DNA of 64,000 bases from an uncultured bacterium. GTDB taxonomy: Bacteria; Verrucomicrobiota; Kiritimatiellia; RFP12; CAIWXQ01. The translations under genes and the position numbers were made by a program. The stretch covers positions 64,217 to 128,216 of the forward strand of contig CAIWXQ010000001.1 in the NCBI GenBank assembly GCA_903916675.1, given 5' to 3'. Of the stretch, positions 1-64,000 are shown piece after piece; the stretch's first letter is position 1, and every line of letters begins with the position of its first letter. The notes below the pieces were generated by a model that saw nothing but the letters and a program-made list of their open reading frames with translations, did no database searches and was not told where the DNA came from.

Positions 1-1
1 T

Positions 2-391
2 GGCATCTTCCGCTTCGCGCAGTTGCCGGTCTGCACCTGGGACTCGGGCGACGTCTTCGGCCGCGCCTACGTGCGCTGGCTTGAGATCCAGAAATCGCTG
101 ACATTTGTGGAGGAACAGCTCCAGGCGCTGCCGGGCGGCGCGGTGTGCGGGGAAGCCTTTGCCGCGCCGGCGCCGGAGCGATTGGTCGTAACGTTGGTCG
201 AGGGGTGGCGTGGCGCAATCTGCCATGCGGCGCTGACTGGTGCAGACGGCCGGATCGCCTGCTACAAGGTATACGACCCCTCTTTTCACAACTGGTTTGG
301 TCTGGCTTGCGCCCTGCGCAACCAGGAGATCTCCGATTTTCCGCTGTGCAACAAGAGTTTCAATTTGTCGTATTGTGGACAGGACTTGTGA
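2..391 (+). CDS. Hydrogenase-related (Ehr-like) large subunit, C-terminal fragment
   Basis: The open frame enters from the left edge of the window, so only about the last 129 residues are present. The C-terminus ends in LCNKSFNLSYCGQDL, a tail typical of the large subunit of group 4 energy-converting hydrogenases and their relatives (HycE/HyfG/NuoD-like, COG3261). In a true NiFe hydrogenase the C-terminal region carries a DPCxxC-type nickel ligand motif. Here the equivalent stretch reads YDPSFHNW and has no cysteine. This matches the Ehr (energy-converting hydrogenase-related) complexes, which are thought to do ion-coupled electron transfer without hydrogen chemistry. The next gene encodes the matching small subunit. 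The N-terminal nickel motif lies outside the window, so the loss can be judged at one end only. Confidence 0.8.
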   Translation, partial: GIFRFAQLPVCTWDSGDVFGRAYVRWLEIQKSLTFVEEQLQALPGGAVCGEAFAAPAPERLVVTLVEGWRGAICHAALTGADGRIACYKVYDPSFHNWFGLACALRNQEISDFPLCNKSFNLSYCGQDL

Positions 392-404
392 GAGAGGATG
401 CGGG

Positions 405-556
405 GCTCATGATGCAGGATGCGAGATACAGGATGCATGATGTGGGGTTGAAACGGAATGGGTGGCTGGAATTCGCCGTTTCCAGCATCCCACATCGCGC
501 ATCTTGCATCGCGCATCTTGCATCGCGCATCCTGCATCCCGAATCCCGCATCCCGA
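405..556. repeat. Dispersed hairpin repeat, family A, copy 1
   Basis: The gap between the two Ehr-like subunits is filled by an array of short units. The left half repeats AGGATGC/CAGGATGC-type words. The right half repeats the complement (GCATCTTGCATC, GCATCCTGCATCC), so the whole segment can fold back on itself. Similar elements lie at 27948-28093 and 45368-45481. No open frame here looks coding. Confidence 0.75.
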
Positions 557-563
557 CAAACCT

Positions 564-1319
564 ATGTTCTCCATCCTTAAAACCCGTTTCCAACAGAAAT
601 TCCGCACCATGGCCTGGCCGGATGGGCCGGCACCGGCGCTGCCGGAGCGGTTTGCGGGCCGGCCGCGGGTGGACCGTGCGGCCTGCGATGCCTGCGGCCA
701 GTGTGCGGCGGCATGTCCGGTGGACGCCATTTCCTGCCAGGACGGACTGGCTCTCGACACGGGACGCTGCCTTTTCTGCCGCGCCTGCGAACGGGCCTGC
801 AAGCGCAAGGCCGTGACGTTCAGCAGCGATTTTCATCTGGCAGCGGCACAGCGCGACGCGTTGACGGTGTGCGATGCGGAGGAAACCTTCCCGCCGGCGC
901 TGGTCGAGAAGGCGCGGAACTATTTCGGACGCTCGCTCAAGCTGCGGCAGGTGTCGGCCGGCGGATGCAACGCCTGCGAGGCGGACACCAACGTGCTGGG
1001 CACCGTGGCCTGGGACCTCGGGCGTTTCGGCATTCAGTTCGTGGCATCGCCGCGGCACGCAGACGGCCTGCTGGTCACGGGTCCGGTCAGCGCCAACATG
1101 CGCCTCGCGCTGGAGAAGACCTACGACGCCGTGCCCACGCCCAAGATCGTGATCGCCTGCGGCGCCTGCGCGATCTCCGGCGGCCCCTACGCCAGGCATC
1201 CGGAGGTCTGCAACGGCGCAGCAACAGTCGTGCCGGTCGATCTTTTTATCCCCGGCTGCCCTCCGCACCCGCTCACAATCCTCGACGGCCTGTTGCGTTT
1301 CGTGGGCCGGGTCAAATGA
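564..1319 (+). CDS. Ferredoxin-fused hydrogenase-related small subunit (HycG/NuoB-like)
   Basis: This 251-residue protein has an N-terminal dicluster ferredoxin domain (about residues 35-90), with a first CxxCxxCxxxC set at Cys41, 44, 47 and 51 and a second set in CLFCRACERAC. A NuoB/HycG-like small-subunit domain follows (about residues 125-250), with the GGCNACEAD, ACGACAISGG and PGCPPHP motifs that hold the proximal iron-sulfur cluster. It would pass electrons between ferredoxin and the large subunit encoded just upstream. The ATG at 564 was chosen because the frame upstream of it runs through the repeat element. Fusion of the ferredoxin (a separate gene in hydrogenases 3 and 4) to the small subunit fits Ehr-like complexes. 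Confidence 0.85.
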   Translation: MFSILKTRFQQKFRTMAWPDGPAPALPERFAGRPRVDRAACDACGQCAAACPVDAISCQDGLALDTGRCLFCRACERACKRKAVTFSSDFHLAAAQRDALTVCDAEETFPPALVEKARNYFGRSLKLRQVSAGGCNACEADTNVLGTVAWDLGRFGIQFVASPRHADGLLVTGPVSANMRLALEKTYDAVPTPKIVIACGACAISGGPYARHPEVCNGAATVVPVDLFIPGCPPHPLTILDGLLRFVGRVK

Positions 1320-1408
1320 GTTAGGATATGCGTTGTGCTACGTTGTTGTTTGCCAGCACCAAACAGGTGAAAACGGAATAGATTCTTTCTGGGTTATCTG
1401 GAAAGCCG

Positions 1409-1480
1409 GAAATCAGGAATCAGATGGTCATGCTTCCTGATTTCTGAGTTCCAGATTCACAAGCTGTAGGCTCAACTGAC
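1409..1480. repeat. Dispersed repeat, family C, copy 1, in the 1320-1618 gap
   Basis: The element starts with a small hairpin (AATCAGGAA pairing with TTCCTGATT) and continues with GAGTTCCAGATTCACAA and a GGCTCAACTG-like tail. Close copies are at 11479-11559 and 30036-30107. The rest of the gap (1320-1408 and 1481-1618) shows no gene. It is presumably the leader and promoter of iorA, but no convincing hexamers or riboswitch were seen. Confidence 0.7.
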
Positions 1481-1618
1481 CCCGTACGACGCGTGTGACA
1501 ACGTGGCTTCCCGTCAAAAGAGGCACATGCTAAAATCCCTCTCCGCAGGAAGCGATAGGCCGGCTGGCGCGCCCCGGCGCAAGAGGGGCGGCGACACGGC
1601 GAAGAGAACGGCGGACAC

Positions 1619-3229
1619 ATGTCGCACAGACAATTGCTGAGCGGAAACGAGGCGGTGGCCCTGGGTGCGCTGCATGTCGGCTGCGCGCGCGGAACCGGCT
1701 ATCCCGGCACGCCCTCGACGGAGATCCTGGAGCGCTTCGATGAACTCGGCGGCGAGGCCGAGTGGGCGCCCAACGAGAAGGTGGCGGCCGAGGTGGCGCT
1801 CGGCGTGGCGTTCGCCGGCGTGCGCGCCATGGTCACCATGAAGCATGTGGGGCTGAACGTCGCCGCGGACGTGCTCTTCACTTCGGCCTACAGCGGCGTG
1901 CAGGGCGCGCTGGTTTTCGTGGTGGCGGACGATCCGGGGCTGGCCTCCAGCCAGGACGAGCAGGACACCCGGCGCTATGGCATTGCCGCGGGCGTGCCCA
2001 TCATCGAGCCGGCCGACTCGCAGGAGGCGTACGACTACACCCGCCTGGCGTTCACGGTCTCGGCCCGCTGGAAAACGCCGGTGATCCTGAGGCTGACCAC
2101 GCGCGTCTCGCACACCGCGGCCATGGTCCAGCCCTGCGATGCCGCCGAAACACCGCCGCGGCCGCACTTCGTGCGCGACATCCCCGGCCGCGTGATGATT
2201 CCCGGCCACGCCCGCATCAAGCACCGCGCGCTGCGCTCCAAGCTGGCCGAGATCCAGAAGTGGAACGAAACCGAAGGGCCGAACCGGATCCTTCCCGGCG
2301 CCGCGGCCGTCGGCATCGTCACCTGCGGCGTGGCCAGCCAGTACGCCCGCGAGGCCGCGCCCGAGGCCACGGTCCTGAAGCTCGGCATGACCTACCCGCT
2401 GCCGTTCCAGACGATCCTCGGGTTCCTGAAGGACAAGGCCAAACGCTTTGTGATCGAGGAGAACGACCCGTTCCTGGTCGAGCAGATCCGCGCAGCCGGC
2501 GGCGACGTGCCGTGGAACCCGGAGGCGTTCCGCATGGGCGAGCTGAACGTGGCGCGCGTGAAGCGTATCCTGACCCACGACGCCTCGCCCGAGCCGGTGG
2601 CGCCGCGCGGCAAGCCGCCGTGCCTCTGTCCGGGATGCCCTCATGCGTACGTCTTCGAGATCCTCAAGAAGCACGATTGCATCGTGGCCGGCGACATCGG
2701 GTGCTACACGCTGGCGGCGCTGCCGCCGCTGTCGGCCATGGACTCGCAGATCTGCATGGGCGCGAGCATCGGCGTGGGGCTCGGGCTGCGGCATGTGCTG
2801 CCGGAGGCCGAGGCGCGCCGCGTGGTGAGCGTCATCGGCGACAGCACCTTCCTCCACAGCGGCCTCACCGGCGTGGCGGAGATGGTCTGGAACCCGCCGC
2901 CCTTCGGCCACGTGCTGATCGTGCTCGATAACCAGACCACGGCCATGACCGGCCAGCAGGAGAACCCCGCCACCGGCCGGCGGCTCGACCACACGCCGTC
3001 GCCTCGCATCCGGATTGAGGAGGTGATCGCGGCCATGGGTGTGAAGAACGTCCTGACGCTCAACCCGGTTCGCCAGGCAGTGGAGCTGGACGCCGCGCTG
3101 GTCAAGGCTTTGCAGACGAACGAACTCACGGCGATCGTCGCGCGGCAGCCCTGTCTGCTGGCTGCCCGGCAGATCCGCGCAGCGGAACAGCCCTCCTGCG
3201 TCGCGTGCGGAACCGGGGCAGGTGGATGA
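1619..3229 (+). CDS. iorA: Indolepyruvate:ferredoxin oxidoreductase, alpha subunit
   Basis: This 536-residue thiamine-diphosphate enzyme subunit oxidatively decarboxylates aryl-2-oxoacids (indolepyruvate, phenylpyruvate) to aryl-CoA with ferredoxin as acceptor, or runs in reverse. The N-terminal module (about residues 1-190) starts with SGNEAVALGAL and TGYPGTPSTE. The TPP-binding module (about 355-490) has CPGCPH, GDIGCYTL, IGDSTFLHSG and DNQTTAMTG. Family members normally end in a 4Fe-4S ferredoxin domain of roughly 60 residues. Here the protein stops at CVACGTGAGG, just where that domain would begin, and the next gene overlaps by ATGA, so there is no room for the domain. First gene of a four-gene operon with iorB, paaK and an ACT protein. 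Confidence 0.92.
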   Translation: MSHRQLLSGNEAVALGALHVGCARGTGYPGTPSTEILERFDELGGEAEWAPNEKVAAEVALGVAFAGVRAMVTMKHVGLNVAADVLFTSAYSGVQGALVFVVADDPGLASSQDEQDTRRYGIAAGVPIIEPADSQEAYDYTRLAFTVSARWKTPVILRLTTRVSHTAAMVQPCDAAETPPRPHFVRDIPGRVMIPGHARIKHRALRSKLAEIQKWNETEGPNRILPGAAAVGIVTCGVASQYAREAAPEATVLKLGMTYPLPFQTILGFLKDKAKRFVIEENDPFLVEQIRAAGGDVPWNPEAFRMGELNVARVKRILTHDASPEPVAPRGKPPCLCPGCPHAYVFEILKKHDCIVAGDIGCYTLAALPPLSAMDSQICMGASIGVGLGLRHVLPEAEARRVVSVIGDSTFLHSGLTGVAEMVWNPPPFGHVLIVLDNQTTAMTGQQENPATGRRLDHTPSPRIRIEEVIAAMGVKNVLTLNPVRQAVELDAALVKALQTNELTAIVARQPCLLAARQIRAAEQPSCVACGTGAGG

Positions 3230-3732
3230 AGACAATGAAGACAGACCCGACCCGCAACATCCGCATCGCCGGGCTCGGCGGCATGGGAATCCTCACGAGT
3301 TCGCAGGTCCTGGCAGAGGTCCTGTTTGAGGCCGGCTACGACGTGAAGAAGGCTGAGGTGCACGGCATGGCGCAGCGCGGCGGCTCCGTGGCCAGCGACA
3401 TCCGCTTCGGCCGCCACATCCTCAGCCCGATGATCCCCGACGGAGAGACGGATTTTCTTCTGATCCTCGCGTCGGAGGAGATCGAGATGCACCGGCCGGC
3501 GCTGCGCCCCGGCGGCGTGCTGATCGACGCCCGTGCGTTCGACGCAGCCGCGCTCCCCAATCGCAAAAGCCTGAACATCGCCATGCTCGGTGCCCTCAGC
3601 CGGCACCTCGACATCCCGGTCGATGCCTGGCACCGGGCGATCCGCGCCGCCTTTCCGGAGAAACTGCGGGACTTGAACGTGCAGGCGTTCGAGACCGGCC
3701 GGAATCTGCCGAAACCAGGAGATACGCTATGA
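3226..3732 (+). CDS. iorB: Indolepyruvate:ferredoxin oxidoreductase, beta subunit
   Basis: The 168-residue protein belongs to the gamma-domain (POR/KOR gamma) family and pairs with IorA. The glycine-rich GLGGMGILTSSQVLAE near the N-terminus and HGMAQRGGSVASDIRFG (about residues 45-62) are characteristic. The ATG at 3226 overlaps the iorA stop as ATGA, which argues for translational coupling. A second in-frame ATG at 3235 is possible. The gene ends in an ATGA overlap with paaK. Confidence 0.9.
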   Translation: MKTMKTDPTRNIRIAGLGGMGILTSSQVLAEVLFEAGYDVKKAEVHGMAQRGGSVASDIRFGRHILSPMIPDGETDFLLILASEEIEMHRPALRPGGVLIDARAFDAAALPNRKSLNIAMLGALSRHLDIPVDAWHRAIRAAFPEKLRDLNVQAFETGRNLPKPGDTL

Positions 3733-5051
3733 GCGCCTACCCGATCCACCCGGACAGTTACGCGGACTTCCTGACGCACGATGAGCTGCGACGCATCCAA
3801 CTGCACCGTCTGCAGGAGGTGGTCCGCGTGTCGTACGAGCGCGTGCCCCTGACCCGCCAACGCATGCAGGAGCGCGGCCTGAAGCCGGAGCACATCCGCA
3901 CGCTGGGCGACGCGGCGCTGCTGCCGTTCATGCAGAAGACCGACCTGCGCGACACCTACCCCTACGGCCTCTTCGCGCGGCCCATGCACGAGGTGGTCCG
4001 GCTGCACGCCTCCAGCGGCACCACGGGCAAGCCGATCGTCGTGGGGTACACGCGCGACGACCTGCGCGTCTGGTCCAGCGTCATGACGCGCACGCTCTCC
4101 GCCGCGGGGCTGAACGAGCGCGACGTGGTCCAGAACGCCTTCGGCTACGGACTCTTCACCGGCGGGCTCGGCGCGCACTACGGCGCGGAGGCTCTCGGCG
4201 CGACCGTGATCCCGATCTCGGGCGGCAATACCGAGCGGCAGCTCCTTGTCATGCAGGACTTCGGCGTCACGGCCATCTGCTCCACGCCGAGCTATTTTCT
4301 CCACCTGATCGAGGCGATCGAGGCTGTCGGCGGCTTCCGCGACCTCAAGCTCCGGACCGGCATCTTCGGTGCGGAGCCGTGGACCGAAGCCATGCGCGCC
4401 TACATCCAGGAGCACGCGAAGATCAAGGCCTACGACATCTATGGCCTGACGGAGATTATCGGTCCCGGCGTGGCCACCGAGTGCTGCTGTCAGGCCGGGC
4501 TGCATGTGTTCGAGGACCACTTCCTCATGGAGATCGTGGACCCGGACACCGGCCGTGTGTTGCCGGACGGCGAGGAGGGCGAGCTGGTCCTCACCACGCT
4601 CAGCAAGCAGGCCACGCCGATGATCCGCTTCCGCACGCACGACATCACGGCCATCGATCCCGCGCCCTGCGCCTGCGGCCGTACGATCCGCCGCGTCCGG
4701 CGCGTCACGCACCGCAGCGACGACATGTTGATCATCCGCGGTGTGAACGTCTTCCCATCGCAGATCGAGGCTGCGCTGCTCAAGGTCGGGAAGGAATTGC
4801 CGCACTACCAGATCGTGCTGGCCCGCCAGGCGGGACTCGACCAGATGGAAGTGCAGGTGGAGATGACCGAGGCGCTCTTCCGCGACAAGGTCAGCGCCGT
4901 CGAGCAGCTCCAGCGGAAGATGGTGCAGGCCATCGAGCACGTGGTCGGCCTGCGGGTCAATGTTCGTCTTGTGGAACCCCAGTCCATCGCCCGGAGCCAG
5001 GGGAAGGCCAAGCGGGTGCTGGATCAACGCAAGGAGGGAGCGAAGCCATGA
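3729..5051 (+). CDS. paaK: Phenylacetate-CoA ligase
   Basis: This 440-residue adenylate-forming enzyme activates phenylacetate or other arylacetates with ATP and CoA. The AMP-binding P-loop-like motif SSGTTGKPIVVGYT lies near residue 96 and YDIYGLTEIIGPGV near residue 236. RFRTHDI and the C-terminal RSDDMLIIRGVNVFPSQIE are also family hallmarks. Its place between iorAB and an ACT protein is the classic arrangement in anaerobes. There the pair either degrades aromatic amino acids to arylacetates with ATP gain, or builds arylpyruvates from arylacetates by reductive carboxylation. The sequence does not say which direction dominates. Confidence 0.93.
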   Translation: MSAYPIHPDSYADFLTHDELRRIQLHRLQEVVRVSYERVPLTRQRMQERGLKPEHIRTLGDAALLPFMQKTDLRDTYPYGLFARPMHEVVRLHASSGTTGKPIVVGYTRDDLRVWSSVMTRTLSAAGLNERDVVQNAFGYGLFTGGLGAHYGAEALGATVIPISGGNTERQLLVMQDFGVTAICSTPSYFLHLIEAIEAVGGFRDLKLRTGIFGAEPWTEAMRAYIQEHAKIKAYDIYGLTEIIGPGVATECCCQAGLHVFEDHFLMEIVDPDTGRVLPDGEEGELVLTTLSKQATPMIRFRTHDITAIDPAPCACGRTIRRVRRVTHRSDDMLIIRGVNVFPSQIEAALLKVGKELPHYQIVLARQAGLDQMEVQVEMTEALFRDKVSAVEQLQRKMVQAIEHVVGLRVNVRLVEPQSIARSQGKAKRVLDQRKEGAKP

Positions 5052-5482
5052 CACTCAAGCAACTTTCGATCTTCCTGGAAAACAAGCCCGGTCGTCTGGG
5101 TCAGCCGTGTCAGGTGTTGGCCGCCGCGGGCATCGACATCGTCACCCTCACGCTGGCCGACACCGAGCAGTTCGGCATCCTGCGGCTGATCGTGCGCGAC
5201 TGGGAGAAGGCCCGCGCTGTGCTCGAGCAGAACGGCTTCGTGATGAACGTCTGCGACGTGCTGGCGGTTGAGATCCCCGACCGTTCCGGCGGACTGGCAA
5301 GCGTCCTGGCTGTGCTCGAGCCGGCAACGGTCAACATCGAGTACATGTACGCCTTCACGCTCAAGCGCGGCGGTAACGCGGTGATGATTGTGCGGTTTGA
5401 GAAGCCCGAGCAGGCCGTTCAGGTCCTGCGGCAGCATAAGATTGCGCTGCTGGATGCTGCCGCGCTGTTCAAACTGACGTAA
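5048..5482 (+). CDS. Tandem ACT-domain protein
   Basis: This 144-residue protein consists of two ACT domains. The first covers about residues 1-70 (LKQLSIFLENKPGRLGQ, then GIDIVTLTLADTEQFGILRLIV) and the second about 70-140 (EIPDRSGGLASVLAVLE, then NIEYMYAF). ACT domains bind amino acids. Next to iorAB-paaK it is a likely aromatic amino acid sensor or allosteric partner; that role is inferred from context. The start codon overlaps the paaK stop as ATGA. No DNA-binding domain is present, so any regulation would act through protein contact. Confidence 0.85.
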   Translation: MTLKQLSIFLENKPGRLGQPCQVLAAAGIDIVTLTLADTEQFGILRLIVRDWEKARAVLEQNGFVMNVCDVLAVEIPDRSGGLASVLAVLEPATVNIEYMYAFTLKRGGNAVMIVRFEKPEQAVQVLRQHKIALLDAAALFKLT

Positions 5483-5535
5483 TCGGCTGGCGGGCAGCCA
5501 AGGGCGTTTACACGGCTGTTCCGGTCGGGATCGTC

Positions 5536-7278
5536 TTATTTTTCCGCGAACCGGTAACACCCGATGTCGGCCGAAATTCGTTTCCTGCCTTCCAAGTCCG
5601 TCAACGGCAGTTGCGTCGGGTCTCCGCTGCTGACCAGCAGCTTGGAGCCCGCGCAAGGGCGGAAGTCCGGCCGTTCGGGATTCAGCCGCCAATAATGGCC
5701 TTCGAGCATGAGCCATGGATTGAGGTTGTACCGCACGACCTCCTGGGCAAAGGCCGGCAGGTCCACGCCGAGGATTGAGTGATTGTTGCGGTCGAGGTTT
5801 TTGGCCAGGGCGGCGATCTCCTCGGGCATGGGCGGTGGATTCGGCGAATAAGGCACGGTGGAATACATCGAGTAGCGGTTTAGGGCTGCGCCGCGGGCAA
5901 TGTTGTAGCCCGAGTCGGTCTGCCAGATGGAGTCGGCCGTGAATTCGATGGACAGGCCGGTCTGGTTGATGATCACGTTGTTGCGCAGCGTGCACCCGTA
6001 GCTGCCGTTGATGGCACCCAGGGCGTAGCGGTCGGGCACATCCAGCAGCACGGTGTTGTTGCGGATGAGATTGTTGCGGCAGCCGAACAGGGGCAGGGCC
6101 TCGGGTGTGACGTCGGCTGCCGTGGCCGGGCCGGGCTTCTGGAGCTCGCGCTCGAAGACGGAGTAGTTGTTCCACATGGCGAAGCCGTGGGCGTGGTTGT
6201 CATACAGCAGGTTGTTTTGGATAAGCGAATCGACCAGCCCGGCGAAGTTGAATCCGCCGCCGCCGCTGCCGCGCCCGTTGCCGTACACGACGTTCTCCTC
6301 GATGATGAAATTTTCCCCGATGCCGTCGGGGAAATTGTGCGGACCATACTGCTCGGCGGCGAACTTCAGGATGGCTTTGGCCCACTGGCGGTTAGGCTGC
6401 AATGGGCCGACGGAAACAAACTCCTTCATCTGCGACATCTTCCGCAGGCAGGTGTCGGCATCGATGTTGCACTGCAGTCCGCAGCCGGTGGAACCGAAGA
6501 ACACGTTTCGCCGGATGACGTAGTCGTCCGAGCCGTCCGAGACGTAGGCCGAATGTTCACGGCAGGAGCGGCCGTACACGCTGTCCTGCATCAGCACGGT
6601 GTAGCTGTCGGTGGAGTGCATGCCCCAGTACTGGTGGTTGTGAGAGTAGATGTTGTTCAGCACAATGTGGTGGGTCATTTTCCCGGTGGAGACGAAGGAC
6701 GCGCCGATTAGGATTCCACTGGCCAGCCCGGCCTGGGGGAGCCCCGGTCCGGTCTGGCCGGCCACGTGCAGGCCGTCCAGCACGATGTGGTGGGCGGCGA
6801 ACAGATGAATCATATGGTGCGACAGGGGTGCGCCGGCGGCATCTGCCGCGCAGTTGGTGACGATGACGCTGCCCGGGGCGCCCATGGCCTTGAAATGGAT
6901 GTACTTCCCGTCGCCGCAGCTGACCTTCTCTCGCACGAACATGCCGTTGTACGTGCCGGGCAGAATGGCCACCAGGTCGCCGCCTTCCGCTGCGTCGGCC
7001 GCGGCCTGCAGTGTGGAAAATACCTTGTCCACCGGATAGCGCGTGGGCGTGCCGGTGGCCTTGGGGTTGTTCAAGTCCATCGGGACAACGTCGATGGCAG
7101 TCAAGGCGCTGCCGGTTGTCACTAGCAGCACACGGGTGTACCGGGTTTGCAACTGGATGCTGTGGCTGACCCAGTCGTCGCTGTTCTGGGTAGTGTAGAA
7201 GTGCGGCGAGGGCAACGGCTGTGCGCCGGCAATGGAAATGGTCGCCAGGAATAGGATGCTTGCGGCGAATGTGCGCAT
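5536..7278 (-). CDS. Secreted right-handed parallel beta-helix protein
   Basis: The start at 7278 gives a 580-residue protein that opens with a short basic end and a hydrophobic signal peptide ending near IAGAQ. Around residues 75-120 is a DUF1565/pectate-lyase-like entry segment (FSTLQAAADAAEGGDLVAILPGTY). Repeated turns rich in NN/IRNN/IVLDGL follow (HHIVLNNIYSHNH, YVIRRNVFFG, FIIEENVVYGNG, NLIRNNTVLLD), the signature of parallel beta-helix repeats in polysaccharide-binding or polysaccharide-cleaving proteins. The N-terminal section contains no lyase catalytic motif I can name. Transcription is opposite to both neighbours. Confidence 0.75.
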   Translation of the reverse strand: MRTFAASILFLATISIAGAQPLPSPHFYTTQNSDDWVSHSIQLQTRYTRVLLVTTGSALTAIDVVPMDLNNPKATGTPTRYPVDKVFSTLQAAADAAEGGDLVAILPGTYNGMFVREKVSCGDGKYIHFKAMGAPGSVIVTNCAADAAGAPLSHHMIHLFAAHHIVLDGLHVAGQTGPGLPQAGLASGILIGASFVSTGKMTHHIVLNNIYSHNHQYWGMHSTDSYTVLMQDSVYGRSCREHSAYVSDGSDDYVIRRNVFFGSTGCGLQCNIDADTCLRKMSQMKEFVSVGPLQPNRQWAKAILKFAAEQYGPHNFPDGIGENFIIEENVVYGNGRGSGGGGFNFAGLVDSLIQNNLLYDNHAHGFAMWNNYSVFERELQKPGPATAADVTPEALPLFGCRNNLIRNNTVLLDVPDRYALGAINGSYGCTLRNNVIINQTGLSIEFTADSIWQTDSGYNIARGAALNRYSMYSTVPYSPNPPPMPEEIAALAKNLDRNNHSILGVDLPAFAQEVVRYNLNPWLMLEGHYWRLNPERPDFRPCAGSKLLVSSGDPTQLPLTDLEGRKRISADIGCYRFAEK

Positions 7279-7429
7279 GGATGTCTTTCTTCGGGAAAGG
7301 ATTAAACCATAATGGAAAACAGAAGACGCGCAGAAAAGAAGCTGATTGGCAAACGCATCGAATGGCCAGCCGGCGCAGTCCGCTGCACGCGCTATCGACA
7401 GCGGGTCGGGATTTTGCCAGTCTGCTTGC

Positions 7430-8959
7430 GTGATTGGATTACCCCGCAAACGTTTTCTGTTTTTGCGACTGGCCGCGCTGTTCGCAGCCGGGCCGGCCGC
7501 GGCTTCGCTGGTTTGCGAGGCGCCGGAGTTTCGCTTCGGCGTGGTGCAGGCCGCCACGGGCATCGTGAGCCATGCCTTTGTGCTGCGCAACGCGGGGGCG
7601 GAGGAACTGGTCATCGACGAGGTGGCTGCACCCTGCGGCTGCATCGAGATCCGCCAGCCGACCAACCGGCTGGCCGCCGGCGCGAGCGTGCGACTCCCCG
7701 TGACGCTCGACCTGCGCCTTCGCAACGGCGAACAGAAGCTAGCGGCGCACGTCTGTTATCACATCCGCGGACGCAACGAGGAGCCCGACGTCCTGCGGCT
7801 CTCGTTTCAGGGGACGGTCGCGGGGACGAACGTGGCGGCTGCCGTCGCCCCTGCGCCGGCTGTTGCGGCGCCGCCGGTGGCCAGTCGCCGGGTCGTGGTG
7901 GAGCTGTTCGGACAGTTGGACTGCGAGGCGTGCGCCACGGTGCGGCAGGAGGTGTTGCCGGGTGTGCAACGGCAGTTCAAGGGGCGCGTGACGGTCATCG
8001 ATCGCGACGTGTACGAAACCACCAACTTCGTCGCGCTGGCAAGCTACCAGAAACGACTGGGGGTCCCGATCGGCCAACGCAATGATCCGGTTTCAATGGT
8101 GGTGGACGGCTGCCGCTACCTGGGTGGCGTGGAGGAGATCCGGCGCGGACTGGCGCAGGTTGTGCAGGAGCAGCTCGCGGCGGAAGGGATGAATGCCGCG
8201 GTACAGCCGGCGGCGGGCGACAATCAGGCAGTGCACGACCGCTTTGCGCAGTTCACGCTGCCGCTGGTCGTGGCAGCTGGGTTTCTCGACGGTATCAACC
8301 ACTGCGCTATTGCCACAGTGATCTTCCTCGTGAGCCTGCTGTCGGTTTCCCGCGTGCGCGGCAGCGAATACCTGCGCCTTGGCATCTCGTTCTTCCTGGC
8401 TTCGTTCCTGACATATTTTCTGGTCGGCCTGGGGCTGCTTGAGGGGATGCACCGGCTGGCCGGTTTCCGGACGCTGCGAACCTTGCTGAATGTCGCGGTG
8501 GCGGGCGCGGCGCTCACGTTCGCGTGGTATTCGTTCCGGGATGCCTGGCGCTATTGGCGCAGCGGCGACGCCCGGGAGATCACGATGCAACTGCCGTTGC
8601 CAATCAAGAAGGCCATGCACGCCGTGATGCGCCGCGGCATCCATGGCGGCAGCCTGGTGGTCGGTGGGCTCGTGGCAGGTGTGGCTGTAACGCTGCTGGA
8701 GGGAATCTGCACGGGGCAGGTGTACGTGCCGACGCTGGCCATGATCGCGCGGACGCAGGAGCACAGCGGGCAGGCCATGCGCTACCTGCTGGCCTATAAC
8801 ATCGCCTCCGATATCCCGCAGGTTGTGGTCCTGATCCTGGGCTACATCGGCATCCGGACCGAAGCGCTGCTGACCTTCAGCAAGCGCAACGCCTTGCTCA
8901 GTAAAATCCTGGCCGGATGCTTCTTCCTCCTGCTGGCAGCGCTGATGCTGGCGACATAA
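7430..8959 (+). CDS. DUF1573 / thioredoxin-like / CcdA-type membrane fusion protein
   Basis: From the GTG at 7430 the protein is 509 residues; the start is uncertain because no clear Shine-Dalgarno is visible. A signal peptide (about 1-26) is followed by a DUF1573-like immunoglobulin-fold region (about 30-125, with FRFGVVQAATG and PCGCIEI). A thioredoxin-like region (about 155-245) has the CxxC pair Cys164-Cys167 in DCEAC. A six-helix CcdA/DsbD-type transmembrane domain (about 275-509) carries GFLDGINHCAIAT and LLEGICTGQVYVPT, which provide the two membrane cysteines. The usual NPCA is NHCA here. The arrangement suggests electron transfer from the cytoplasm through the membrane to a periplasmic CxxC domain, for cytochrome c maturation or disulfide reduction. 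The function is inferred from the domains. Confidence 0.8.
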   Translation: MIGLPRKRFLFLRLAALFAAGPAAASLVCEAPEFRFGVVQAATGIVSHAFVLRNAGAEELVIDEVAAPCGCIEIRQPTNRLAAGASVRLPVTLDLRLRNGEQKLAAHVCYHIRGRNEEPDVLRLSFQGTVAGTNVAAAVAPAPAVAAPPVASRRVVVELFGQLDCEACATVRQEVLPGVQRQFKGRVTVIDRDVYETTNFVALASYQKRLGVPIGQRNDPVSMVVDGCRYLGGVEEIRRGLAQVVQEQLAAEGMNAAVQPAAGDNQAVHDRFAQFTLPLVVAAGFLDGINHCAIATVIFLVSLLSVSRVRGSEYLRLGISFFLASFLTYFLVGLGLLEGMHRLAGFRTLRTLLNVAVAGAALTFAWYSFRDAWRYWRSGDAREITMQLPLPIKKAMHAVMRRGIHGGSLVVGGLVAGVAVTLLEGICTGQVYVPTLAMIARTQEHSGQAMRYLLAYNIASDIPQVVVLILGYIGIRTEALLTFSKRNALLSKILAGCFFLLLAALMLAT

Positions 8960-8995
8960 ATGCATGGCTTGGCATCCAGCCACGCCATGCATTTA
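8957..8995 (+). terminator. Hairpin overlapping the stop codon of the CcdA-fusion gene
   Basis: A perfect 12-bp inverted repeat (8957-8968 with 8984-8995, core AATGCATGGC) begins on the stop codon itself, with a 15-nt loop. It lacks a clean T-run, so it may act as an mRNA-stabilising or rho-assisted end rather than a canonical intrinsic terminator. Confidence 0.5.
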
Positions 8996-8999
8996 TCAA

Positions 9000-9125
9000 C
9001 ACCTGATTATAAGTCTGTTGATAATTACATAAGTCACTTATGAAGAAGTAGTTATAATATCAATAACCTTGTAATATTTCATCTTGTAATCAAATCTGGA
9101 AACAAGCCATACTGACACGGTTCCC
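9000..9125 (+). promoter_or_regulatory. AT-rich promoter region of the XRE/zinc-ribbon gene
   Basis: This stretch is strikingly AT-rich compared with its surroundings. It contains a consensus -10 hexamer TATAAT at 9053-9058, about 68 bp before the start codon. A TTGATA at 9018-9023 is too far away (29 bp) to be its -35. No Shine-Dalgarno is obvious before the ATG at 9126. Confidence 0.4.
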
Positions 9126-9680
9126 ATGAGTGGATTTACTACAGAGAGTTGCCGGCAATTGCGTCTGGCCCGGCGGGAAAAGGGGCTGACGCAAGCGGAG
9201 CTGGCGCAGCGGGTGGGGTGTCAGCAATCAGCCATCAGCATGATGGAATCCGGCCGCATGTCGGCCTTGGCGCGTGAGACGCTGGAGAAGATTGCCTCCG
9301 AGCTGGGGGTGGCGCTGGAGGGCGCGACATCAGCACCAATGATTTCAACGCCCCTCGCGGGCCATGCGTTCTGCACGGATCCGGAATGTCCGGCGAATGT
9401 TCCGTTTGTGGTGGGCAATGAACTGCTCTTCTGGCCGCGGCCGCAGCCAATGGCAGGCGGGCGGCACTGCGCCTGTTGCGGCGAGGTATTGGCGAGCGTC
9501 TGCGTCAAGTGTGGCACGCCGGCAGGCGGGGGCGCCTGCTGCGGGGCATGCGGAACGCCTTTCGTGCCGCTGCCGGCGGATGTGCGGACGGATGTCGAGG
9601 CCTGGGCCGCCGCACGACGCCGGCAGATCGCGGAGTGGCGGGCGCTGCTGGCGTCGGATGCACCTGCGATTGTCCGATAG
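9126..9680 (+). CDS. XRE-family regulator with C-terminal zinc ribbon
   Basis: This 184-residue protein has an N-terminal helix-turn-helix of the Cro/cI type (about residues 8-63: LRLARREKGLTQAELAQRVG and QSAISMMESGR). The middle and C-terminus contain cysteine pairs (CTDPEC, CACC, CVKC, CCGAC, about residues 83-145) that look like zinc-ribbon knuckles. A charged tail follows. XRE proteins with a zinc-ribbon-like tail are usually local transcription regulators or parts of stress and toxin-antitoxin circuits. No toxin is recognisable next door, only a 48-residue membrane peptide. Target unknown. Confidence 0.75.
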   Translation: MSGFTTESCRQLRLARREKGLTQAELAQRVGCQQSAISMMESGRMSALARETLEKIASELGVALEGATSAPMISTPLAGHAFCTDPECPANVPFVVGNELLFWPRPQPMAGGRHCACCGEVLASVCVKCGTPAGGGACCGACGTPFVPLPADVRTDVEAWAAARRRQIAEWRALLASDAPAIVR

Positions 9681-9701
9681 CCTGCGCACCGGGGAGGTGC
9701 C

Positions 9702-9848
9702 ATGCACGAAGTGCATCATCTCCACGCATTTCTGGCGCTGGCACTGCTGTTGGCAATATTCGGCTTCGTCGTGTACACGACCGGACTGCAGATCGGCTCA
9801 GTAATGGGACCAAAATTGCAGGAGCTCGAATCCGCCTCGTCACCGTAG
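9702..9848 (+). CDS. Small single-span membrane protein (48 aa)
   Basis: An ATG at 9702 preceded by GGGGAGG (9691-9697) opens a 48-codon frame. It encodes a His-rich N-terminus (MHEVHHLH), one strong hydrophobic helix (about residues 9-26, FLALALLLAIFGFVVY) and a short polar tail ending ESASSP. It starts 21 bp after the regulator's stop, so the two are probably co-transcribed. I do not recognise a family. The good ribosome-binding site and clear membrane segment make it a credible small gene. Confidence 0.5.
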   Translation: MHEVHHLHAFLALALLLAIFGFVVYTTGLQIGSVMGPKLQELESASSP

Positions 9849-10037
9849 CGTGCGGTTGTTTACAGATGGATCGCCACCCTCCTGCGGCGGCTGAAAAGGC
9901 GTTTTTACAAAACGAACTCCCCCGTGTGGTTGCGGACATTCTGGAGGGCCGCGCGCTGTCGCGGCCGCGCAACCGCATTCGGGAATGGGCGGCAAAGGTG
10001 TGCCGCCCTCCAGTTCGGCTGAACGCAGCCGGTTAGA
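9849..10037. other. Gap between convergent genes with repeat-like sequence
   Basis: The interval between the small membrane gene and the end of pdxA holds GC-rich sequence, including a self-complementary GCGCGCTGTCGCGGCCGCG patch. It has the look of a dispersed intergenic element, although no second copy is seen in this window. A 56-codon frame at 9866-10036 is not supported by composition. Confidence 0.4.
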
Positions 10038-11045
10038 TCACCCGCCAGCCAGCCGGACGGCGCAGTGAAGCGCGGCAAAGAGGCTGGAGGGATCGGCTGT
10101 TCCCTGCCACGCGATGTCAAAGGCTGTGCCATGATCGGGCGAGGTGCGCACGATGGGCAGGCCGAGCGTGACGTTCACGCCCTCCGCGAATGCCAGCATC
10201 TTGAACGGGATCAAGCCCTGGTCGTGGTACATGGCGACATAGGCCGCGTGCGCGGCGAGTGCTTCCTTGCGAAAGGCCGTGTCCGGCACGAGCGGCCCGA
10301 CGGCCGGGATCCCCTCGGCCACGGCTGCCTCGATGGCAGGACGGATGATGCGAGTCTCCTCGTCGCCAAACAATCCGTTCTCACCGGCGTGCGGGTTCAG
10401 CGCGAGCACTCCGATGGGAAGCCGTGCGCGCTCGAACCGCGAGCAGGCCGCGGCCGTGAGCCGGATGGTGTCGAGCAGGCGTTCTACGGTCAGCGCCGCG
10501 GGTACGGCAACCAGCGGCAGGTGGATGGTGGCGAGGCTGACGATCAGCCGCGGGCTCCAGAAGAGCATGGTGGCACGCGGCACGCCGGTGAGCGTGGCGA
10601 GCAGTTCGGTGTGACCGGGGTGCGAGACTCCTGCGAGGCGGAGCGCGTGCTTGTGGATCGGGGCGGTGACGATGCCGTCGATCCGTCCAGCGAGGGCGTC
10701 ACGGGCGGCAGCCTCGATCCATGTGGCAGCCATGCGTCCGCAGGCCGCCTGCACGCGACCGGGGGCGATCACTGCAGCTTCTGGAAAAGGAAAATCAAGC
10801 AGCACAGGCGCGGTGGTGCCGGAGGGGATGAGACCGAGGGCCTGCAACGGCGCAACCTGCAGATCAGTTGGCCACGGCGCATGGATGGCCTCTGCCACGC
10901 GTCGCAGGAGCGCCGCATTGCCGTAGATCACCAGCCGCGCGTGGCTGCGGGCTTCGGCAGCGGAGAGCAGGCGCAGGACCAGTTCCGGGCCGACGCCTGC
11001 AGGATCGCCCAGCGTGATGCCGATTCGTGGGGGGGCGTGCGCCAT
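10038..11045 (-). CDS. pdxA: 4-hydroxythreonine-4-phosphate dehydrogenase
   Basis: This 335-residue enzyme oxidises 4-phosphohydroxy-L-threonine with NAD(P) in the DXP-dependent pathway to pyridoxal phosphate. The family motifs are all present in order: ITLGDPAGVGPE at the N-terminus, SHPGHTE (metal-binding His), LNPHAGE, MYHDQGLIPFK and RTSPDHGTAFDIA. The length is normal for the family. Its start codon directly abuts the stop of the upstream CBM48 gene with no gap, so the two are one transcript. Confidence 0.95.
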   Translation of the reverse strand: MAHAPPRIGITLGDPAGVGPELVLRLLSAAEARSHARLVIYGNAALLRRVAEAIHAPWPTDLQVAPLQALGLIPSGTTAPVLLDFPFPEAAVIAPGRVQAACGRMAATWIEAAARDALAGRIDGIVTAPIHKHALRLAGVSHPGHTELLATLTGVPRATMLFWSPRLIVSLATIHLPLVAVPAALTVERLLDTIRLTAAACSRFERARLPIGVLALNPHAGENGLFGDEETRIIRPAIEAAVAEGIPAVGPLVPDTAFRKEALAAHAAYVAMYHDQGLIPFKMLAFAEGVNVTLGLPIVRTSPDHGTAFDIAWQGTADPSSLFAALHCAVRLAGG

Positions 11046-11336
11046 CTAGACCTTGCGGATGCTGTTGAGCGTACCGAGGTTGTTCTGGGTCCACTCCATG
11101 CAGGCGGGGTCGACGCACCACGTGCCGTCGATCACGAACTTGTATTCGTACGTGCCGGGCTGTAGCGACAGGGTCGCGGCGAACTCGCCCGTGCCTGTTG
11201 GATCAATCAGCGGGTGGGCCTCCGGATTCCAGTCGTTGAAGCTTCCGGCAATGCACACCTTGCTGCCGGGGTTGGCGCAGACCTGAAAGGTGACGCGCTT
11301 GGCGCGAGGTTTGACGCTCTTCTTGGGGAAGGCCAT
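11046..11336 (-). CDS. Stand-alone CBM48/AMPK-type glycogen-binding domain protein
   Basis: The whole 96-residue protein is one carbohydrate-binding fold of the CBM48/AMPK-beta type. After a basic N-terminus (KKSVKPRAKR) come VTFQVCANPGSKVCIAGSFNDWNP, then GEFAATLSLQPGTYEYKFVIDG and TWCVDP, the classic glycogen-recognition pattern. No enzyme domain is attached. It could target a partner to glycogen or act as a small regulator; this is inference. An AAGGAG-like site precedes the ATG (on the minus strand, AAAAGGAGCTTTCC). It lies immediately upstream of pdxA with zero spacing, which is an odd pairing. Confidence 0.8.
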   Translation of the reverse strand: MAFPKKSVKPRAKRVTFQVCANPGSKVCIAGSFNDWNPEAHPLIDPTGTGEFAATLSLQPGTYEYKFVIDGTWCVDPACMEWTQNNLGTLNSIRKV

Positions 11337-11478
11337 GGAAAGCTCCTTTTGTGTAGAGAAACAGATCGCGACAGAACGGGTCCGTGCAGCGAGTCGCGAT
11401 ACGGTCTGAATCTATAAGGGCGCGTCCGGATCGTCAAGTTCTGATCCGGTTAGGATTATGCCCGGCGCGCCAATTGCG

Positions 11479-11559
11479 AATCAAGAACTCAGGAATCAGA
11501 TGGTTATTCTTCCTGAGTTCCAGATTCACAAACTGCAGGCTTAACTGCTCTTTCCAGGC
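11479..11559. repeat. Dispersed repeat, family C, copy 2
   Basis: This copy shares with the one at 1409 the words CAGGAATCAGATGGT, TTCCTGAGTTCCAGATTCAC and CTGCAGGCTTAACTG. It also has a CTCTTTCCAGGCTTA tail that runs into the stop codon of the malic enzyme gene at 11560-11562. The rest of the gap to the CBM48 gene (11337-11478) shows no gene. Confidence 0.7.
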
Positions 11560-12861
11560 TTACCGCCGCTCGGTATTGCGGCGCTCGAGGCGGGCGCGCA
11601 CCGCAGCGAGGTCAGCAGCTGGCGCGGCGCCGGACTTCACCGCAGCCTGGGCCACGGCAAAGGAGATCTCCACGAAGAGCCGGCGGTCGAACGGCTTGGG
11701 GATGATGTACCCCGTCCCGAAGGCGAGTTGCTCGTGGGGGTAGAGCGCCTGCACGTCTGCTGGAACCGGCTGGCGCGCGAGGTTCGCGAGCGCCTCGGCA
11801 GCCGCGACCTTCATGGCGGTGTTGATGGTGCGGGCGCGGACGTCGAGCGCGCCGCGGAAGAGGAAGGGGAAGCCGAGGACGTTGTTGATCTGGTTGGCGA
11901 AGTCGGAGCGGCCCGTGGCCATGACGTAGGGCTTGCCGGCCAGCGCGACAGCGACGGCCTCGGGGCGGATCTCGGGGTCGGGGTTGGCCATGGCGAAGAT
12001 CGCGGGGAAGCTGCCCATGGACTTGACGTCATCGCTGGAGAGGCAGTTGGCAGCTGAAACGCCGATGAAGACATGCGCGCCGGCAAGCGCCTCGGCAAGG
12101 GTGCGGGCGCGTGTGGCGGCAGCGTGGCGGCGCTTATGGTCGTTGAGGTCCGTGCGGTCGCTGCGCACAGTCCCCTTGGTGTCGCAGATCACGAGGTCGC
12201 GCACACCCGCGGCCTTGCACATGTCGGCGATGCGGATGCCGGCGGCGCCGGCACCGTTGATCACCACGCGCAGGTCAACGAGCCGGCGGTCCGCCAGGCG
12301 GGCGTAGTTCATCAGCCCTGCGAGCGTGATCACGGCCGTGCCCCACTGGTCGTCGTGGAACACGGGGATGTCGAGCATGGCGTCGAGGCGGTCCTCGATC
12401 TCGAAGCAGGCAGGCGCGGCGATGTCCTCGAGATTGATGCCGCCGTACATGGGCGCCAGCGCGGCAACGCAGTCGATCACGCGCTGCGGATCCGTGGGGC
12501 CAATGTCCTGGCCACCCTTGCGGCATCGGGCCAGCGGCACGGGCCAGCCGTCGACGTCGCCGAACGACTTGAAGAGCACGGCCTTGCCTTCCATCACCGG
12601 GACGCTCGCCAGCGCACCGAGATCGCCCAAGCCAAGGATGGCGGTGCCGTCGGAGACCACGGCCACGAGGTTCGAGCGGGCGGTGATCTCAAACGAGCGC
12701 TCCGGATGGGCGGCCAGTTCCTTCACGGCCATGGCTACGCCGGGGGTGTAGGCCAGGCAGAGGTCGCGCGGGGTCTTGACCGGGCGGGGGAGCGCCAGGC
12801 CTACTTTTCCGCCGAGGTGGAACTGAAGCACGTCTTCGCGGGTGACAGCGGTCGGGGTCAT
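11560..12861 (-). CDS. Malic enzyme (short, without phosphotransacetylase domain)
   Basis: At 433 residues this is the short form of the NAD(P)-dependent malic enzyme (malate to pyruvate plus CO2). It lacks the C-terminal phosphotransacetylase-like domain of E. coli MaeB. Motifs include LAYTPGVA, VVSDGTAILGLGD, FHDDQWGTAVI (metal binding), the Rossmann GAGAAGI and IFAMANPDPEI. The start at 12861 was chosen because GAGG lies 6 nt upstream; an in-frame ATG at 12873 lacks such a site. Cofactor preference cannot be read with certainty. Confidence 0.9.
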   Translation of the reverse strand: MTPTAVTREDVLQFHLGGKVGLALPRPVKTPRDLCLAYTPGVAMAVKELAAHPERSFEITARSNLVAVVSDGTAILGLGDLGALASVPVMEGKAVLFKSFGDVDGWPVPLARCRKGGQDIGPTDPQRVIDCVAALAPMYGGINLEDIAAPACFEIEDRLDAMLDIPVFHDDQWGTAVITLAGLMNYARLADRRLVDLRVVINGAGAAGIRIADMCKAAGVRDLVICDTKGTVRSDRTDLNDHKRRHAAATRARTLAEALAGAHVFIGVSAANCLSSDDVKSMGSFPAIFAMANPDPEIRPEAVAVALAGKPYVMATGRSDFANQINNVLGFPFLFRGALDVRARTINTAMKVAAAEALANLARQPVPADVQALYPHEQLAFGTGYIIPKPFDRRLFVEISFAVAQAAVKSGAAPAADLAAVRARLERRNTERR

Positions 12862-12949
12862 GGGAAGCCTCATGTCGGGTTTGCCTGAAACGGTTACGTA
12901 TTTTGCCGCATGCATGCAGCAAAGGCGAGCAGGAACGATGGATTCGCGA

Positions 12950-13060
12950 CACGCCAAGGACACAGAGGGCACAGAGGGAGGCGGAGCACACAGAGTGGCA
13001 TAGGCGCGAAAAGAATTTTCTCTGTGCGCTCTGTCACGCTCTGTGGTCTCTGTGTCCATT
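12950..13060. repeat. Dispersed hairpin repeat, family B, copy 1
   Basis: The left half is built from ACACAGAGGGCACAGAGGG-type words. The right half (TCTGTGCGCTCTG, CTCTGTGGTCTCTGTGTCC) is roughly complementary, so a long imperfect stem can form. It fills most of the divergent gap between the malic enzyme gene and gpmI (12862-13157). A close relative lies at 46697-46819. No gene is seen in this gap. Confidence 0.75.
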
Positions 13061-13157
13061 CCGCCTGTGCATGCCTGGCTTTTCGTGCTTTCGCAATCGG
13101 ACAACAGGCAATACACTATTTATCTCTGTAGATGTACGAGGAAAAGGAAGCCGATTG

Positions 13158-14744
13158 ATGAAGAATATCCGACCGGTGGCGGTGATCATCCGTGACGGCT
13201 GGGGGCTGAACGAGCGGCCAGATGGCAATGCCGTTTTTGCGGCGCGCACACCAAACATTGACCGCTACAAGGCGCGCTATCCGTGGACGCATCTGGCCTG
13301 CTGCGGAGAGGCCGTGGGCCTGCCGGACGGCTACCAGGGCTCGAGCGAGGTCGGCCATCTGAACATGGGTGCCGGCCGCATCGTGACGCAGGAGCTCAAG
13401 CGCATCGACGACGGCCTGCGCACGGGCGAGCTGTTCAAGGCGGCCAAATGGAAGGCGCTGGTGGCGGCTTGGAAGAAGAGCCGCGGCCGCCTGCATCTGC
13501 TGGGACTGCTGCAGGACGAGGGCGTGCACGCCCACCAGGAGCACCTCTTCAAGATCATGCGCCGGGCGCGCGAGGAATTCCCCGCGGGCGAGATCGTGAT
13601 CCACCCGTTCCTTGACGGTCGCGACACGGCGCCGCGCAGCACGCTCGAGTACCTCGGCCGGCTCGAGGTGGAGATGAAGGCTGTCGGCCACTGCGTCATC
13701 GGCACGATCATGGGGCGCTACTTCGGCATGGACCGCTCCCGGAACTGGAACCTGACGGACATGGCCTATCATTGTCTTGTGCTGGGCGAAGGGCGCAAGG
13801 CCGCCTCAGCCGTGGAGGCGGTGAAGGCCTCGTATGCGAGCGACCGCACGCCGGACGGGCAGGCCATGTACGACGAGTACATTCCATGCTACGCCATCAA
13901 CGGTTTCGCCGGCATCCGCGACAACGACTGCGTAATGCACACCAACTACCGCCAGGACCGCGCGATCCAGCTGGCGCAGGCATTCGTGTCGGACGACTAT
14001 CCCGGCGCGCGCCGGGCGCGGCCAAAGGTCGTCTTCCTCGGCTTCACCCGCTACTGGAACGAGTTCACCGATTATCTGCTCGGCGCCATGGGCGAAGGCG
14101 GCGGCATGAACCACCTGTTGGGCGAGGTGATCAGCAAGGCCGGCCTGCGGCAGCTGCGCATCGCGGAGACGCAGAAGTTCCGGCATGTCACGAGCTTCTT
14201 TAACGGCAAATCTACCCAGCCCTACGCGGGCGAGGACCAGGTGGATGTGCCGAGCCGCTTCGATCCCGCAACCTTTGCCGACCATCCGGAGATGGAGGCG
14301 TATAACGTTACCGACGAGCTGCTCAAGCGCCTCGAGGACAACCCCTACGCGTTTGTCGTGGTGAACTACGCCAACGGCGACATGGTCGGGCACACGGGCG
14401 TGTTCGACGCTGCGCGCCAGGCCATCGAGGTCGTCGACGCCTGTGTCGGCCGCCTGGTGGAGCGGCTGCTGGCGCTCGACGCGCATGTCCTGATCACGGC
14501 TGACCACGGCAACTCCGAGCAGATGATCGACTACGTCACTGGCATGGTGAAGACCAGCCACACGCTTTGCGAGGTGGAGTGTCTCTACGTCGCCAAGGAC
14601 GGCCCCGGCGTGAAGCTGCTACCGCATGGCAAGCTGGCGGACATTGCGCCGACGGTGCTAGGCCTCCTCGGCCTGACGGTGCCGCAGGATATGACAGCGG
14701 ATAACCTGATCGTCGGAAAACCGGATTGGGCGAAGAAGGCCTGA
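13158..14744 (+). CDS. gpmI: 2,3-bisphosphoglycerate-independent phosphoglycerate mutase
   Basis: This 528-residue manganese enzyme interconverts 3- and 2-phosphoglycerate in glycolysis and gluconeogenesis. The metal-binding IIRDGWG (Asp13), the catalytic serine in GSSEVGHLNMGAGR (residue 62 or 63), HPFLDGRDTAP, MGRYFGMDR, NYANGDMVGHTG and LITADHGNSEQM are all in place. The ATG at 13158 follows a weak GGAAG site and begins exactly at the conserved N-terminus; the open frame extending upstream runs through the family B repeat and is not coding. Confidence 0.95.
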   Translation: MKNIRPVAVIIRDGWGLNERPDGNAVFAARTPNIDRYKARYPWTHLACCGEAVGLPDGYQGSSEVGHLNMGAGRIVTQELKRIDDGLRTGELFKAAKWKALVAAWKKSRGRLHLLGLLQDEGVHAHQEHLFKIMRRAREEFPAGEIVIHPFLDGRDTAPRSTLEYLGRLEVEMKAVGHCVIGTIMGRYFGMDRSRNWNLTDMAYHCLVLGEGRKAASAVEAVKASYASDRTPDGQAMYDEYIPCYAINGFAGIRDNDCVMHTNYRQDRAIQLAQAFVSDDYPGARRARPKVVFLGFTRYWNEFTDYLLGAMGEGGGMNHLLGEVISKAGLRQLRIAETQKFRHVTSFFNGKSTQPYAGEDQVDVPSRFDPATFADHPEMEAYNVTDELLKRLEDNPYAFVVVNYANGDMVGHTGVFDAARQAIEVVDACVGRLVERLLALDAHVLITADHGNSEQMIDYVTGMVKTSHTLCEVECLYVAKDGPGVKLLPHGKLADIAPTVLGLLGLTVPQDMTADNLIVGKPDWAKKA

Positions 14745-14844
14745 GCTCCGCGCGTCTCGCATTCTGCGCTGCGGTTTGTCGCCTGGCGTCTGGCGTCCGC
14801 TTGCCCAATTGTCGCCGGCGCCGACGGCGTGTTACACTGCGCGC

Positions 14845-15873
14845 ATGTTCGACCTTGCCTCAGCATTGCGCACGGCCATTCTCCTTGCCGGCCTTGCGTT
14901 TTCCTGCGGTTTCCAGTTCTCCAACGCCTATTACAGTCCGCGCAACCCCGAGCGCGAGGTGCGCGTGAGCACGCGCTACATCATCCTACACACCACCGAG
15001 GCGCCCGGCAGCAGCGCGCTGATGACGCTGCGCGACCTGGGTGAGGCCAACTTCTGCGTGGACACCGACGGCCGTGTCTTCCGCATCGTCGACCACCGCC
15101 GCACCGCATACCACTGCGGCCGCAGCATGTGGGACGGCCGCGTCAACCTTGACGAATGCTCTGTCGGCATCGAGGTGGTCGGGTATCACGACCGCGACAT
15201 CACGCCTGCCCAATATCAGGCACTGGGCGCGCTGGTGGCGGAGCTGAAGTTCCTCTACCACGTGTCGGACGAGCGCGTGCTGACGCACTCGATGGTGGCC
15301 TACGGGGCGCCGAACAAGTGGATCCCGCGCAACCACCGCGGGCGCAAGCGCTGCGGCATGCTCTTTGCGCTGCCGCGTGTGCGCCAGAAGCTCCACCTGC
15401 TGGCGCAGCCGCGGTACGATCCGGACGTGCGCGCGGGACGGTTGATCAATGGCGATCCTTATCTCGCCAATGTGCTCTACGGCCGGGGCGCCCCGCCGGC
15501 CGCTGCCCCTGCCGTGCCGACGACCAGGGAGCGCGTGCAGACCATCGGCGCGGACGGCGCCAGCGCCGGGGACATTGCGGGCGAAGAGGCCTGGCGCGCC
15601 AGCACGCTCTACATTTTCCGTGATGGCCACTTCCTGCGCGGCTCGCAGGTGCCGCAGAAAGTCCGCAACAAACTGCCGCCCGGTACGCGCATGCTCGTGG
15701 GGTTTGCGGTCTGCGGGCCGCTCTGTGCGACACGCCGCGCCTCCGACGTGTGCGGCGCACGCTGGCATCTGCCCGACACGTTCTACCTGCTCCCCGGCGG
15801 CATGCTCAAGGCCGGCAACGAAATCAGCGCCAACCAGCTCGCCAGCGGCACCATGATTTTCTATCGCAACTGA
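14845..15873 (+). CDS. Exported N-acetylmuramoyl-L-alanine amidase-like protein
   Basis: This 342-residue protein has an N-terminal hydrophobic signal (about residues 1-28) and an amidase_2/PGRP-type domain at about 45-185: STRYIILHTTEAPGS, NFCVDTDGRVFRIVDHRRTAYHCG and NLDECSVGIEVVGYHDR. Such enzymes cleave the bond between muramic acid and the stem peptide of peptidoglycan. The His in ILHTTE fits a zinc ligand, and NHRGRKRCG may supply others. About 100 C-terminal residues (with VCGPLCATRRASDVCGARWHLPD) are unassigned. The second zinc position was not proven. Confidence 0.75.
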   Translation: MFDLASALRTAILLAGLAFSCGFQFSNAYYSPRNPEREVRVSTRYIILHTTEAPGSSALMTLRDLGEANFCVDTDGRVFRIVDHRRTAYHCGRSMWDGRVNLDECSVGIEVVGYHDRDITPAQYQALGALVAELKFLYHVSDERVLTHSMVAYGAPNKWIPRNHRGRKRCGMLFALPRVRQKLHLLAQPRYDPDVRAGRLINGDPYLANVLYGRGAPPAAAPAVPTTRERVQTIGADGASAGDIAGEEAWRASTLYIFRDGHFLRGSQVPQKVRNKLPPGTRMLVGFAVCGPLCATRRASDVCGARWHLPDTFYLLPGGMLKAGNEISANQLASGTMIFYRN

Positions 15874-15959
15874 ACCGCGTGGCGCGACCCACTTGCATCT
15901 GCCGCCGAACTCATCGCATAACTTCTTCCTGCCAAGAGTCTTGTGGTGGCAGAACAAAA

Positions 15960-16006
15960 ACACAACATTTTGTGGTTGCCTTATTTTTAGCCACTAGATA
16001 TAGATA
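15960..16006 (+). promoter_or_regulatory. Candidate tandem NrdR box upstream of nrdDG
   Basis: Two 16-bp sites resemble the NrdR consensus ACACWATATATWGTGT. The first is at 15960-15975 (ACACAACATTTTGTGG) and the second at 15991-16006 (CCACTAGATATAGATA). Their starts are 31 bp apart, the three-helical-turn spacing typical of NrdR operators. They sit about 140 bp before the nrdD start, in an AT-rich stretch of an otherwise gene-free 270-bp gap. Confidence 0.6.
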
Positions 16007-16145
16007 TTTCTCTTCAACTTGCACTGGGATTTGATTTTTATTCTGGTTGGCAAAGAAATCATCGGCAGGGTTGGCTCCAACCGAAATTTTCTGGGGATCG
16101 TCGCCTCTTTTTGCGCGCCTTTTCACTGATTGAAGGAGCTTGGCA

Positions 16146-18269
16146 ATGAACAAACAAGTGTCCGACACGCCCGTGAGGCTTGCCGGAATCCGCAAACGCG
16201 ATGGACGCGACGAGCCGTTCGATGCCGCGAAGATCACGCAAGCGATTCAGAAGGCAGGGCAGGCGACCGGCGAGTTCGACCTGGCGGAGGCGCGGCACCT
16301 GACGATCCGTGTGCTCAGCCTGCTGCAGGCGCTTAAGGAATCGCTCCCCCTCACCGTTGAGAACGTGCAGGACGTGGTGGAGGAGGTGCTGCTCAACTCG
16401 CCCTACCGCCGCACGGCCAAGGGCTACATCATCTACCGCGAGCAGCACGCCCGCATCCGCGAGATGGTGCAGAAGGCGGACATGGACCTGATCGACAGCT
16501 ATCTCGAGAAGCTGGACTGGCGGGTCAAAGAAAACAGCAACATGGCCTATTCGCTGCAGGGCCTGAACAACTACATCTCCAGCGAAGTCAGCAAGATCTA
16601 CTGGCTGAACAAGGTTTACCCAGCCGAGATCCGCGAGGCGCACGACAACGGCGCCATCCACATTCACGATCTGGGGCTGCTGAGCGTCTACTGCGTGGGG
16701 TGGGATTTGCAGGACCTGCTGCGCGTGGGGTTCCGTGGCTGCGCCGGCAAGGCCGAAAGCCGGCCGGCCAGGCACTTCCGCACCGCGCTCGGGCAGATCG
16801 TCAACTTTTTCTATACGCTGCAGGGCGAGGCGGCCGGCGCGCAGGCGTTCTCGAACTTCGACACGCTGCTGGCGCCGTTCATCCGCTACGACGGCCTCGC
16901 GCCCGCGGATGTGCGTCAGGCGATGCAGGAGTTTGTTTTCAACGTGAACGTCCCCACGCGTGTCGGCTTCCAGACGCCGTTCACGAACCTGACCATGGAT
17001 CTCAAGCCGCCGGCCACGCTGGCCAGCGAGCACGTCATCGTCGGCGGTCAGGAGCGGCCCGAGACGTACGGCGAGTTCCAGGCCGAGATGAACATCCTCA
17101 ACACCGCCTTCCTCGAGGTGATGAGCGAGGGAGATGCCAAGGGGCGCGTCTTCACCTTCCCGATCCCCACCTACAACGTCTCGTCGGATTTCGACTGGGA
17201 TGCGCCCGGCCTCGATCGGCTCTGGGAGGTTACTGCCAAGTACGGCATCCCGTACTTCGCGAACTTCATCAACTCCGACATGAAGGCCGACGACGCCCGC
17301 TCGATGTGCTGCCGCCTGCGGCTGGACAAGCGCGAGCTGGAGAAGCGCGGCGGCGGGCTCTTCGGCGCCAATCCGCAGACCGGTTCGATCGGCGTGGTGA
17401 CGATCAACATGCCGCGCATCGGCCACCTGGCCCGGGACGAGGCGGACTTCTTTGCGCGGCTCGACCGGCTCATGGCCATCGCCCGCAACAGCCTCGAGAT
17501 CAAGCGCAAGGTGCTCGAGCAGTTCACCGAGCAGAACCTCTACCCCTACACCAAATACTACCTGCGCAACGTTTCCGAGCGCTTCCACAACTACTGGCAT
17601 AATCACTTCTCGACCATCGGGCTGCTGGGGGTCAACGAGGCCGCCGTGGAACTGGTCGGCAAGGACGTTGGCACGCCCGAGGGGAAGGCCTTTGCCGGGC
17701 GCGTACTGGACTTCATGCGCGGGCGCCTCGCTGACTACCAGGAGGAGACCGGCAACTTCTACAACCTCGAGGCTACGCCGGCGGAGGGGACGAGTTTCCG
17801 CCTGGCGTCGCTCGACCGCAAGCTCTACCCGGACATCGCCACCGCCGGCGGCCGCAACGCCAAGCCGTTCTACTCGAACTCCACGCAGTTGCCGGTGAAC
17901 TACAGCGACGACATCTTCCGCGTGCTCGACCTGCAGGACGATCTCCAGAAGCGCTACACCGGCGGCACCGTGCAGCACATTTTCATCGGCGAGGCGATCA
18001 GCGATCCGCTCGCCGTGAAGAGCTTCGTGCGCACGATCTGCCAGAACTATCACCTGCCGTACTTCACCGTGACGCCGACCTTCAGCGTCTGCCCGACGCA
18101 CGGCTACCTGCGCGGCGAGGTACGGTGTTGCCCGGACTGCTGCAGCGAGACGGAAGTCTATTCCCGCGTGGTCGGTTATCTGCGCCCCGTGCAGCAGTGG
18201 AACGAGGGGAAGCAGGCCGAGTTCGAGATCCGCAGCAAATTCCACGTCGAAGGAGTCCCCGCGCGGTGA
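16146..18269 (+). CDS. nrdD: Anaerobic (class III) ribonucleoside-triphosphate reductase
   Basis: This 707-residue glycyl-radical enzyme reduces NTPs to dNTPs without oxygen. The N-terminal ATP-cone (about residues 10-100; IRKRDGRDEPFDAAKI) binds allosteric nucleotides. The catalytic barrel follows. The C-terminus has zinc cysteines (CPTHG at Cys649 and CCPDCC at 661-666) and the radical loop RVVGYLRPVQQWN with Gly677 as the likely radical site. AAGGAG lies 7 nt before the ATG. The stop overlaps the GTG of nrdG. Probably repressed by NrdR through the paired box upstream. Confidence 0.97.
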   Translation: MNKQVSDTPVRLAGIRKRDGRDEPFDAAKITQAIQKAGQATGEFDLAEARHLTIRVLSLLQALKESLPLTVENVQDVVEEVLLNSPYRRTAKGYIIYREQHARIREMVQKADMDLIDSYLEKLDWRVKENSNMAYSLQGLNNYISSEVSKIYWLNKVYPAEIREAHDNGAIHIHDLGLLSVYCVGWDLQDLLRVGFRGCAGKAESRPARHFRTALGQIVNFFYTLQGEAAGAQAFSNFDTLLAPFIRYDGLAPADVRQAMQEFVFNVNVPTRVGFQTPFTNLTMDLKPPATLASEHVIVGGQERPETYGEFQAEMNILNTAFLEVMSEGDAKGRVFTFPIPTYNVSSDFDWDAPGLDRLWEVTAKYGIPYFANFINSDMKADDARSMCCRLRLDKRELEKRGGGLFGANPQTGSIGVVTINMPRIGHLARDEADFFARLDRLMAIARNSLEIKRKVLEQFTEQNLYPYTKYYLRNVSERFHNYWHNHFSTIGLLGVNEAAVELVGKDVGTPEGKAFAGRVLDFMRGRLADYQEETGNFYNLEATPAEGTSFRLASLDRKLYPDIATAGGRNAKPFYSNSTQLPVNYSDDIFRVLDLQDDLQKRYTGGTVQHIFIGEAISDPLAVKSFVRTICQNYHLPYFTVTPTFSVCPTHGYLRGEVRCCPDCCSETEVYSRVVGYLRPVQQWNEGKQAEFEIRSKFHVEGVPAR

Positions 18270-18937
18270 GAATCGGAGGCTTCGTACCTGTCAGCCTCTG
18301 CGACTATCCGTGCCGGGTGGCGGCTGTAGTCTTCACGCAGGGGTGCAACTTCCGCTGTCCGTTCTGCCACAACGGACACCTGCTCGATCGGCATGGCCTC
18401 GCGCCGCTGGACGAGGAGGCTTTGTTTGCGCAGATCGCCGAGCGCCGCAACCGCCTGGGCGGCGTGGTGGTCTCCGGCGGCGAACCCACGCTGCAGGGCG
18501 ATCTGCCGCTCTTCCTGCACCGCCTGCGCCTCCTCGGCCTGGACGTGAAGCTCGATACCAACGGCTCGCGGCCGGATGTGCTGCTGGGGCTGATCGCCGA
18601 CGGTCTGGTAAACTACATTGCCATGGATATCAAGGCGCCGTGGGACAAATACGACCGCCTCGTCGGCCAGTCGTGCGACACCATCGCGCTGCGGCGCAGC
18701 ATGCGCCTGATCGCCGCCAGCGGCGTGCCGCACGAGTTCCGCACCACGCGCGTGGAGCCGCTGCTCTCCGCCGAGGACTGCGGCGAGATCGCACGGCAGG
18801 TGCCGGTCGGCAGCGCGCACAAGTGGCAGCGCTTCCGTCCGGAACACAGCCTCGATCCGCTCCTGCGCACCACTCCCCCCGCGCCACCGGCTGTCGCCGC
18901 GCCCGCGCTGGCCGCCGCTTTCGGCCCGCTGCAATAG
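18266..18937 (+). CDS. nrdG: Anaerobic ribonucleotide reductase activase (radical SAM)
   Basis: This 223-residue radical SAM protein installs the glycyl radical on NrdD. The FTQGCNFRCPFCHNG motif places the cluster cysteines at 27, 31 and 34. VVSGGEPTLQGDL and KLDTNGSRPD follow as expected. The GTG at 18266 overlaps the nrdD stop (GTGA), with GAAGGAG 10 nt upstream, so the two genes are translationally coupled. It is longer than E. coli NrdG and closer to the PflA/TIGR02495-type activases that accompany nrdD in many anaerobes. Confidence 0.93.
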   Translation: MRIGGFVPVSLCDYPCRVAAVVFTQGCNFRCPFCHNGHLLDRHGLAPLDEEALFAQIAERRNRLGGVVVSGGEPTLQGDLPLFLHRLRLLGLDVKLDTNGSRPDVLLGLIADGLVNYIAMDIKAPWDKYDRLVGQSCDTIALRRSMRLIAASGVPHEFRTTRVEPLLSAEDCGEIARQVPVGSAHKWQRFRPEHSLDPLLRTTPPAPPAVAAPALAAAFGPLQ

Positions 18938-18940
18938 ACG

Positions 18941-19061
18941 GACACGAAGGCGCGGAAGGCCGCCGAAGATCACGAAGGAGTGGGCCTGCGCGTCTTGCGC
19001 GCCAAACCAGCCTTCGTGATCTTCCCCTCGACTTCGTATCCCTTCGTGTCCCTCGTCGTCC
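18941..19061. repeat. Long intergenic inverted repeat (family B-like architecture)
   Basis: The gap between nrdG and the tRNA holds a large hairpin. GGACACGAAGG near 18941 pairs with CCTTCGTGTCC near 19050, and GAAGATCACGAAGG (about 18965) pairs perfectly with CCTTCGTGATCTTC (about 19011). The ACGAAGG word is used repeatedly, as CACAGAGG is in family B. No coding capacity is apparent. Confidence 0.7.
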
Positions 19062-19070
19062 CTGATTTGC

Positions 19071-19098
19071 TTGCGCGGACTCCTGCCCGTGGTATATC
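19071..19098 (+). promoter_or_regulatory. Candidate promoter of tRNA-Leu
   Basis: TTGCGC at 19071-19076 and TATATC at 19093-19098 are separated by 16 bp and end 19 bp before the mature tRNA. The match to sigma70-type hexamers is moderate. Confidence 0.4.
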
Positions 19099-19117
19099 TT
19101 TCTCCCCTCTTTCCCGT

Positions 19118-19201
19118 GCTCGGGTGGTGGAATGGCAGACACGCATGTTTGAGGGGCATGTGCCGAAAGGTGTGCGGGTTCGAGTCCCGCCCCGAGCACC
19201 A
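19118..19201 (+). tRNA. tRNA-Leu (anticodon GAG)
   Basis: The acceptor arm GCTCGGG pairs with CCCGAGC. The D-arm is GGTGGAATGGCAGAC, and the anticodon stem CATGT/GCATG encloses a TTGAGGG loop whose central triplet is GAG (reads CUC and CUU). A short class II variable arm (TGCCGAAAGGTGTG) and the T-arm CGGGTTCGAGTCCCG complete the cloverleaf. A is the discriminator base and CCA is encoded. Confidence 0.97.
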
Positions 19202-19279
19202 AAATACCGTTTCTACCCAAATCCGCAAACCGGTAGGCAAACGTCAAATAATCTTTGATTGCGAACCGGGGCAATCCGA

Positions 19280-21046
19280 ATGAAATGTCTTCGCGCGAGT
19301 TTCGCCCTGCATGATCCAACCGTGTATGGCCGCGTGTTGCCGTTCGTCGTTCTCATGGGTACAAGCCTGTCGGCATCGGATTGGCCGTCGTGGGGCGGGC
19401 AGCTGTCCCGCAACATGGCTTCCGAAACGGAGAAGGGGCTGCCGGCGTGGTATGCGCCCCAGGGCGCCGCCACCACCAATCCGGCCGAGATGAAGAACAT
19501 TAAGTGGGCTGCCAAACTCGGCGCCGTCACCTGCGGCAGCCCGGTTGTCAGCCAGGGCAGGGTCTTTATCGGCACGAAAGGCGGGTCGAACGACATCGGC
19601 GTCCTGCTCTGTTTTGACGAACCGACAGGTCGGGAACTGGGGCAATTCATCTTTCGGAAGCCACGCACGCGCGGCGAACATAGCGGCGAATATGGCGCGT
19701 GTTCGACGCCCACGGTCGAAGGCGACCGTCTGTATGTCGTGTCACCCTATGCCGAGGCCATGTGCATCAATGTGAAGTCGTGGCTGGCGTCGCAGGCTGC
19801 CCCCGGCGCCGACGATTCTGACCGGCACATCGTGTGGAAATACGACATGGCCGAGAAACTGCGTGTAGAGCAGCACCATACGGCCAGTTGCGGCCCCCTG
19901 GTGTTTGGCGATTTCGTCTATGTGTGCACCGGAAACGGGCGCTTTAAGGATAAGACCCGTCCGCTGTATCCGCTGACCCCGAGCCTCATCGCATTCCACA
20001 AGCAGACCGGCCAGCTTGTGGCGCGCGACGATGAGCAGATCGGGGAACAACTTTGGCGCGGGCAGTGGTCGTCGCCGTCGCTGGGGATGGTCAACGGCAA
20101 GGCGCAGGTTTTTTTCGCCACAGGCAACGGGCTCTGCTACGGCTTTGAATCGGTTGACCCGGCCGCGCCGGTTGCCCCGGACAAATGGATCACGGAATCG
20201 CTGCGCGGGCCAATCGTCTATTTCATCGACGTCGAGGGCAAGGACATTGCCGGCCTTACGCCGGCGCAATACGCCGAGGCGAACCACCTGCCCCCGGCCG
20301 AGGCCAAACCTGCTCTGCCGCTGGAGTTCCGCTATTCGATCAAAATGCCGACAACCACGCCGATGGGTTCTGTTCCAAGCGCTAAGGTGCCGGATGTGCC
20401 CATTTTGAAGAAGATCTGGTGGTTTGATTGCCTGCCGCCGGAGTACCGCAATGCGCCTTTTTATTCCACAGGTAACAATGGCGACGGCAAGATCCACCCC
20501 TGCGACATCATCGCCACGCCGGTCTTTTATCGCAACCGGGTTTATGTGGCGATTGGCGGGGACCCGGCGCATGGCAGCAGACGAAGCCGGGGCCGCCTGG
20601 TCTGCATTGATGCGAGCAAGACCGGCGACGTCACCAGCAGCGGCCTGATCTGGAGCTATGACAAGCTGAACGCGACACTGACCACCGTGGGGATTGTCGA
20701 TGGCCTGTTGTTCGTCATGGACGAAGCCAGCGTGGTTCACTGCCTGGATGCGGATACCGGGCAGCTGTGCTGGACCTATACGTACAAAGGTGGCGGTCTG
20801 ATGGCGCCGCCGCTTTTTGCCGCAGACGGGAAGGTGTTTGTCGGCAAGAGCATCCTGGCGGCAGGCAGGACGCTGAAAGTGCTCGGCACCATTGAAAGCT
20901 CGACTACCACCAGTTGCAGCACACCGTGCGTTGCCAATGGCACGCTCTACATGGTTTATGGTAATCGTTTATTGGCAGTCTGCGACAAGGGGGACAAACC
21001 TTCCACCCCCGCCAGCAATGACGTTGCCAAGGGCAATAAGAAATAG
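19280..21046 (+). CDS. Exported PQQ-like beta-propeller protein
   Basis: This 588-residue protein belongs to the PQQ-binding-like/BamB propeller group. The N-terminus has a hydrophobic segment (about residues 16-30) after a longish basic start, compatible with export. Tryptophan-rich blades recur (DWPSWGGQLSRN, LGAVTCGSPVVSQGRVFIGT, EGDRLYVVSPY, NRVYVAIGG, GRLVCIDASKTGD, VHCLDADTGQLCWTYTYKGGG). No catalytic dehydrogenase residues can be assigned, so this is more likely a structural or binding propeller than a quinoprotein enzyme. It lies 20 bp upstream of an SGNH hydrolase gene, with which it is probably co-transcribed. Confidence 0.8.
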   Translation: MKCLRASFALHDPTVYGRVLPFVVLMGTSLSASDWPSWGGQLSRNMASETEKGLPAWYAPQGAATTNPAEMKNIKWAAKLGAVTCGSPVVSQGRVFIGTKGGSNDIGVLLCFDEPTGRELGQFIFRKPRTRGEHSGEYGACSTPTVEGDRLYVVSPYAEAMCINVKSWLASQAAPGADDSDRHIVWKYDMAEKLRVEQHHTASCGPLVFGDFVYVCTGNGRFKDKTRPLYPLTPSLIAFHKQTGQLVARDDEQIGEQLWRGQWSSPSLGMVNGKAQVFFATGNGLCYGFESVDPAAPVAPDKWITESLRGPIVYFIDVEGKDIAGLTPAQYAEANHLPPAEAKPALPLEFRYSIKMPTTTPMGSVPSAKVPDVPILKKIWWFDCLPPEYRNAPFYSTGNNGDGKIHPCDIIATPVFYRNRVYVAIGGDPAHGSRRSRGRLVCIDASKTGDVTSSGLIWSYDKLNATLTTVGIVDGLLFVMDEASVVHCLDADTGQLCWTYTYKGGGLMAPPLFAADGKVFVGKSILAAGRTLKVLGTIESSTTTSCSTPCVANGTLYMVYGNRLLAVCDKGDKPSTPASNDVAKGNKK

Positions 21047-21066
21047 CAGGAAAAAGGGAGCGGAAC

Positions 21067-21915
21067 ATGCGCAGGTTGACGGTTTGCCTGACAGTTGCGG
21101 CGTTGTGCACGCTGCAGGCGGCGGCGGAAGACCAGCCCGCGTACGTGCCGGCCATGAAGGCGGTGCATGCCAGATTTCACGGCACGCCCGGCACCATCGC
21201 CTGCTTTGGCGATTCCATCACCTCGGACCAGGGCTTCTGGTCGCCGCTTGCCGCGGGCGGGAATAACATGAACCATCGGATGCAGAAGGCCTATGACGTG
21301 GCCAGAGGGTGCCTCAAGCCCGAGTGCTGGAAATGGAAGGGGAAGAAATACGGCAACGAGGGGGGAATGACCTCGCTCTGGGGCCGGGACAATATCAGCC
21401 AGTGGCTGACTAATCTGAACCCGGAGGTCGTGGTGCTGCAGTTTGGCAGTAACGACATCGACCGCAAGGTCACGCCCGAGCAATCGCTGGCTGATTTCGA
21501 GCAGGCCATGACCGAGATCGTGCAGAAGTGCCTTTCCAACGGGACCATTGTGATCATGGGCACCATACCGCCCCGGAACAAGCGCACAAGCGAAGAGTAC
21601 AACGCCCGCGCCCGCAATATTGCCGAGACCTTCCACCTGCCAGTCTGCGATTTCTACCGCGAGTGTCTCCAGCGGCGGCCGGAGGACTGGAACGGTAGGC
21701 TGCCGCAATTTCAGGAGGGGATGACCGACAAATTCGAGGTGCGCACGCTCATCAGCGGCGACGGCGAGCACCCCTCGCGGCCAAAGGCCTTTGCCAACGA
21801 CTACTCCGAGGAGGCGCTGAAGACCAGCGGCTATAACCTGCGGACGTATCTCGTGCTGCTGTCGTATGCGGATGTGCTGACCCAGGTGATCGGCGTTCCC
21901 GAGGGGAAAAAATAA
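21067..21915 (+). CDS. Secreted SGNH/GDSL-family hydrolase
   Basis: This 282-residue protein has a signal peptide ending near LQAAAED. The SGNH blocks are visible: block I FGDSITSD (catalytic Ser, about residue 44), block III LQFGSNDI (Asn) and a late DGEHPS (Asp/His pair, about residue 235). Enzymes of this fold are esterases, acetylxylan or rhamnogalacturonan deacetylases, or lipases. The substrate is unknown. The likely AAGGGAGCGG ribosome-binding site sits just before the ATG. The upstream propeller gene suggests an exported carbohydrate- or glycan-processing module. Confidence 0.82.
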   Translation: MRRLTVCLTVAALCTLQAAAEDQPAYVPAMKAVHARFHGTPGTIACFGDSITSDQGFWSPLAAGGNNMNHRMQKAYDVARGCLKPECWKWKGKKYGNEGGMTSLWGRDNISQWLTNLNPEVVVLQFGSNDIDRKVTPEQSLADFEQAMTEIVQKCLSNGTIVIMGTIPPRNKRTSEEYNARARNIAETFHLPVCDFYRECLQRRPEDWNGRLPQFQEGMTDKFEVRTLISGDGEHPSRPKAFANDYSEEALKTSGYNLRTYLVLLSYADVLTQVIGVPEGKK

Positions 21916-21939
21916 CGCCTGCGGTGGCATAGCAGTGGC

Positions 21940-22078
21940 TTGCGCAAGCGGGTAATCGTTTGTTGAGGCAGGGACGCCTCGGAGAGGCGTCCCTGCCTCC
22001 TATTCGCAAGACTCCTATTGCGTCGTTCCGCTCTCTCTGGCAATGGAGAGATGCCGCAGCGCTTCATAGGCGGCTGCC
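21940..22078. repeat. Dispersed repeat, family D, copy 1 (duplicate of the trmL 3' end)
   Basis: The segment contains a near-identical copy (about 22003-22073, CGCAAGACTCCTATTGC and then GGCAATGGAGAG and GCCGCAGCGCTTCATAGGC) of the last codons and downstream flank of trmL at 29387-29445, with an 11-bp insertion. Its core is a perfect hairpin with 16-bp arms (21965-21980 with 21984-21999, core GGGACGCCTC) and a GGA loop. The rest of the 21916-22349 gap holds other repeat-like stretches and no gene. Confidence 0.7.
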
Positions 22079-22189
22079 CTTTCGCGTGATTCGCGTGTTT
22101 CGCGGGCAGGAATTTTTCGTGTCCTCTGGGTTACAGGGGCAGCGACCCCCGCGGCCTTGCTCCTCGGGTGAAGAAGTTCAATGCGCAAT

Positions 22190-22262
22190 CATCGGGGTCG
22201 GGGTCGCTATCGGTATCGGGGTCGAGAACCATGAAATTCGACCAATGATCCCTTCTCGACCT
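22190..22262. repeat. Dispersed repeat, family F, copy 1
   Basis: Low-complexity words of the GGTCGGGGTC/CTATCGGTATCGGGGTC type fill this segment. The reverse complement of its first part closely matches the right half of 43600-43670 (CCCGATAGCGATAGCGACC). It is part of the gene-free gap before the convergent propeller gene. Confidence 0.55.
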
Positions 22263-22349
22263 TCGTGACCGATTCATCTGCGGCTACACGCTTCTTAGGT
22301 CGTTCCAGCCGCGCGCATGATTCCCGCTCTTCGCCGCTCGCGGCGGAAC

Positions 22350-23774
22350 TTACTTGATCGCGTATACGAACAGCCGGTCGCCCTTGCGTACGAACAGCTT
22401 GCCGCCGGAGATGACCGGAATGGCCCAGGTGTCGTGCCCAGTGCTTTCAGCCATGGCAATGGCTTCGAAGTCCTTCGGCGCACCGCCTGCCGCATCTTTC
22501 TCCTTCGCCGGGCCGGGTTTGGCCGCATCCTTTGCCGCGCCGGGCTTGGAAGTTGGAGCTGCCGCTGCGCCGGGTTTGGGTGTCGGGGCCGCCACTGGGG
22601 TGGCTGGGGGTGTGGCGGTGGCTGATGGTGCCGCTGTGGCGGGGAGCCGGAACGAGCAGATCGGCTTGTAATCGGTCGGAGTCGCTTCCGCGAGCCCCAT
22701 GATGCCGTCCTGGCAGAACGTATAGAGCATGCCGTCGGCGTAGATAATGGACCCCTTGCCCACGCCGGGTGGCGGTTCCTTGGGTTTGGTCTTCCACTTC
22801 GCGTTTCCTGTGACGAAATCGAGGCAAGCCCAGCCGTTGCCGTTGTTGCCGTAGAGATAGCCGTTGACCAGGATATAGCCGCCGACTTCGCAGTCCATGG
22901 CTTTGGTCTCCCACAGTTGCGTCGCCTTGGCCACGCCGTTGGAAATCTCGATTCTCGCCGCGCCGCCGCCGGTGCCTGTGCCGTTGGCCGCAAAGACGCA
23001 GCCGTTGGAGAAAACGGCTGTAGCGGTCGAACGGTAGCTCGCCGGCCGCTTGTACGACCAGAGCGGCGCGCCGGTGTCTGCCCGCACTCCTGCCAGCATG
23101 CCGCCGATGGTGTTCGCATACTGGCGGACGCCGCCGACTTCAAAGACAATGGGTGAGCAGTAGGCGGCCCCAGCTTTTAGCCCTTTGCTGATCCAGACCG
23201 TCTCGCCGGTCTGCCGGTTCAGCGCGGCGAACGCCCCGTCCGCGCCGCCCGGCGTGCAGATCACCCGGTCGCTGTCGACGAGCACGGCCTCGGCATAGCC
23301 GTGTTTGGCCGACGTCGCCTTGAACCGTTCTGAGAACTCCACCTTCCAGGCCTCGTTGCCGGTGGCGGCGTCCAGCGCGGTCAGCCGGCCCACGCCGGAA
23401 AGCACGAAGACCCTTCCCTTGTCCACGGTTGGCGTCGCGCGCGCGCCAGGGAAGTTCGCCGTGAACTCCCGGCCGACATCCTTTTCCCACAGTTTCTTGC
23501 CATCCTCGCCGAAGCAGAAGACCAGCAAGTTGCTGTTGATCATGCCGGTGATGTAGATCTTGCCGCCGACCACGGACGGCGACGACCAGCCGATGCCGAT
23601 GTCGGGGATCGTGCGCAGCAGCTTGGGGCCTTCCGTCGGCCAGCTCTTGAGCAAGCCGGTTTCGGCCGACTTGCCGTCGCGGTTGATTCCGCGCCATTGC
23701 GGCCAGTCGTCCGCCATCAGGTGCGCTGCGGCAATTGTGAACGTCAGCACCAGCAGAATGCGGAGGTTTCTCAT
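22350..23774 (-). CDS. Exported PQQ-like beta-propeller protein with Ala/Pro/Lys-rich linker
   Basis: The start at 23774 gives 474 residues with a clean signal peptide (MRNLRILLVLTFTIAAAH, cleavage near MADD). Blades follow the propeller pattern: DWPQWRGINRDG, WSSPSVVGGKIYITG, GRVFVLSGVGRLTALDAATGNEAW, NRQTGETVW and GWACLDFVTGNAKW. Between about residues 375 and 435 a disordered Ala/Pro/Lys/Gly-rich insert (repeating PKPGAAAAP-like units) interrupts the last blades. A final blade (WAIPVISGGKLFVRKGDRLFVY) closes the ring. DWPQWRG starts are common in planctomycete and verrucomicrobial secreted propellers. Substrate unknown. Confidence 0.82.
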   Translation of the reverse strand: MRNLRILLVLTFTIAAAHLMADDWPQWRGINRDGKSAETGLLKSWPTEGPKLLRTIPDIGIGWSSPSVVGGKIYITGMINSNLLVFCFGEDGKKLWEKDVGREFTANFPGARATPTVDKGRVFVLSGVGRLTALDAATGNEAWKVEFSERFKATSAKHGYAEAVLVDSDRVICTPGGADGAFAALNRQTGETVWISKGLKAGAAYCSPIVFEVGGVRQYANTIGGMLAGVRADTGAPLWSYKRPASYRSTATAVFSNGCVFAANGTGTGGGAARIEISNGVAKATQLWETKAMDCEVGGYILVNGYLYGNNGNGWACLDFVTGNAKWKTKPKEPPPGVGKGSIIYADGMLYTFCQDGIMGLAEATPTDYKPICSFRLPATAAPSATATPPATPVAAPTPKPGAAAAPTSKPGAAKDAAKPGPAKEKDAAGGAPKDFEAIAMAESTGHDTWAIPVISGGKLFVRKGDRLFVYAIK

Positions 23775-23851
23775 CCGTCGTGGACCTTTCGTGGAATTCA
23801 CTGTCGATTGGATGGAGAGCGCGGGGGGTGTTGTCAGCCGGATGGTTGCGC

Positions 23852-24739
23852 TTACGCGCGGGTTTTGCGCCAGCGACCGATCTTCAGATAGCGCCCAATG
23901 TTGGCGCGCGGGGCCGGCACGGGGCGGATCAGCCCCTGTTGCGGGGTGGTGAGCAGGATCTGCACGCCGGGCCCGTGGCCCGCGACCGGGGAGTCGGCGT
24001 GGACAACCACGCCGATGGTGATGGCGCCCTCGCGGTAGCAATAGCCGCGGGTGCCGTCCTGGTCGAGCAGCGCCACGATATCGCCCATGAGCAGCTTGTC
24101 GAGGCCGTACCGGCGGTTGGCCTGCGGGTCGCTGGTCTGGATGTCGTAGTCGCCGCGGAAGCAGTCGATATGCCCGAGGCCGGCTCCCATCACGCAGGCC
24201 GGGATGCAGGCTGCGACCGGCACCTCAAGCGCCTTCTTCGTTTCGCAGATGCCGAGCTTCTGCAGCAAGCCCGGATCGATCGCATACACGGACACATCAG
24301 GCCAGTCGAGGAGTTGGAGGCCCTGGCCATAACCGCGGATCTGGATGCGGTCCTCGTAGGAGAGCCTTTCGAGCGCGTCCTGCGGGAAGTCGACCATTGT
24401 GTGGTTGCCGCCGTCGTGGTGGCCGGTGACCACGCCACGCGCGCCCTTGGCTTCGCCGGACAGGATGCGCGCCTCGTTGCCGACGCAGCTGAAGGTATAG
24501 AGCGCGAGGTTGGAGGGGGTCATCGCCTCGCCGGCGAAAAGCGTCACACCCGGCTCCACATGGTCGCCCACGAACTGCCGCACGGCGTCGCCGATCTTCA
24601 CGTTGTAGTGGATGCCGGCGCAGCCGATGCCGGGGTTCGAGGAGCCGTCCAGGTTCACGATCCAGTTGCGGGCAATCGGCGGCTTGGGCTTGCCCTCTAC
24701 GGCCATGGCCACAAGGTTGTCGTGATTGATGCGCAGCAT
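23852..24739 (-). CDS. DUF4438 family protein
   Basis: This 295-residue cytoplasmic protein (no signal) matches my recollection of the DUF4438 family, with NWIVNLDGSSNPGIGCAGIHYNVKIGD near the N-terminus and ARGVVTGHHDGGNHTMVDFP in the middle. CTGGAG lies 6 nt before the ATG. The function of the family is not known to me. The conserved His/Asp-rich VTGHHDGGNH could bind metal, but that is speculation. It is separated from the propeller gene downstream by about 80 bp and probably forms an operon with it. Confidence 0.65.
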   Translation of the reverse strand: MLRINHDNLVAMAVEGKPKPPIARNWIVNLDGSSNPGIGCAGIHYNVKIGDAVRQFVGDHVEPGVTLFAGEAMTPSNLALYTFSCVGNEARILSGEAKGARGVVTGHHDGGNHTMVDFPQDALERLSYEDRIQIRGYGQGLQLLDWPDVSVYAIDPGLLQKLGICETKKALEVPVAACIPACVMGAGLGHIDCFRGDYDIQTSDPQANRRYGLDKLLMGDIVALLDQDGTRGYCYREGAITIGVVVHADSPVAGHGPGVQILLTTPQQGLIRPVPAPRANIGRYLKIGRWRKTRA

Positions 24740-25130
24740 GTTCGTCTCCAGGATTGAGCGAGAAGGTCGATGTGCGGGAGATTCTAGCGCAGATGCCACC
24801 GGTGATTCTACGACAGAAATCAATTCAGCGCGCCACGCAGGGGGCGGATACAGAGGCTATTGAGCCGGGTTGAGCACACCCAGTGTCTTTCCGGGTTGGC
24901 CCTTCTGTGTGCCCAATCTCCTCTGCAAAATCTGTGTCCGCAACGCCTGTCCCCGCGCCGCGCCCATTCCCGCCTGCCCCTAAAGGGACTCTCTCGGCGC
25001 CCTGCCTCCAATAACATTTATTCACAGCGCCACGCGCCATGCTCCTTGGCGCGCGGCGGGGCAGCCCGCCTTCTTGCTCTGGTTTTGGCGGATTTCTTTT
25101 TGTATCCTGTTGGCAAAGGTGCAATCGTTC
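24740..25130. other. Gene-free gap with degenerate repeat halves
   Basis: This 390-bp divergent gap has no supported gene. It includes family B-like words (CTTCTGTGTGCCCAATCTCC, AAAATCTGTGTCCGC) around 24900-24935. A GCGCCACGCGCCATGCTCCT/TGGCGCGC self-complementary stretch lies near 25027-25060. No clear promoter hexamers were found. Confidence 0.4.
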
Positions 25131-25601
25131 ATGATCGGCAACGGGCAGAGATGCGGGCAATACAACCGGCAGGCTGTATTTCGACGGCTGGCGTTGGGGC
25201 TGTTCCTGGCGGCTACCGGCGTAGTGCGCGCGGGAGACGGGGCGAGTGTGTCTGTCACTAACAGCAGTCCTGCCAGGCAGGCGATCACCAATGTTCTGGC
25301 GCTTTGGCTCGACGTTCCGACAAATGTCGTGCTGGATCGTGCGATTTCGCCGGTATCGGGCACGAACTGGACCGGCGCGGATCTTGTGCGTACCGGCGCC
25401 ACGTGGCAGGCGACGGCGCTCCTTGAGACGGGCTTCTTCTGCGAGCGCCGAACGGACGTCCCTACCGGCAGGAGGATCACTCTGGAAGGGTGCTATCAGA
25501 GCTTGGATGTCGGCTGGAAGAAATACTTGGGGGACGGGATTTCGGTTGGCGTGGGGGTTGGCTTCGGCACGGCCAAGGCGTTCATCCGGTCGCCACCCTG
25601 A
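25131..25601 (+). CDS. Hypothetical exported protein, possibly frameshifted
   Basis: From the ATG at 25131 the frame encodes 156 residues with a basic start and a hydrophobic helix (about residues 19-35, RLALGLFLAATGVVRAGD), consistent with a signal peptide. The mature part (SVSVTNSSPARQAITNVLALWLDVPTNV) resembles no family I know. After the stop a second frame continues with protein-like sequence (HPVATLTAGQAVPGGGGYVS), which suggests a frameshift near 25575-25600 or natural degradation. A repeat element follows at once. Confidence 0.45.
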   Translation: MIGNGQRCGQYNRQAVFRRLALGLFLAATGVVRAGDGASVSVTNSSPARQAITNVLALWLDVPTNVVLDRAISPVSGTNWTGADLVRTGATWQATALLETGFFCERRTDVPTGRRITLEGCYQSLDVGWKKYLGDGISVGVGVGFGTAKAFIRSPP

Positions 25602-25651
25602 CGGCGGGGCAGGCGGTGCCGGGTGGCGGTGGTTATGTATCGATTTGTTGG

Positions 25652-25748
25652 GAAACGGCTCGCGGGGATGCTCACCCTTCCGTTCGATTGCGAACGGTTT
25701 GATCAAAACTGGAGGAGGGCGAGCGTCCTCGCGAGCCGTTTTCTTTAC
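25652..25748. repeat. Dispersed repeat, family E, inverted pair
   Basis: A minus-oriented copy (25652-25709; ACGGCTCGCGGGGATGCTC, CCGTTCGATTGCGAACGG) is followed at once by the right half of a plus-oriented copy (25710-25748; GGAGGGCGAGCGTCCTCGCG). The two can pair. The inner CCGTTCG/CGAACGG is itself palindromic. A single plus copy is at 29943-30010. Confidence 0.7.
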
Positions 25749-25773
25749 GTAAGGAATACGCTGCCGCGGCGGC

Positions 25774-27099
25774 TCATTCCCGGATCAGCGCCAGCAGCTC
25801 GTCGCGCTTCTCCAGCATCTTTTTCTTCGTCTTCGCCTCGACATTGAGGCGCACGAGCGGCTCGGTGTTGGAGCAGCGGACGTTGAACCACCAGTCCTTG
25901 TATTCGACGCTGACGCCGTCGAGCTCCAGTACTTTGCCGTCTTTGTAGGCAACCTTGATCTTCTTGAGGATCTTCTTGGGGTCGCCCTTCACGTGGGTGT
26001 TGATTTCGCCACTGGCGTGGTACTTGCGCAGCGGGGCGATCAGCGTGGAGAGCGGCCGGCCAGCCTGGCTGACGATGTTGGCAATGCTGAGAACCGCCAT
26101 GGCCGAGCTCTCGGTGGTGTAGTTGTCGCGAAAGTAGTAGTGTCCGCTGAGCTCGCCGGCAAAGATCGCGTCGTGTTCACGCATCTGCTGCTTGATGAAG
26201 GCGTGGCCGACGCGCGACATCATGGGCGTGCCGCCCATGGCCTCGATGATCTCCTTGACGACCCAGCTGCTGCGCAGGTCGTAGTAGATCACGCCCTTGC
26301 GCTGCGAGAGGATGTCCTGCGCGATCAGCGCGGTGATCAGGTCCATGGGGATGATCTCGCCGGTCTCATCGACAAAGCCGGCGCGGTCGGCGTCGCCGTC
26401 GAACGCCACGCCAAAGGCGTAGCCGCCCTGGCGCACGCGGGCCTGGAGGGCCGCGAAGGTCTCGATCTTCAGCGGATTGGCCTCGTGGTTGGGGAAGGAG
26501 CCGTCGAGCGTGTCGAACAGCGGTTCGATCTCGATCTGCGAGGGGAGCGCCTTGGCTTCGAGGATTCCCATGGCGTTGGCGTAGTCGACCGCGATGCGCA
26601 CCGGACCCTGCAGGTGGCTGAATCGGCGCACGTGGGCCGTGTACTCGCGCAGGATGTCGTAGGAGGAGATCTCCCCAATGCGGCCGGTGGGGCGGGCGAA
26701 GGCACCGGAGGCGGCAATCTTCTCGATCTCGGCGATGCCGTTGGCGCCGCTGATCGGGACAGCCTGGCTGCGGCAGAGCTTGAAGCCGTTCCATTCGCCG
26801 GGGTTGTGCGAGGCGGTGATCATGATGCCGGCATCTGCGCGCAGCCAGCCGTTGGCGTGATAGCACATGGGCGTGGAGCAGAGGCCGAGGTCGATGACGT
26901 TCGCGCCCTGCTCTGTGAGGCCGCGGGCGAGCGACTGAAACAGCGGGATGGAGTGCGGCCGCATGTCGCGGCCCACCACCACCTTGCCGCAGCCGCCGAG
27001 GAACGTGACAAACGCCCGGCCGATGCGGTAGGCGACGTCTTCGGTCAGCTCTGTGCCGTAGATGCCGCGGATGTCGTACGCCTTGAAGATGCCGGCCAT
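25774..27099 (-). CDS. Phosphomannomutase/phosphoglucomutase
   Basis: This 441-residue alpha-D-phosphohexomutase interconverts hexose 1- and 6-phosphates (mannose and/or glucose) for nucleotide-sugar synthesis. The domain order is canonical: FKAYDIRGIYG at the N-terminus, the phosphoserine loop ITASHNPGEWNGFK (about residue 100), the metal loop AFDGDADRAG (about 240), the sugar-binding GELSGHYYF (about 320) and the phosphate-binding RCSNTEPLVRLNVEA near the C-terminus. Best matched by bifunctional AlgC/ManB-type enzymes. The final substrate choice is not decidable by eye. Confidence 0.92.
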   Translation of the reverse strand: MAGIFKAYDIRGIYGTELTEDVAYRIGRAFVTFLGGCGKVVVGRDMRPHSIPLFQSLARGLTEQGANVIDLGLCSTPMCYHANGWLRADAGIMITASHNPGEWNGFKLCRSQAVPISGANGIAEIEKIAASGAFARPTGRIGEISSYDILREYTAHVRRFSHLQGPVRIAVDYANAMGILEAKALPSQIEIEPLFDTLDGSFPNHEANPLKIETFAALQARVRQGGYAFGVAFDGDADRAGFVDETGEIIPMDLITALIAQDILSQRKGVIYYDLRSSWVVKEIIEAMGGTPMMSRVGHAFIKQQMREHDAIFAGELSGHYYFRDNYTTESSAMAVLSIANIVSQAGRPLSTLIAPLRKYHASGEINTHVKGDPKKILKKIKVAYKDGKVLELDGVSVEYKDWWFNVRCSNTEPLVRLNVEAKTKKKMLEKRDELLALIRE

Positions 27100-27237
27100 G
27101 GTGGTTCTCCCCAAGTCAAAGGTTCAACGCAATGCCATCATCGTAGCGGAGCGCGCGGGGAATTTCAACGTCGCAGGCGTTCGGAAGCACGCAAGATCGG
27201 TCAATCTGCGGGCGAGACGACCGCGTTCCCAAGGGCG

Positions 27238-27939
27238 TCACGCGCGGAGGTGGCGGAGGAGTTGTGTGGCGGCGTCGGCTTCGGCGGTGCGTCGGGTGGC
27301 GCCTTCGCCAGTTGCCTCGTGGTCAACGACGCAGACGCGCACCCGGTAGCTGGGGGCGTGGGCAGGGCCGCGCACGGCGAGGCGTTCGTAGGCGGGCGCG
27401 CACCGGAACTCCCGCTGGGCCAGTTCCTGGAGGTCGCCCTTGGGGTTGCCGCTTTCGCCGGCAACGGGGATGGCGTTCAGGCGCGGGGCGATCAGGCGCA
27501 GGAAGAGTTTATTACCGGCGCGCAGACCGCCGTCGATCCAGGCGGCACCGAAGATCGCTTCCATGCTGTCGGCCAGCATGCCGGCGCGGCCACGGCCGCC
27601 GCTGCGCTCCTCGCCCTTGCCCATGCGCAGGTGGGGGCCGAGGTCGATGGCGCGCGCCAGTTCGGCGAGCGACTTGCCGCTGGCTACCTGGCTGCGCAGA
27701 ATGGTGAGACGCCCTTCGTCGGCGTCGGCGTGTCGCTCGAAGGCGTACTGCGCGGCCAGGAGGCCCAGCACAGCATCGCCCAGGTATTCCAGACGCTGGT
27801 TATCGGCCGTCTTGTCGGCATGCTCGAAGCAATACGACGGATGAGTCAGGGCCGCCTGCAGCAGCGCGCGGTCGCGGAAGCGGTAACCGAGGCGTCGTTC
27901 GAGTTCGCGCAGCGGATGGGCTTTGGGGAGGAGGAACAT
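27238..27939 (-). CDS. rnc: Ribonuclease III
   Basis: This 233-residue endonuclease cleaves double-stranded RNA in rRNA and mRNA processing. The catalytic RNase III domain (about 10-150) carries ALTHPSY and the signature DNQRLEYLGDAVLGLL, with a later DSMEAIFGAAWIDGG providing the second acidic pair. A double-stranded RNA-binding domain (about 160-230) has GDLQELAQ and the ending RRTAEADAATQLLRHL. Start at 27939; no strong Shine-Dalgarno. The abundant hairpin repeats of this genome would be natural substrates, which is only a thought. Confidence 0.95.
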   Translation of the reverse strand: MFLLPKAHPLRELERRLGYRFRDRALLQAALTHPSYCFEHADKTADNQRLEYLGDAVLGLLAAQYAFERHADADEGRLTILRSQVASGKSLAELARAIDLGPHLRMGKGEERSGGRGRAGMLADSMEAIFGAAWIDGGLRAGNKLFLRLIAPRLNAIPVAGESGNPKGDLQELAQREFRCAPAYERLAVRGPAHAPSYRVRVCVVDHEATGEGATRRTAEADAATQLLRHLRA

Positions 27940-27947
27940 GGGGGAAG

Positions 27948-28093
27948 GATTCAGGGTTCAGGATGCAGGATGCGAGATTCAGGATTCAGGATGCGGAGTG
28001 CAGGATTACAGATTTTTGGCAGGGAGCGGAAGGGCCAGTAACAGGGAAAAAATGGAAGTGCTATCTTGCATCCTGCATCCTGCATCCCGTCCC
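27948..28093. repeat. Dispersed hairpin repeat, family A, copy 2
   Basis: The left arm is an array of CAGGATGCAGGATGCGAG and GATTCAGGATTCAGGATGC units. The right arm (28060-28093) reads CTTGCATCCTGCATCC twice over. The two arms are complementary and flank about 70 bp of unique sequence. It fills the gap between rnc and the oxidoreductase gene, both on the minus strand. Confidence 0.8.
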
Positions 28094-28113
28094 TCGCCCG
28101 CCAGGCGGCGCGA

Positions 28114-29172
28114 TCAGTTGAACGCCGTTTCCTTGCGGGCGGCGGTGATGACGCGTATCACCTCGATGGCCTGATCGAGCGTCACGGGAAAGGGGCGGTT
28201 CTGCCGGATGGCGGCAAAGAGGCATTCCCAGGTGCGGTCCAGACCGGACAAGGCCTTCGGGTTGACAGGTCGGGACTCCTCGATCCATTTCAGGGTTTCG
28301 GGCGTGCCGAACGAGCCCAGCGGTGGCGTGCGCACGCTGGATCGACGGCGCGGCAGCTTCTGCTTCGGGTCGAGATAGCGCAGCCGGACTTCCTCGCCGG
28401 CAGAGAGGGTCAGGGCGCCGCGTGAGCCGGTGACGGTGTACTGGGGTTCGTGGAGGATGCGGCCACCGGAGATCTCGAGGTCGACCGTGAGCCCCTCGGC
28501 GTTGCGCAGGAGGATGTGCACGTAGTCCTCGGCGTCGCCCACGGCAGCCACGCGCTTGAGGTCAGACCAGATCTTGACCGGCGGCGCGCCCAGGAACTGC
28601 AGGGCGTGGTCAATGATGTGGGGTCCGGTGTTGAGGAGCTGGCCGCCGCCGCAGCGCTTGACGGTCTGCCAGTCGTCGCGCCGCGCGAAGCCGCCGCGGC
28701 GGAGCTTGATGTCGTAGACTTCGCCCAGCAGGCCGGAGGCGATGATCTCGCGCACCTGCAGAAAGGCGGGATCGAAACGGCAGTTGTGGCGGATGGTCAG
28801 CCGGTTGCGCGCCTTGATGGCGGCGGCGCGCAGCACCAGCGCCTCGTCGGATGTGCGGCACATCGGCTTTTCGAGGTGCGTCCAGCGCCCGGTGGCCAGG
28901 GCCGCGAGCGCATGCTCGACGTGCAGATCCGAGGGGGTGGCGATGTCGACGAGTTCGACCTCGTGATCAGCGAGCAGGTCCTCGTAGCGGCGGTAGGCGC
29001 TGCAGTTGTATTTGGCCACAGCCAGGTCGCGGCGCTCCTTGATGGGGTCGCAGACCGCCACGATCTTGAACAGTGCAGGGATTTTCTCGAGTTCCGGACA
29101 ATGCATGCCCCAGCCGGCCCGCCCCAGGCCGACGATCCCCACGCGAACAGGGGCGGTAAATCGGGTATCCAT
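28114..29172 (-). CDS. Gfo/Idh/MocA family oxidoreductase
   Basis: This 352-residue NAD(P)-dependent dehydrogenase acts on a sugar or polyol; the substrate is unknown. A Rossmann fold starts at VRVGIVGLGRAGWGMH (about residues 9-24). IATPSDLHVEHALAAL and the LEKPM motif (catalytic Lys) follow, then the C-terminal alpha/beta domain with GGGQLLNTGPHIIDHALQFLG. This family is greatly expanded in Lentisphaerae, Planctomycetes and related phyla. The start at 29172 has GAGAGG about 10 nt upstream. Confidence 0.85.
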   Translation of the reverse strand: MDTRFTAPVRVGIVGLGRAGWGMHCPELEKIPALFKIVAVCDPIKERRDLAVAKYNCSAYRRYEDLLADHEVELVDIATPSDLHVEHALAALATGRWTHLEKPMCRTSDEALVLRAAAIKARNRLTIRHNCRFDPAFLQVREIIASGLLGEVYDIKLRRGGFARRDDWQTVKRCGGGQLLNTGPHIIDHALQFLGAPPVKIWSDLKRVAAVGDAEDYVHILLRNAEGLTVDLEISGGRILHEPQYTVTGSRGALTLSAGEEVRLRYLDPKQKLPRRRSSVRTPPLGSFGTPETLKWIEESRPVNPKALSGLDRTWECLFAAIRQNRPFPVTLDQAIEVIRVITAARKETAFN

Positions 29173-29309
29173 GATAGCGGTCCCTCTCGGCGAATCCGCC
29201 CAACAAGCAGGTCCACTCGGGGCGTAAAACGAACATATTTCTAGCAAAATCGAGAGGGATCGTCGAGCTTCTTTTGCGCGGCTTCCGGTTTCTAAAGCAG
29301 CTTGTACAA

Positions 29310-29445
29310 GTGGGTAGCCGGTTGTTGGGGCAGGGACAGTTCTCCGAACTGTCCACGGCCCCTCGAAGAGTCGTCCCAACCTCCGATTCGCAAGACTCCT
29401 ATTGCTCTTTGGCAATGGAGAGCTGCCGCAGCGCTTCATAGGCTG
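29310..29445. repeat. Dispersed repeat, family D, copy 2, overlapping the trmL 3' end
   Basis: GGTTGTTGGGGCAGGGAC, then an imperfect hairpin and ATTCGCAAGACTCCTATTGC, and then the end of trmL, align with 21940-22078. The similarity extends about 45 bp into the trmL coding sequence. Either the repeat captured the gene end or a copy of the gene end was moved with the repeat. Confidence 0.65.
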
Positions 29446-29872
29446 CGACAGCTGCGGCATTGGCGAGGTTGAGGCTGCGGGCGTGCGGACCGGGCATGGG
29501 GATGCGGAAGAGCTCGTCGCCATACCGCGCGTAGAACTCGTCCGGCAGGCCGGCGCTTTCGTTGCCGAAGACCAGGGCGTCGTTGGCAACGAATTGACAG
29601 TCGTAGAGCGAGCGCTGGCCGCGCGTGCTGGCAAAAAAGAGGCGGCCGGGGCGCGTGGCAACGAGGAAGTCGTCCCAGTTGTCGTGCAGGCGAAGGTCGA
29701 GGTGCGTCCAGTAATCCAGGCCGGCGCGCCGGACCCAGGCAGAGGTCAGGGCAAAGCCGAGCGGCCGGACCAGATGCAGCGGGCAGTCGAGGTCCACGCA
29801 GAGCCGGCCAATGGCGCCGGTGTTGTGCGGGATCTCGGGGCGCAGCAGCACAAGGTGGAGGGGTAGGGACAT
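29399..29872 (-). CDS. trmL: tRNA (cytidine/uridine-34 2'-O)-methyltransferase
   Basis: This 157-residue SPOUT-class enzyme methylates the wobble ribose of leucine tRNAs. It begins with HLVLLRPEIPHNTGAIGRLC. It ends with the knotted cofactor site FGNESAGLPDEF, then IPMPGPHARSLNLANAAAVAAYEALRQ, all diagnostic of TrmL (YibK). The start at 29872 was preferred over an upstream ATG at 29926, because conservation begins there. The last codons lie in a family D repeat. Confidence 0.92.
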   Translation of the reverse strand: MSLPLHLVLLRPEIPHNTGAIGRLCVDLDCPLHLVRPLGFALTSAWVRRAGLDYWTHLDLRLHDNWDDFLVATRPGRLFFASTRGQRSLYDCQFVANDALVFGNESAGLPDEFYARYGDELFRIPMPGPHARSLNLANAAAVAAYEALRQLSIAKEQ

Positions 29873-29942
29873 GCAGGCAGGATAACACGATTGGGCACAA
29901 GGGGCAGCAGTGGGCAGTGTATTCATTACGAAAAGAAAGCGG

Positions 29943-30010
29943 CTGTTTTGAGCAACCCGTTCGCAATCGAACGGGAGGGCGAGCGTCCTCGCGAGCCGCT
30001 TCCCGATGCT
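29943..30010. repeat. Dispersed repeat, family E, single copy
   Basis: GTTTTGAGCAACCCGTTCGC, ATCGAACGGGAGGGCGAGCG and TCCTCGCGAGCCGCTTCCC match the plus orientation of the element pair at 25652-25748. It lies in the divergent space upstream of trmL, next to a family C copy. Confidence 0.7.
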
Positions 30011-30035
30011 GTAGGCGCGGCCGTTGGTGATGAAA

Positions 30036-30107
30036 TTCTATTTTTCCTGATTTCCGGAGTTCCAGATTCACAAACTGCATGCTCAACGGCTCTTTCTAGG
30101 CTTAAAC
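30036..30107. repeat. Dispersed repeat, family C, copy 3
   Basis: TTTTCCTGATTTCCGGAGTT, then CCAGATTCACAAACTGCATG and CTCTTTCTAGGCTTA match the copies at 1409 and 11479. It sits just past the groL terminator. Confidence 0.7.
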
Positions 30108-30112
30108 AAAAA

Positions 30113-30140
30113 CCGGCGCGCCCCGTGAGGAGCGCGCCGG
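30113..30140 (-). terminator. Intrinsic terminator of groL
   Basis: Read on the minus strand, a 12-bp stem (CCGGCGCGCTCC with GGGGCGCGCCGG, one G-T wobble) with a TCAC loop is followed by TTTTTGTTT. It begins about 25 bp after the groL stop. Confidence 0.85.
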
Positions 30141-30166
30141 CCGGATCGAATTGCGAAGCAATCCGA

Positions 30167-31801
<1,635 letters not shown>

Positions 31802-31863
31802 GGTCTCTCTCCTCCTTCGGATTCAGTTTGCATTGCAGGCTCCGCAGATGCGGGCCGCCATCA

Positions 31864-32160
31864 TTATTCCACGATCACGCCCAGCAGATCCTCTTCGCGG
31901 ACGAGCTGGAACTCCTTCTCGTCGATCTTCACTTCCGTGCCGCCGTACTTGGGCAGCAGGACCTTGTCGCCGACCTTGACGTCGAAGGGGATCTCTTTGC
32001 CGTCCTCGTCGCGCTTCTTGCCGATGGCGCGAATCGTGCCCTCCATGGGCTTTTCCTTGGCAGAGTCGGGAATGATGATCCCGCCCTTTTTCTCTTCCTT
32101 GCTTCCATCCTTGGGCTCGACCAGCACGCGTGCTCCCAACGGTTTGATCATCTTGGCCAT
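31864..32160 (-). CDS. groS: Co-chaperonin GroES (Hsp10)
   Basis: This 98-residue lid subunit for GroEL has [12 protein letters not shown] at the N-terminus, the mobile-loop region [18 protein letters not shown], and the C-terminal [31 protein letters not shown] on the minus strand precedes the ATG. It lies 79 bp downstream of dnaK and directly upstream of groL. Confidence 0.97.
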
Positions 32161-32239
32161 GGTGTGTTCTTCCTCCTTGGTTGCTTTGTTGCAGTACAGG
32201 CTCTCGCCTCGTTTCATGGGGCGTTGACCCCGAAGCGGA

Positions 32240-34168
32240 TTACTTCTTTCCCTTCTTCTCGTCGTCGACCATCGTGAAATCGGCATCGATCACGCCGTCT
32301 GCGCTCTTGCCGGCCGCGGGGTCGGGTTGCGGGGCGTTGTCGGTCGGGGCTTCCGGCTGCGGCGCCGCGTTCTTGCCGGCATGTGCATACATCTCCTGCG
32401 AGGCGGCCTGCACCAGGTCGAGCAGGGCCTTCTGGCAGGTCTGGATGCGCTCGTTGTCCGTCCCCTTGAGAGCCTCTTTGAGATCCTGGATGCCCTTCTC
32501 GACCGGGGCCTTGTGGGTTGCGGGGATCTTGTCGCCGCTTTCCTTCAGCAGTTTCTCGGTCTGGTAGACCAGATTTTCTGCCTGATTATGCGTTTCGACC
32601 TCCTCGCGCCGCTTGGCATCTTCGGAGGCATGTTCCTCGGCGTCGCGTCGCATCTTCTCGATCTCATCTTTGGAGAGGCCGCTGGAGGCGGTAATGACGA
32701 TCTTCTGCTCCTTGCCCGTGCCGAGATCCTTGGCAGTGACGTGCAGGATGCCGTTGGCGTCGAGATCAAAGGTGACCTCGATCTGGGGCACGCCGCGTGG
32801 GGCTGCCGGGATGCCGTCGAGATGAAACACGCCGATGCGCTTGTTGTCGCCGGCCATCTTGCGCTCGCCCTGCAACACCTTGATCTCAACCGACGGCTGA
32901 TTTTCCGCGGCCGTGGAGAAGATCTCGCTCTTCTTGGTGGGGATCGTGGTGTTGCGCTCGATCAAGGGGGTCATGATCCCGCCGAGCGTCTCGATGCCGA
33001 GCGTGAGTGGGGTCACGTCCAGCAGCAGCACGTCCTTGACCTCGCCCTTGAGGATGCCGCCCTGAATGGCGGCGCCTACAGCCACGACCTCGTCCGGGTT
33101 GACGCCCTTGTGGGGTTCCTTGCCGAAGAGTTCCTTGGCCTTCTGCTGCAGCTTGGGCATGCGGGTCTGGCCGCCCACGAGCACGACTTCGTCAATGGCC
33201 TTGAGTCCGGCGTCGCGCATGCAGTTGCGGCAGGGGGCCACGGTGCGCTCGATCAGGGGGTCCACAAGCTGCTCGAGCTTGGCGCGCGAGAGCGAGACGG
33301 TCAGGTGCTTCGGGCCTGAGGCGTCCGCCGTGATGAACGGCAGGTTGATCTCCGAGGTCTGTGCGGAGGAGAGCTCGCACTTGGCCTTTTCAGATGCTTC
33401 CTTGAGGCGCTGCACAGAGCTGATGTCCTTGGAGAGGTCGATGCCGTGCTCTTTCTTGAAGTCGGCAATCAGCCACTGCATGATGGCCTGATCCAGGTCG
33501 TCGCCACCCAGGTGGGTGTCGCCGTTGGTGGCCTTGACCTCGAAAACGCCGTCGCCGATGTCCAGCACCGAGATGTCGAACGTGCCTCCGCCGTAATCGA
33601 ACACCGCGATCTTCTCGTCCCGCTTCTTGTCCAAGCCGTAGGCCAGCGACGCAGCCGTGGGTTCGTTGATGATGCGCAGTACCTCCAGCCCGGCGATGCG
33701 GCCGGCGTCCTTGGTGGCTTGCCGCTGGCTGTCATTGAAGTAGGCGGGGACTGTGATGACCGCCTGGGTGATCGGCTCGCCCAGAAAGGCTTCGGCGTCC
33801 GCCTTCAGCTTCTGGAGGATCATGGCGGAGATTTCAGGGGGCGAGTAGAGCTTGTCGCCGATCTTCACGTGGGCATCGCCATTGGCCGCGCGGACAACCT
33901 CATACGGAACTAACGCAATTTCATGGGCGACTTCCTCGTACTTGCGCCCCATGAAACGCTTGATCGAATAGACCGTATTCTTGGCGTTGGTCACAGCCTG
34001 GCGCTTGGCCGCCTGACCGACTAGACGCTCGCCGGTCTTGGTAAATGCCACGATCGAGGGGGTTGTGCGCATCCCTTCCGCGTTGGAAATCACGGTCGGT
34101 TCGCCACCCTCCATCAATGCCATGCACGAATTCGTCGTGCCCAGATCAATTCCCAGTACCTTTGCCAT
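32240..34168 (-). CDS. dnaK: Molecular chaperone DnaK (Hsp70)
   Basis: The 642-residue chaperone starts at the universal [15 protein letters not shown]. The ATPase domain (about 1-385) has [30 protein letters not shown] and [10 protein letters not shown]. The linker and substrate-binding domain ([19 protein letters not shown]) and a lid follow. The C-terminal tail has an [16 protein letters not shown]-like disordered segment and an acidic/Lys end. GAGGAGAG lies ahead of the start. A TATAAT-like hexamer on the minus strand (34283-34288) is a possible -10, without a clear -35. grpE and dnaJ are not in the window. Confidence 0.98.
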
Positions 34169-34593
34169 GTCGGCTCTCCTCGCCCGCGAAAGACCACAAC
34201 CAAACAAAGCGGGCACCAGACTATAAGCAACGATTATGCCATGTGAATTAGAAAACCAATCTGATGTATTGTAACACTCTGTATTATAACATATTGCACA
34301 TTTTTAGTCCTTTTGGGAAAGAAGACGTTATCCATGCAACAAAGAGTCAATCTGTCTCTATCTAGGTGGTCGATAAACGACTCTGTCCCACATAGGGACC
34401 GGATCGACCAATCCATCCTGCTGCGAATAGCGGATATCTTCCCAAAGCTAGACGAAAGCCGGTCAAAAAAAAGGTTGCAGCAATCAGTGAAATCTTGGTA
34501 TTTTGATAAACGAATAGAGGGGGTATGTCCTTGCGTCACGGTTTCGTCTTGCGTCACGGTTTCGTCTTGCGTCACGATTTCGTAAAGAAAGTG
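34169..34593. other. Low-GC divergent gap
   Basis: This 425-bp gap between dnaK and the first secreted protein is visibly AT-richer than the surrounding genome. It holds the likely dnaK promoter on one side and an 18-bp triplicate on the other. A plus-strand 90-codon frame (34313-34585) would encode a basic peptide ending in the repeats CVTVSS. It has no Shine-Dalgarno and I do not support it as a gene. Confidence 0.5.
34531..34584 (+). repeat. Three tandem copies of an 18-bp unit
   Basis: TTGCGTCACGGTTTCGTC occurs at 34531-34548 and 34549-34566. A third copy with two changes follows at 34567-34584. The array ends 9 bp before the start codon of the following secreted-protein gene, so it lies in that gene's untranslated leader or promoter. 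Direct iterons at such a place often are protein-binding sites or regions of slippage variation. Confidence 0.85.
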
Positions 34594-36159
34594 ATGGAAA
34601 ACACCGCCATGTCTACCACCACCCGGCCGCAGCATTTTTCTGTTGTCCAGGCGCATTGCGCGTGGCTGATGGTGTTGGCCATCCTTTTGGTCACACCTGC
34701 CCTTGCCCAGCGGACGGACAACAACTATAGCCGTCTGCCGAACTACTCGGAGTCGTTTGAGACTCTGACGGGATGGGGATCCTCCACTCCATTGGCGGTC
34801 AGCACTACGAACGGCTGGTATTCGACTCCGGATGATTTTTCCGTTATTACCAACCTCAGCTATTCATTCACGAACTGCACCTATCCGCTCTCAAGCGCCA
34901 CTTCCAATAATGTGTTGCGGGTCAAACTCAACAACTTGGCGATCTTGACCAACAATTTTGATGCTACGCCCGGCAGCCCGGCTACCGGATACAACATGCA
35001 GAACGTGCCTCTGTACATCGACATGATGGTCCAATTCATGACGAATTCGCAGGGCGCTTTCGTGACTTGCACAACCAATGACACAGGGGTCAAGGGTGCG
35101 GTGTATGTCGACAGTGCCTCCTCGAATCTGCTGGTTGTGTACCACGGCACCATGGATGCCGGCGGGAATTATCTCGCGGGGCAGAACACCAACGAGATCC
35201 TTTCCGCTCTGGTCACCCCGACAAATTGGTATCGTCTCACGATTGCCTATAGCGCAACCAGTCAAACGCAGATGTTCAAGGTTCTGACCAACGGCGTGGC
35301 TGTGCAGAGTTCACACGCCTACGCTGACGGCTGGCAGACGAGCTGGCCGCCCACTACCTCGCCAGCAGGCATTTGGTTCCGCTCTGCCGCAGGGCCCGCT
35401 CTCTATGCCACGAACCTCAACGCCGTGGCCTTTCAGGGGAGCGGCTATGTTGATGATCTGGTTGTCGCAAACACACCCCCCACCTATCAATCAGGCGGCT
35501 CGACCTTCCTGCTGATCGTGGCGAACAACGGCAACGGCAAAACAGACTTCACCAAGTCGAACAACACAGACCCGCTTACGCAGATCACCGTCGCCTCCGC
35601 CAGCAGCACCACCATTGTTTACACCGCGAACGGTTGGTATCAAATCTCCGCGCTGACCTCCAATGGCGTGACCGTGGCTGCTGCCGCGGGTGCCACGATC
35701 TATACCCAGACACTGACCGGCATCAGTCTGGATATCAGCAATAACGTCACGTTCATCACGAACTACACTGGCGCGGTGGTGGATTCGGTGCCCAGCAGCT
35801 GGGCGCTGACCATGGGCCTGACAGTGGCTTATGCCACGGCACATCCGACCCTTGTGCAAGAGGGGTACATGCTGAACCTGAATCCGGCGACGCTGTCGCC
35901 GACGCTGGGCATCGCCAGCCTCGACATGACCGGCTCAACGCTGAACGTCACGGTGCTGCTGCAGAACAACGGCGCGCCGGCCGACGTGAAGATCAACGGC
36001 ACGCTGCGCGTCTACGCGTCGGATGCGCCGAACGGCACCTATACTGAGGTCGGTGCGGCTGCGTTGCTGAACGCGCAATTTGATGTCAACGGCAAGTGTG
36101 TGCTGGCGTTCACCGTGCCGGCTGCCAACTTCTACCGGGCGCAGGTCACGTATCCGTAA
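34594..36159 (+). CDS. Secreted Asn/Thr-rich surface protein, concanavalin-like N-terminal domain
   Basis: This 521-residue protein has an N-terminal signal peptide (hydrophobic WLMVLAILLVTPALAQ, cleavage after ALA). Residues of about 45-300 (YSESFETLTGWG, LYIDMMVQFMTN, WYRLTIAYS, AVAFQGSGYVDDLVVAN) look like a LamG/concanavalin A-like jelly roll. The C-terminal part is Thr/Asn-rich with beta-sandwich character and ends in a segment (LRVYASDAPNGTYTEVGAA, ANFYRAQVTY) shared in style with the next protein. An in-frame ATG at 34609 is an alternative start. No catalytic residues seen. Likely a surface or extracellular-matrix protein. Confidence 0.65.
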   Translation: MENTAMSTTTRPQHFSVVQAHCAWLMVLAILLVTPALAQRTDNNYSRLPNYSESFETLTGWGSSTPLAVSTTNGWYSTPDDFSVITNLSYSFTNCTYPLSSATSNNVLRVKLNNLAILTNNFDATPGSPATGYNMQNVPLYIDMMVQFMTNSQGAFVTCTTNDTGVKGAVYVDSASSNLLVVYHGTMDAGGNYLAGQNTNEILSALVTPTNWYRLTIAYSATSQTQMFKVLTNGVAVQSSHAYADGWQTSWPPTTSPAGIWFRSAAGPALYATNLNAVAFQGSGYVDDLVVANTPPTYQSGGSTFLLIVANNGNGKTDFTKSNNTDPLTQITVASASSTTIVYTANGWYQISALTSNGVTVAAAAGATIYTQTLTGISLDISNNVTFITNYTGAVVDSVPSSWALTMGLTVAYATAHPTLVQEGYMLNLNPATLSPTLGIASLDMTGSTLNVTVLLQNNGAPADVKINGTLRVYASDAPNGTYTEVGAAALLNAQFDVNGKCVLAFTVPAANFYRAQVTYP

Positions 36160-36213
36160 CGCGAAGCAAGAGGACTGGTTTGGACCGCTGGGACGGCGGA
36201 AAGGATTAGGGCA

Positions 36214-36969
36214 ATGAAAAAACTGTTCTCCATGGTTCTCGGCCTCGCAATTGCGGCCGGTCTGGCGTTCGGTGATGACGGTCTTGCGCATCTCACGATG
36301 ACGATTTCCACGCCGGGCCCGGACTATTACAAGGACGGCACCAAGGTGCAGGATGGCGAGACCTACCTGCTGGTTTATCTCAAGACCAACGCGCTGTTCC
36401 GCGGTGTGCTGATGAACCGCACACTGGTGGACCCTGCGAACAACGTCATCGCGGCTGTCGGCCAGGCGAAGAACGGCGCCTGCGCTTTCCAGCCAATTCA
36501 GTTTTCGACCAATCTCTATCCGTCCACGGGTAAGTGGGTGATCGATCTGCTCGATACCCGCACGGCAGACGGCACGGTTGGCGGACTCGTGGTGGGCAAT
36601 GGCGCGAGCCAGCCTGCGTCCAGTCCCTCGGCCACAGCGCCGTCAATCACAGATTATGCGGCGACCATGACGGGTGCCGGCGCCACACTCGCCTCCACCG
36701 TGATCGCGCCGCCGCTGCCGGGCACGCCGGCGCCAATCATCACGTCCATTACCCAGAAGGACGGCGCCACCACCGTGAGCTTCAACAACCTGGCCAACGG
36801 CAACAATTACTACCTGCAGGAGGTCACCACTGTCGGCAACAGCTGGACGGCCACGGCAATTGTGAACCCCATTCCATGCTTTGATTCAGCCGCCGCGATC
36901 TCGGTTGAGGTCCCGGCTGTTCCGGGGCAGACCACCCGCTTCTTCCGGATCGTGACGCCGCTCCCGTAG
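36214..36969 (+). CDS. Hypothetical secreted protein
   Basis: This 251-residue protein has a classical signal peptide (MKKLFSMVLGLAIAAGLAFG). The mature protein has two parts separated by a low-complexity Ala/Pro/Ser stretch (about residues 130-150). The last part (TTVSFNNLANGNNYYLQEVTT, then TTRFFRIVTPLP) has the flavour of the immunoglobulin-like C-terminal domains common in verrucomicrobial secreted proteins. I recognise no named family. It lies 54 bp after the previous gene and 41 bp before the next, in the same orientation. Confidence 0.6.
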   Translation: MKKLFSMVLGLAIAAGLAFGDDGLAHLTMTISTPGPDYYKDGTKVQDGETYLLVYLKTNALFRGVLMNRTLVDPANNVIAAVGQAKNGACAFQPIQFSTNLYPSTGKWVIDLLDTRTADGTVGGLVVGNGASQPASSPSATAPSITDYAATMTGAGATLASTVIAPPLPGTPAPIITSITQKDGATTVSFNNLANGNNYYLQEVTTVGNSWTATAIVNPIPCFDSAAAISVEVPAVPGQTTRFFRIVTPLP

Positions 36970-37010
36970 GGACGATCGATCGCAACGCAATTCTCGCAAG
37001 GGGCTAAACC

Positions 37011-37838
37011 ATGAAGAAAACGTTGATTCTTCTCGCGTTCGTTGTGGCAGCGATGCTGGCGCAGGCGCAGATTGCGCCGCTGAACAGCTCCAACACGGTT
37101 GGTTTTGTCCTGGTCACCAACATCGCCAACCAGGCCAATTCCATCATCACCGTGCCGTTTGAAGCCTGCCTGAGCAATGGCGCCGCAGGCGTGGTGGCGG
37201 ACTTGGTTTCCACGAACGGGTTGGTTGCTGCCGGTGATGCCGCGCACGCGGACCAGTTGGTGGTGTTGACAACCAACGCCACGGGCCTGATCTACTACTA
37301 TTACTGGCTGCATGCCGGAACCGGGTGGACTGCAATCGACACGACCGTGCTGATGCCGGGCGGCACCAACGCCATCGTCACGCCGCCAGCTGCCGACACC
37401 TTCCAGATTTCGCGCGGGCTGGGCTTCTGGCTGAAGCGTTATGCGTCCGCTTCTGATTCCACCGTGATGCTCAAGGGGCAGGTCTCGGATATTGCGCAGT
37501 CTACGGTGATCATGCCGGGCCTGAATCTGGTCGGCTTTGCCTCGCCCACGAATGTGACCTTGAATGACTCCGGAGTTTCCTGGGTTGGCGCCTACAGCAC
37601 CAACGGGCTGACCACGACGTCCGACAAGATCATGATTGTCGGAACCAATGGATTGCTTGCCCCCTATTTCTACTTCACGTGCCCGACCGGCGTCACGTGG
37701 TCCGCGTATGCAGCGTTGGACGGCAAATGGATCAATCAGGGTTATGTGGTCGCCACAAACGTCAGCATCTCCGCCGGGCATGGGTTCTGGTATGTGCGTC
37801 GTGGGAGCAGCAGCTTCACTTTCCAGCCGGGTCTGTAA
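37011..37838 (+). CDS. Hypothetical secreted beta-rich protein
   Basis: This 275-residue protein starts with a clear signal peptide (MKKTLILLAFVVAAMLAQAQ). The body repeats a pattern of Thr/Asn-rich strands and has two related halves, each with a GFWLKRY/GFWYVRR motif near its end (about residues 143 and 263; ISRGLGFWLKR and ISAGHGFWYVRR). That internal repeat suggests a duplicated domain. It is reminiscent of the TIGR02597-type proteins of Verrucomicrobia, although I cannot confirm that here. It precedes the PEP-CTERM gene by 19 bp. Confidence 0.6.
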   Translation: MKKTLILLAFVVAAMLAQAQIAPLNSSNTVGFVLVTNIANQANSIITVPFEACLSNGAAGVVADLVSTNGLVAAGDAAHADQLVVLTTNATGLIYYYYWLHAGTGWTAIDTTVLMPGGTNAIVTPPAADTFQISRGLGFWLKRYASASDSTVMLKGQVSDIAQSTVIMPGLNLVGFASPTNVTLNDSGVSWVGAYSTNGLTTTSDKIMIVGTNGLLAPYFYFTCPTGVTWSAYAALDGKWINQGYVVATNVSISAGHGFWYVRRGSSSFTFQPGL

Positions 37839-37857
37839 GAGGACGAAAGGTCATGTC

Positions 37858-38385
37858 ATGAAAAAGGCGCTGGTATCGCTTTTTGCCGCCATCGGGGTCG
37901 TCTCTGCGTCCCAGGCGGTCATCGTCAGCTGGGCTGTCAGTTCGGTGATGTCCGGGACCACCGCAGCCGAGCTGGTGTATGTTTCGTCGGGCGTGCCGAT
38001 AGATGCCTCCGGCTCGGCGGGGTGGACGACTCTGGCCAACGCAACGGTGGTCGGCTCCCAGGTGTCTGGCCTTGCGATCACGCCGGCAGGCATTGGCGAG
38101 CAGGATACGGTGGACAGCGTGACCCGCAGCGGGGGCGCTTATTTTGTGGTTCTGTTCACCTACAACAGCGTACTGAATAACAACCGCACGTTGTTCGCGT
38201 ATTCCACGGGTGGTCTTGCCTACAACGATACGACCTACATCACGCCGAACGAGATGGCCCCGATCACGGGCGTGTGGGATCCCTCCAGCTTCACGCCGAT
38301 CCCGGAGCCCGGTTCCCTGTCGCTGCTGGGCGTCGGCGCTGTGGTTCTGGCTATTCGGCGCCGCCAAAAGAAACCGAAGTCGTAA
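37858..38385 (+). CDS. PEP-CTERM sorting-domain protein
   Basis: This 175-residue protein has a signal peptide (MKKALVSLFAAIGVVSASQA), a Thr/Ser-rich middle, and a C-terminal PEP-CTERM signal. The signal is IPEPGSLSLLGVGAVVLAIRRRQ: the PEP tripeptide, a hydrophobic helix, then an Arg cluster. Such tails are recognised by exosortase (EpsH) and tie the protein to extracellular polysaccharide or surface assembly. No exosortase gene is in this window. It is the fourth of four short-spaced secreted genes and is followed by a strong terminator. Confidence 0.85.
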   Translation: MKKALVSLFAAIGVVSASQAVIVSWAVSSVMSGTTAAELVYVSSGVPIDASGSAGWTTLANATVVGSQVSGLAITPAGIGEQDTVDSVTRSGGAYFVVLFTYNSVLNNNRTLFAYSTGGLAYNDTTYITPNEMAPITGVWDPSSFTPIPEPGSLSLLGVGAVVLAIRRRQKKPKS

Positions 38386-38413
38386 TAGCTGCAAACCTCA
38401 TTGCAATGAAACG

Positions 38414-38439
38414 GCGGCGCCTTGGGGTGCCGCTTTTTT
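38414..38439 (+). terminator. Intrinsic terminator after the PEP-CTERM gene
   Basis: GCGGCGCC (38414-38421) pairs with GGTGCCGC (38426-38433), with one wobble and a TTGG loop, and is followed by six Ts. The next gene's ribosome-binding site begins 4 nt later. Confidence 0.9.
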
Positions 38440-38457
38440 ATTGGAAGGAGATGTCGC

Positions 38458-41400
38458 GTGCTCCACTTGCTTCCGTTCCGTCCTATTACGCTGGGTCGCC
38501 TTCGTCGAGCCCGCCAGACATCGTTCGGGGTCTTTGCCGTTGCGCTGGTCTTCTACCTGTTGACACTGGACGCCTCGGTTTTTCCCGGCGAATCCGCCCG
38601 ATGGACCGTCTGGGTCACCGGCATCAATACGCGCGAACTGGTTTCCCATCCGCTTCTGTCCGCACTGGGTCGGGTTGTCGCCTCGCTGCCGGTCTTCTCG
38701 CTGGCCTTCCGTCTCAATGCACTGGCCGCACTGGCAGGCGCCATGACCCTTGGCTGGATCTACCGGCTGGCTTGGTTCTTCGTCTTCGACACCATGCGCG
38801 AACAGTCTGCCATCACCAAGGCTTCACGCCTGGCACGCTTCGCCGGCTTTCTGGCGGTTCTCACGGTTGGCCTCAGCCGGCCGTTCTGGCACGCCGCCAC
38901 CAACTTCCGGCCGGAGATCTTCGATGTGGCCCTGCTGATGGGATGCGCGCACCTGCTGATCGTCTATGCCCGCACGGAACGCGTGGTCTGGCTGCTGCTG
39001 TTTGGCGTGCTGTACGGCATGGGGATTGCGGAATCGCCGCTGTTCATGGCGATGATCCCGCTGATGGCGGCGGTTGCGGTGCTCGTGGAATGGCGGCTGA
39101 CCTGGTGCCAGATGAAGCGTTTGATCGCCTCTGCGGAACTGGCGCTGCTGGCGTTCGCCGGGACGTATTACCTGAGCGCCTGGGCTTTTGCCAAGATGTA
39201 CGACCGGGCCACAAACGCGCAGATGATCTTCGGCATGTTCCCCCAGATGCTGCGTGTGCAGTTCAGCGCCATCTCGCAGATGCTGCCCGCCCAATTGTGG
39301 CTGCCGGTTGTGCTGATGGGGCTGGTGGCCACGGCGCTGTCGTTTCTGGCGGCAAGTTATGCGTTGGACAACCGTCGTTCGTGGAGCCTGCTCCTGCTGA
39401 ACGTCGGCCTATCCGTCTCCGCTGTGCTGCTGCTGGGCAATGCGCCGTTTGCACCGTGGAGCATCCAGGTGGCGCGTGACGTGCTGCCGGTCGCCACCTA
39501 CGTGCTGGCGGGTCTGGGCATCAGCCTGCTGGCCACGTCATGGCGCGCGCTGGCGCTTATGGGCGACCCGGTGGAGGAGAACCAGGCGCTTCACGAAAAG
39601 GGTGCCAGAGCGCCGAGGCATTATGCCGCCACGCGCATGGCAGGCTTTCTGCTGGCGCCGGTGCTGGCGCTCGCCATCGGCGTCTGTGGGGTCGTGAACG
39701 CCATTGAGCACCTCAAGGATAATGGCCGGTTCGCCGACCGCATGGCGGATGCGGTGCTGGACGGCCTGCACGGCCGCACCTGGGTGGTCGGCAACGGCAT
39801 CATCGACAACAACCTGCTGATCCGGGCGCACGAACGCGGCCTGACCATCCACCTGCTGGCGCCCCTGCAGGCCAATGAACGGCACTACGTGGCCTCCATC
39901 CTGCGCGCCGTGCGCGCCGACCCCACGCTCTCTGCCAATGCCAGGTTGCGTGCGGAAAGTCTGATGGCCTACAACTTCCTCGTGTTCCTCGATGACATGT
40001 TTGCGACGGATTCCCGTGTGGGCGCAAAGGCCATCGCGATGGGACTCCCCGATATGTGGTATGGGTCGCGCTGGATCCCTGTTCCCGAGGTCCTGTTCTG
40101 CGGCGGCGTCCGCGATCTTTCGGAACTGCAGGACCGCAACCTGCTGGCCGCGTTTCAGACATTCTGGAAACAGTGGTCGTCGTTCCTGAAGGACGGCCCA
40201 GGCTCCCCGCAGCAGGTTTCGTATCGCTGCCGGCAGACCATGCTGCGCCACCTGGCTTTCATGGCCAACAATCTCGGTGTGATCCTGGATGATCTCGGCA
40301 GGCACGAGGAGGCCTATCTTGCCTATCAGAAGGCGCACAGCATCAACCCCGAAAACATCAGCGCGCTGCTGAACCTCTTCGAGATGGTCTCCCGCGGCAT
40401 GCACCCGGAGGCAAAAAACCAGATCAACTCCGAGCTGCGCAGCCGGGTCGATGACCCCACGCGGCGTTATTCCCTCTGGTCTTTGAGCCGCTATTACGGA
40501 TATGTCCGGAACAGCGAGATGTTCGTGCAGATGGGATGGTCGTGGGCTCTGTCGAGCAATCCCGGCTCCGTGCTGGCCGGCCTGCGCAGCGTCTATGCCA
40601 TGCAACCGGACGAGTCGCACCGCATGGGCGTGATGGCCATGCTGGCGGCGCTGCACGAGATGCGCGGAGATCTCGCCCAGAGTGCCGACGAATACCAGAA
40701 GGTCTTGCAGGCCGATCCCCGGAACGCGACGGCGATCTCCGGACTGGTCCGCCTGACGCTCCGGCGGAATGTCGTGGACGAAGCCCGCCGGATCCTGGAG
40801 ACCGGCGAAGGCGCAGGCGCCTCCAAGCGCCTGCTCCGGCAGGACTGGGCCGCGCTCTATCTTGTGTCGGGCGACCTGCCGCGGGCGCGTATCGTCCTGC
40901 AGGACCTGGCGGATGACCCCGCCGTCACCCCCATGTGCCTGGCCATGCTGGCCATGGTCATGATCGAACAGAACGAGGGCAGCATCGTGGAGTCGACGGT
41001 CCTGCCCAAGCTGCTCCAGAAGACCAACGATTCCAAGGACGACCGCTATTTTCCGCTCGTGATCCAGGGGCGCATCTGGCAGAGCAAAGGCAAGTCCGGA
41101 TTCAAGAACGCGCTCATCTATTTTCAGCGCGCCGCCGCCATCCGGCCGGACGTGCAGGCGCTGCAGGAGGTGATCCTGATGCTTGATGCTGCCATGGAGA
41201 ATCAGACGGCCGCCGAGGCCCACGCGCTGCTGCTTCTCCGGCAGCAGCCGGGACATGCGCTGGCCAACTTCATCGTCGGCTCCATCCGCCTGGAACAGGC
41301 GCGGTACGAGGATGCCGAGCCGTATCTGCGCTGCAGCGCCGGTGCGCCGGCGCCCACGGTAGATGCGTTGAACAACTTTGCGCAGGTCCTGTGCCACAAC

Positions 41401-41733
41401 CGCAAGCTCGACGAGGCCACGCTCGTGGCGCGGCGGGCCACGGAAATCGCCCCCGGGCGCTACGAGAGCTGGTCCACGCTGGCATCTGTGCTGATCCTGG
41501 CCGGAAACTTCGAAGCCGCCGAGGAGGCGCTGGCTAAGGCGCACCAGATGAACAATGCCGACTCCCGGCTTTTCCTGGTGGATGCCCAGTTGGCCGTGCA
41601 GCGCGGCGACCTCGGCGCAGCCAGGAAAGCGCTGGGGGCTATCGACTCGAAGACGACACTCTCCATTTCCGAACGCCGCGATCTGGCGGATCTCAAGGCG
41701 GCCCTTGATCGCTTGGGCCAGCGGCGCTTGTAG
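38458..41733 (+). CDS. DUF2723-like multispan membrane protein with long TPR region
   Basis: A GTG at 38458 with GGAAGGAG 7 nt upstream gives 1091 residues. The N-terminal part (about 15-430) has roughly ten hydrophobic helices and begins like DUF2723/O-mannosyltransferase proteins (VFYLLTLDASVFPGESARW, HPLLSALGRV, LAFRLNALAALAGAMTLGWI). The C-terminal 550 residues are TPR-like repeats (NNLGVILDDLGRHEEAYLAYQKAHSINP, DEYQKVLQADPRNATAISGL, NNFAQVLCHNRKLDEATLVARR). Related proteins are predicted lipid-linked sugar transferases acting at the outer face of the membrane. It directly follows a PEP-CTERM gene, so a role in glycosylating or assembling surface proteins is attractive but unproven. Confidence 0.75.
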   Translation: MLHLLPFRPITLGRLRRARQTSFGVFAVALVFYLLTLDASVFPGESARWTVWVTGINTRELVSHPLLSALGRVVASLPVFSLAFRLNALAALAGAMTLGWIYRLAWFFVFDTMREQSAITKASRLARFAGFLAVLTVGLSRPFWHAATNFRPEIFDVALLMGCAHLLIVYARTERVVWLLLFGVLYGMGIAESPLFMAMIPLMAAVAVLVEWRLTWCQMKRLIASAELALLAFAGTYYLSAWAFAKMYDRATNAQMIFGMFPQMLRVQFSAISQMLPAQLWLPVVLMGLVATALSFLAASYALDNRRSWSLLLLNVGLSVSAVLLLGNAPFAPWSIQVARDVLPVATYVLAGLGISLLATSWRALALMGDPVEENQALHEKGARAPRHYAATRMAGFLLAPVLALAIGVCGVVNAIEHLKDNGRFADRMADAVLDGLHGRTWVVGNGIIDNNLLIRAHERGLTIHLLAPLQANERHYVASILRAVRADPTLSANARLRAESLMAYNFLVFLDDMFATDSRVGAKAIAMGLPDMWYGSRWIPVPEVLFCGGVRDLSELQDRNLLAAFQTFWKQWSSFLKDGPGSPQQVSYRCRQTMLRHLAFMANNLGVILDDLGRHEEAYLAYQKAHSINPENISALLNLFEMVSRGMHPEAKNQINSELRSRVDDPTRRYSLWSLSRYYGYVRNSEMFVQMGWSWALSSNPGSVLAGLRSVYAMQPDESHRMGVMAMLAALHEMRGDLAQSADEYQKVLQADPRNATAISGLVRLTLRRNVVDEARRILETGEGAGASKRLLRQDWAALYLVSGDLPRARIVLQDLADDPAVTPMCLAMLAMVMIEQNEGSIVESTVLPKLLQKTNDSKDDRYFPLVIQGRIWQSKGKSGFKNALIYFQRAAAIRPDVQALQEVILMLDAAMENQTAAEAHALLLLRQQPGHALANFIVGSIRLEQARYEDAEPYLRCSAGAPAPTVDALNNFAQVLCHNRKLDEATLVARRATEIAPGRYESWSTLASVLILAGNFEAAEEALAKAHQMNNADSRLFLVDAQLAVQRGDLGAARKALGAIDSKTTLSISERRDLADLKAALDRLGQRRL

Positions 41734-43564
<1,831 letters not shown>

Positions 43565-43574
43565 ACTGCAGCTT

Positions 43575-43748
43575 GAGGCTATGGGCGGCCGGCAAAACTG
43601 TCGGGATCGAAATCGGGATCGGAGTCGATGATCGTCGTTCGATAGCGGTCCCGATAGCGATAGCGACCACGCGAAATAAACGCTTCTGTATGGCTTATTT
43701 TTTCAACCTGACAGCCTGCAGTCTTAACCCCTACAGCCTTCTTTCCGC
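43575..43748. repeat. Dispersed repeat, family F, copy 2, inside an outer inverted repeat
   Basis: The core (43600-43670) is made of TCGGGATCG/ATCGGGATCGGAGTCG words. Its right half, CCCGATAGCGATAGCGACC, matches the reverse complement of part of 22190-22262. It is flanked by GACTGCAGCTTGAGGCTATG on the left and AGCCTGCAGTCTTAACCCC on the right, which are partly complementary. The gap lies between purA and uppS. Confidence 0.6.
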
Positions 43749-44477
43749 ATGCCAACCACCGCCGACAACGCCATCCCCGCGCACATGGCCATCATCATGG
43801 ATGGCAACGGTCGCTGGGCCCGGCAGCACGGTCTGCCGCGGCTCAAGGGGCACGAGGCAGGCGCGGAGACAGTGCGCTGCGTGATCCGCTACTGCCGCGA
43901 TGCCGGCATCAAGGTTCTCACCCTCTACGCCTTCAGCACCGAGAACTGGGCGCGGCCGCCGGCCGAGGTGCTAGGGCTCATGTCGCTCCTGAAGAATTTC
44001 CTCCGCGACAACGAACCGGAACTGCACGAGCATCGGGTGCGCCTGCGCATCATCGGCAGGCGCGGCGATCTCGAATCCTCCATCGTGCGCGAACTTGAGC
44101 GCGTCGAGCGCGCCACCGCCGCCTACACCGGCGGACAGCTCATCTTGGCGCTCAGCTACAGCGGCCGCAGCGAGCTCGTTCAGGCCACGCGCGCAATCGC
44201 GGAGGAAGTGAAGCGCGGCGCGCTCCGCCCCGAGGCCATCGACGAGGCCACAATCGCGGCGCATCTCTACGCGCCTGACGTGCCGGATCCGGATCTCATC
44301 GTGCGCACGAGCGGCGAGCTGCGCATCAGCAACTTCCTGCTCTGGCAGTGTGCGTACAGCGAACTGTACGTCACGCCGGTACTGTGGCCAGATTTTCGGG
44401 AGGCCGATTTCCGCGCCGCGCTGGACGCCTATCGGCAAAGACAACGGCGCTATGGGCGCGTGGAGGCGGCGCAATGA
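43749..44477 (+). CDS. uppS: Isoprenyl transferase (undecaprenyl diphosphate synthase)
   Basis: This 242-residue cis-prenyltransferase elongates farnesyl diphosphate to the lipid carrier for peptidoglycan and polysaccharide. AIIMDGNGRWARQHGLPRLKGHEAG (catalytic Asp18), TLYAFSTENWARPPAEV, ILALSYSGRSEL, DPDLIVRTSGELRISNFLLWQCAYSE and a C-terminal basic tail are diagnostic. The stop overlaps the cdsA start as ATGA. First gene of the uppS-cdsA-dxr-rseP-ispG block. Confidence 0.95.
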   Translation: MPTTADNAIPAHMAIIMDGNGRWARQHGLPRLKGHEAGAETVRCVIRYCRDAGIKVLTLYAFSTENWARPPAEVLGLMSLLKNFLRDNEPELHEHRVRLRIIGRRGDLESSIVRELERVERATAAYTGGQLILALSYSGRSELVQATRAIAEEVKRGALRPEAIDEATIAAHLYAPDVPDPDLIVRTSGELRISNFLLWQCAYSELYVTPVLWPDFREADFRAALDAYRQRQRRYGRVEAAQ

Positions 44478-45343
44478 ACCCCATCCTCAAACGAACCATG
44501 GTCGGCGTCGGCGTCGGCGTGTTCTGGGCCGTGGTGCTGCGCTACCTGCCGGCCGGTGCGTTGTTCGCGATCCTGCTGGTCTGCTCCTCGCTCTGCCAGT
44601 GGGAGTTCTACCGGCTGGCGGAACGCGGCGGGCTGGCGCCCAGCCGGCGCGTCGGAGTGATGCTGGGCCTTCTCTGGCTGACGGTGCTCTTCGCGACGCT
44701 GCCCGGCGATGTGGCCCCCCGATGGGAACTGCTGGCGCTGGCTGGCGGCGGATTCCTGCTGCTGGCGCAACTGCTGTTCGACGCGCGAGTTGAACGCCAC
44801 CTGGAAACAGCGTCGGTCACCTGGTTGGGATTTTTCTATGTGCCGTTCCTGCTGGGATTCTACATCCGCCTGGCGCAGTGGGGCGTGACCGAGCCCTTTC
44901 TGCTGAGCCGCGGCGGCATTTTCCTGGCGTTCTATGCCTCGCTGGTGGTCAAGTTCACCGACGCCGGCGCCTACGCGGCGGGCATGGCCTTCGGCCGGCA
45001 CAAGATGTTCCCCCGCATCTCGCCGGCCAAGTCGTGGGAAGGCCTTGCGGGTGGCCTGGCGCTGGGGGTTTTGTTCAGCGTGGGAACGGTTCTGGTCGCC
45101 CGCTCCTGGTCAGTGGTTCCCGTCACGCCGCTGACGTATCTAGGGCTGCCCGCGGCTGCCGGGCTCGGATTGCTGCTGGGCGCGCTCGGCGTGCTGGGCG
45201 ACCTGATCGAATCGATGTTCAAGCGCTCCGTTCAGGCAAAAGATTCCAGCGGCGTCATGCCGGGGCTGGGCGGCTTGCTGGACATCTTCGACAGCCTACT
45301 TTTTGCTCCGGCCATGCTGTATTTGCTGTTGCCCTTACTTTAA
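44474..45343 (+). CDS. cdsA: Phosphatidate cytidylyltransferase
   Basis: This 289-residue integral membrane protein makes CDP-diacylglycerol for phospholipid synthesis. About eight hydrophobic segments are followed by the family signature near the C-terminus (GALGVLGDLIESMFKRSVQAKDSSGVMPGLGGLLDIFDSLLFAPAM), with preceding VVKFTDAGAYAAGMAFGRHK and ISPAKSWEGLAGG. ATGA overlap with uppS. The combination is the same as in many bacterial genomes. Confidence 0.93.
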   Translation: MNPILKRTMVGVGVGVFWAVVLRYLPAGALFAILLVCSSLCQWEFYRLAERGGLAPSRRVGVMLGLLWLTVLFATLPGDVAPRWELLALAGGGFLLLAQLLFDARVERHLETASVTWLGFFYVPFLLGFYIRLAQWGVTEPFLLSRGGIFLAFYASLVVKFTDAGAYAAGMAFGRHKMFPRISPAKSWEGLAGGLALGVLFSVGTVLVARSWSVVPVTPLTYLGLPAAAGLGLLLGALGVLGDLIESMFKRSVQAKDSSGVMPGLGGLLDIFDSLLFAPAMLYLLLPLL

Positions 45344-45367
45344 CGATCACGAACAGAACAATAGCTG

Positions 45368-45481
45368 GGATTCAGGATTCAGAGAAAATTAGGGAAACAC
45401 AGGAAGGCTGTCGACAGTCCGCAGTTGATCCTGTATCCCGAATCCTGCATCCTTTATCCTGCATCCCGAAACCTGCATCGT
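45368..45481. repeat. Dispersed hairpin repeat, family A, copy 3
   Basis: GGATTCAGGATTCAG on the left and ATCCTGTATCCCGAATCC, TGCATCCTTTATCCTGCATC on the right form the usual two-armed element, with about 50 bp of unique sequence between. It interrupts the uppS-cdsA/dxr gene block just 10 bp before the dxr start codon, so it forms the 5' untranslated region or intercistronic linker. Confidence 0.75.
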
Positions 45482-45490
45482 TGGCCCCCC

Positions 45491-46690
45491 ATGCGTTCCA
45501 TCATCATCCTCGGCTCCACCGGCTCCATCGGCGAAAGCGCCCTGCGCGTGGTCGCCGCGCTGCCGGATCGCCTGCGCATCACGGGACTGGCAACCCGCAC
45601 AAACGTGACGCGTGTGCTGGAGCAGGCCGTGCAGTTTGGCGTGCCGCTGGTGGCGGTCGGCGATCCGGCCGCTGCCGCGGAGGCGCGCCGCCTCGCGCCG
45701 CCCGGCGTGCGCGTGCTGGCAGGCGAGGAGGGGGTCGTCGAGCTGGCCGCGGCCGAAGGCGCGGACATCGTGCTCTGCGCACTGGTAGGTATGGCCGGGC
45801 TTCGGCCGGTGCTGGCCGCGATTGAGGCCGGCCACGACGTGGCGCTCGCCACCAAGGAGGTGCTCGTGGCAGCCGGCGAGCCGGTCATGGCCGCCCGCGC
45901 ACGCCGCAACGTGCGCATCCTTCCGGTGGACAGCGAGCACTGTGCGATCTTCCAATGTCTGCAGTCGCCGGTTACGGCGCCGTACTGCGTCCGTCCGCCC
46001 GCCGCGCCCGCCGCACAGGCCGCCGAGACGCGCGTGCGGCAACTGCTGCTGACCGCCTCAGGCGGTCCGTTTGCCGGCCGGCCGGAGATCGATTTTGACT
46101 GCGTCACCATCCAGCAGGCGCTGGCGCACCCGCGCTGGGCCATGGGGCGCAAGGTGACGATTGACTCTGCCACCATGATGAACAAGGGGCTGGAGATCCT
46201 CGAGGCCCGCTGGCTCTTCCAGGTGCCGCTGGAGCGCATCGACGTGGTGGTGCATCCCGAGAGCGTGGTACACTCCCTCGTCGCATTTGTGGACGGCTCG
46301 TGGTTGGCGCAGCTTTCGCCGCCGGACATGCGCTTCGCGATCCAGTACGCGCTGACTTGGCCGGACCGCGTCGCCGCGGACATGCCACCGCTGGAGCTCG
46401 CGCGTCTGGCGTGCCTGCACTTCGCGGCGCCGGACGAGCGGCGCTTTCCTTGCCTGCGCCTCGCGCGGCAGGCGGCCGCCGCCGGCGGCACCTGTCCGGC
46501 CGTGCTGAATGCGGCCAACGAAGTCGCTGTGGAGGCATTCCTTGCTGGGCGGATGAACTTTTCCGGCATCTGGCGGACGGTCGAACAGGTGCTGGGCCGG
46601 CATACGCGTCAGGCCGCCGGCGGGCTGGATGAGATCTTGGCCGCTGACCGCTGGGCGCGCGAGGCGGCCGCGCAGTGCTGCACTGCATAA
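45491..46690 (+). CDS. dxr: 1-deoxy-D-xylulose-5-phosphate reductoisomerase
   Basis: This 399-residue enzyme is the first committed step of the MEP isoprenoid pathway (DXP to MEP with NADPH). It has IIILGSTGSIGESAL (NADPH fold), LPVDSEHCAIFQCL (metal Asp/Glu region), ASGGPFAGRP, PRWAMGRKVTIDSATMMNKGLEILEA and HPESVVHSLVAFVDGSWLAQL. The usual NKE motif reads TKE here (ALATKEVLV, Thr121), an unusual replacement. The start at 45491 abuts the repeat element and has no good Shine-Dalgarno. Confidence 0.93.
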   Translation: MRSIIILGSTGSIGESALRVVAALPDRLRITGLATRTNVTRVLEQAVQFGVPLVAVGDPAAAAEARRLAPPGVRVLAGEEGVVELAAAEGADIVLCALVGMAGLRPVLAAIEAGHDVALATKEVLVAAGEPVMAARARRNVRILPVDSEHCAIFQCLQSPVTAPYCVRPPAAPAAQAAETRVRQLLLTASGGPFAGRPEIDFDCVTIQQALAHPRWAMGRKVTIDSATMMNKGLEILEARWLFQVPLERIDVVVHPESVVHSLVAFVDGSWLAQLSPPDMRFAIQYALTWPDRVAADMPPLELARLACLHFAAPDERRFPCLRLARQAAAAGGTCPAVLNAANEVAVEAFLAGRMNFSGIWRTVEQVLGRHTRQAAGGLDEILAADRWAREAAAQCCTA

Positions 46691-46696
46691 ACGAAA

Positions 46697-46819
46697 AGGA
46701 CACCGAGGGCACAGAGGAAGAATGAGGACACAGAGGGAAATGAGCTTCGGCCGGCAGCCGCCGGCCATAAAAGGATCGTCCTCTGTGATCTCTCTCCCCC
46801 TCTGTGGCCTCTGTGTTCA
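46697..46819. repeat. Dispersed hairpin repeat, family B, copy 2
   Basis: The left half has GGACACCGAGGGCACAGAGG and GAGGACACAGAGGG. The right half, around 46781-46819, has CCTCTGTGATCTCTCTCCCC and CTCTGTGGCCTCTGTGTTC. An inner GGCCGGCAGCCGCCGGCC hairpin sits at the tip. Same architecture as 12950-13060. It lies between dxr and rseP. Confidence 0.75.
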
Positions 46820-46845
46820 ACCGCAAGTAGAGGCTTGAGAAACAC

Positions 46846-48312
46846 ATGGATTGGATGCACATACTTTCGATTGCCTTCCGCGTCGTGCTGGTGATCCTGC
46901 TGGTCGGACTGGTGATCTTCGTCCACGAGTTGGGGCATTTCCTGGCAGCTCGGCGGCTGGGGCTGGTGGTGGACACCTTTTCGCTGGGGTTCGGCCCCGC
47001 GCTCTGGAAGCGCAAGATCAACGGCGTCGAGTACCGGATCAGCATCATCCCGCTGGGCGGCTATGTCGCCATCCCGCAGCTCGATCCGGCGGGTATGGAG
47101 AAGATACAGGGCAATAACAAGCCGGAGGACGAAAAGAAGGACGCCGAGCCGCCACGCGAGCTGCCGCCCATCGCGCCCTGGAAGCGGATCGTCGTCTCCA
47201 TTGCCGGACCCTTGGGAAATGTGCTGCTCTCCCTGGTGCTGGCATGGTGGATCTATCTGTCGCCGCAGGCAGGCACCGGCGCAGCCAGCACACAGATCGG
47301 ACTCGTGGAAACCAACAGCCCGGCCTGGTTTGCGGGCCTGCGGCCGGGACAGGTGATCGAGCGGGTCAACGGCGAGCGCGTCTCGACATGGTACGATTTC
47401 ATGATCGAATGCCACCTGGCAGGCGATCCGGCGCAGGGCGTGGCGCTGCACGTGAACGACAACGGTGCGATACGCGACCTGCGTGTGCCCCTGGCGACAA
47501 AGACCAACGCCGGGATCCGGTTGGGAGCCATTGACGGCCTGCTGCCCAAGGTCCTTTGCCATGTGGAAGATGTCGTGTCCAACAGCGCGGCGGCAACGGG
47601 CGGGGTCAAGGGCGGAGACATCTTTCTGGCCCTGAATGGCAGGCCGATCGCTGGTGCGCAGGAGTTTGTGGGCGACATGGCTGCCAACGGTACCAATAGC
47701 GTGCGTGTCGACCTGATGCGCGGCATCGCGAAAAAATCACTTGTGCTGATGCCACAGATGGACCCGGCAGCCGGGAAGGCGTTGCTGGGCGTGCACGTGA
47801 GCGATGCATTTCTCGACGTGCCGCCCTGGATGCAATACAGCAAGCCCTGGCGGCAGATTTCCAGCGATGCCTCGCAGGTCTTTCGCCTGCTGCGCGCGCT
47901 GATCTTCCCGCAGCACAAGGGCGAGGCGGGTCGCGCGGCTAACTCCGTGGGCGGCATGCCGACCATCGTGGTCGTGCTCTGGGGCGCCATCCAGAGCGGC
48001 CTGCTGAGCTGCCTGGGACTGCTGCGCATGATTGGTATCAACCTGGCCATCATTAACCTGCTCCCGATTCCGGTGCTCGACGGCGGGCATGTGCTGGTGG
48101 CGGTCATCGAGGGGATCACCCGCCGCAAGCCGAACCCCAGGGTCCTGGCAGTTGTCACCAACTTCTTTGCGGTGCTGATCATCGGGCTGATGCTGCTGCT
48201 GATCGTGCGCGATCCGGTGATCCGCCCCCTGACGGACAGGTTCTGGGCGCGCCACGTCGCTGCCTCTGCCGCGGCAGCCACCAACGCGCCGCCGGAAGGA
48301 ACACCTCCATGA
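46846..48312 (+). CDS. rseP: Site-2 zinc metalloprotease RseP
   Basis: This 488-residue intramembrane protease cleaves membrane-anchored anti-sigma factors and signal-peptide remnants. Zinc motif HELGH is at residues 27-31 in the first transmembrane helix. The GGYVAIPQLDP segment follows, then a PDZ-containing periplasmic section (AWFAGLRPGQVIERVNG and ATGGVKGGDIFLALNG suggest two PDZ-like repeats). The second active-site motif, NLLPIPVLDGGHVLVA, lies near residue 404. A short acidic insert (PEDEKKDAEPPREL, about residues 90-105) is a local oddity. Stop overlaps ispG as ATGA. Confidence 0.93.
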   Translation: MDWMHILSIAFRVVLVILLVGLVIFVHELGHFLAARRLGLVVDTFSLGFGPALWKRKINGVEYRISIIPLGGYVAIPQLDPAGMEKIQGNNKPEDEKKDAEPPRELPPIAPWKRIVVSIAGPLGNVLLSLVLAWWIYLSPQAGTGAASTQIGLVETNSPAWFAGLRPGQVIERVNGERVSTWYDFMIECHLAGDPAQGVALHVNDNGAIRDLRVPLATKTNAGIRLGAIDGLLPKVLCHVEDVVSNSAAATGGVKGGDIFLALNGRPIAGAQEFVGDMAANGTNSVRVDLMRGIAKKSLVLMPQMDPAAGKALLGVHVSDAFLDVPPWMQYSKPWRQISSDASQVFRLLRALIFPQHKGEAGRAANSVGGMPTIVVVLWGAIQSGLLSCLGLLRMIGINLAIINLLPIPVLDGGHVLVAVIEGITRRKPNPRVLAVVTNFFAVLIIGLMLLLIVRDPVIRPLTDRFWARHVAASAAAATNAPPEGTPP

Positions 48313-49391
48313 CGACCGCGCGCCGTCCAACCCGCGCCATCCAACTCGGCAGTCAGCCCATCGGCAACGGCGCGCCGGTCTCGGTCCAGACCATGACCAA
48401 GACCGACACACGCGACGTGGCCGCCACCGTGGCGCAGATCCGTGCGGTCGCGGAGTTGGGGTGCGGCATCGTGCGGCTGGCCGTGCCGGACGCCGCCGCC
48501 GCCGCCGCGCTGGCGGAGATCCGCCGCCAGGTCTGCCTGCCGCTAGTGGCGGACATCCATTTTGACCACCGCTTGGCGCTGGCCGCCGTTGAGGCAGGCG
48601 TGGACGGCCTGCGCATCAACCCCGGCAACATCGGCGGCGCGGAACACGTGCGCGCCGTGGTCGCGGCGGCGCGGTCGCGCAAGCTTCCGATCCGCATCGG
48701 CGTCAACGCCGGCTCGCTGGAGAAGGACCTCCTGGCGCGTTACGGCTCCGCCACGCCGGAGGCGCTGGTCGCGAGCGCGTTGCGCCACGTGGCGCTGCTG
48801 GAGGCGGAAGACTACCGCGAGATCAAGATTTCGGTAAAAGCCTCCGACGCGCCGCGCACCATTGCGGCGTACCGTCTGCTGGCGGAACAGACCGACTATC
48901 CGCTGCATCTGGGCGTGACCGAGGCGGGCACGTTCCTGGCCGGGACGATCCGCTCCTGCGCGGCCATGGGCGCGCTGCTGGCGGAGGGAATCGGCGACAC
49001 GATTCGTGTTTCACTCACCGCCGACCCGCGTGAGGAAGTGCGTGTCGGCGTCGAACTGCTGCGCGCCTTCGGCCTACGCGCGCCGGGCGCGGCGGTCACT
49101 TCCTGCCCGACCTGCGGCCGGACGCAGGTGGACGTGGCGGGCGTGGCGCAGGAGATCGAGCGGCAGCTCGAGGCGCATTACCGCGCCAACCCGGGTGCGC
49201 CGCGGCCGCACGTGGCGGTGATGGGTTGCGCGGTGAACGGACCTGGCGAGGCGCGCGAGGCGGACATTGCGCTGGCTGGCGGTCGCGAGGCGTTCGTGCT
49301 GTACGAGCGCGGCCTCCGGGTCGCCACCATTCCGCAGGCCGAGGCCGTGCAACAGGTGGTCGAGCGGGTGAAGAACTGGGGCCGGACTTAG
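48309..49391 (+). CDS. ispG: 4-hydroxy-3-methylbut-2-en-1-yl diphosphate synthase
   Basis: This 360-residue 4Fe-4S enzyme of the MEP pathway converts MEcPP to HMBPP. It has the N-terminal TIM barrel (VSVQTMTKTDTRDV, PLVADIHFDHRLA, LRINPGNIG) and the C-terminal cluster domain with SCPTCGRTQVDV (two Cys) and GCAVNGPGEAREADI (third Cys plus Glu ligand). It is the short form without the middle insert seen in chlamydiae and plants. Start overlaps the rseP stop. Confidence 0.96.
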   Translation: MTTARRPTRAIQLGSQPIGNGAPVSVQTMTKTDTRDVAATVAQIRAVAELGCGIVRLAVPDAAAAAALAEIRRQVCLPLVADIHFDHRLALAAVEAGVDGLRINPGNIGGAEHVRAVVAAARSRKLPIRIGVNAGSLEKDLLARYGSATPEALVASALRHVALLEAEDYREIKISVKASDAPRTIAAYRLLAEQTDYPLHLGVTEAGTFLAGTIRSCAAMGALLAEGIGDTIRVSLTADPREEVRVGVELLRAFGLRAPGAAVTSCPTCGRTQVDVAGVAQEIERQLEAHYRANPGAPRPHVAVMGCAVNGPGEAREADIALAGGREAFVLYERGLRVATIPQAEAVQQVVERVKNWGRT

Positions 49392-49513
49392 GAAGGGCAG
49401 GGCGTTCGTCATTTGGCGGTTCGTTTGGTGGCATCCTTCCGTCTTGGCGTGCGCCCCACCACGGATCCTGCGGCCGATCACGGAAAAACACGCACCTTTG
49501 CGGAGACAGCGTC

Positions 49514-50404
49514 ATGGAAAACATCCTTTTCAACGGCTGGAATTGCGTGTGGCTGGCGAACCGGGAGATGGAGCTCATCATCACGCGCGACGTCGGCCCG
49601 CGCATTATCCGCTGCGGCTTTCTGGGCGCCAGTAACCTCTTTGCCGAGATTCCGGGCGAGCAGGGCGGGCAAGGAGAGGCGGAGTGGAAGCTGCGCGGCG
49701 GCCACCGGTTCTGGATTGCTCCGGAGTCGAAGGCGGGGAGCTACGAGCCGGACAACGAGCCGTGCGAGACAATGGAGGCGATCCCCCATGGCGTACGCGT
49801 GCGGCAGAAGGCGGGGCCGGTCACGCGCATGGCCAAGCAGATGGAGATCACGCTCGATCCTGCTGGCAATCGCGTCGATGTGACGCACACGCTGATCAAC
49901 CGGGGCGCGGCGCCGGTCGTCTGCGCGCCGTGGGCGCTGAGCGTGATGGGGCTGAGCGGGCAATCGATCCTGCCGCTGCCAACACGCATCTCCCACACCG
50001 ACCGGCTCCTGCCGAACCAGAACTGGAGTCTGTGGGGATACACCGACCTAACCGACCCGCGGTGGACCATCGGCTCGCGCTATCTGTTCTTCCGCCAGGA
50101 TCCCGAGCGCGGTCCCAGCAAGCTGGGGCTGGCGCATCGCGAGAAATGGGCCGCGTACCAGCGGGAGGATTTCCTGTTTGTGAAATATTTCGAGTGGCAG
50201 GAGGGCGCCTCCTATCCGGATGGCGACTGCAACTACGAGACGTTCGCCAACGAGCAGATCCTGGAGATGGAGACGCTGGGACCGCTGACGACCCTGCAGC
50301 CAGGCGGGACAGTCTCGCACCGCGAGACCTGGAAACTGTTCCGCAACATTCCGCGCTGCCGGAGCGAGGCGGATGTGGATCGCCTGATCCGTCCGCTGGT
50401 CTAG
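49514..50404 (+). CDS. DUF4380 domain protein
   Basis: This 296-residue cytoplasmic protein looks like DUF4380. It has the beta-sandwich style of aldose 1-epimerase-like folds: NGWNCVWLANREMELIITRDVGPRI at the N-terminus, GHRFWIAPESKAGSYEPDNEP around residue 60-80, and THTLINRGAAPVVCAPWALSVM. Function unknown. A sugar-ring epimerase role is suggested by the fold only. The preceding gene (ispG) is 122 bp upstream. Confidence 0.65.
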   Translation: MENILFNGWNCVWLANREMELIITRDVGPRIIRCGFLGASNLFAEIPGEQGGQGEAEWKLRGGHRFWIAPESKAGSYEPDNEPCETMEAIPHGVRVRQKAGPVTRMAKQMEITLDPAGNRVDVTHTLINRGAAPVVCAPWALSVMGLSGQSILPLPTRISHTDRLLPNQNWSLWGYTDLTDPRWTIGSRYLFFRQDPERGPSKLGLAHREKWAAYQREDFLFVKYFEWQEGASYPDGDCNYETFANEQILEMETLGPLTTLQPGGTVSHRETWKLFRNIPRCRSEADVDRLIRPLV

Positions 50405-50413
50405 TGGCCCGTC

Positions 50414-51535
50414 TCAGGGCTTCGGCTCGAACCGCCGCAGGATCAGCCTGCCGCTGCCGCCATCCAGGTTGACGGAAAAGTGCTTCAGGAAGCTCATGCC
50501 GAGCAGCCCGTCCGCCTGTGCGTCCGGTTTGCCGGGAAGGATGATAGCCTCGACGTTCTCGGCGCGCGCGTCGCCGACCGCTACGCAGCGGAACACCAGG
50601 GCGCGCCCCTTGACCCGGCGTCCGTCGGCCATGGCGCACTCCACCTCCGGCAGCGCCGCCGGATCGATCTGCAGCCGCCGGGCGAACGACTCGGTAATCG
50701 ACATGCGTGCCGCGCCGGTGTCTACCACGAACCGCCCCTGTGTCCGATCATCGATTGTGACAGCGACCAGCAGTCCTTCTCGCGAGGGCGAAAAGGGGAT
50801 GGTCGCGGCGGCAAATTCCCTCCCATAATCGGCCAGCGCGCCGGCCACGCGGTCGAAAAACGCCCGCCGCTCCGCCGGCTGCTCCGTGTTGGCCGTCTGG
50901 TTCTGCTCCTTGTCGAAGCGCACGGCAAACATTGGCAGGGCTTCCTGATAGGCGGCGATCCGCGCCTGCGCGTCGGCCTGCTTCCGGTCGCCTGCCGCGC
51001 GCTCGCTGTCCGTCAGCGCCAGTCGGGCTTGCAGGGCATTGTTGGATGCCGCCAGCCGGTTGTAGGCCTCCACGTTGTTCCGGGCCGGCGCCGACCGCTG
51101 CAACTGCTGGCTGAGCTGCACGATCTGCGTGCGGAGGCTCTCCTGGTCCGCCTGCCGTTCGCGTTCGGCAACGGCCAGGTCGGCCAGAGTCCGGCGGGCG
51201 TTGGCAGCCTCTGCGCGCAGCGCGCCCAGCTTGGTGAAATCGGCTGCCAGCCCCTCCAGCCCGGTTGGCACGTATTCCCGATGAAGAAAGTACTTCTGCT
51301 TCCACCCGGCCTGCAGGCGGGCGTTCTCCTCGGCGGAGGCAGGTTCGATCGCAACGATCGAGGCGCGCGGAAGCGTGGTGCTGCCGGCGCCGATGGCCAG
51401 CGTGATCTGATCGGGCGATTCCTGCGTGATGACTCCCTCGATTGTGCTGCCGTTGTGCAGGCGGATGGTGTCCGCGTGGACGATACCCGTCAGGAGCGCG
51501 CATGACAGGCAGGATAGGTTGAGGTTCCAGCGCAT
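50414..51535 (-). CDS. Exported coiled-coil protein with C-terminal retropepsin-like domain
   Basis: The start at 51535 gives 373 residues. A signal peptide (MRWNLNLSCLSCALLTGIVHA) precedes a short beta section (HNGSTIEGVITQESPDQITLAIG). A long Ala/Glu/Arg/Gln-rich coiled coil follows (about residues 70-200). The last 120 residues carry the single-domain aspartic protease motif VVDTGAARMSITESFARRL and the flap-like and product-loop GLLGMSFLKHFSVNLD. The catalytic Asp is in VDTGA. Retropepsin-like proteins of this type (clan AA) act as dimers. The substrate is unknown. It converges on the DUF4380 gene. Confidence 0.75.
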   Translation of the reverse strand: MRWNLNLSCLSCALLTGIVHADTIRLHNGSTIEGVITQESPDQITLAIGAGSTTLPRASIVAIEPASAEENARLQAGWKQKYFLHREYVPTGLEGLAADFTKLGALRAEAANARRTLADLAVAERERQADQESLRTQIVQLSQQLQRSAPARNNVEAYNRLAASNNALQARLALTDSERAAGDRKQADAQARIAAYQEALPMFAVRFDKEQNQTANTEQPAERRAFFDRVAGALADYGREFAAATIPFSPSREGLLVAVTIDDRTQGRFVVDTGAARMSITESFARRLQIDPAALPEVECAMADGRRVKGRALVFRCVAVGDARAENVEAIILPGKPDAQADGLLGMSFLKHFSVNLDGGSGRLILRRFEPKP

Positions 51536-51673
51536 ACCGGAATCAAACGCCATCCACCGGTCGGAGTCAATGCGGAATACCGGTTTTGATTGACGAAACG
51601 CACCACGATCCACAATAATTAAAAAATGTTGCTGGTTGTTTCACGCGAAATGTTCTCAAAAAAAGGGGGGATT

Positions 51674-51928
51674 ATGCTGTTGGGCTTGATTTACTTCGCC
51701 ATCGTCCTGTTGTCGGTCGTCGCCATGTGGAAGGCGTTTGCCAAGGCGGGACAGCCCGGTTGGGCCTGCCTCGTCCCATTCTATAACATCTACGTCCTGC
51801 TGGCGGTGGCCAAAGCGTTTGGCAAGGGCGGCGGTTTTGTCGTCGGCCTGATCTTGTTGCCGTTCATTTTCTGGCCGATCCTGGGATTTGGCGGCGCGAC
51901 CTATACGCGACCAACTGCCACGCCTTGA
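51674..51928 (+). CDS. DUF5684-like small membrane protein
   Basis: The ATG at 51674, directly after a G-run (a good Shine-Dalgarno), opens 84 codons. The protein has three hydrophobic stretches and the hallmark AFAKAGQPGWACLVPFYNIYVLLAVAKAFGKGGGF, which is the DUF5684 pattern. The role is unknown. It faces the MFS gene, with a strong hairpin between them. Confidence 0.7.
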   Translation: MLLGLIYFAIVLLSVVAMWKAFAKAGQPGWACLVPFYNIYVLLAVAKAFGKGGGFVVGLILLPFIFWPILGFGGATYTRPTATP

Positions 51929-51955
51929 GCCATAGTTAATGTCCCGGCGTGGACG

Positions 51956-51993
51956 CAATTGCCGGCGGCAGACTTGCCGCCGGCAATTGTTTT
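51956..51993 (+). terminator. Intrinsic terminator between converging genes
   Basis: A perfect 15-bp stem (51956-51970 with 51975-51989, core GCCGGCGGCA) with a GACT loop is followed by TTTT on the plus strand. It ends the small membrane gene. The minus side lacks a T-run. Confidence 0.85.
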
Positions 51994-52022
51994 GTAGCCC
52001 CTGATGTGAGGCGGCATACGGA

Positions 52023-53303
52023 TCAAGATTGTGCCGCGGACACGACGGTCCTGCGGGCGTCGCCAGCCTCCGGGTTCGGCGGCTGGCGGTTGATCCAGCG
52101 CAGCAGGGCCAGCAGCGCCACAGGGAAGAGGGTGGCGGCCAGCAGTCCTGCGCGCAGCCCGAATGGTTCAGGCTCCATGTGCAGCCCGATGCGGATCAGG
52201 ACGCCCGGCGTGGCGGCGTTTGTGCGGATGGCGTCGGCCAGCACCCCCAACAGCCACGGCGCCACGGCGCAGCCGAGCGTGCCGGCCGCAGAGAGTGCGG
52301 CGAACATCGAGGCGCCACCGCGCGGAAAATGCCGGGCCGCGAGCGAGAGCATCCCCGGCCAGAGGAGGCTGACGCCCAGCCCGGCAACGGCGCAGGCGGC
52401 CAGCGAAACCCATGGCCAAGGCGCTGCGCCTGCCACGAAGTAGGAGGCGAGGGCAATGCTGCAACAAGTTGGCAGCGCACGCGCCAAGCTGGTCGAAGGC
52501 CGCAGCCCCATCCAGATGCGGCCGGCGCCGAGCATGGCGCCGAACAGGCAGCAGCCGCCCAGGTCGCCGAGCAGCTTCGGCAGCCCCAGCCCCTTCTCGG
52601 CAAAGGCGGAGATCCATTGCGAGACCGCCATTTCAATGGCGCCGGCCAGGAAGATGCCGGCCAGCAGCGCGAGGTAGATCCGGTTGCGCAGCAGGCCACG
52701 CACGCGCTGGCGTGGACCGCTCGTTACCAGCGGCGGGATGCGGGTGCGCAGAAACCCGGCGGCTGTAATCAGCGGCAGCAGGCTCCAGCAGAGAACCGCC
52801 ACCCGCCACGGCGCATGCAGCCAGATCGCCAGCGAAGTCAGCAGCACGGTGACAATCTGTCCAACGGCATAGAAGCCGTGCAGGAGGCTCATGTCCGCCG
52901 CTTTGCGCTCCGAGGGGATGGCGTTGACGATTGGACTCAGCACCAGTTCGAGCAGCGCCGCGCCGATGGAGAAGACGAAAGCGCCCAACGCCATCCCGGC
53001 GTAGGGATTTCCCGGGAAGAGCAGCCGGTCCGCGCCGGCGAAGAGCCAGAGACCGACCACGGCAAAGGCATTTCCCAGCACGGCGAACCGGCGCGCGCCG
53101 AAGCGGTCTACCAGCGGACCGCCAAGCAGGATGCAGACCAGTTGCATGCAGAAGTTGATCAGCGTCAGGCGCCCGAGTTGCTCGAAGCTGAAACCGAAGG
53201 CCGTGCGCAGCGGGATAAACAGCAGCGGCATCAGATTGGCCACCAAGGCGATGACCAGCATGCCCAAGTAACAGAACCGGATGGGGCGGCGGGCGTCATT
53301 CAT
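52023..53303 (-). CDS. Major facilitator superfamily transporter
   Basis: This 426-residue protein has about 12 hydrophobic helices. The N-terminal half has the MFS loop 2-3 motif in degenerate form (GGPLVDRFGARRFAVLG), and the central cytoplasmic loop follows about helix 6 (RTRIPPLVTSGPRQRVRG). The second half has its own GRIWMGLRPSTS. The sequence is closest in style to sugar or drug MFS members, but no substrate motif is visible. No enzyme partner is next to it. Confidence 0.85.
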   Translation of the reverse strand: MNDARRPIRFCYLGMLVIALVANLMPLLFIPLRTAFGFSFEQLGRLTLINFCMQLVCILLGGPLVDRFGARRFAVLGNAFAVVGLWLFAGADRLLFPGNPYAGMALGAFVFSIGAALLELVLSPIVNAIPSERKAADMSLLHGFYAVGQIVTVLLTSLAIWLHAPWRVAVLCWSLLPLITAAGFLRTRIPPLVTSGPRQRVRGLLRNRIYLALLAGIFLAGAIEMAVSQWISAFAEKGLGLPKLLGDLGGCCLFGAMLGAGRIWMGLRPSTSLARALPTCCSIALASYFVAGAAPWPWVSLAACAVAGLGVSLLWPGMLSLAARHFPRGGASMFAALSAAGTLGCAVAPWLLGVLADAIRTNAATPGVLIRIGLHMEPEPFGLRAGLLAATLFPVALLALLRWINRQPPNPEAGDARRTVVSAAQS

Positions 53304-53594
53304 GTCGCGGACAATAACGCAGGAGGCTTGTGGTGCGCAACTGCGCGAAAAGAGCATTTCGATCTGTCAGGAGACGAATTCATCCACCATCCGCGGAGGA
53401 AAAACAAACAGGATCTGCTAAAAAACCATCTCCTAACTAGACAACTTATAATTACCTGTGCAGCAATATGTTAAACGGTGTTGATAACTCATATTCCGTC
53501 TGCATTGACTTTGCTCTCCCCCGGGGGATAACCTAATGGTCCTTTCGACCCGTTCCAGCTCTGCACGGGGCTTTCCCTACGGGCGAGAGTTTAT
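53304..53594 (+). promoter_or_regulatory. Divergent gap with candidate promoter
   Basis: TTGACT (53505-53510) and TAACCT (53529-53534) with an 18-bp spacer form a plausible promoter about 60 bp before the metallopeptidase gene. CTCCCCCGGGGGATAA in between contains a CCCCCGGGGG palindrome. The stretch 53400-53480 is AT-rich, and no gene is seen. Confidence 0.4.
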
Positions 53595-54638
53595 ATGTCG
53601 GCCGCCCGTCTGCGATCAGTTATCAATGCGTGGGAGACAGTCCGTTACGAACTGCTCAACACGCGCGTCTGCGATCTGGGGCTTCGCCTGAAGGGATCGC
53701 CGATCGAGCCCTGTCTGCGCCAGCTCGAGGCGGAGTGTAAGGCGCAGCGGTTTGTCTTCCAGCCGCGCTTCTACCTGTCGGACAGTTGGGGGTGTCCGGA
53801 CCAGGTGCCGATCATCGGGATTCCGTTTTACCTGGCCGACCGGCGTCTCATGCGCATCGAGCAGGAGCAGACCGGAGAGACGGAGGACGCTGCCGACCTC
53901 ATGAAGTACATGCGCCATGAGGGCGGGCACGCCATCAATTACGCCTACCGTCTCTGGGAGGATCCGGAGTGGACGACGACCTTCGGGCGCTTTCACAAGG
54001 TTTACCGCGATGCGTTCGATCCCGACCCCTTCAGCCGCAATTTCGTCCGCCACATCGCGCACGGCCGCCTGCATCGCCTGACCTACGCGCAGAAGCACCC
54101 GGACGAGGATTTCGCCGAAACGTTCGCCATCTGGCTGACGCCGCGTTCCGGCTGGCGCAAGCGCTACGAGAACTGGCCGGCCATGAAGAAGCTGCTCTAC
54201 GTCGAGCGGCTCATGCGACGCCTCCGCCGCAAGCAGCCGCTGCGCACAAGCGGGCCACTGGTTCAGCCGGTTGCGTCCCTGACCCTGACGCTGGCGGAGC
54301 ACTACGGTCAGCGTGCCGAGAGGTTCCGCGCGCAGGCGCAGGGGTTTGTGGATGACAAGCTGCGCATCGTCTTCCCTGCTCCGCGCGCCGGCACGCCGAC
54401 CCTTCCCGCCCATACGCTCCTGCGTCGCAGCCGGCGCACGCTGACCCAGCGCATCGCACGCTGGTCCGGCATGGAGCCGGAGGAGATCACGATGGTGCTG
54501 GTGAAGCTCGAGGATCGTGCGCGGGCCCTCGGGCTGCGCGCGCGCGCGGGCGAGGATCCCGGGCGCCTGGTCGACATCGCCTCCCTGGTGACCGCAATGG
54601 TCGTGCGGTTCAGCAACACCGGCGGGTTCACGCTCTGA
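53595..54638 (+). CDS. Putative zinc metallopeptidase
   Basis: This 347-residue cytoplasmic-type protein has a zincin motif MRHEGGHAINYAY (about residues 107-119), where HExxH appears as HEGGH. A later acidic DEDFAETFAIWLTP (about residues 174-187) could supply the third ligand. This fits the putative zinc-binding metallopeptidase family (PF15887-like), though I cannot confirm the family. A C-terminal 90-residue segment is Arg-rich (LRRSRRTLTQRIARWSG) and may bind nucleic acid or a partner. Substrate unknown. Confidence 0.7.
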   Translation: MSAARLRSVINAWETVRYELLNTRVCDLGLRLKGSPIEPCLRQLEAECKAQRFVFQPRFYLSDSWGCPDQVPIIGIPFYLADRRLMRIEQEQTGETEDAADLMKYMRHEGGHAINYAYRLWEDPEWTTTFGRFHKVYRDAFDPDPFSRNFVRHIAHGRLHRLTYAQKHPDEDFAETFAIWLTPRSGWRKRYENWPAMKKLLYVERLMRRLRRKQPLRTSGPLVQPVASLTLTLAEHYGQRAERFRAQAQGFVDDKLRIVFPAPRAGTPTLPAHTLLRRSRRTLTQRIARWSGMEPEEITMVLVKLEDRARALGLRARAGEDPGRLVDIASLVTAMVVRFSNTGGFTL

Positions 54639-54654
54639 CAAGCCGGCCCACGGC

Positions 54655-56469
54655 TCAACCGCCACCACTCCGACCTAGTCTGCCAGCCAATTGGTTGTAT
54701 TTCAGCGCCTTCTCCGGTTGTTTCGCCGCAGTGTAGAACTCGGCCAGCATATTCGCCAGGGAGCACAGCGCCTTCTTGCGGAACGGATCGTCCTGCATGC
54801 CGTTCGACAACTGGGCGTTGCAGATCGCGTCAATGCAGCTCAGCATGTCGGCTTCACCATGCGCCTGCTGGGCGGCCGCGAATGCGCGCATGGCTAGCTT
54901 CTCGAGGACTGGCAGCTGGTCGCCGAAATCCTGCAGCGCCTTCTTGTACACGCTCAACACCGCGTTGGTCTTGCCCGCGTGCTGGAGCAGGCCCACGTGG
55001 CGGTCGATGGTCTTCAGCACCAGGTCGCTCCGGTCGCTTGCCTTCATGCGGCTGATTTCACTGCGCAAGGATTGGAGAATCTCATCTACGCCCGCCTCGT
55101 CGAGCAGGACATCCGCCTCGATCGAGTCTGCCTGCGCCTGGAAGTCGGGATAATTCTTGAACGCGCTGCGGAAAGTCTGCAACACACTCCGCCATTCACC
55201 CTTGGTGGTTGGTGCGGCTTTCAGGGAATCCAACAGGGAATTCCAGACGTCCGGGCGACAGGGTGCCAGTTCCACTGCTGTCCGGAACAGAACCAGCGCT
55301 TGTCGGCGGTCCCTTCGATCCTGAAAGATCTGTCCCATCCAGTGCAGGCGCGTGGCCAGTAGATATTGTGACGAGAGCTGCTGGGTGTCGACCAGCAGAC
55401 TCAGCGACTGTTCCGTAATGTAGCGCCGCGAGAGCGGCTCGCAGGTGTACCCCGTCACATAGCGGTCGTCTTCGAAGCGTCCGGCGGACATGTTCCACTC
55501 GAAGGGGGCCGTCAGATAGCCGAACCAGGCATGCCCGCCTCGCTCCCCCTCGCCGACGAGTGGCATGGCGGGAATGCCGTTGGCCTTGGCGCTCATGGCC
55601 GCGAAGTGTGCGCGCTCCAGACACACGCCGCCGACGCGCTGCAGTTCCTCCAGCGTGTAGGTGGGGTGAATCTGCGCACCCTTCAGCGCCTGGTCCATCC
55701 GGTAGGAGACCATTTCGTACGCCTTCTGCCATTCGCTGCGCGCCAGACGCACGTGCTCCTGCGCCCAGGCGAGATCCGTGTCCGGCACCGGCGCGTCCAC
55801 CACCCACACCAGTTCCCACGTTGGCAGGTGCGTCAGGTCGATTTTCAGGCGGTTGCGCGCGGCCGAGTTGCGGAAGAACAGATAGCGGGCCACGAGATCC
55901 ACTGTGCCAGTCGGGCTGATGTGGCTGTCGAACGCCATCGGTTTGTCGAAGACCAGGGCGCAGGCCAGCCCCAGGCTCCAGTATTTGTCCCACGTGTTGG
56001 TTTCGCAGGCCCGCAGGCGTGACCAGTTGGTCAGCACGCGCGATCCCTTGTTTTGCGGTCGGATGGTCGTCAGGCAAGACCGCAGGGCTTCCTCATTTCG
56101 CAGCAGCCAGCGCAGGAAAGGCGCGGCATTGGTGGTGGCTTGGTTCTGAAAGGAGGTCACCGTGGTGGGCCCGACGCGTTGGAGGAAAACGGCCTGCGCC
56201 AGGGCCAGGTTCATCCGCTCGTCGCCCAGCATCTGATTCCAGCGGGCGCGCAGGGTGGGGGCATTCTGGGCTGCTGCCGTGTTGGTCAGCCCGGTTTCGA
56301 CATAGTCGAGATGGCGCGCCCAGGAGCCGTCGCGGATGGCGGTTTCCACGGAGTTGCTGAGGTCTGCGGTCGTGTATGGCGTGACCAGCAGTTGCCCCAG
56401 GCAGTCCAGACGCAGCCCGAATAGCAGCACGCCGGCCAGCAGCAGCGAACGGCAGAATGCAGCATGCAT
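54655..56469 (-). CDS. Exported transglutaminase-like/TPR protein
   Basis: This 604-residue protein has a signal peptide (about residues 1-25, SLLLAGVLLFGLRLDCLGQ). Around residues 275-320 is a transglutaminase-like (cysteine protease fold) core: RVGGVCLERAHFAAMSAKANGIPA, with the catalytic Cys, followed by GGHAWFGYL with the His. The C-terminal half is helical and repeat-rich (VLFRTAVELAPCRPDVWNSLLDSLKAA, NAVLSVYKKALQDFGDQLPVLEKLAMRA, EKALKYNQLAGRL), probably TPR or similar. It may cross-link or cleave peptides in the envelope; inference only. Confidence 0.7.
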   Translation of the reverse strand: MHAAFCRSLLLAGVLLFGLRLDCLGQLLVTPYTTADLSNSVETAIRDGSWARHLDYVETGLTNTAAAQNAPTLRARWNQMLGDERMNLALAQAVFLQRVGPTTVTSFQNQATTNAAPFLRWLLRNEEALRSCLTTIRPQNKGSRVLTNWSRLRACETNTWDKYWSLGLACALVFDKPMAFDSHISPTGTVDLVARYLFFRNSAARNRLKIDLTHLPTWELVWVVDAPVPDTDLAWAQEHVRLARSEWQKAYEMVSYRMDQALKGAQIHPTYTLEELQRVGGVCLERAHFAAMSAKANGIPAMPLVGEGERGGHAWFGYLTAPFEWNMSAGRFEDDRYVTGYTCEPLSRRYITEQSLSLLVDTQQLSSQYLLATRLHWMGQIFQDRRDRRQALVLFRTAVELAPCRPDVWNSLLDSLKAAPTTKGEWRSVLQTFRSAFKNYPDFQAQADSIEADVLLDEAGVDEILQSLRSEISRMKASDRSDLVLKTIDRHVGLLQHAGKTNAVLSVYKKALQDFGDQLPVLEKLAMRAFAAAQQAHGEADMLSCIDAICNAQLSNGMQDDPFRKKALCSLANMLAEFYTAAKQPEKALKYNQLAGRLGRSGGG

Positions 56470-56682
56470 AGCGCGAGTATAATCGCAGCCAGGCCCGGCC
56501 GCCAGTCGGTTGTTGCCGCAGCACGCATTCCCTCTGTAACGGGAACAGCCCCGGCGGGCTTGTCCCGCCGGACCGAAAGTTCGGGGAAAAGGTATGGGGT
56601 CCGCCTTTTCTCCCGCACACTCTCACACGCAGGGAGAGACTGCGGGGGTCGCCGCCCCCATTACTGCGAAGCCCGAAAACCG

Positions 56683-56711
56683 TTGACGCTCTTTCGGTGC
56701 CACCGTACGCT
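56683..56711 (+). promoter_or_regulatory. Promoter of the DUF2157 operon
   Basis: TTGACG (56683-56688) and TACGCT (56706-56711) have an ideal 17-bp spacer and lie 27 bp before the start codon. The rest of the gap (56470-56682) holds a CCCCGGCGGGCTTGTCCCGC hairpin-like stretch and no gene. Confidence 0.55.
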
Positions 56712-56738
56712 GTCCGTAAATAAATGGGAGGGGGTATG

Positions 56739-58061
56739 ATGCGAAAAGAGGTCCAGTGGCTCTATCGGGAGTTGCCGCAACTGGAGGCACAGGGTGTTCT
56801 CACCTCCGGGACGGTCGCTCGGCTCCAGGCGTACTATGGCCCCGCCGAAGCGGCACGACCGCGATGGCTGGCGGTGGTTATTTTCGGTGTGCTCGGCGCC
56901 CTGCTGATCGGTGCCGGCATCATCTTGCTACTCGGACACAACTGGGATCTTCTGACGCGTCCGACGCGTGCCGTGCTTTCATTCCTGCCACTCCTGCTGG
57001 CGCAGGGTCTGTCCGGATGGGTCCTGATACGCCGGCAGCAGAGCTTGGCGTGGCGCGAGGGTGCTGCTGCCCTGCAGTTCCTGATGATCGGCGCCGGCAT
57101 TTCGCTGGTCGCCCAGACCTATAACATCTCCGGTGACCTGCCGCGTTTCCTGCTGACGTGGGCGATACTCGGCCTGCCGCTGGCCTACCTTCTCGATGCT
57201 GTGGTTCCTGCGCTGCTCTACCTCTGGGGGATCACCGAATGGGCTTGCCACCTGCGCATTACGGACGACTGCAATGCCGGCTACTGGCTGCTGGCGCTGT
57301 TGCTGCTCCCTCTGCTGGCCCGCTGGCTGCGTGCCGGCCGCTATCAGGTGCGCCCGACACTGCTTTTCTGGTTCCTTTGCGTCAGCCTGACCGTTGCGGC
57401 TGGCACAACCATTGAGCGCGTCCTGCCCGGGCTCTGGATTATCCTCTATTCCGGCCTATTTGCGCTGCTGTTCCTGGCTGGCGAGTTCTGGTTCCGCGAG
57501 GCCGACGGATTCTGGAACCGCCCGTTGCGTCACTTCGGCGCCGGCGGCGGACTGGTCCTCACCTTTCTGCTCACCTTCGAATGGCCCTGGAAGGAGATCG
57601 GCTGGTACTGTTGGCACTGGGAACGCTTCCACGGGGAGTGGTGGCGGGTGATGCCGGATGCCGTTCTGGGTAGCATGGTTCCCATCGCGGCCATTGTCTT
57701 GCTGGTCACAACGGTCCGCCGCCGCGCATCGCTTGGCCTGCTACTGGGAATTGCCCCGATCCTGGCCGCCCTTGGCTTCAGCCTCGCCACCTTTGAGTTC
57801 TCGTTTGTTGCGGCCTGGATTTTCGACATCTACCTCCTGGTCACCAGTATCTGGCTGCTGGTCACCGGCATCCGCAGCGGCCGCCAGGGACAGATGAACG
57901 TCGGGCTGCTGGCGCTCATGGCGTTGCTCGTCGCGCGGTTTTTCGATTGCGATCTCTCCTTCCTGCTGCGCGGCCTTCTCTTCATTGCGCTCGGGATCGC
58001 GTTCCTTGTCGCGAATCTCGTCATGCTGCGCCGAAAGGGGGCAAATCATGAGCAGGCGTAA
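56739..58061 (+). CDS. DUF2157 membrane protein
   Basis: This 440-residue protein has an N-terminal DUF2157 segment (WLYRELPQLEAQGVLTSGTVARLQAYYG) and then about 10 to 12 transmembrane helices (LAVVIFGVLGALLIGAGIILLLGHNWD opens the first). The start at 56739 gives 7-nt spacing to GGAGG, with a neighbouring ATG at 56736. DUF2157 proteins nearly always sit with a GDYXXLXY protein, as here. The function of the pair is unknown. Confidence 0.85.
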   Translation: MRKEVQWLYRELPQLEAQGVLTSGTVARLQAYYGPAEAARPRWLAVVIFGVLGALLIGAGIILLLGHNWDLLTRPTRAVLSFLPLLLAQGLSGWVLIRRQQSLAWREGAAALQFLMIGAGISLVAQTYNISGDLPRFLLTWAILGLPLAYLLDAVVPALLYLWGITEWACHLRITDDCNAGYWLLALLLLPLLARWLRAGRYQVRPTLLFWFLCVSLTVAAGTTIERVLPGLWIILYSGLFALLFLAGEFWFREADGFWNRPLRHFGAGGGLVLTFLLTFEWPWKEIGWYCWHWERFHGEWWRVMPDAVLGSMVPIAAIVLLVTTVRRRASLGLLLGIAPILAALGFSLATFEFSFVAAWIFDIYLLVTSIWLLVTGIRSGRQGQMNVGLLALMALLVARFFDCDLSFLLRGLLFIALGIAFLVANLVMLRRKGANHEQA

Positions 58062-58608
58062 CTGGCTCCTGGCGGCTTTTGTGCTCATCGCCGCGGCGCA
58101 ACTGGCCGCACCGGCCTGGATGATCTTCTCGCGCGAACGAACCCTGCATGCCGGAAAGGTGTTCAAGTTCCGCACCCGCCCCATTGACCCGGTGGATGCG
58201 TTTCGCGGCCATTACGTCTGGCTGAACCTGGAGCCCAATGAAATCAAGGTGGCAGATTCTTATGTCTGGCACGGCGGCCAGAAAGCCTTTGCCGTGCTGG
58301 ACATCGACACCAATGGGTTCGCCATCGTGAAGCGCCTTGAGCATGCCATGCCGGCGGATGAGCCTGCCGTTGCAGTGGAGACCGGTTGGGCGTACAAAGG
58401 AAAAATGCACATCCAGTGGTCCGGACTGGACCGCTATTACATGGCCGAGGAGAAGGCTCCGGCCGCAGAACGCGCCTACCGGGAGCATTCCCGGGCAACC
58501 AACCACACTTGCCATGTCACGGTCCGGGTTAATGGCCCGCAGGCCGCCCTGGAGGAACTCTTCATCGAAAACCAGCCCGTCCGCGAGTGGCTGCGCCAGC
58601 ACAAATAG
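58048..58608 (+). CDS. GDYXXLXY-domain protein
   Basis: This 186-residue protein has one N-terminal transmembrane helix (NWLLAAFVLIAAAQLAAPAWMIF) and an extracytoplasmic domain. The family's GDYXXLXY motif appears as RGHYVWLNL (DPVDAFRGHYVWLNL, about residues 45-60), so Asp is replaced by His and the final Tyr by Leu. It overlaps the DUF2157 gene by 14 bp and is surely co-expressed. A two-component membrane unit of unknown function. Confidence 0.8.
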   Translation: MSRRNWLLAAFVLIAAAQLAAPAWMIFSRERTLHAGKVFKFRTRPIDPVDAFRGHYVWLNLEPNEIKVADSYVWHGGQKAFAVLDIDTNGFAIVKRLEHAMPADEPAVAVETGWAYKGKMHIQWSGLDRYYMAEEKAPAAERAYREHSRATNHTCHVTVRVNGPQAALEELFIENQPVREWLRQHK

Positions 58609-58688
58609 GCACAACCACGCCAGCAGCCGCGCCTTGAGATTGCATTCCCGCACCCTGCACCGTACCATGTTGACTTTTCGCCAACAGA

Positions 58689-58712
58689 ATCGCGGCGCCA
58701 TGGCGCCGCGAT
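58689..58712. repeat. 24-bp perfect palindrome in the leuS leader
   Basis: The two 12-bp arms (ATCGCGGCGCCA / TGGCGCCGCGAT) meet without a loop, 13 bp before the leuS start. This can be a dimeric protein site or, as RNA, a hairpin that masks translation. No leader peptide or T-box was recognised. Confidence 0.8.
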
Positions 58713-58725
58713 AGCAGGTGTCTCC

Positions 58726-61230
58726 ATGCAGGAAAAGTATCCGTTTCACGAGATCGAACCCAGGTGGCAGGCCTTCTGGGACGAGCAGCGCGCCTTTGCG
58801 TGCGACACGGCCGATACCCGCAAGAAGTTCTACTGCCTGACCATGTTCCCGTACCCCTCGGGCAACATGCACGTCGGCCACGGCCGCAACTACATCATGG
58901 GCGACGTGCTGGCGCGCTACAAAAAGATGTGCGGCTTCAACGTCATGGCCCCCATGGGATGGGACGCCTTCGGCCTCCCCGCCGAGAATGCCGCCAAGAA
59001 GAATGGCACGCACCCCAAGACCTACACCTACGGCAATATCGCCCGCATGAAGGCCCAGATCCGCTCGTGGGGCGTGGGCTACGACTGGCGGCGCGAAGTC
59101 GCCACCTGCCACCCGGACTACTACCGCTGGACCCAGTGGGTCTTCCTGAAGTTCCTCGAGATGGGGCTCGCCTACCGCCGCGAGGCGCCGGTCAACTGGT
59201 GTGAACTCTGCACCACGCTCGCCAACGAGGAGGTCGCCGCGGACGGCACGTGCGACCGCTGCGGCCGCCCCGTCACCAAGCGCAACCTCCAGCAGTGGTT
59301 TTTCAAGATCACCGCCTACGCGCCGCGCCTGCTCGACGATCTCAGCCTGCTCGAAGCCTGGCCGGATAAGGTCCGCCAGATGCAGGCCAACTGGATTGGC
59401 CGCTCCGAGGGCGCGCGCGTTCAGTTTGTCGTGAGCGAGACCGGAGACCCGTGCCCGGTCTTCACCACGCGATCGGACACGATCTACGGCGTCACCTTCA
59501 TGGCCATCGCGCCGGAGCACCCGCTGCTTCAGAAGCTCCTCCCCGGGACGAAGAGCGAAAAGGAAGTCCGCGCCTTTATCGCGCGTCAGGCGCTCATCCC
59601 GGCTGCCGAGCGCGCCGCAGATGCCACGGCCAAGGAAGGGATTTTCAGCGGATTCCACGTCACCAATCCGTACAACGGCGACAAGGTTCCGCTCTGGGTC
59701 ACCAATTATGTGCTCATGGACTATGGCACCGGCGCGGTCATGGCCGTTCCCGCGCATGACCAGCGCGACTTCGCCTTTGCTGCCAAGTACCGCCTGCCAA
59801 TGCGCGTCGTGATCCAGAACCCGAAAGAGCCGCTGGCCGCGGATCGTATGACCGCCGCGTATGAGGACGACGGCGTCATGACCGCCTCCGCGCCGTTTGA
59901 CGGAAAACCGAACCGCGAGGCGCTGCGCGCCATCATCCAGCACGGCAAGGACCGCAACTTCGCCGATTTCACCACCAACTACCGCATCCGCGACTGGCTC
60001 ATCAGCCGCCAGCGCTACTGGGGCGCGCCCATCCCGGTGGTGCACTGCCCGAAATGCGGCATCGTTCCCGTGCCGGAGGATCAGCTCCCCGTACTGCTGC
60101 CGGATGACGTGGAGTTTCAGTCCGAGCGCGGTAACCCGCTCGCCAACCATGCAGGCTTTGTCAATACCACCTGCCCGAAGTGCGGCAACAAGGCCGAGCG
60201 CGAGACCGACACACTGGCGCAGTGGATCTGCTCCTGCTGGTACTTCCTGCGCTACGTCAACCCGCGCGACACCCGACAGCCGTTCGACAAGGCCGACGTC
60301 GCCAGGTGGCTGCCGGTGGACCAGTACATCGGCGGCGTGGAGCACGCCGTGCTCCACCTGCTCTATTCGCGCTTTGTGGTGAAGGTGCTGCACGACGCCG
60401 GCTGGTGCAGCTTCCCCGAGCCGTTCCAGGCGCTCTTCACGCAGGGGATGATCTGCAAGCGCGCCGACGACGGCAAGCTCTACAAGATGTCCAAGTCCAA
60501 GGGGAACATCGTCAGCCCGGACGAGCTGATCGCCAGCTACGGCGCGGACACGCTGCGCCTCTATACGCTCTTCATCGGCCCGCCGGAGATGGATGCCGAA
60601 TGGCAGGATGCCGGCATTCAGGGGCCCTACCGCTTCCTCGGCCGCCTCTGGCGCCGCGTCTGGGAGACGCGCGACCTGCTGCGTGAAGCCGCGGCAGCCC
60701 GGCCGGTGCTGGCGCAGATGGCGCGCCCGGAGCGCGACCTCTATCGTAAGCTGCAGCAGACCATCCGCGCGGTGACCGACTCCATCGAGAACGGCTTCCG
60801 CTTCAACACCGCCATCGCGCACACAATGGAGCTGATGAATGCGATCGACGACCTCAAGATCGCATCCGAAAGTTCCGCCCAGGCCAAGGCCGTCTACCGC
60901 GCCGCCATGGAGAAGATGATCCTGCTCCTCTCGCCGCTCGTGCCGCACATCGCGGAGGAACTGTGGGTCGAGCTCGGCCATCCGCCCGGCGTGATGCACG
61001 CGCCGTGGCCGGAGTGCGAGGAAGCCGCGCTCGCGGCCGACACGGTTGAGGTCGTGCTCCAGATCAACGGCAAGATGCGCGGCAAGATCGAGCTGCCCGC
61101 CGGCGCCAGCCGCGAGGAAATGGAAAAATCCGCCCTCGCCAACCCCCAGGTCCAGAAACACCTCGCCGGCCTCACGGTAAAGAAGATCATCGTGGTGCCG
61201 GGAAAATTGGTGAACGTGGCGGCTTCATGA
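58726..61230 (+). CDS. leuS: Leucyl-tRNA synthetase
   Basis: This 834-residue class I synthetase charges leucine tRNAs. The HIGH-type motif MFPYPSGNMHVGHGRN is near residue 50 and the KMSKS motif LYKMSKSKGNIVSPD near residue 588. The editing CP1 domain (about residues 225-400; TTRSDTIYGVTFMAIAPEHP and GTGAVMAVPAHDQRDFAFA) is present. The zinc-binding sets CELC/CDRC and CPKC are visible. The C-terminal anticodon domain ends with QINGKMRGKIELPAGASREEM. Length is normal. Confidence 0.98.
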   Translation: MQEKYPFHEIEPRWQAFWDEQRAFACDTADTRKKFYCLTMFPYPSGNMHVGHGRNYIMGDVLARYKKMCGFNVMAPMGWDAFGLPAENAAKKNGTHPKTYTYGNIARMKAQIRSWGVGYDWRREVATCHPDYYRWTQWVFLKFLEMGLAYRREAPVNWCELCTTLANEEVAADGTCDRCGRPVTKRNLQQWFFKITAYAPRLLDDLSLLEAWPDKVRQMQANWIGRSEGARVQFVVSETGDPCPVFTTRSDTIYGVTFMAIAPEHPLLQKLLPGTKSEKEVRAFIARQALIPAAERAADATAKEGIFSGFHVTNPYNGDKVPLWVTNYVLMDYGTGAVMAVPAHDQRDFAFAAKYRLPMRVVIQNPKEPLAADRMTAAYEDDGVMTASAPFDGKPNREALRAIIQHGKDRNFADFTTNYRIRDWLISRQRYWGAPIPVVHCPKCGIVPVPEDQLPVLLPDDVEFQSERGNPLANHAGFVNTTCPKCGNKAERETDTLAQWICSCWYFLRYVNPRDTRQPFDKADVARWLPVDQYIGGVEHAVLHLLYSRFVVKVLHDAGWCSFPEPFQALFTQGMICKRADDGKLYKMSKSKGNIVSPDELIASYGADTLRLYTLFIGPPEMDAEWQDAGIQGPYRFLGRLWRRVWETRDLLREAAAARPVLAQMARPERDLYRKLQQTIRAVTDSIENGFRFNTAIAHTMELMNAIDDLKIASESSAQAKAVYRAAMEKMILLLSPLVPHIAEELWVELGHPPGVMHAPWPECEEAALAADTVEVVLQINGKMRGKIELPAGASREEMEKSALANPQVQKHLAGLTVKKIIVVPGKLVNVAAS

Positions 61231-61460
61231 TTTCGTGGACGCGCGACGCCAAGCCTGGGAGCGCGGGCGTCTCGCCCGCACGGGCCTCGAAGATCGAGCG
61301 GCACAGGCAAGGGCAATCCATGCATTCGCCCCGCCGTGCAGGCAAACATTTTTCCGTCGTCCTGCTGTAAGAATCGCCCCCGCTTCTGCATAGTACAGGT
61401 AGAAGGGCATGGGCGCTCTTACGTGTCGTAGAGCGGGGTCATGCCAAAAACAGGCATGAC
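61231..61460. promoter_or_regulatory. ORF6N upstream region with a hairpin abutting the start codon
   Basis: The gap after leuS holds a GCGGGCGTCTCGCCCGC hairpin (about 61272-61289), likely dispersed. A perfect 8-bp inverted repeat, GTCATGCC (61438-61445) / GGCATGAC (61453-61460), ends exactly at the base before the ATG of the ORF6N gene. The latter is a good candidate for an operator or translational switch. Confidence 0.5.
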
Positions 61461-62024
61461 ATGAGCACGGAATTGACACCTGCCGAGCGCATCGAGACGA
61501 AGATTCTTCTGCTGCGCGGTCAGAAGGTGCTGCTGGATCGAGACTTGGCCGAATTATATGGCGTGCCGACCAAGGCATTGAAACGAGCGGTAAGAAGAAA
61601 TATTACCCGCTTCCCAGATGATTTCATGTTTATGCTCGATGGCGGAGAATTCGAGAATTGGAGGTGCCAATTTGGCACCTCCAATTCCGATCGCATGGGG
61701 TTGCGTTATGCTCCCATGGCCTTCACCGAACACGGGATCGCCATGCTTTCAAGCGTGTTGAACAGCGAGCGCGCCATCCAGGTGAATATCTCGATCATGC
61801 GGGCTTTTGCGCAACTGCGGGCGCTGCTGGCCACGCACGCCGATCTGGCGCGGAAACTGGAGGAATTGGAAAAGAACTATGATGCCCAGTTCCGCGTCGT
61901 GTTCGAGGCGTTGCGCCAGTTGATCGATCCGCCAGAACCGCCCCGCAAGCAGATTGGCTTTGGCGTGCGGGATCGGGGCGCGGTTTACCGGGTAAAACCA
62001 GGGAAAACTGGAATAGTGGCCTGA
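61461..62024 (+). CDS. ORF6N-domain protein (paralogue 1)
   Basis: This 187-residue DNA-binding-type ORF6N protein starts with the standard ELTPAERIETKILLLRGQKV and LDRDLAELYGV and continues with the conserved AFTEHGIAMLSSVLNSERAIQVNISIMRAF. The C-terminal half (about 120-165) is a predicted coiled coil (LARKLEELEKNYDAQF). ORF6N/KilA-N proteins are common in phages and mobile regions and are thought to act as antirepressors or regulators. The segment between the two conserved blocks (about residues 65-77) is encoded by a long palindrome. The upper part is nearly identical to paralogue 2. Confidence 0.9.
   Translation: MSTELTPAERIETKILLLRGQKVLLDRDLAELYGVPTKALKRAVRRNITRFPDDFMFMLDGGEFENWRCQFGTSNSDRMGLRYAPMAFTEHGIAMLSSVLNSERAIQVNISIMRAFAQLRALLATHADLARKLEELEKNYDAQFRVVFEALRQLIDPPEPPRKQIGFGVRDRGAVYRVKPGKTGIVA
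61655..61687. repeat. 33-bp near-perfect palindrome inside ORF6N paralogue 1
   Basis: Arms 61655-61670 and 61672-61687 are exact complements (core TGCCAA/TTGGCA), with a single T (61671) at the centre. It encodes ENWRCQFGTSNS. Its position is codon-exact with that in paralogue 2. Confidence 0.95.
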
Positions 62025-62041
62025 TTCTCGGATGCGTTTCA

Positions 62042-62581
62042 ATGAGCACAGAACTGACACCTGCCGAACGCATCGAGACGAAGATTCTCCTGCTGCGCGG
62101 GCAGAAGGTGATTTTGGACCGTGATTTGGCGGTACTGTATGGCGTGCCGACCGGGAATCTCAAGCGGGCGGTCCTGCGGAACGCGGAAAGATTTCCGGAA
62201 GACTTTATGTTTGTGCTTGATTCGCAAGAGGTTACAAACTTGATATGCCAAATTGGCATATCAAGTTCATCGTGGGGCGGAACACGTCACGCTCCCATGG
62301 CCTTCACCGAGCAGGGTGTGGCCATGTTATCGAGCGTGCTGAATAGTTCGCGCGCGATTCAGGTGAACGTCGCGATCATGCGGGCGTTTGTGCGGTTGCG
62401 GCAGATTCTGGCCTCGCATGCGGATTTGGCGCGCAAGCTGGACGAACTGGAAAAGAAATACGACGGCCAGTTCCGCGTCGTGTTCGAGGCGTTGCGCCAG
62501 CTCATGACGCCGCACGACGATCCGCCCCGATCGCGCATCGGGTTCGCATCGGATCACGCCACCTCATCGGCCGGCCAATAG
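62042..62581 (+). CDS. ORF6N-domain protein (paralogue 2)
   Basis: This 179-residue tandem paralogue, 17 bp downstream, has the same architecture: ELTPAERIETKILLLRGQKV, LDRDLAVLYGV, AFTEQGVAMLSSVLNSSRAIQVNVAIMRAF and the coiled coil LARKLDELEKKYDGQF. It carries the more common WGG form (SSSWGGTRHAPMAF), where paralogue 1 has SDRMGLRYAPMAF. Both genes keep intact frames, so both are presumably functional. Confidence 0.9.
   Translation: MSTELTPAERIETKILLLRGQKVILDRDLAVLYGVPTGNLKRAVLRNAERFPEDFMFVLDSQEVTNLICQIGISSSSWGGTRHAPMAFTEQGVAMLSSVLNSSRAIQVNVAIMRAFVRLRQILASHADLARKLDELEKKYDGQFRVVFEALRQLMTPHDDPPRSRIGFASDHATSSAGQ
62237..62267. repeat. 31-bp near-perfect palindrome inside ORF6N paralogue 2
   Basis: Arms 62237-62251 and 62253-62267 are exact complements around a single A (62252), with the same TGCCAA/TTGGCA core as paralogue 1. 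The outer arm bases differ from paralogue 1 in four pairs, each compensated. It encodes TNLICQIGISSS. Confidence 0.95.
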
Positions 62582-62603
62582 CCACGATCAGCGATGTCTT
62601 GCC

Positions 62604-62852
62604 ATGCGTAAGTTTTCCAAATCTTTTTTAAGACGCGACCAGAACCCTCCGTGTTCTCATCCGGACTCTGTGCCCGCTGTGTCCCTAACCCCGTCCATTC
62701 CCGCCCGTCTGCGCGCAGTGGCCGGGGAGGGGCGGAAGTTGCTGGACGCTGGATTCGGTCTGACGCCGCGCGAGCGTGATGGGGCGATGCTGGTGGCTGC
62801 GCTCTTCGTCTTCGGGATGGCGGTCTGGTGGCTGCGCTGGATGCTGCGGTGA
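62604..62852 (+). CDS. Small hypothetical protein with C-terminal membrane helix
   Basis: This frame encodes up to 82 residues. The first 20-25 codons run through family B-like repeat words (CTCCGTG, CTCTGTGCCCGCTGTGTCCC), so the true start is probably an in-frame GTG at 62670 or 62679. The C-terminal part (RKLLDAGFGLTPRERDGAMLVAALFVFGMAVWWLRWML) contains one membrane helix and is protein-like. I do not recognise a family. Confidence 0.4.
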   Translation: MRKFSKSFLRRDQNPPCSHPDSVPAVSLTPSIPARLRAVAGEGRKLLDAGFGLTPRERDGAMLVAALFVFGMAVWWLRWMLR

Positions 62853-62894
62853 TCGGCTCGCGCCGCACAACGCCATTCTGTGTCCGCATCTGCC

Positions 62895-64000
<1,106 letters not shown>

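Follow-up and report, generated by a model that had tools for sequence, protein, structure and literature searches.

A family of giant membrane proteins with TPR regions is linked to PEP-CTERM genes far above chance across 28 genomes, and the proposal of the initial annotation that surface proteins and such a giant form a coupled system is supported by this recurrent linkage together with an exosortase elsewhere in the genome. The window, that is, the whole stretch of 64,000 nucleotides that was analysed (G000:C1:64217-128216), comes from an uncultured bacterium whose assembly is 2.48 Mb long and 87% complete. Five genes, p1, p2, p3, p4 and the giant, all run in the same direction and in the order p1-p2-p3-p4-giant between positions 34594 and 41733, and the four exported genes followed by a 1091-residue gene that had been annotated there are all present. 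As the best explanation, it is tentatively proposed, at a little under an even chance, that the giant is a dedicated periplasmic enzyme glycosylating the cassette proteins, the five genes forming one surface-structure cassette. The cassette is flanked by what we take, from reading the translations, to be groEL-groES-dnaK on the minus strand and purA-uppS-cdsA-dxr-rseP-ispG on the plus strand, and its features are as follows.

34594..36159, plus strand: p1, exported Thr/Asn-rich protein of 521 aa, first gene of the cassette (ORF, ATG at 34594)
36214..36969, plus strand: p2, exported protein of 251 aa, N-terminal part conserved, C-terminus with an FFRV-like ending (ORF)
37011..37838, plus strand: p3, exported protein of 275 aa with two tandem units (ORF, half-versus-half match)
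37858..38385, plus strand: p4, PEP-CTERM surface protein of 175 aa (PF07589, TIGR02595)
38302..38382, plus strand: PEP-CTERM sorting tail of p4, with PEP motif, hydrophobic helix and RRR/KK end (sequence and Pfam match)
38413..38439, plus strand: terminator-like hairpin and T-run in the gap between p4 and the giant, a probable attenuator (9 pairs, 7 of them G-C)
38458..41733, plus strand: giant, predicted GT-C-fold membrane protein with TPR superhelix, 1091 aa, GTG start (PF11028, TPR models, AlphaFold2, structure matches)
38485..40113, plus strand: predicted GT-C membrane domain and periplasmic domain of the giant, residues ~10-552 (VIA-align to 6s7o_A and 9i5k_A)
38584..38592, plus strand: P43-G44-E45 of the giant in periplasmic loop 1, where canonical copies have the [EQ]D[SAC]GE motif (alignment)
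39031..39033, plus strand: E192 of the giant (alignment)
40222..41637, plus strand: TPR superhelix of the giant, residues ~589-1060 (Pfam TPR, secondary structure of the model, 1w3b_A match)

All of p1-p4 start with signal-peptide-like stretches as read from the sequence, and a crude script flagged p1-p3, the ORF set it was given containing a spurious reverse ORF in place of p4. Threonine makes up 9.1-13.4% of p1-p4, compared with 5.8-7.7% in four housekeeping proteins and 5.0-6.8% in four other exported proteins, all in the window, while asparagine is elevated mainly in p1 (8.8%); of the Asn/Thr-rich style first described for the four proteins, the threonine part is thus true of all and the asparagine part mainly of p1. 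No excess of N-x-S/T sequons was found in p1-p4, and enrichment in N-glycosylation sequons was rejected, the observed count being reached by at least 71 of 500 shuffles in each of 16 proteins from four cassettes. The sorting tail assigned to the fourth protein is confirmed by PF07589 (25.7 bits, cut-off 20.7) and TIGR02595 (24.6 bits, cut-off 16). Meanwhile, p1, p2 and p3 of the window match no Pfam or NCBIfam family over cut-off; likewise, none of four p1 orthologues matches Pfam, none of four p2 orthologues matches NCBIfam, and the relatives of p1-p3 that were scanned (A2 with NCBIfam, A4 and A6 with Pfam) gave no family over cut-off. p3 consists of two copies of a ~110-residue unit, each ending in G-x-GFW, whose halves match each other with an E of 3e-7; its predicted model (pLDDT 74) has no PDB match at E ≤0.001 and is not taken as a new fold. 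A p3-like part also sits inside proteins of 1,095-2,776 aa at four loci (L144, L148, L149 and L160), and no p3 relative in viral contigs was confirmed. Profiles of p2 and p3 match in 24 and 58 of 387 genomes of the phylum, respectively, and the named records with p2 relatives carry the labels Kiritimatiellae, Lentisphaerae, Verrucomicrobia bacterium or bacterium, which points most probably to a host of Kiritimatiellota type.

The whole cassette is conserved. Among the loci listed, the full order p1-p2-p3-p4-giant is found in the window, L045 (G029), L046 (G040), L047 (G005) and L216 (DUPH01000056.1), and the giant lies directly downstream of the PEP-CTERM gene in all five, with flanks that differ among the window, L045, L046 and L047. 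Orthologues of p1 at L045, L046 and L047 are 26-27% identical to that of the window, and others occur at L216 and at L215 and L218, two contigs that end within the cassette; identity is about 35-44% for p2 (three orthologues), 39-54% for p3 and 39-50% for p4, and between L047 and the window it is 37-39% for p2-p4 and 26% for p1. Of 20 further loci with p2 or p3 matches, 10 encode a membrane/TPR protein of ~800 aa that passed the filter used, and it follows the PEP-CTERM gene directly in 10 of 10; two more, L149 and L151, also carry one, and 8 have no such protein in the stretch examined. Four of these 8, L142, L143, L146 and L150, nevertheless combine p2 or p3 with a PEP-CTERM gene, the giant being absent nearby. 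The ~800-aa type is homologous to the giant over most of its length (profile comparison probability 100, E 2e-40).

Since these ten ~800-aa proteins were selected via p2/p3 loci and not via the protein itself, a profile search with the ~800-aa type is the less biased measure: a PEP-CTERM gene lies within 1.5 kb in 17 of its 22 rows, two of which are one gene and one a fragment. A strict script, applied to 40 giants of the 1100-aa type, placed a PEP-CTERM gene within 1.5 kb of 8, and the count becomes 10 of 40 with the window and L072, whose PEP-CTERM genes were missed by the script's signal-peptide or score filter and were found by Pfam. By comparison, none of 100 control genes of at least 300 aa at the same loci is near a PEP-CTERM gene. 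Pfam marks 83 PEP-CTERM sites in the 28 related genomes, and for 23 of them a listed gene of the giant family is no more than 2 kb away, against 0.47 expected from genome sizes; the Poisson figure assumes independent genomes and uniformly spread sites, neither of which is true, and the counts alone are used. The linked members are 11 of 53 and 12 of 21 by type, among 74 giant-family entries selected from those listed; several rows for a single gene were counted once, some TPR-type rows that were short or weak were dropped, and some of the entries are fragments. Linkage also recurs on a quickly built tree of 50 giants, supported by SH-aLRT values and not bootstrapped, where it needs 6 changes, at least 5 of them forced by starred branches, with 10 giants of the 1100-aa type labelled as linked. 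In the same tree the L047 giant has as its sister the unlinked one of L050 and not that of the window; with p1-p4 of L047 orthologous to those of the window, the cassette has therefore kept its kind of partner, yet in at least one case has one that belongs to another clade.

These results bear directly on the notion that the giant is an unrelated gene that neighbours the PEP-CTERM gene by chance, which we regard as very improbable. It could draw on the terminator-like hairpin that sits between p4 and the giant, and on the fact that most entries of the family stand apart from PEP-CTERM genes: at a limit of 2 kb, 51 of the 74 listed lack a PEP-CTERM site and 60 of the 83 sites lack a giant. Against it stand the order kept in five genomes and a p4-giant gap of 9 nt at L216, and the chance neighbourhood is rejected on the linkage counts, the controls and the tree changes. 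Conserved linkage in relatives, whose absence would have refuted the proposal of the initial annotation by its own criterion, was thus found.

The exosortase that had been predicted elsewhere in the genome was searched for and found on C30 (G000:C30:3713-4468), where it matches PF09721 with an E of 2.5e-53 and TIGR02602 with 127.5 bits (cut-off 105.55). Two small PEP-CTERM proteins are encoded directly upstream of it, and a second tail over the TIGR02595 cut-off in this genome lies at the same locus. The locus also encodes a weak XrtA-system O-ligase-like protein (35.8 bits, equivalog cut-off 188.1) and glycosyltransferases of XrtA-system type, none of which reaches its equivalog cut-off. Of the three Pfam PEP-CTERM sites in the genome of the window, two adjoin a giant and the third adjoins the exosortase. 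An exosortase match was obtained in 54 of 59 genomes, that of the window included.

The gap between p4 and the giant is itself a recurrent feature. In the window, the hairpin at 38413-38434, with a T-run to 38439, outranks every other terminator-like site listed for the region, and 18 bases lead from the T-run to the GTG of the giant, with a GGAAGGAG stretch in between. Among 11 chosen gaps of this kind the hairpin test was positive in 7, namely the window, L045, L046, L047, the ~800-aa cassettes L154 and L161, and L067, and negative in L152, L153, L155 and L074; at L216 the hairpin is absent, the stop-to-ATG gap of 9 nt leaving no room for it, so that 4 of 5 complete cassettes carry one. The operon first described thus holds as five genes in the same direction, but because of the strong hairpin it is uncertain whether, in the genome of the window, the giant is transcribed together with p1-p4. 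The hairpin suggests low-level read-through into the giant, and the simplest reading of the arrangement would be attenuation that yields many copies of the structural proteins and few of the giant.

The giant matches PF11028, a TMEM260-like family which we take to be the former DUF2723, with 30.5 bits (cut-off 24.2), as well as many TPR models, and it matches a canonical TMEM260-like profile over residues 19-209 (E 5.8e-15). PF11028 is found at E ≤0.01 in 21 of 28 giants and in 3 of 10 ~800-aa forms; the best PF11028 match per genome, from the canonical copies, is strong (90-123 bits) in 21 of 21 genomes. The AlphaFold2 model (pLDDT 84.5, pTM 0.71) was compared with known structures. Residues 11-552 resemble 6s7o_A of human OST-A, presumably its STT3 subunit, with a VIA-align Z of 18.7 over 410 residues at 5.6 Å, and residues 13-583 resemble Pmt4 (9i5k_A) with a Z of 18.1 over 331 residues at 4.9 Å, values to be read with the tool's warning that helical models can reach Z 13-14 without clear kinship. 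Residues 681-1089 resemble the TPR part of O-GlcNAc transferase (1w3b_A; Z 24.4, rmsd 11.4, 387 residues). Given a Z of 18 over 410 residues, the PF11028 match and the match to the canonical profile, an STT3/Pmt4-like GT-C fold is the safe reading of the predicted membrane half. The first 591 residues found no relative among PDB sequences at E ≤5. Membership in PrsT (TIGR02917) was rejected at 88.4 bits against a cut-off of 312.2, the best stretch being residues 738-970 of the longer ORF, in the TPR part.

It has been reported that TMEM260 and TMTC enzymes combine a GT-C catalytic half with a TPR half thought to recruit substrates, and that they modify Ig-like domains of specific substrates (PMC11292533, in excerpt); Haft and colleagues, describing PrsT of PEP-CTERM systems, suggested that TPR domains may be adaptors guiding covalent modification (PMC1569441, in excerpt). 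By analogy, the cassette fits this GT-C and TPR plan, with what would be a dedicated substrate set. In the mechanism proposed, the five genes would be a conserved cassette to build and finish one surface structure, in which p1-p3 may serve as secreted, Thr-rich structural proteins and p4 as a small partner that its PEP-CTERM tail anchors in the inner membrane, pending release or transfer by the exosortase of the genome. The giant would face the periplasm, its TPR superhelix would pick the cassette proteins, and its membrane domain would glycosylate them from a lipid-linked sugar, before or during exosortase action; the hairpin after p4, with some read-through, would keep the giant scarce compared with the structural proteins, as suits an enzyme.

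The candidate catalytic residues speak on both sides. PMT catalysis makes use of an invariant DE motif located in the loop that follows the first helix, the loop-1 acid being catalytic (PMC12705809, in excerpt), and a loop-1 acid is predicted to be important in TMTC/TMEM260-type enzymes (PMC11292533, likewise in excerpt). At position 45, D is found in 22 of 22 canonical TMEM260-like rows (from 21 genomes, one giving two; in one row, L183, the searched motif string is lacking and the aligned position 45 is D), whereas E is found in 18 of 40 giants. Position 43 is P in 40 of 40 giants, position 44 is G in 39 of 40 compared with E in 20 and Q in 2 canonical rows, and position 48 is E in 21 of 22 canonical rows and not so in the giants. 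The acidic first-loop motif of the TMEM260-like family is therefore not conserved in the giants, although that of the window keeps E45; the annotation of the giant as a glycosyltransferase with TPR holds for the predicted fold and the repeats and is weakened by the lack of conservation of the canonical first-loop acids. In the ten linked giants position 45 reads E, T, H, E, I, L, Y, Y, T and T, that is, 2 of 10 acidic, and in the unlinked ones it is acidic in 16 of 30; with a Fisher p of 0.08, no difference is claimed. WWDYG, the STT3 motif, was found in none of the 28 giants tested.

Other acids are kept. E192, D427 and D450 are identical in all ten linked giants; position 192 is acidic in 25 and position 450 in 26 of 30 unlinked giants, and of ten ~800-aa forms all have an acid at position 192 and D at 450, and 4 have D427. 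Position 192 is thus acidic in 20 of 20 PEP-CTERM-linked members tested, while it is N in 22 of 22 canonical rows. The L216 giant has A at position 45 and keeps E192, D427 and D450. To judge from helix order in the model, E45, D156 and E192 would lie at periplasmic helix ends or in the first loop.

A close rival to the enzyme reading holds that the giant descends from a glycosyltransferase and now serves as a non-catalytic assembly scaffold, whose GT-C bundle is no more than an inner-membrane anchor and whose TPR part gathers p1-p4 and passes the PEP-CTERM protein to the exosortase or the exporter. This would agree with the finding that most linked giants have lost the loop-1 acid, with the conservation of the TPR part, where columns such as N604, N972 and A987 are invariant in 28 of 28 giants, with the one cassette that carries a giant of another clade, and with the TPR protein PrsT, which tracks PEP-CTERM systems (PMC1569441, in excerpt). 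A mere anchor, on the other hand, would need neither the acids invariant in the linked giants nor those at positions 192 and 450 of the ~800-aa forms, and the model retains a GT-C fold with a periplasmic domain. Because the loss of the loop acid counts against an enzyme, glycosylation by the giant is placed somewhat below an even chance, and the scaffold is given a substantial though smaller one.

It has also to be considered that the giant makes or ligates an envelope polysaccharide or lipid-linked glycan without acting on the cassette proteins itself, and that the PEP-CTERM protein associates with the polymer. The GT-C fold, the glycosyltransferases at the exosortase locus and the reported tracking of exopolysaccharide loci by exosortase systems (PMC1569441, in excerpt) would all suit such a role. 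Nevertheless, we consider it unlikely, as the giant of a complete cassette comes immediately after the secreted genes, the part of the flanking genes searched yielded no recognisable gene for sugar synthesis, and an OGT-like TPR superhelix suits protein substrates.

Returning to the giant as an enzyme acting on cassette proteins, its resemblance to known systems is partial in each case. As in the XrtA-type system (EpsH, PrsK/PrsR/PrsT), a PEP-CTERM tail and an exosortase over cut-off are present, glycosyltransferases lie near the exosortase, and a TPR protein is tied to PEP-CTERM genes (PMC1569441, in excerpt); unlike that system, where the TPR partner is the lipoprotein PrsT, the partner here is a predicted GT-C membrane protein, and it is linked to individual PEP-CTERM cassettes and not to the exosortase locus. 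It shares with the TMEM260 (GT117) protein O-mannosyltransferase family PF11028 over cut-off and a GT-C half with a C-terminal TPR region, but differs from the 22 canonical rows in that [EQ]D[SAC]GE and HPPG are not conserved and position 192 is mostly acidic instead of N. A predicted GT-C fold over residues ~11-583 is common to the giant, STT3 and Pmt4, whereas the giants are without WWDYG and a conserved loop-1 acid, and the TPR region replaces MIR or OST partners. Similarly, the superhelical TPR (1w3b_A) is like that of O-GlcNAc transferase, whose catalytic domain is a soluble GT-B fold, while the giant joins TPR to GT-C.

No paper describing the cassette or the linkage was found in the open-access literature at the level of titles and abstract starts. 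To our knowledge, the fate of PEP-CTERM proteins after exosortase action and the partner to which they are attached are an open question in the field. A more far-reaching and improbable idea is that the linked GT-C/TPR proteins are a new class of catalyst whose active site has moved from the loop-1 acid to E192 with D427/D450 and which couples the cassette proteins, sorted by the exosortase, to a glycan; if true, such giants would fill the place of a missing partner that decorates or ligates for the exosortase, recruited repeatedly, one per surface structure, in Kiritimatiellota-like bacteria. As the loop-1 acid is lost beside invariant acids elsewhere, enzyme and scaffold can be told apart directly by point mutants, and the cassette offers a defined test case with a small candidate substrate set and one candidate enzyme: one PEP-CTERM protein, three partners and one GT-C/TPR protein.

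PEP-CTERM sites, the C-terminal surface-sorting tails handled by exosortase, number 30 to 33 per 1.7–2.4 Mb genome in family f3 (G008, G018, G022, G026 and G038), whereas the searched genomes from other families of the same order have 0–7 per genome. At the L043 locus, the exosortase gene is adjoined by three proteins of 68–100 aa (L043 3058–3641 and 7504–7710), which consist of hardly more than a signal peptide and a PEP-CTERM-like tail; two of them score above the cut-off of TIGR02595. Very large secreted proteins adjoin PEP-CTERM genes at three other loci:

L149 5836–13365, large secreted protein
L144 3935–12010, large secreted protein
L160 8555–16885, large secreted protein

These proteins, of 2,500–2,800 aa, belong to cassettes other than that of the window and contain laminin-G, MBG or Listeria-Bacteroides repeat domains.

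The giants (homologues of the window's GT-C/TPR membrane protein) of L069, L070, L071 and L073 are placed by the tree close to PEP-CTERM-linked giants; no PEP-CTERM gene was found within 1.5 kb of these four.

In the window, an 18-bp unit (TTGCGTCACGGTTTCGTC-like) occurs three times in tandem at 34531–34584, within a low-GC intergenic stretch immediately 5' of p1, the first cassette gene. Near the window end, the ORFs at 61461–62024 and 62042–62581 adjoin, and their first 30 residues (MSTELTPAERIETKILLLRGQKV-) show one difference; the pair may have arisen by recent tandem duplication, or the two may be paired genes.
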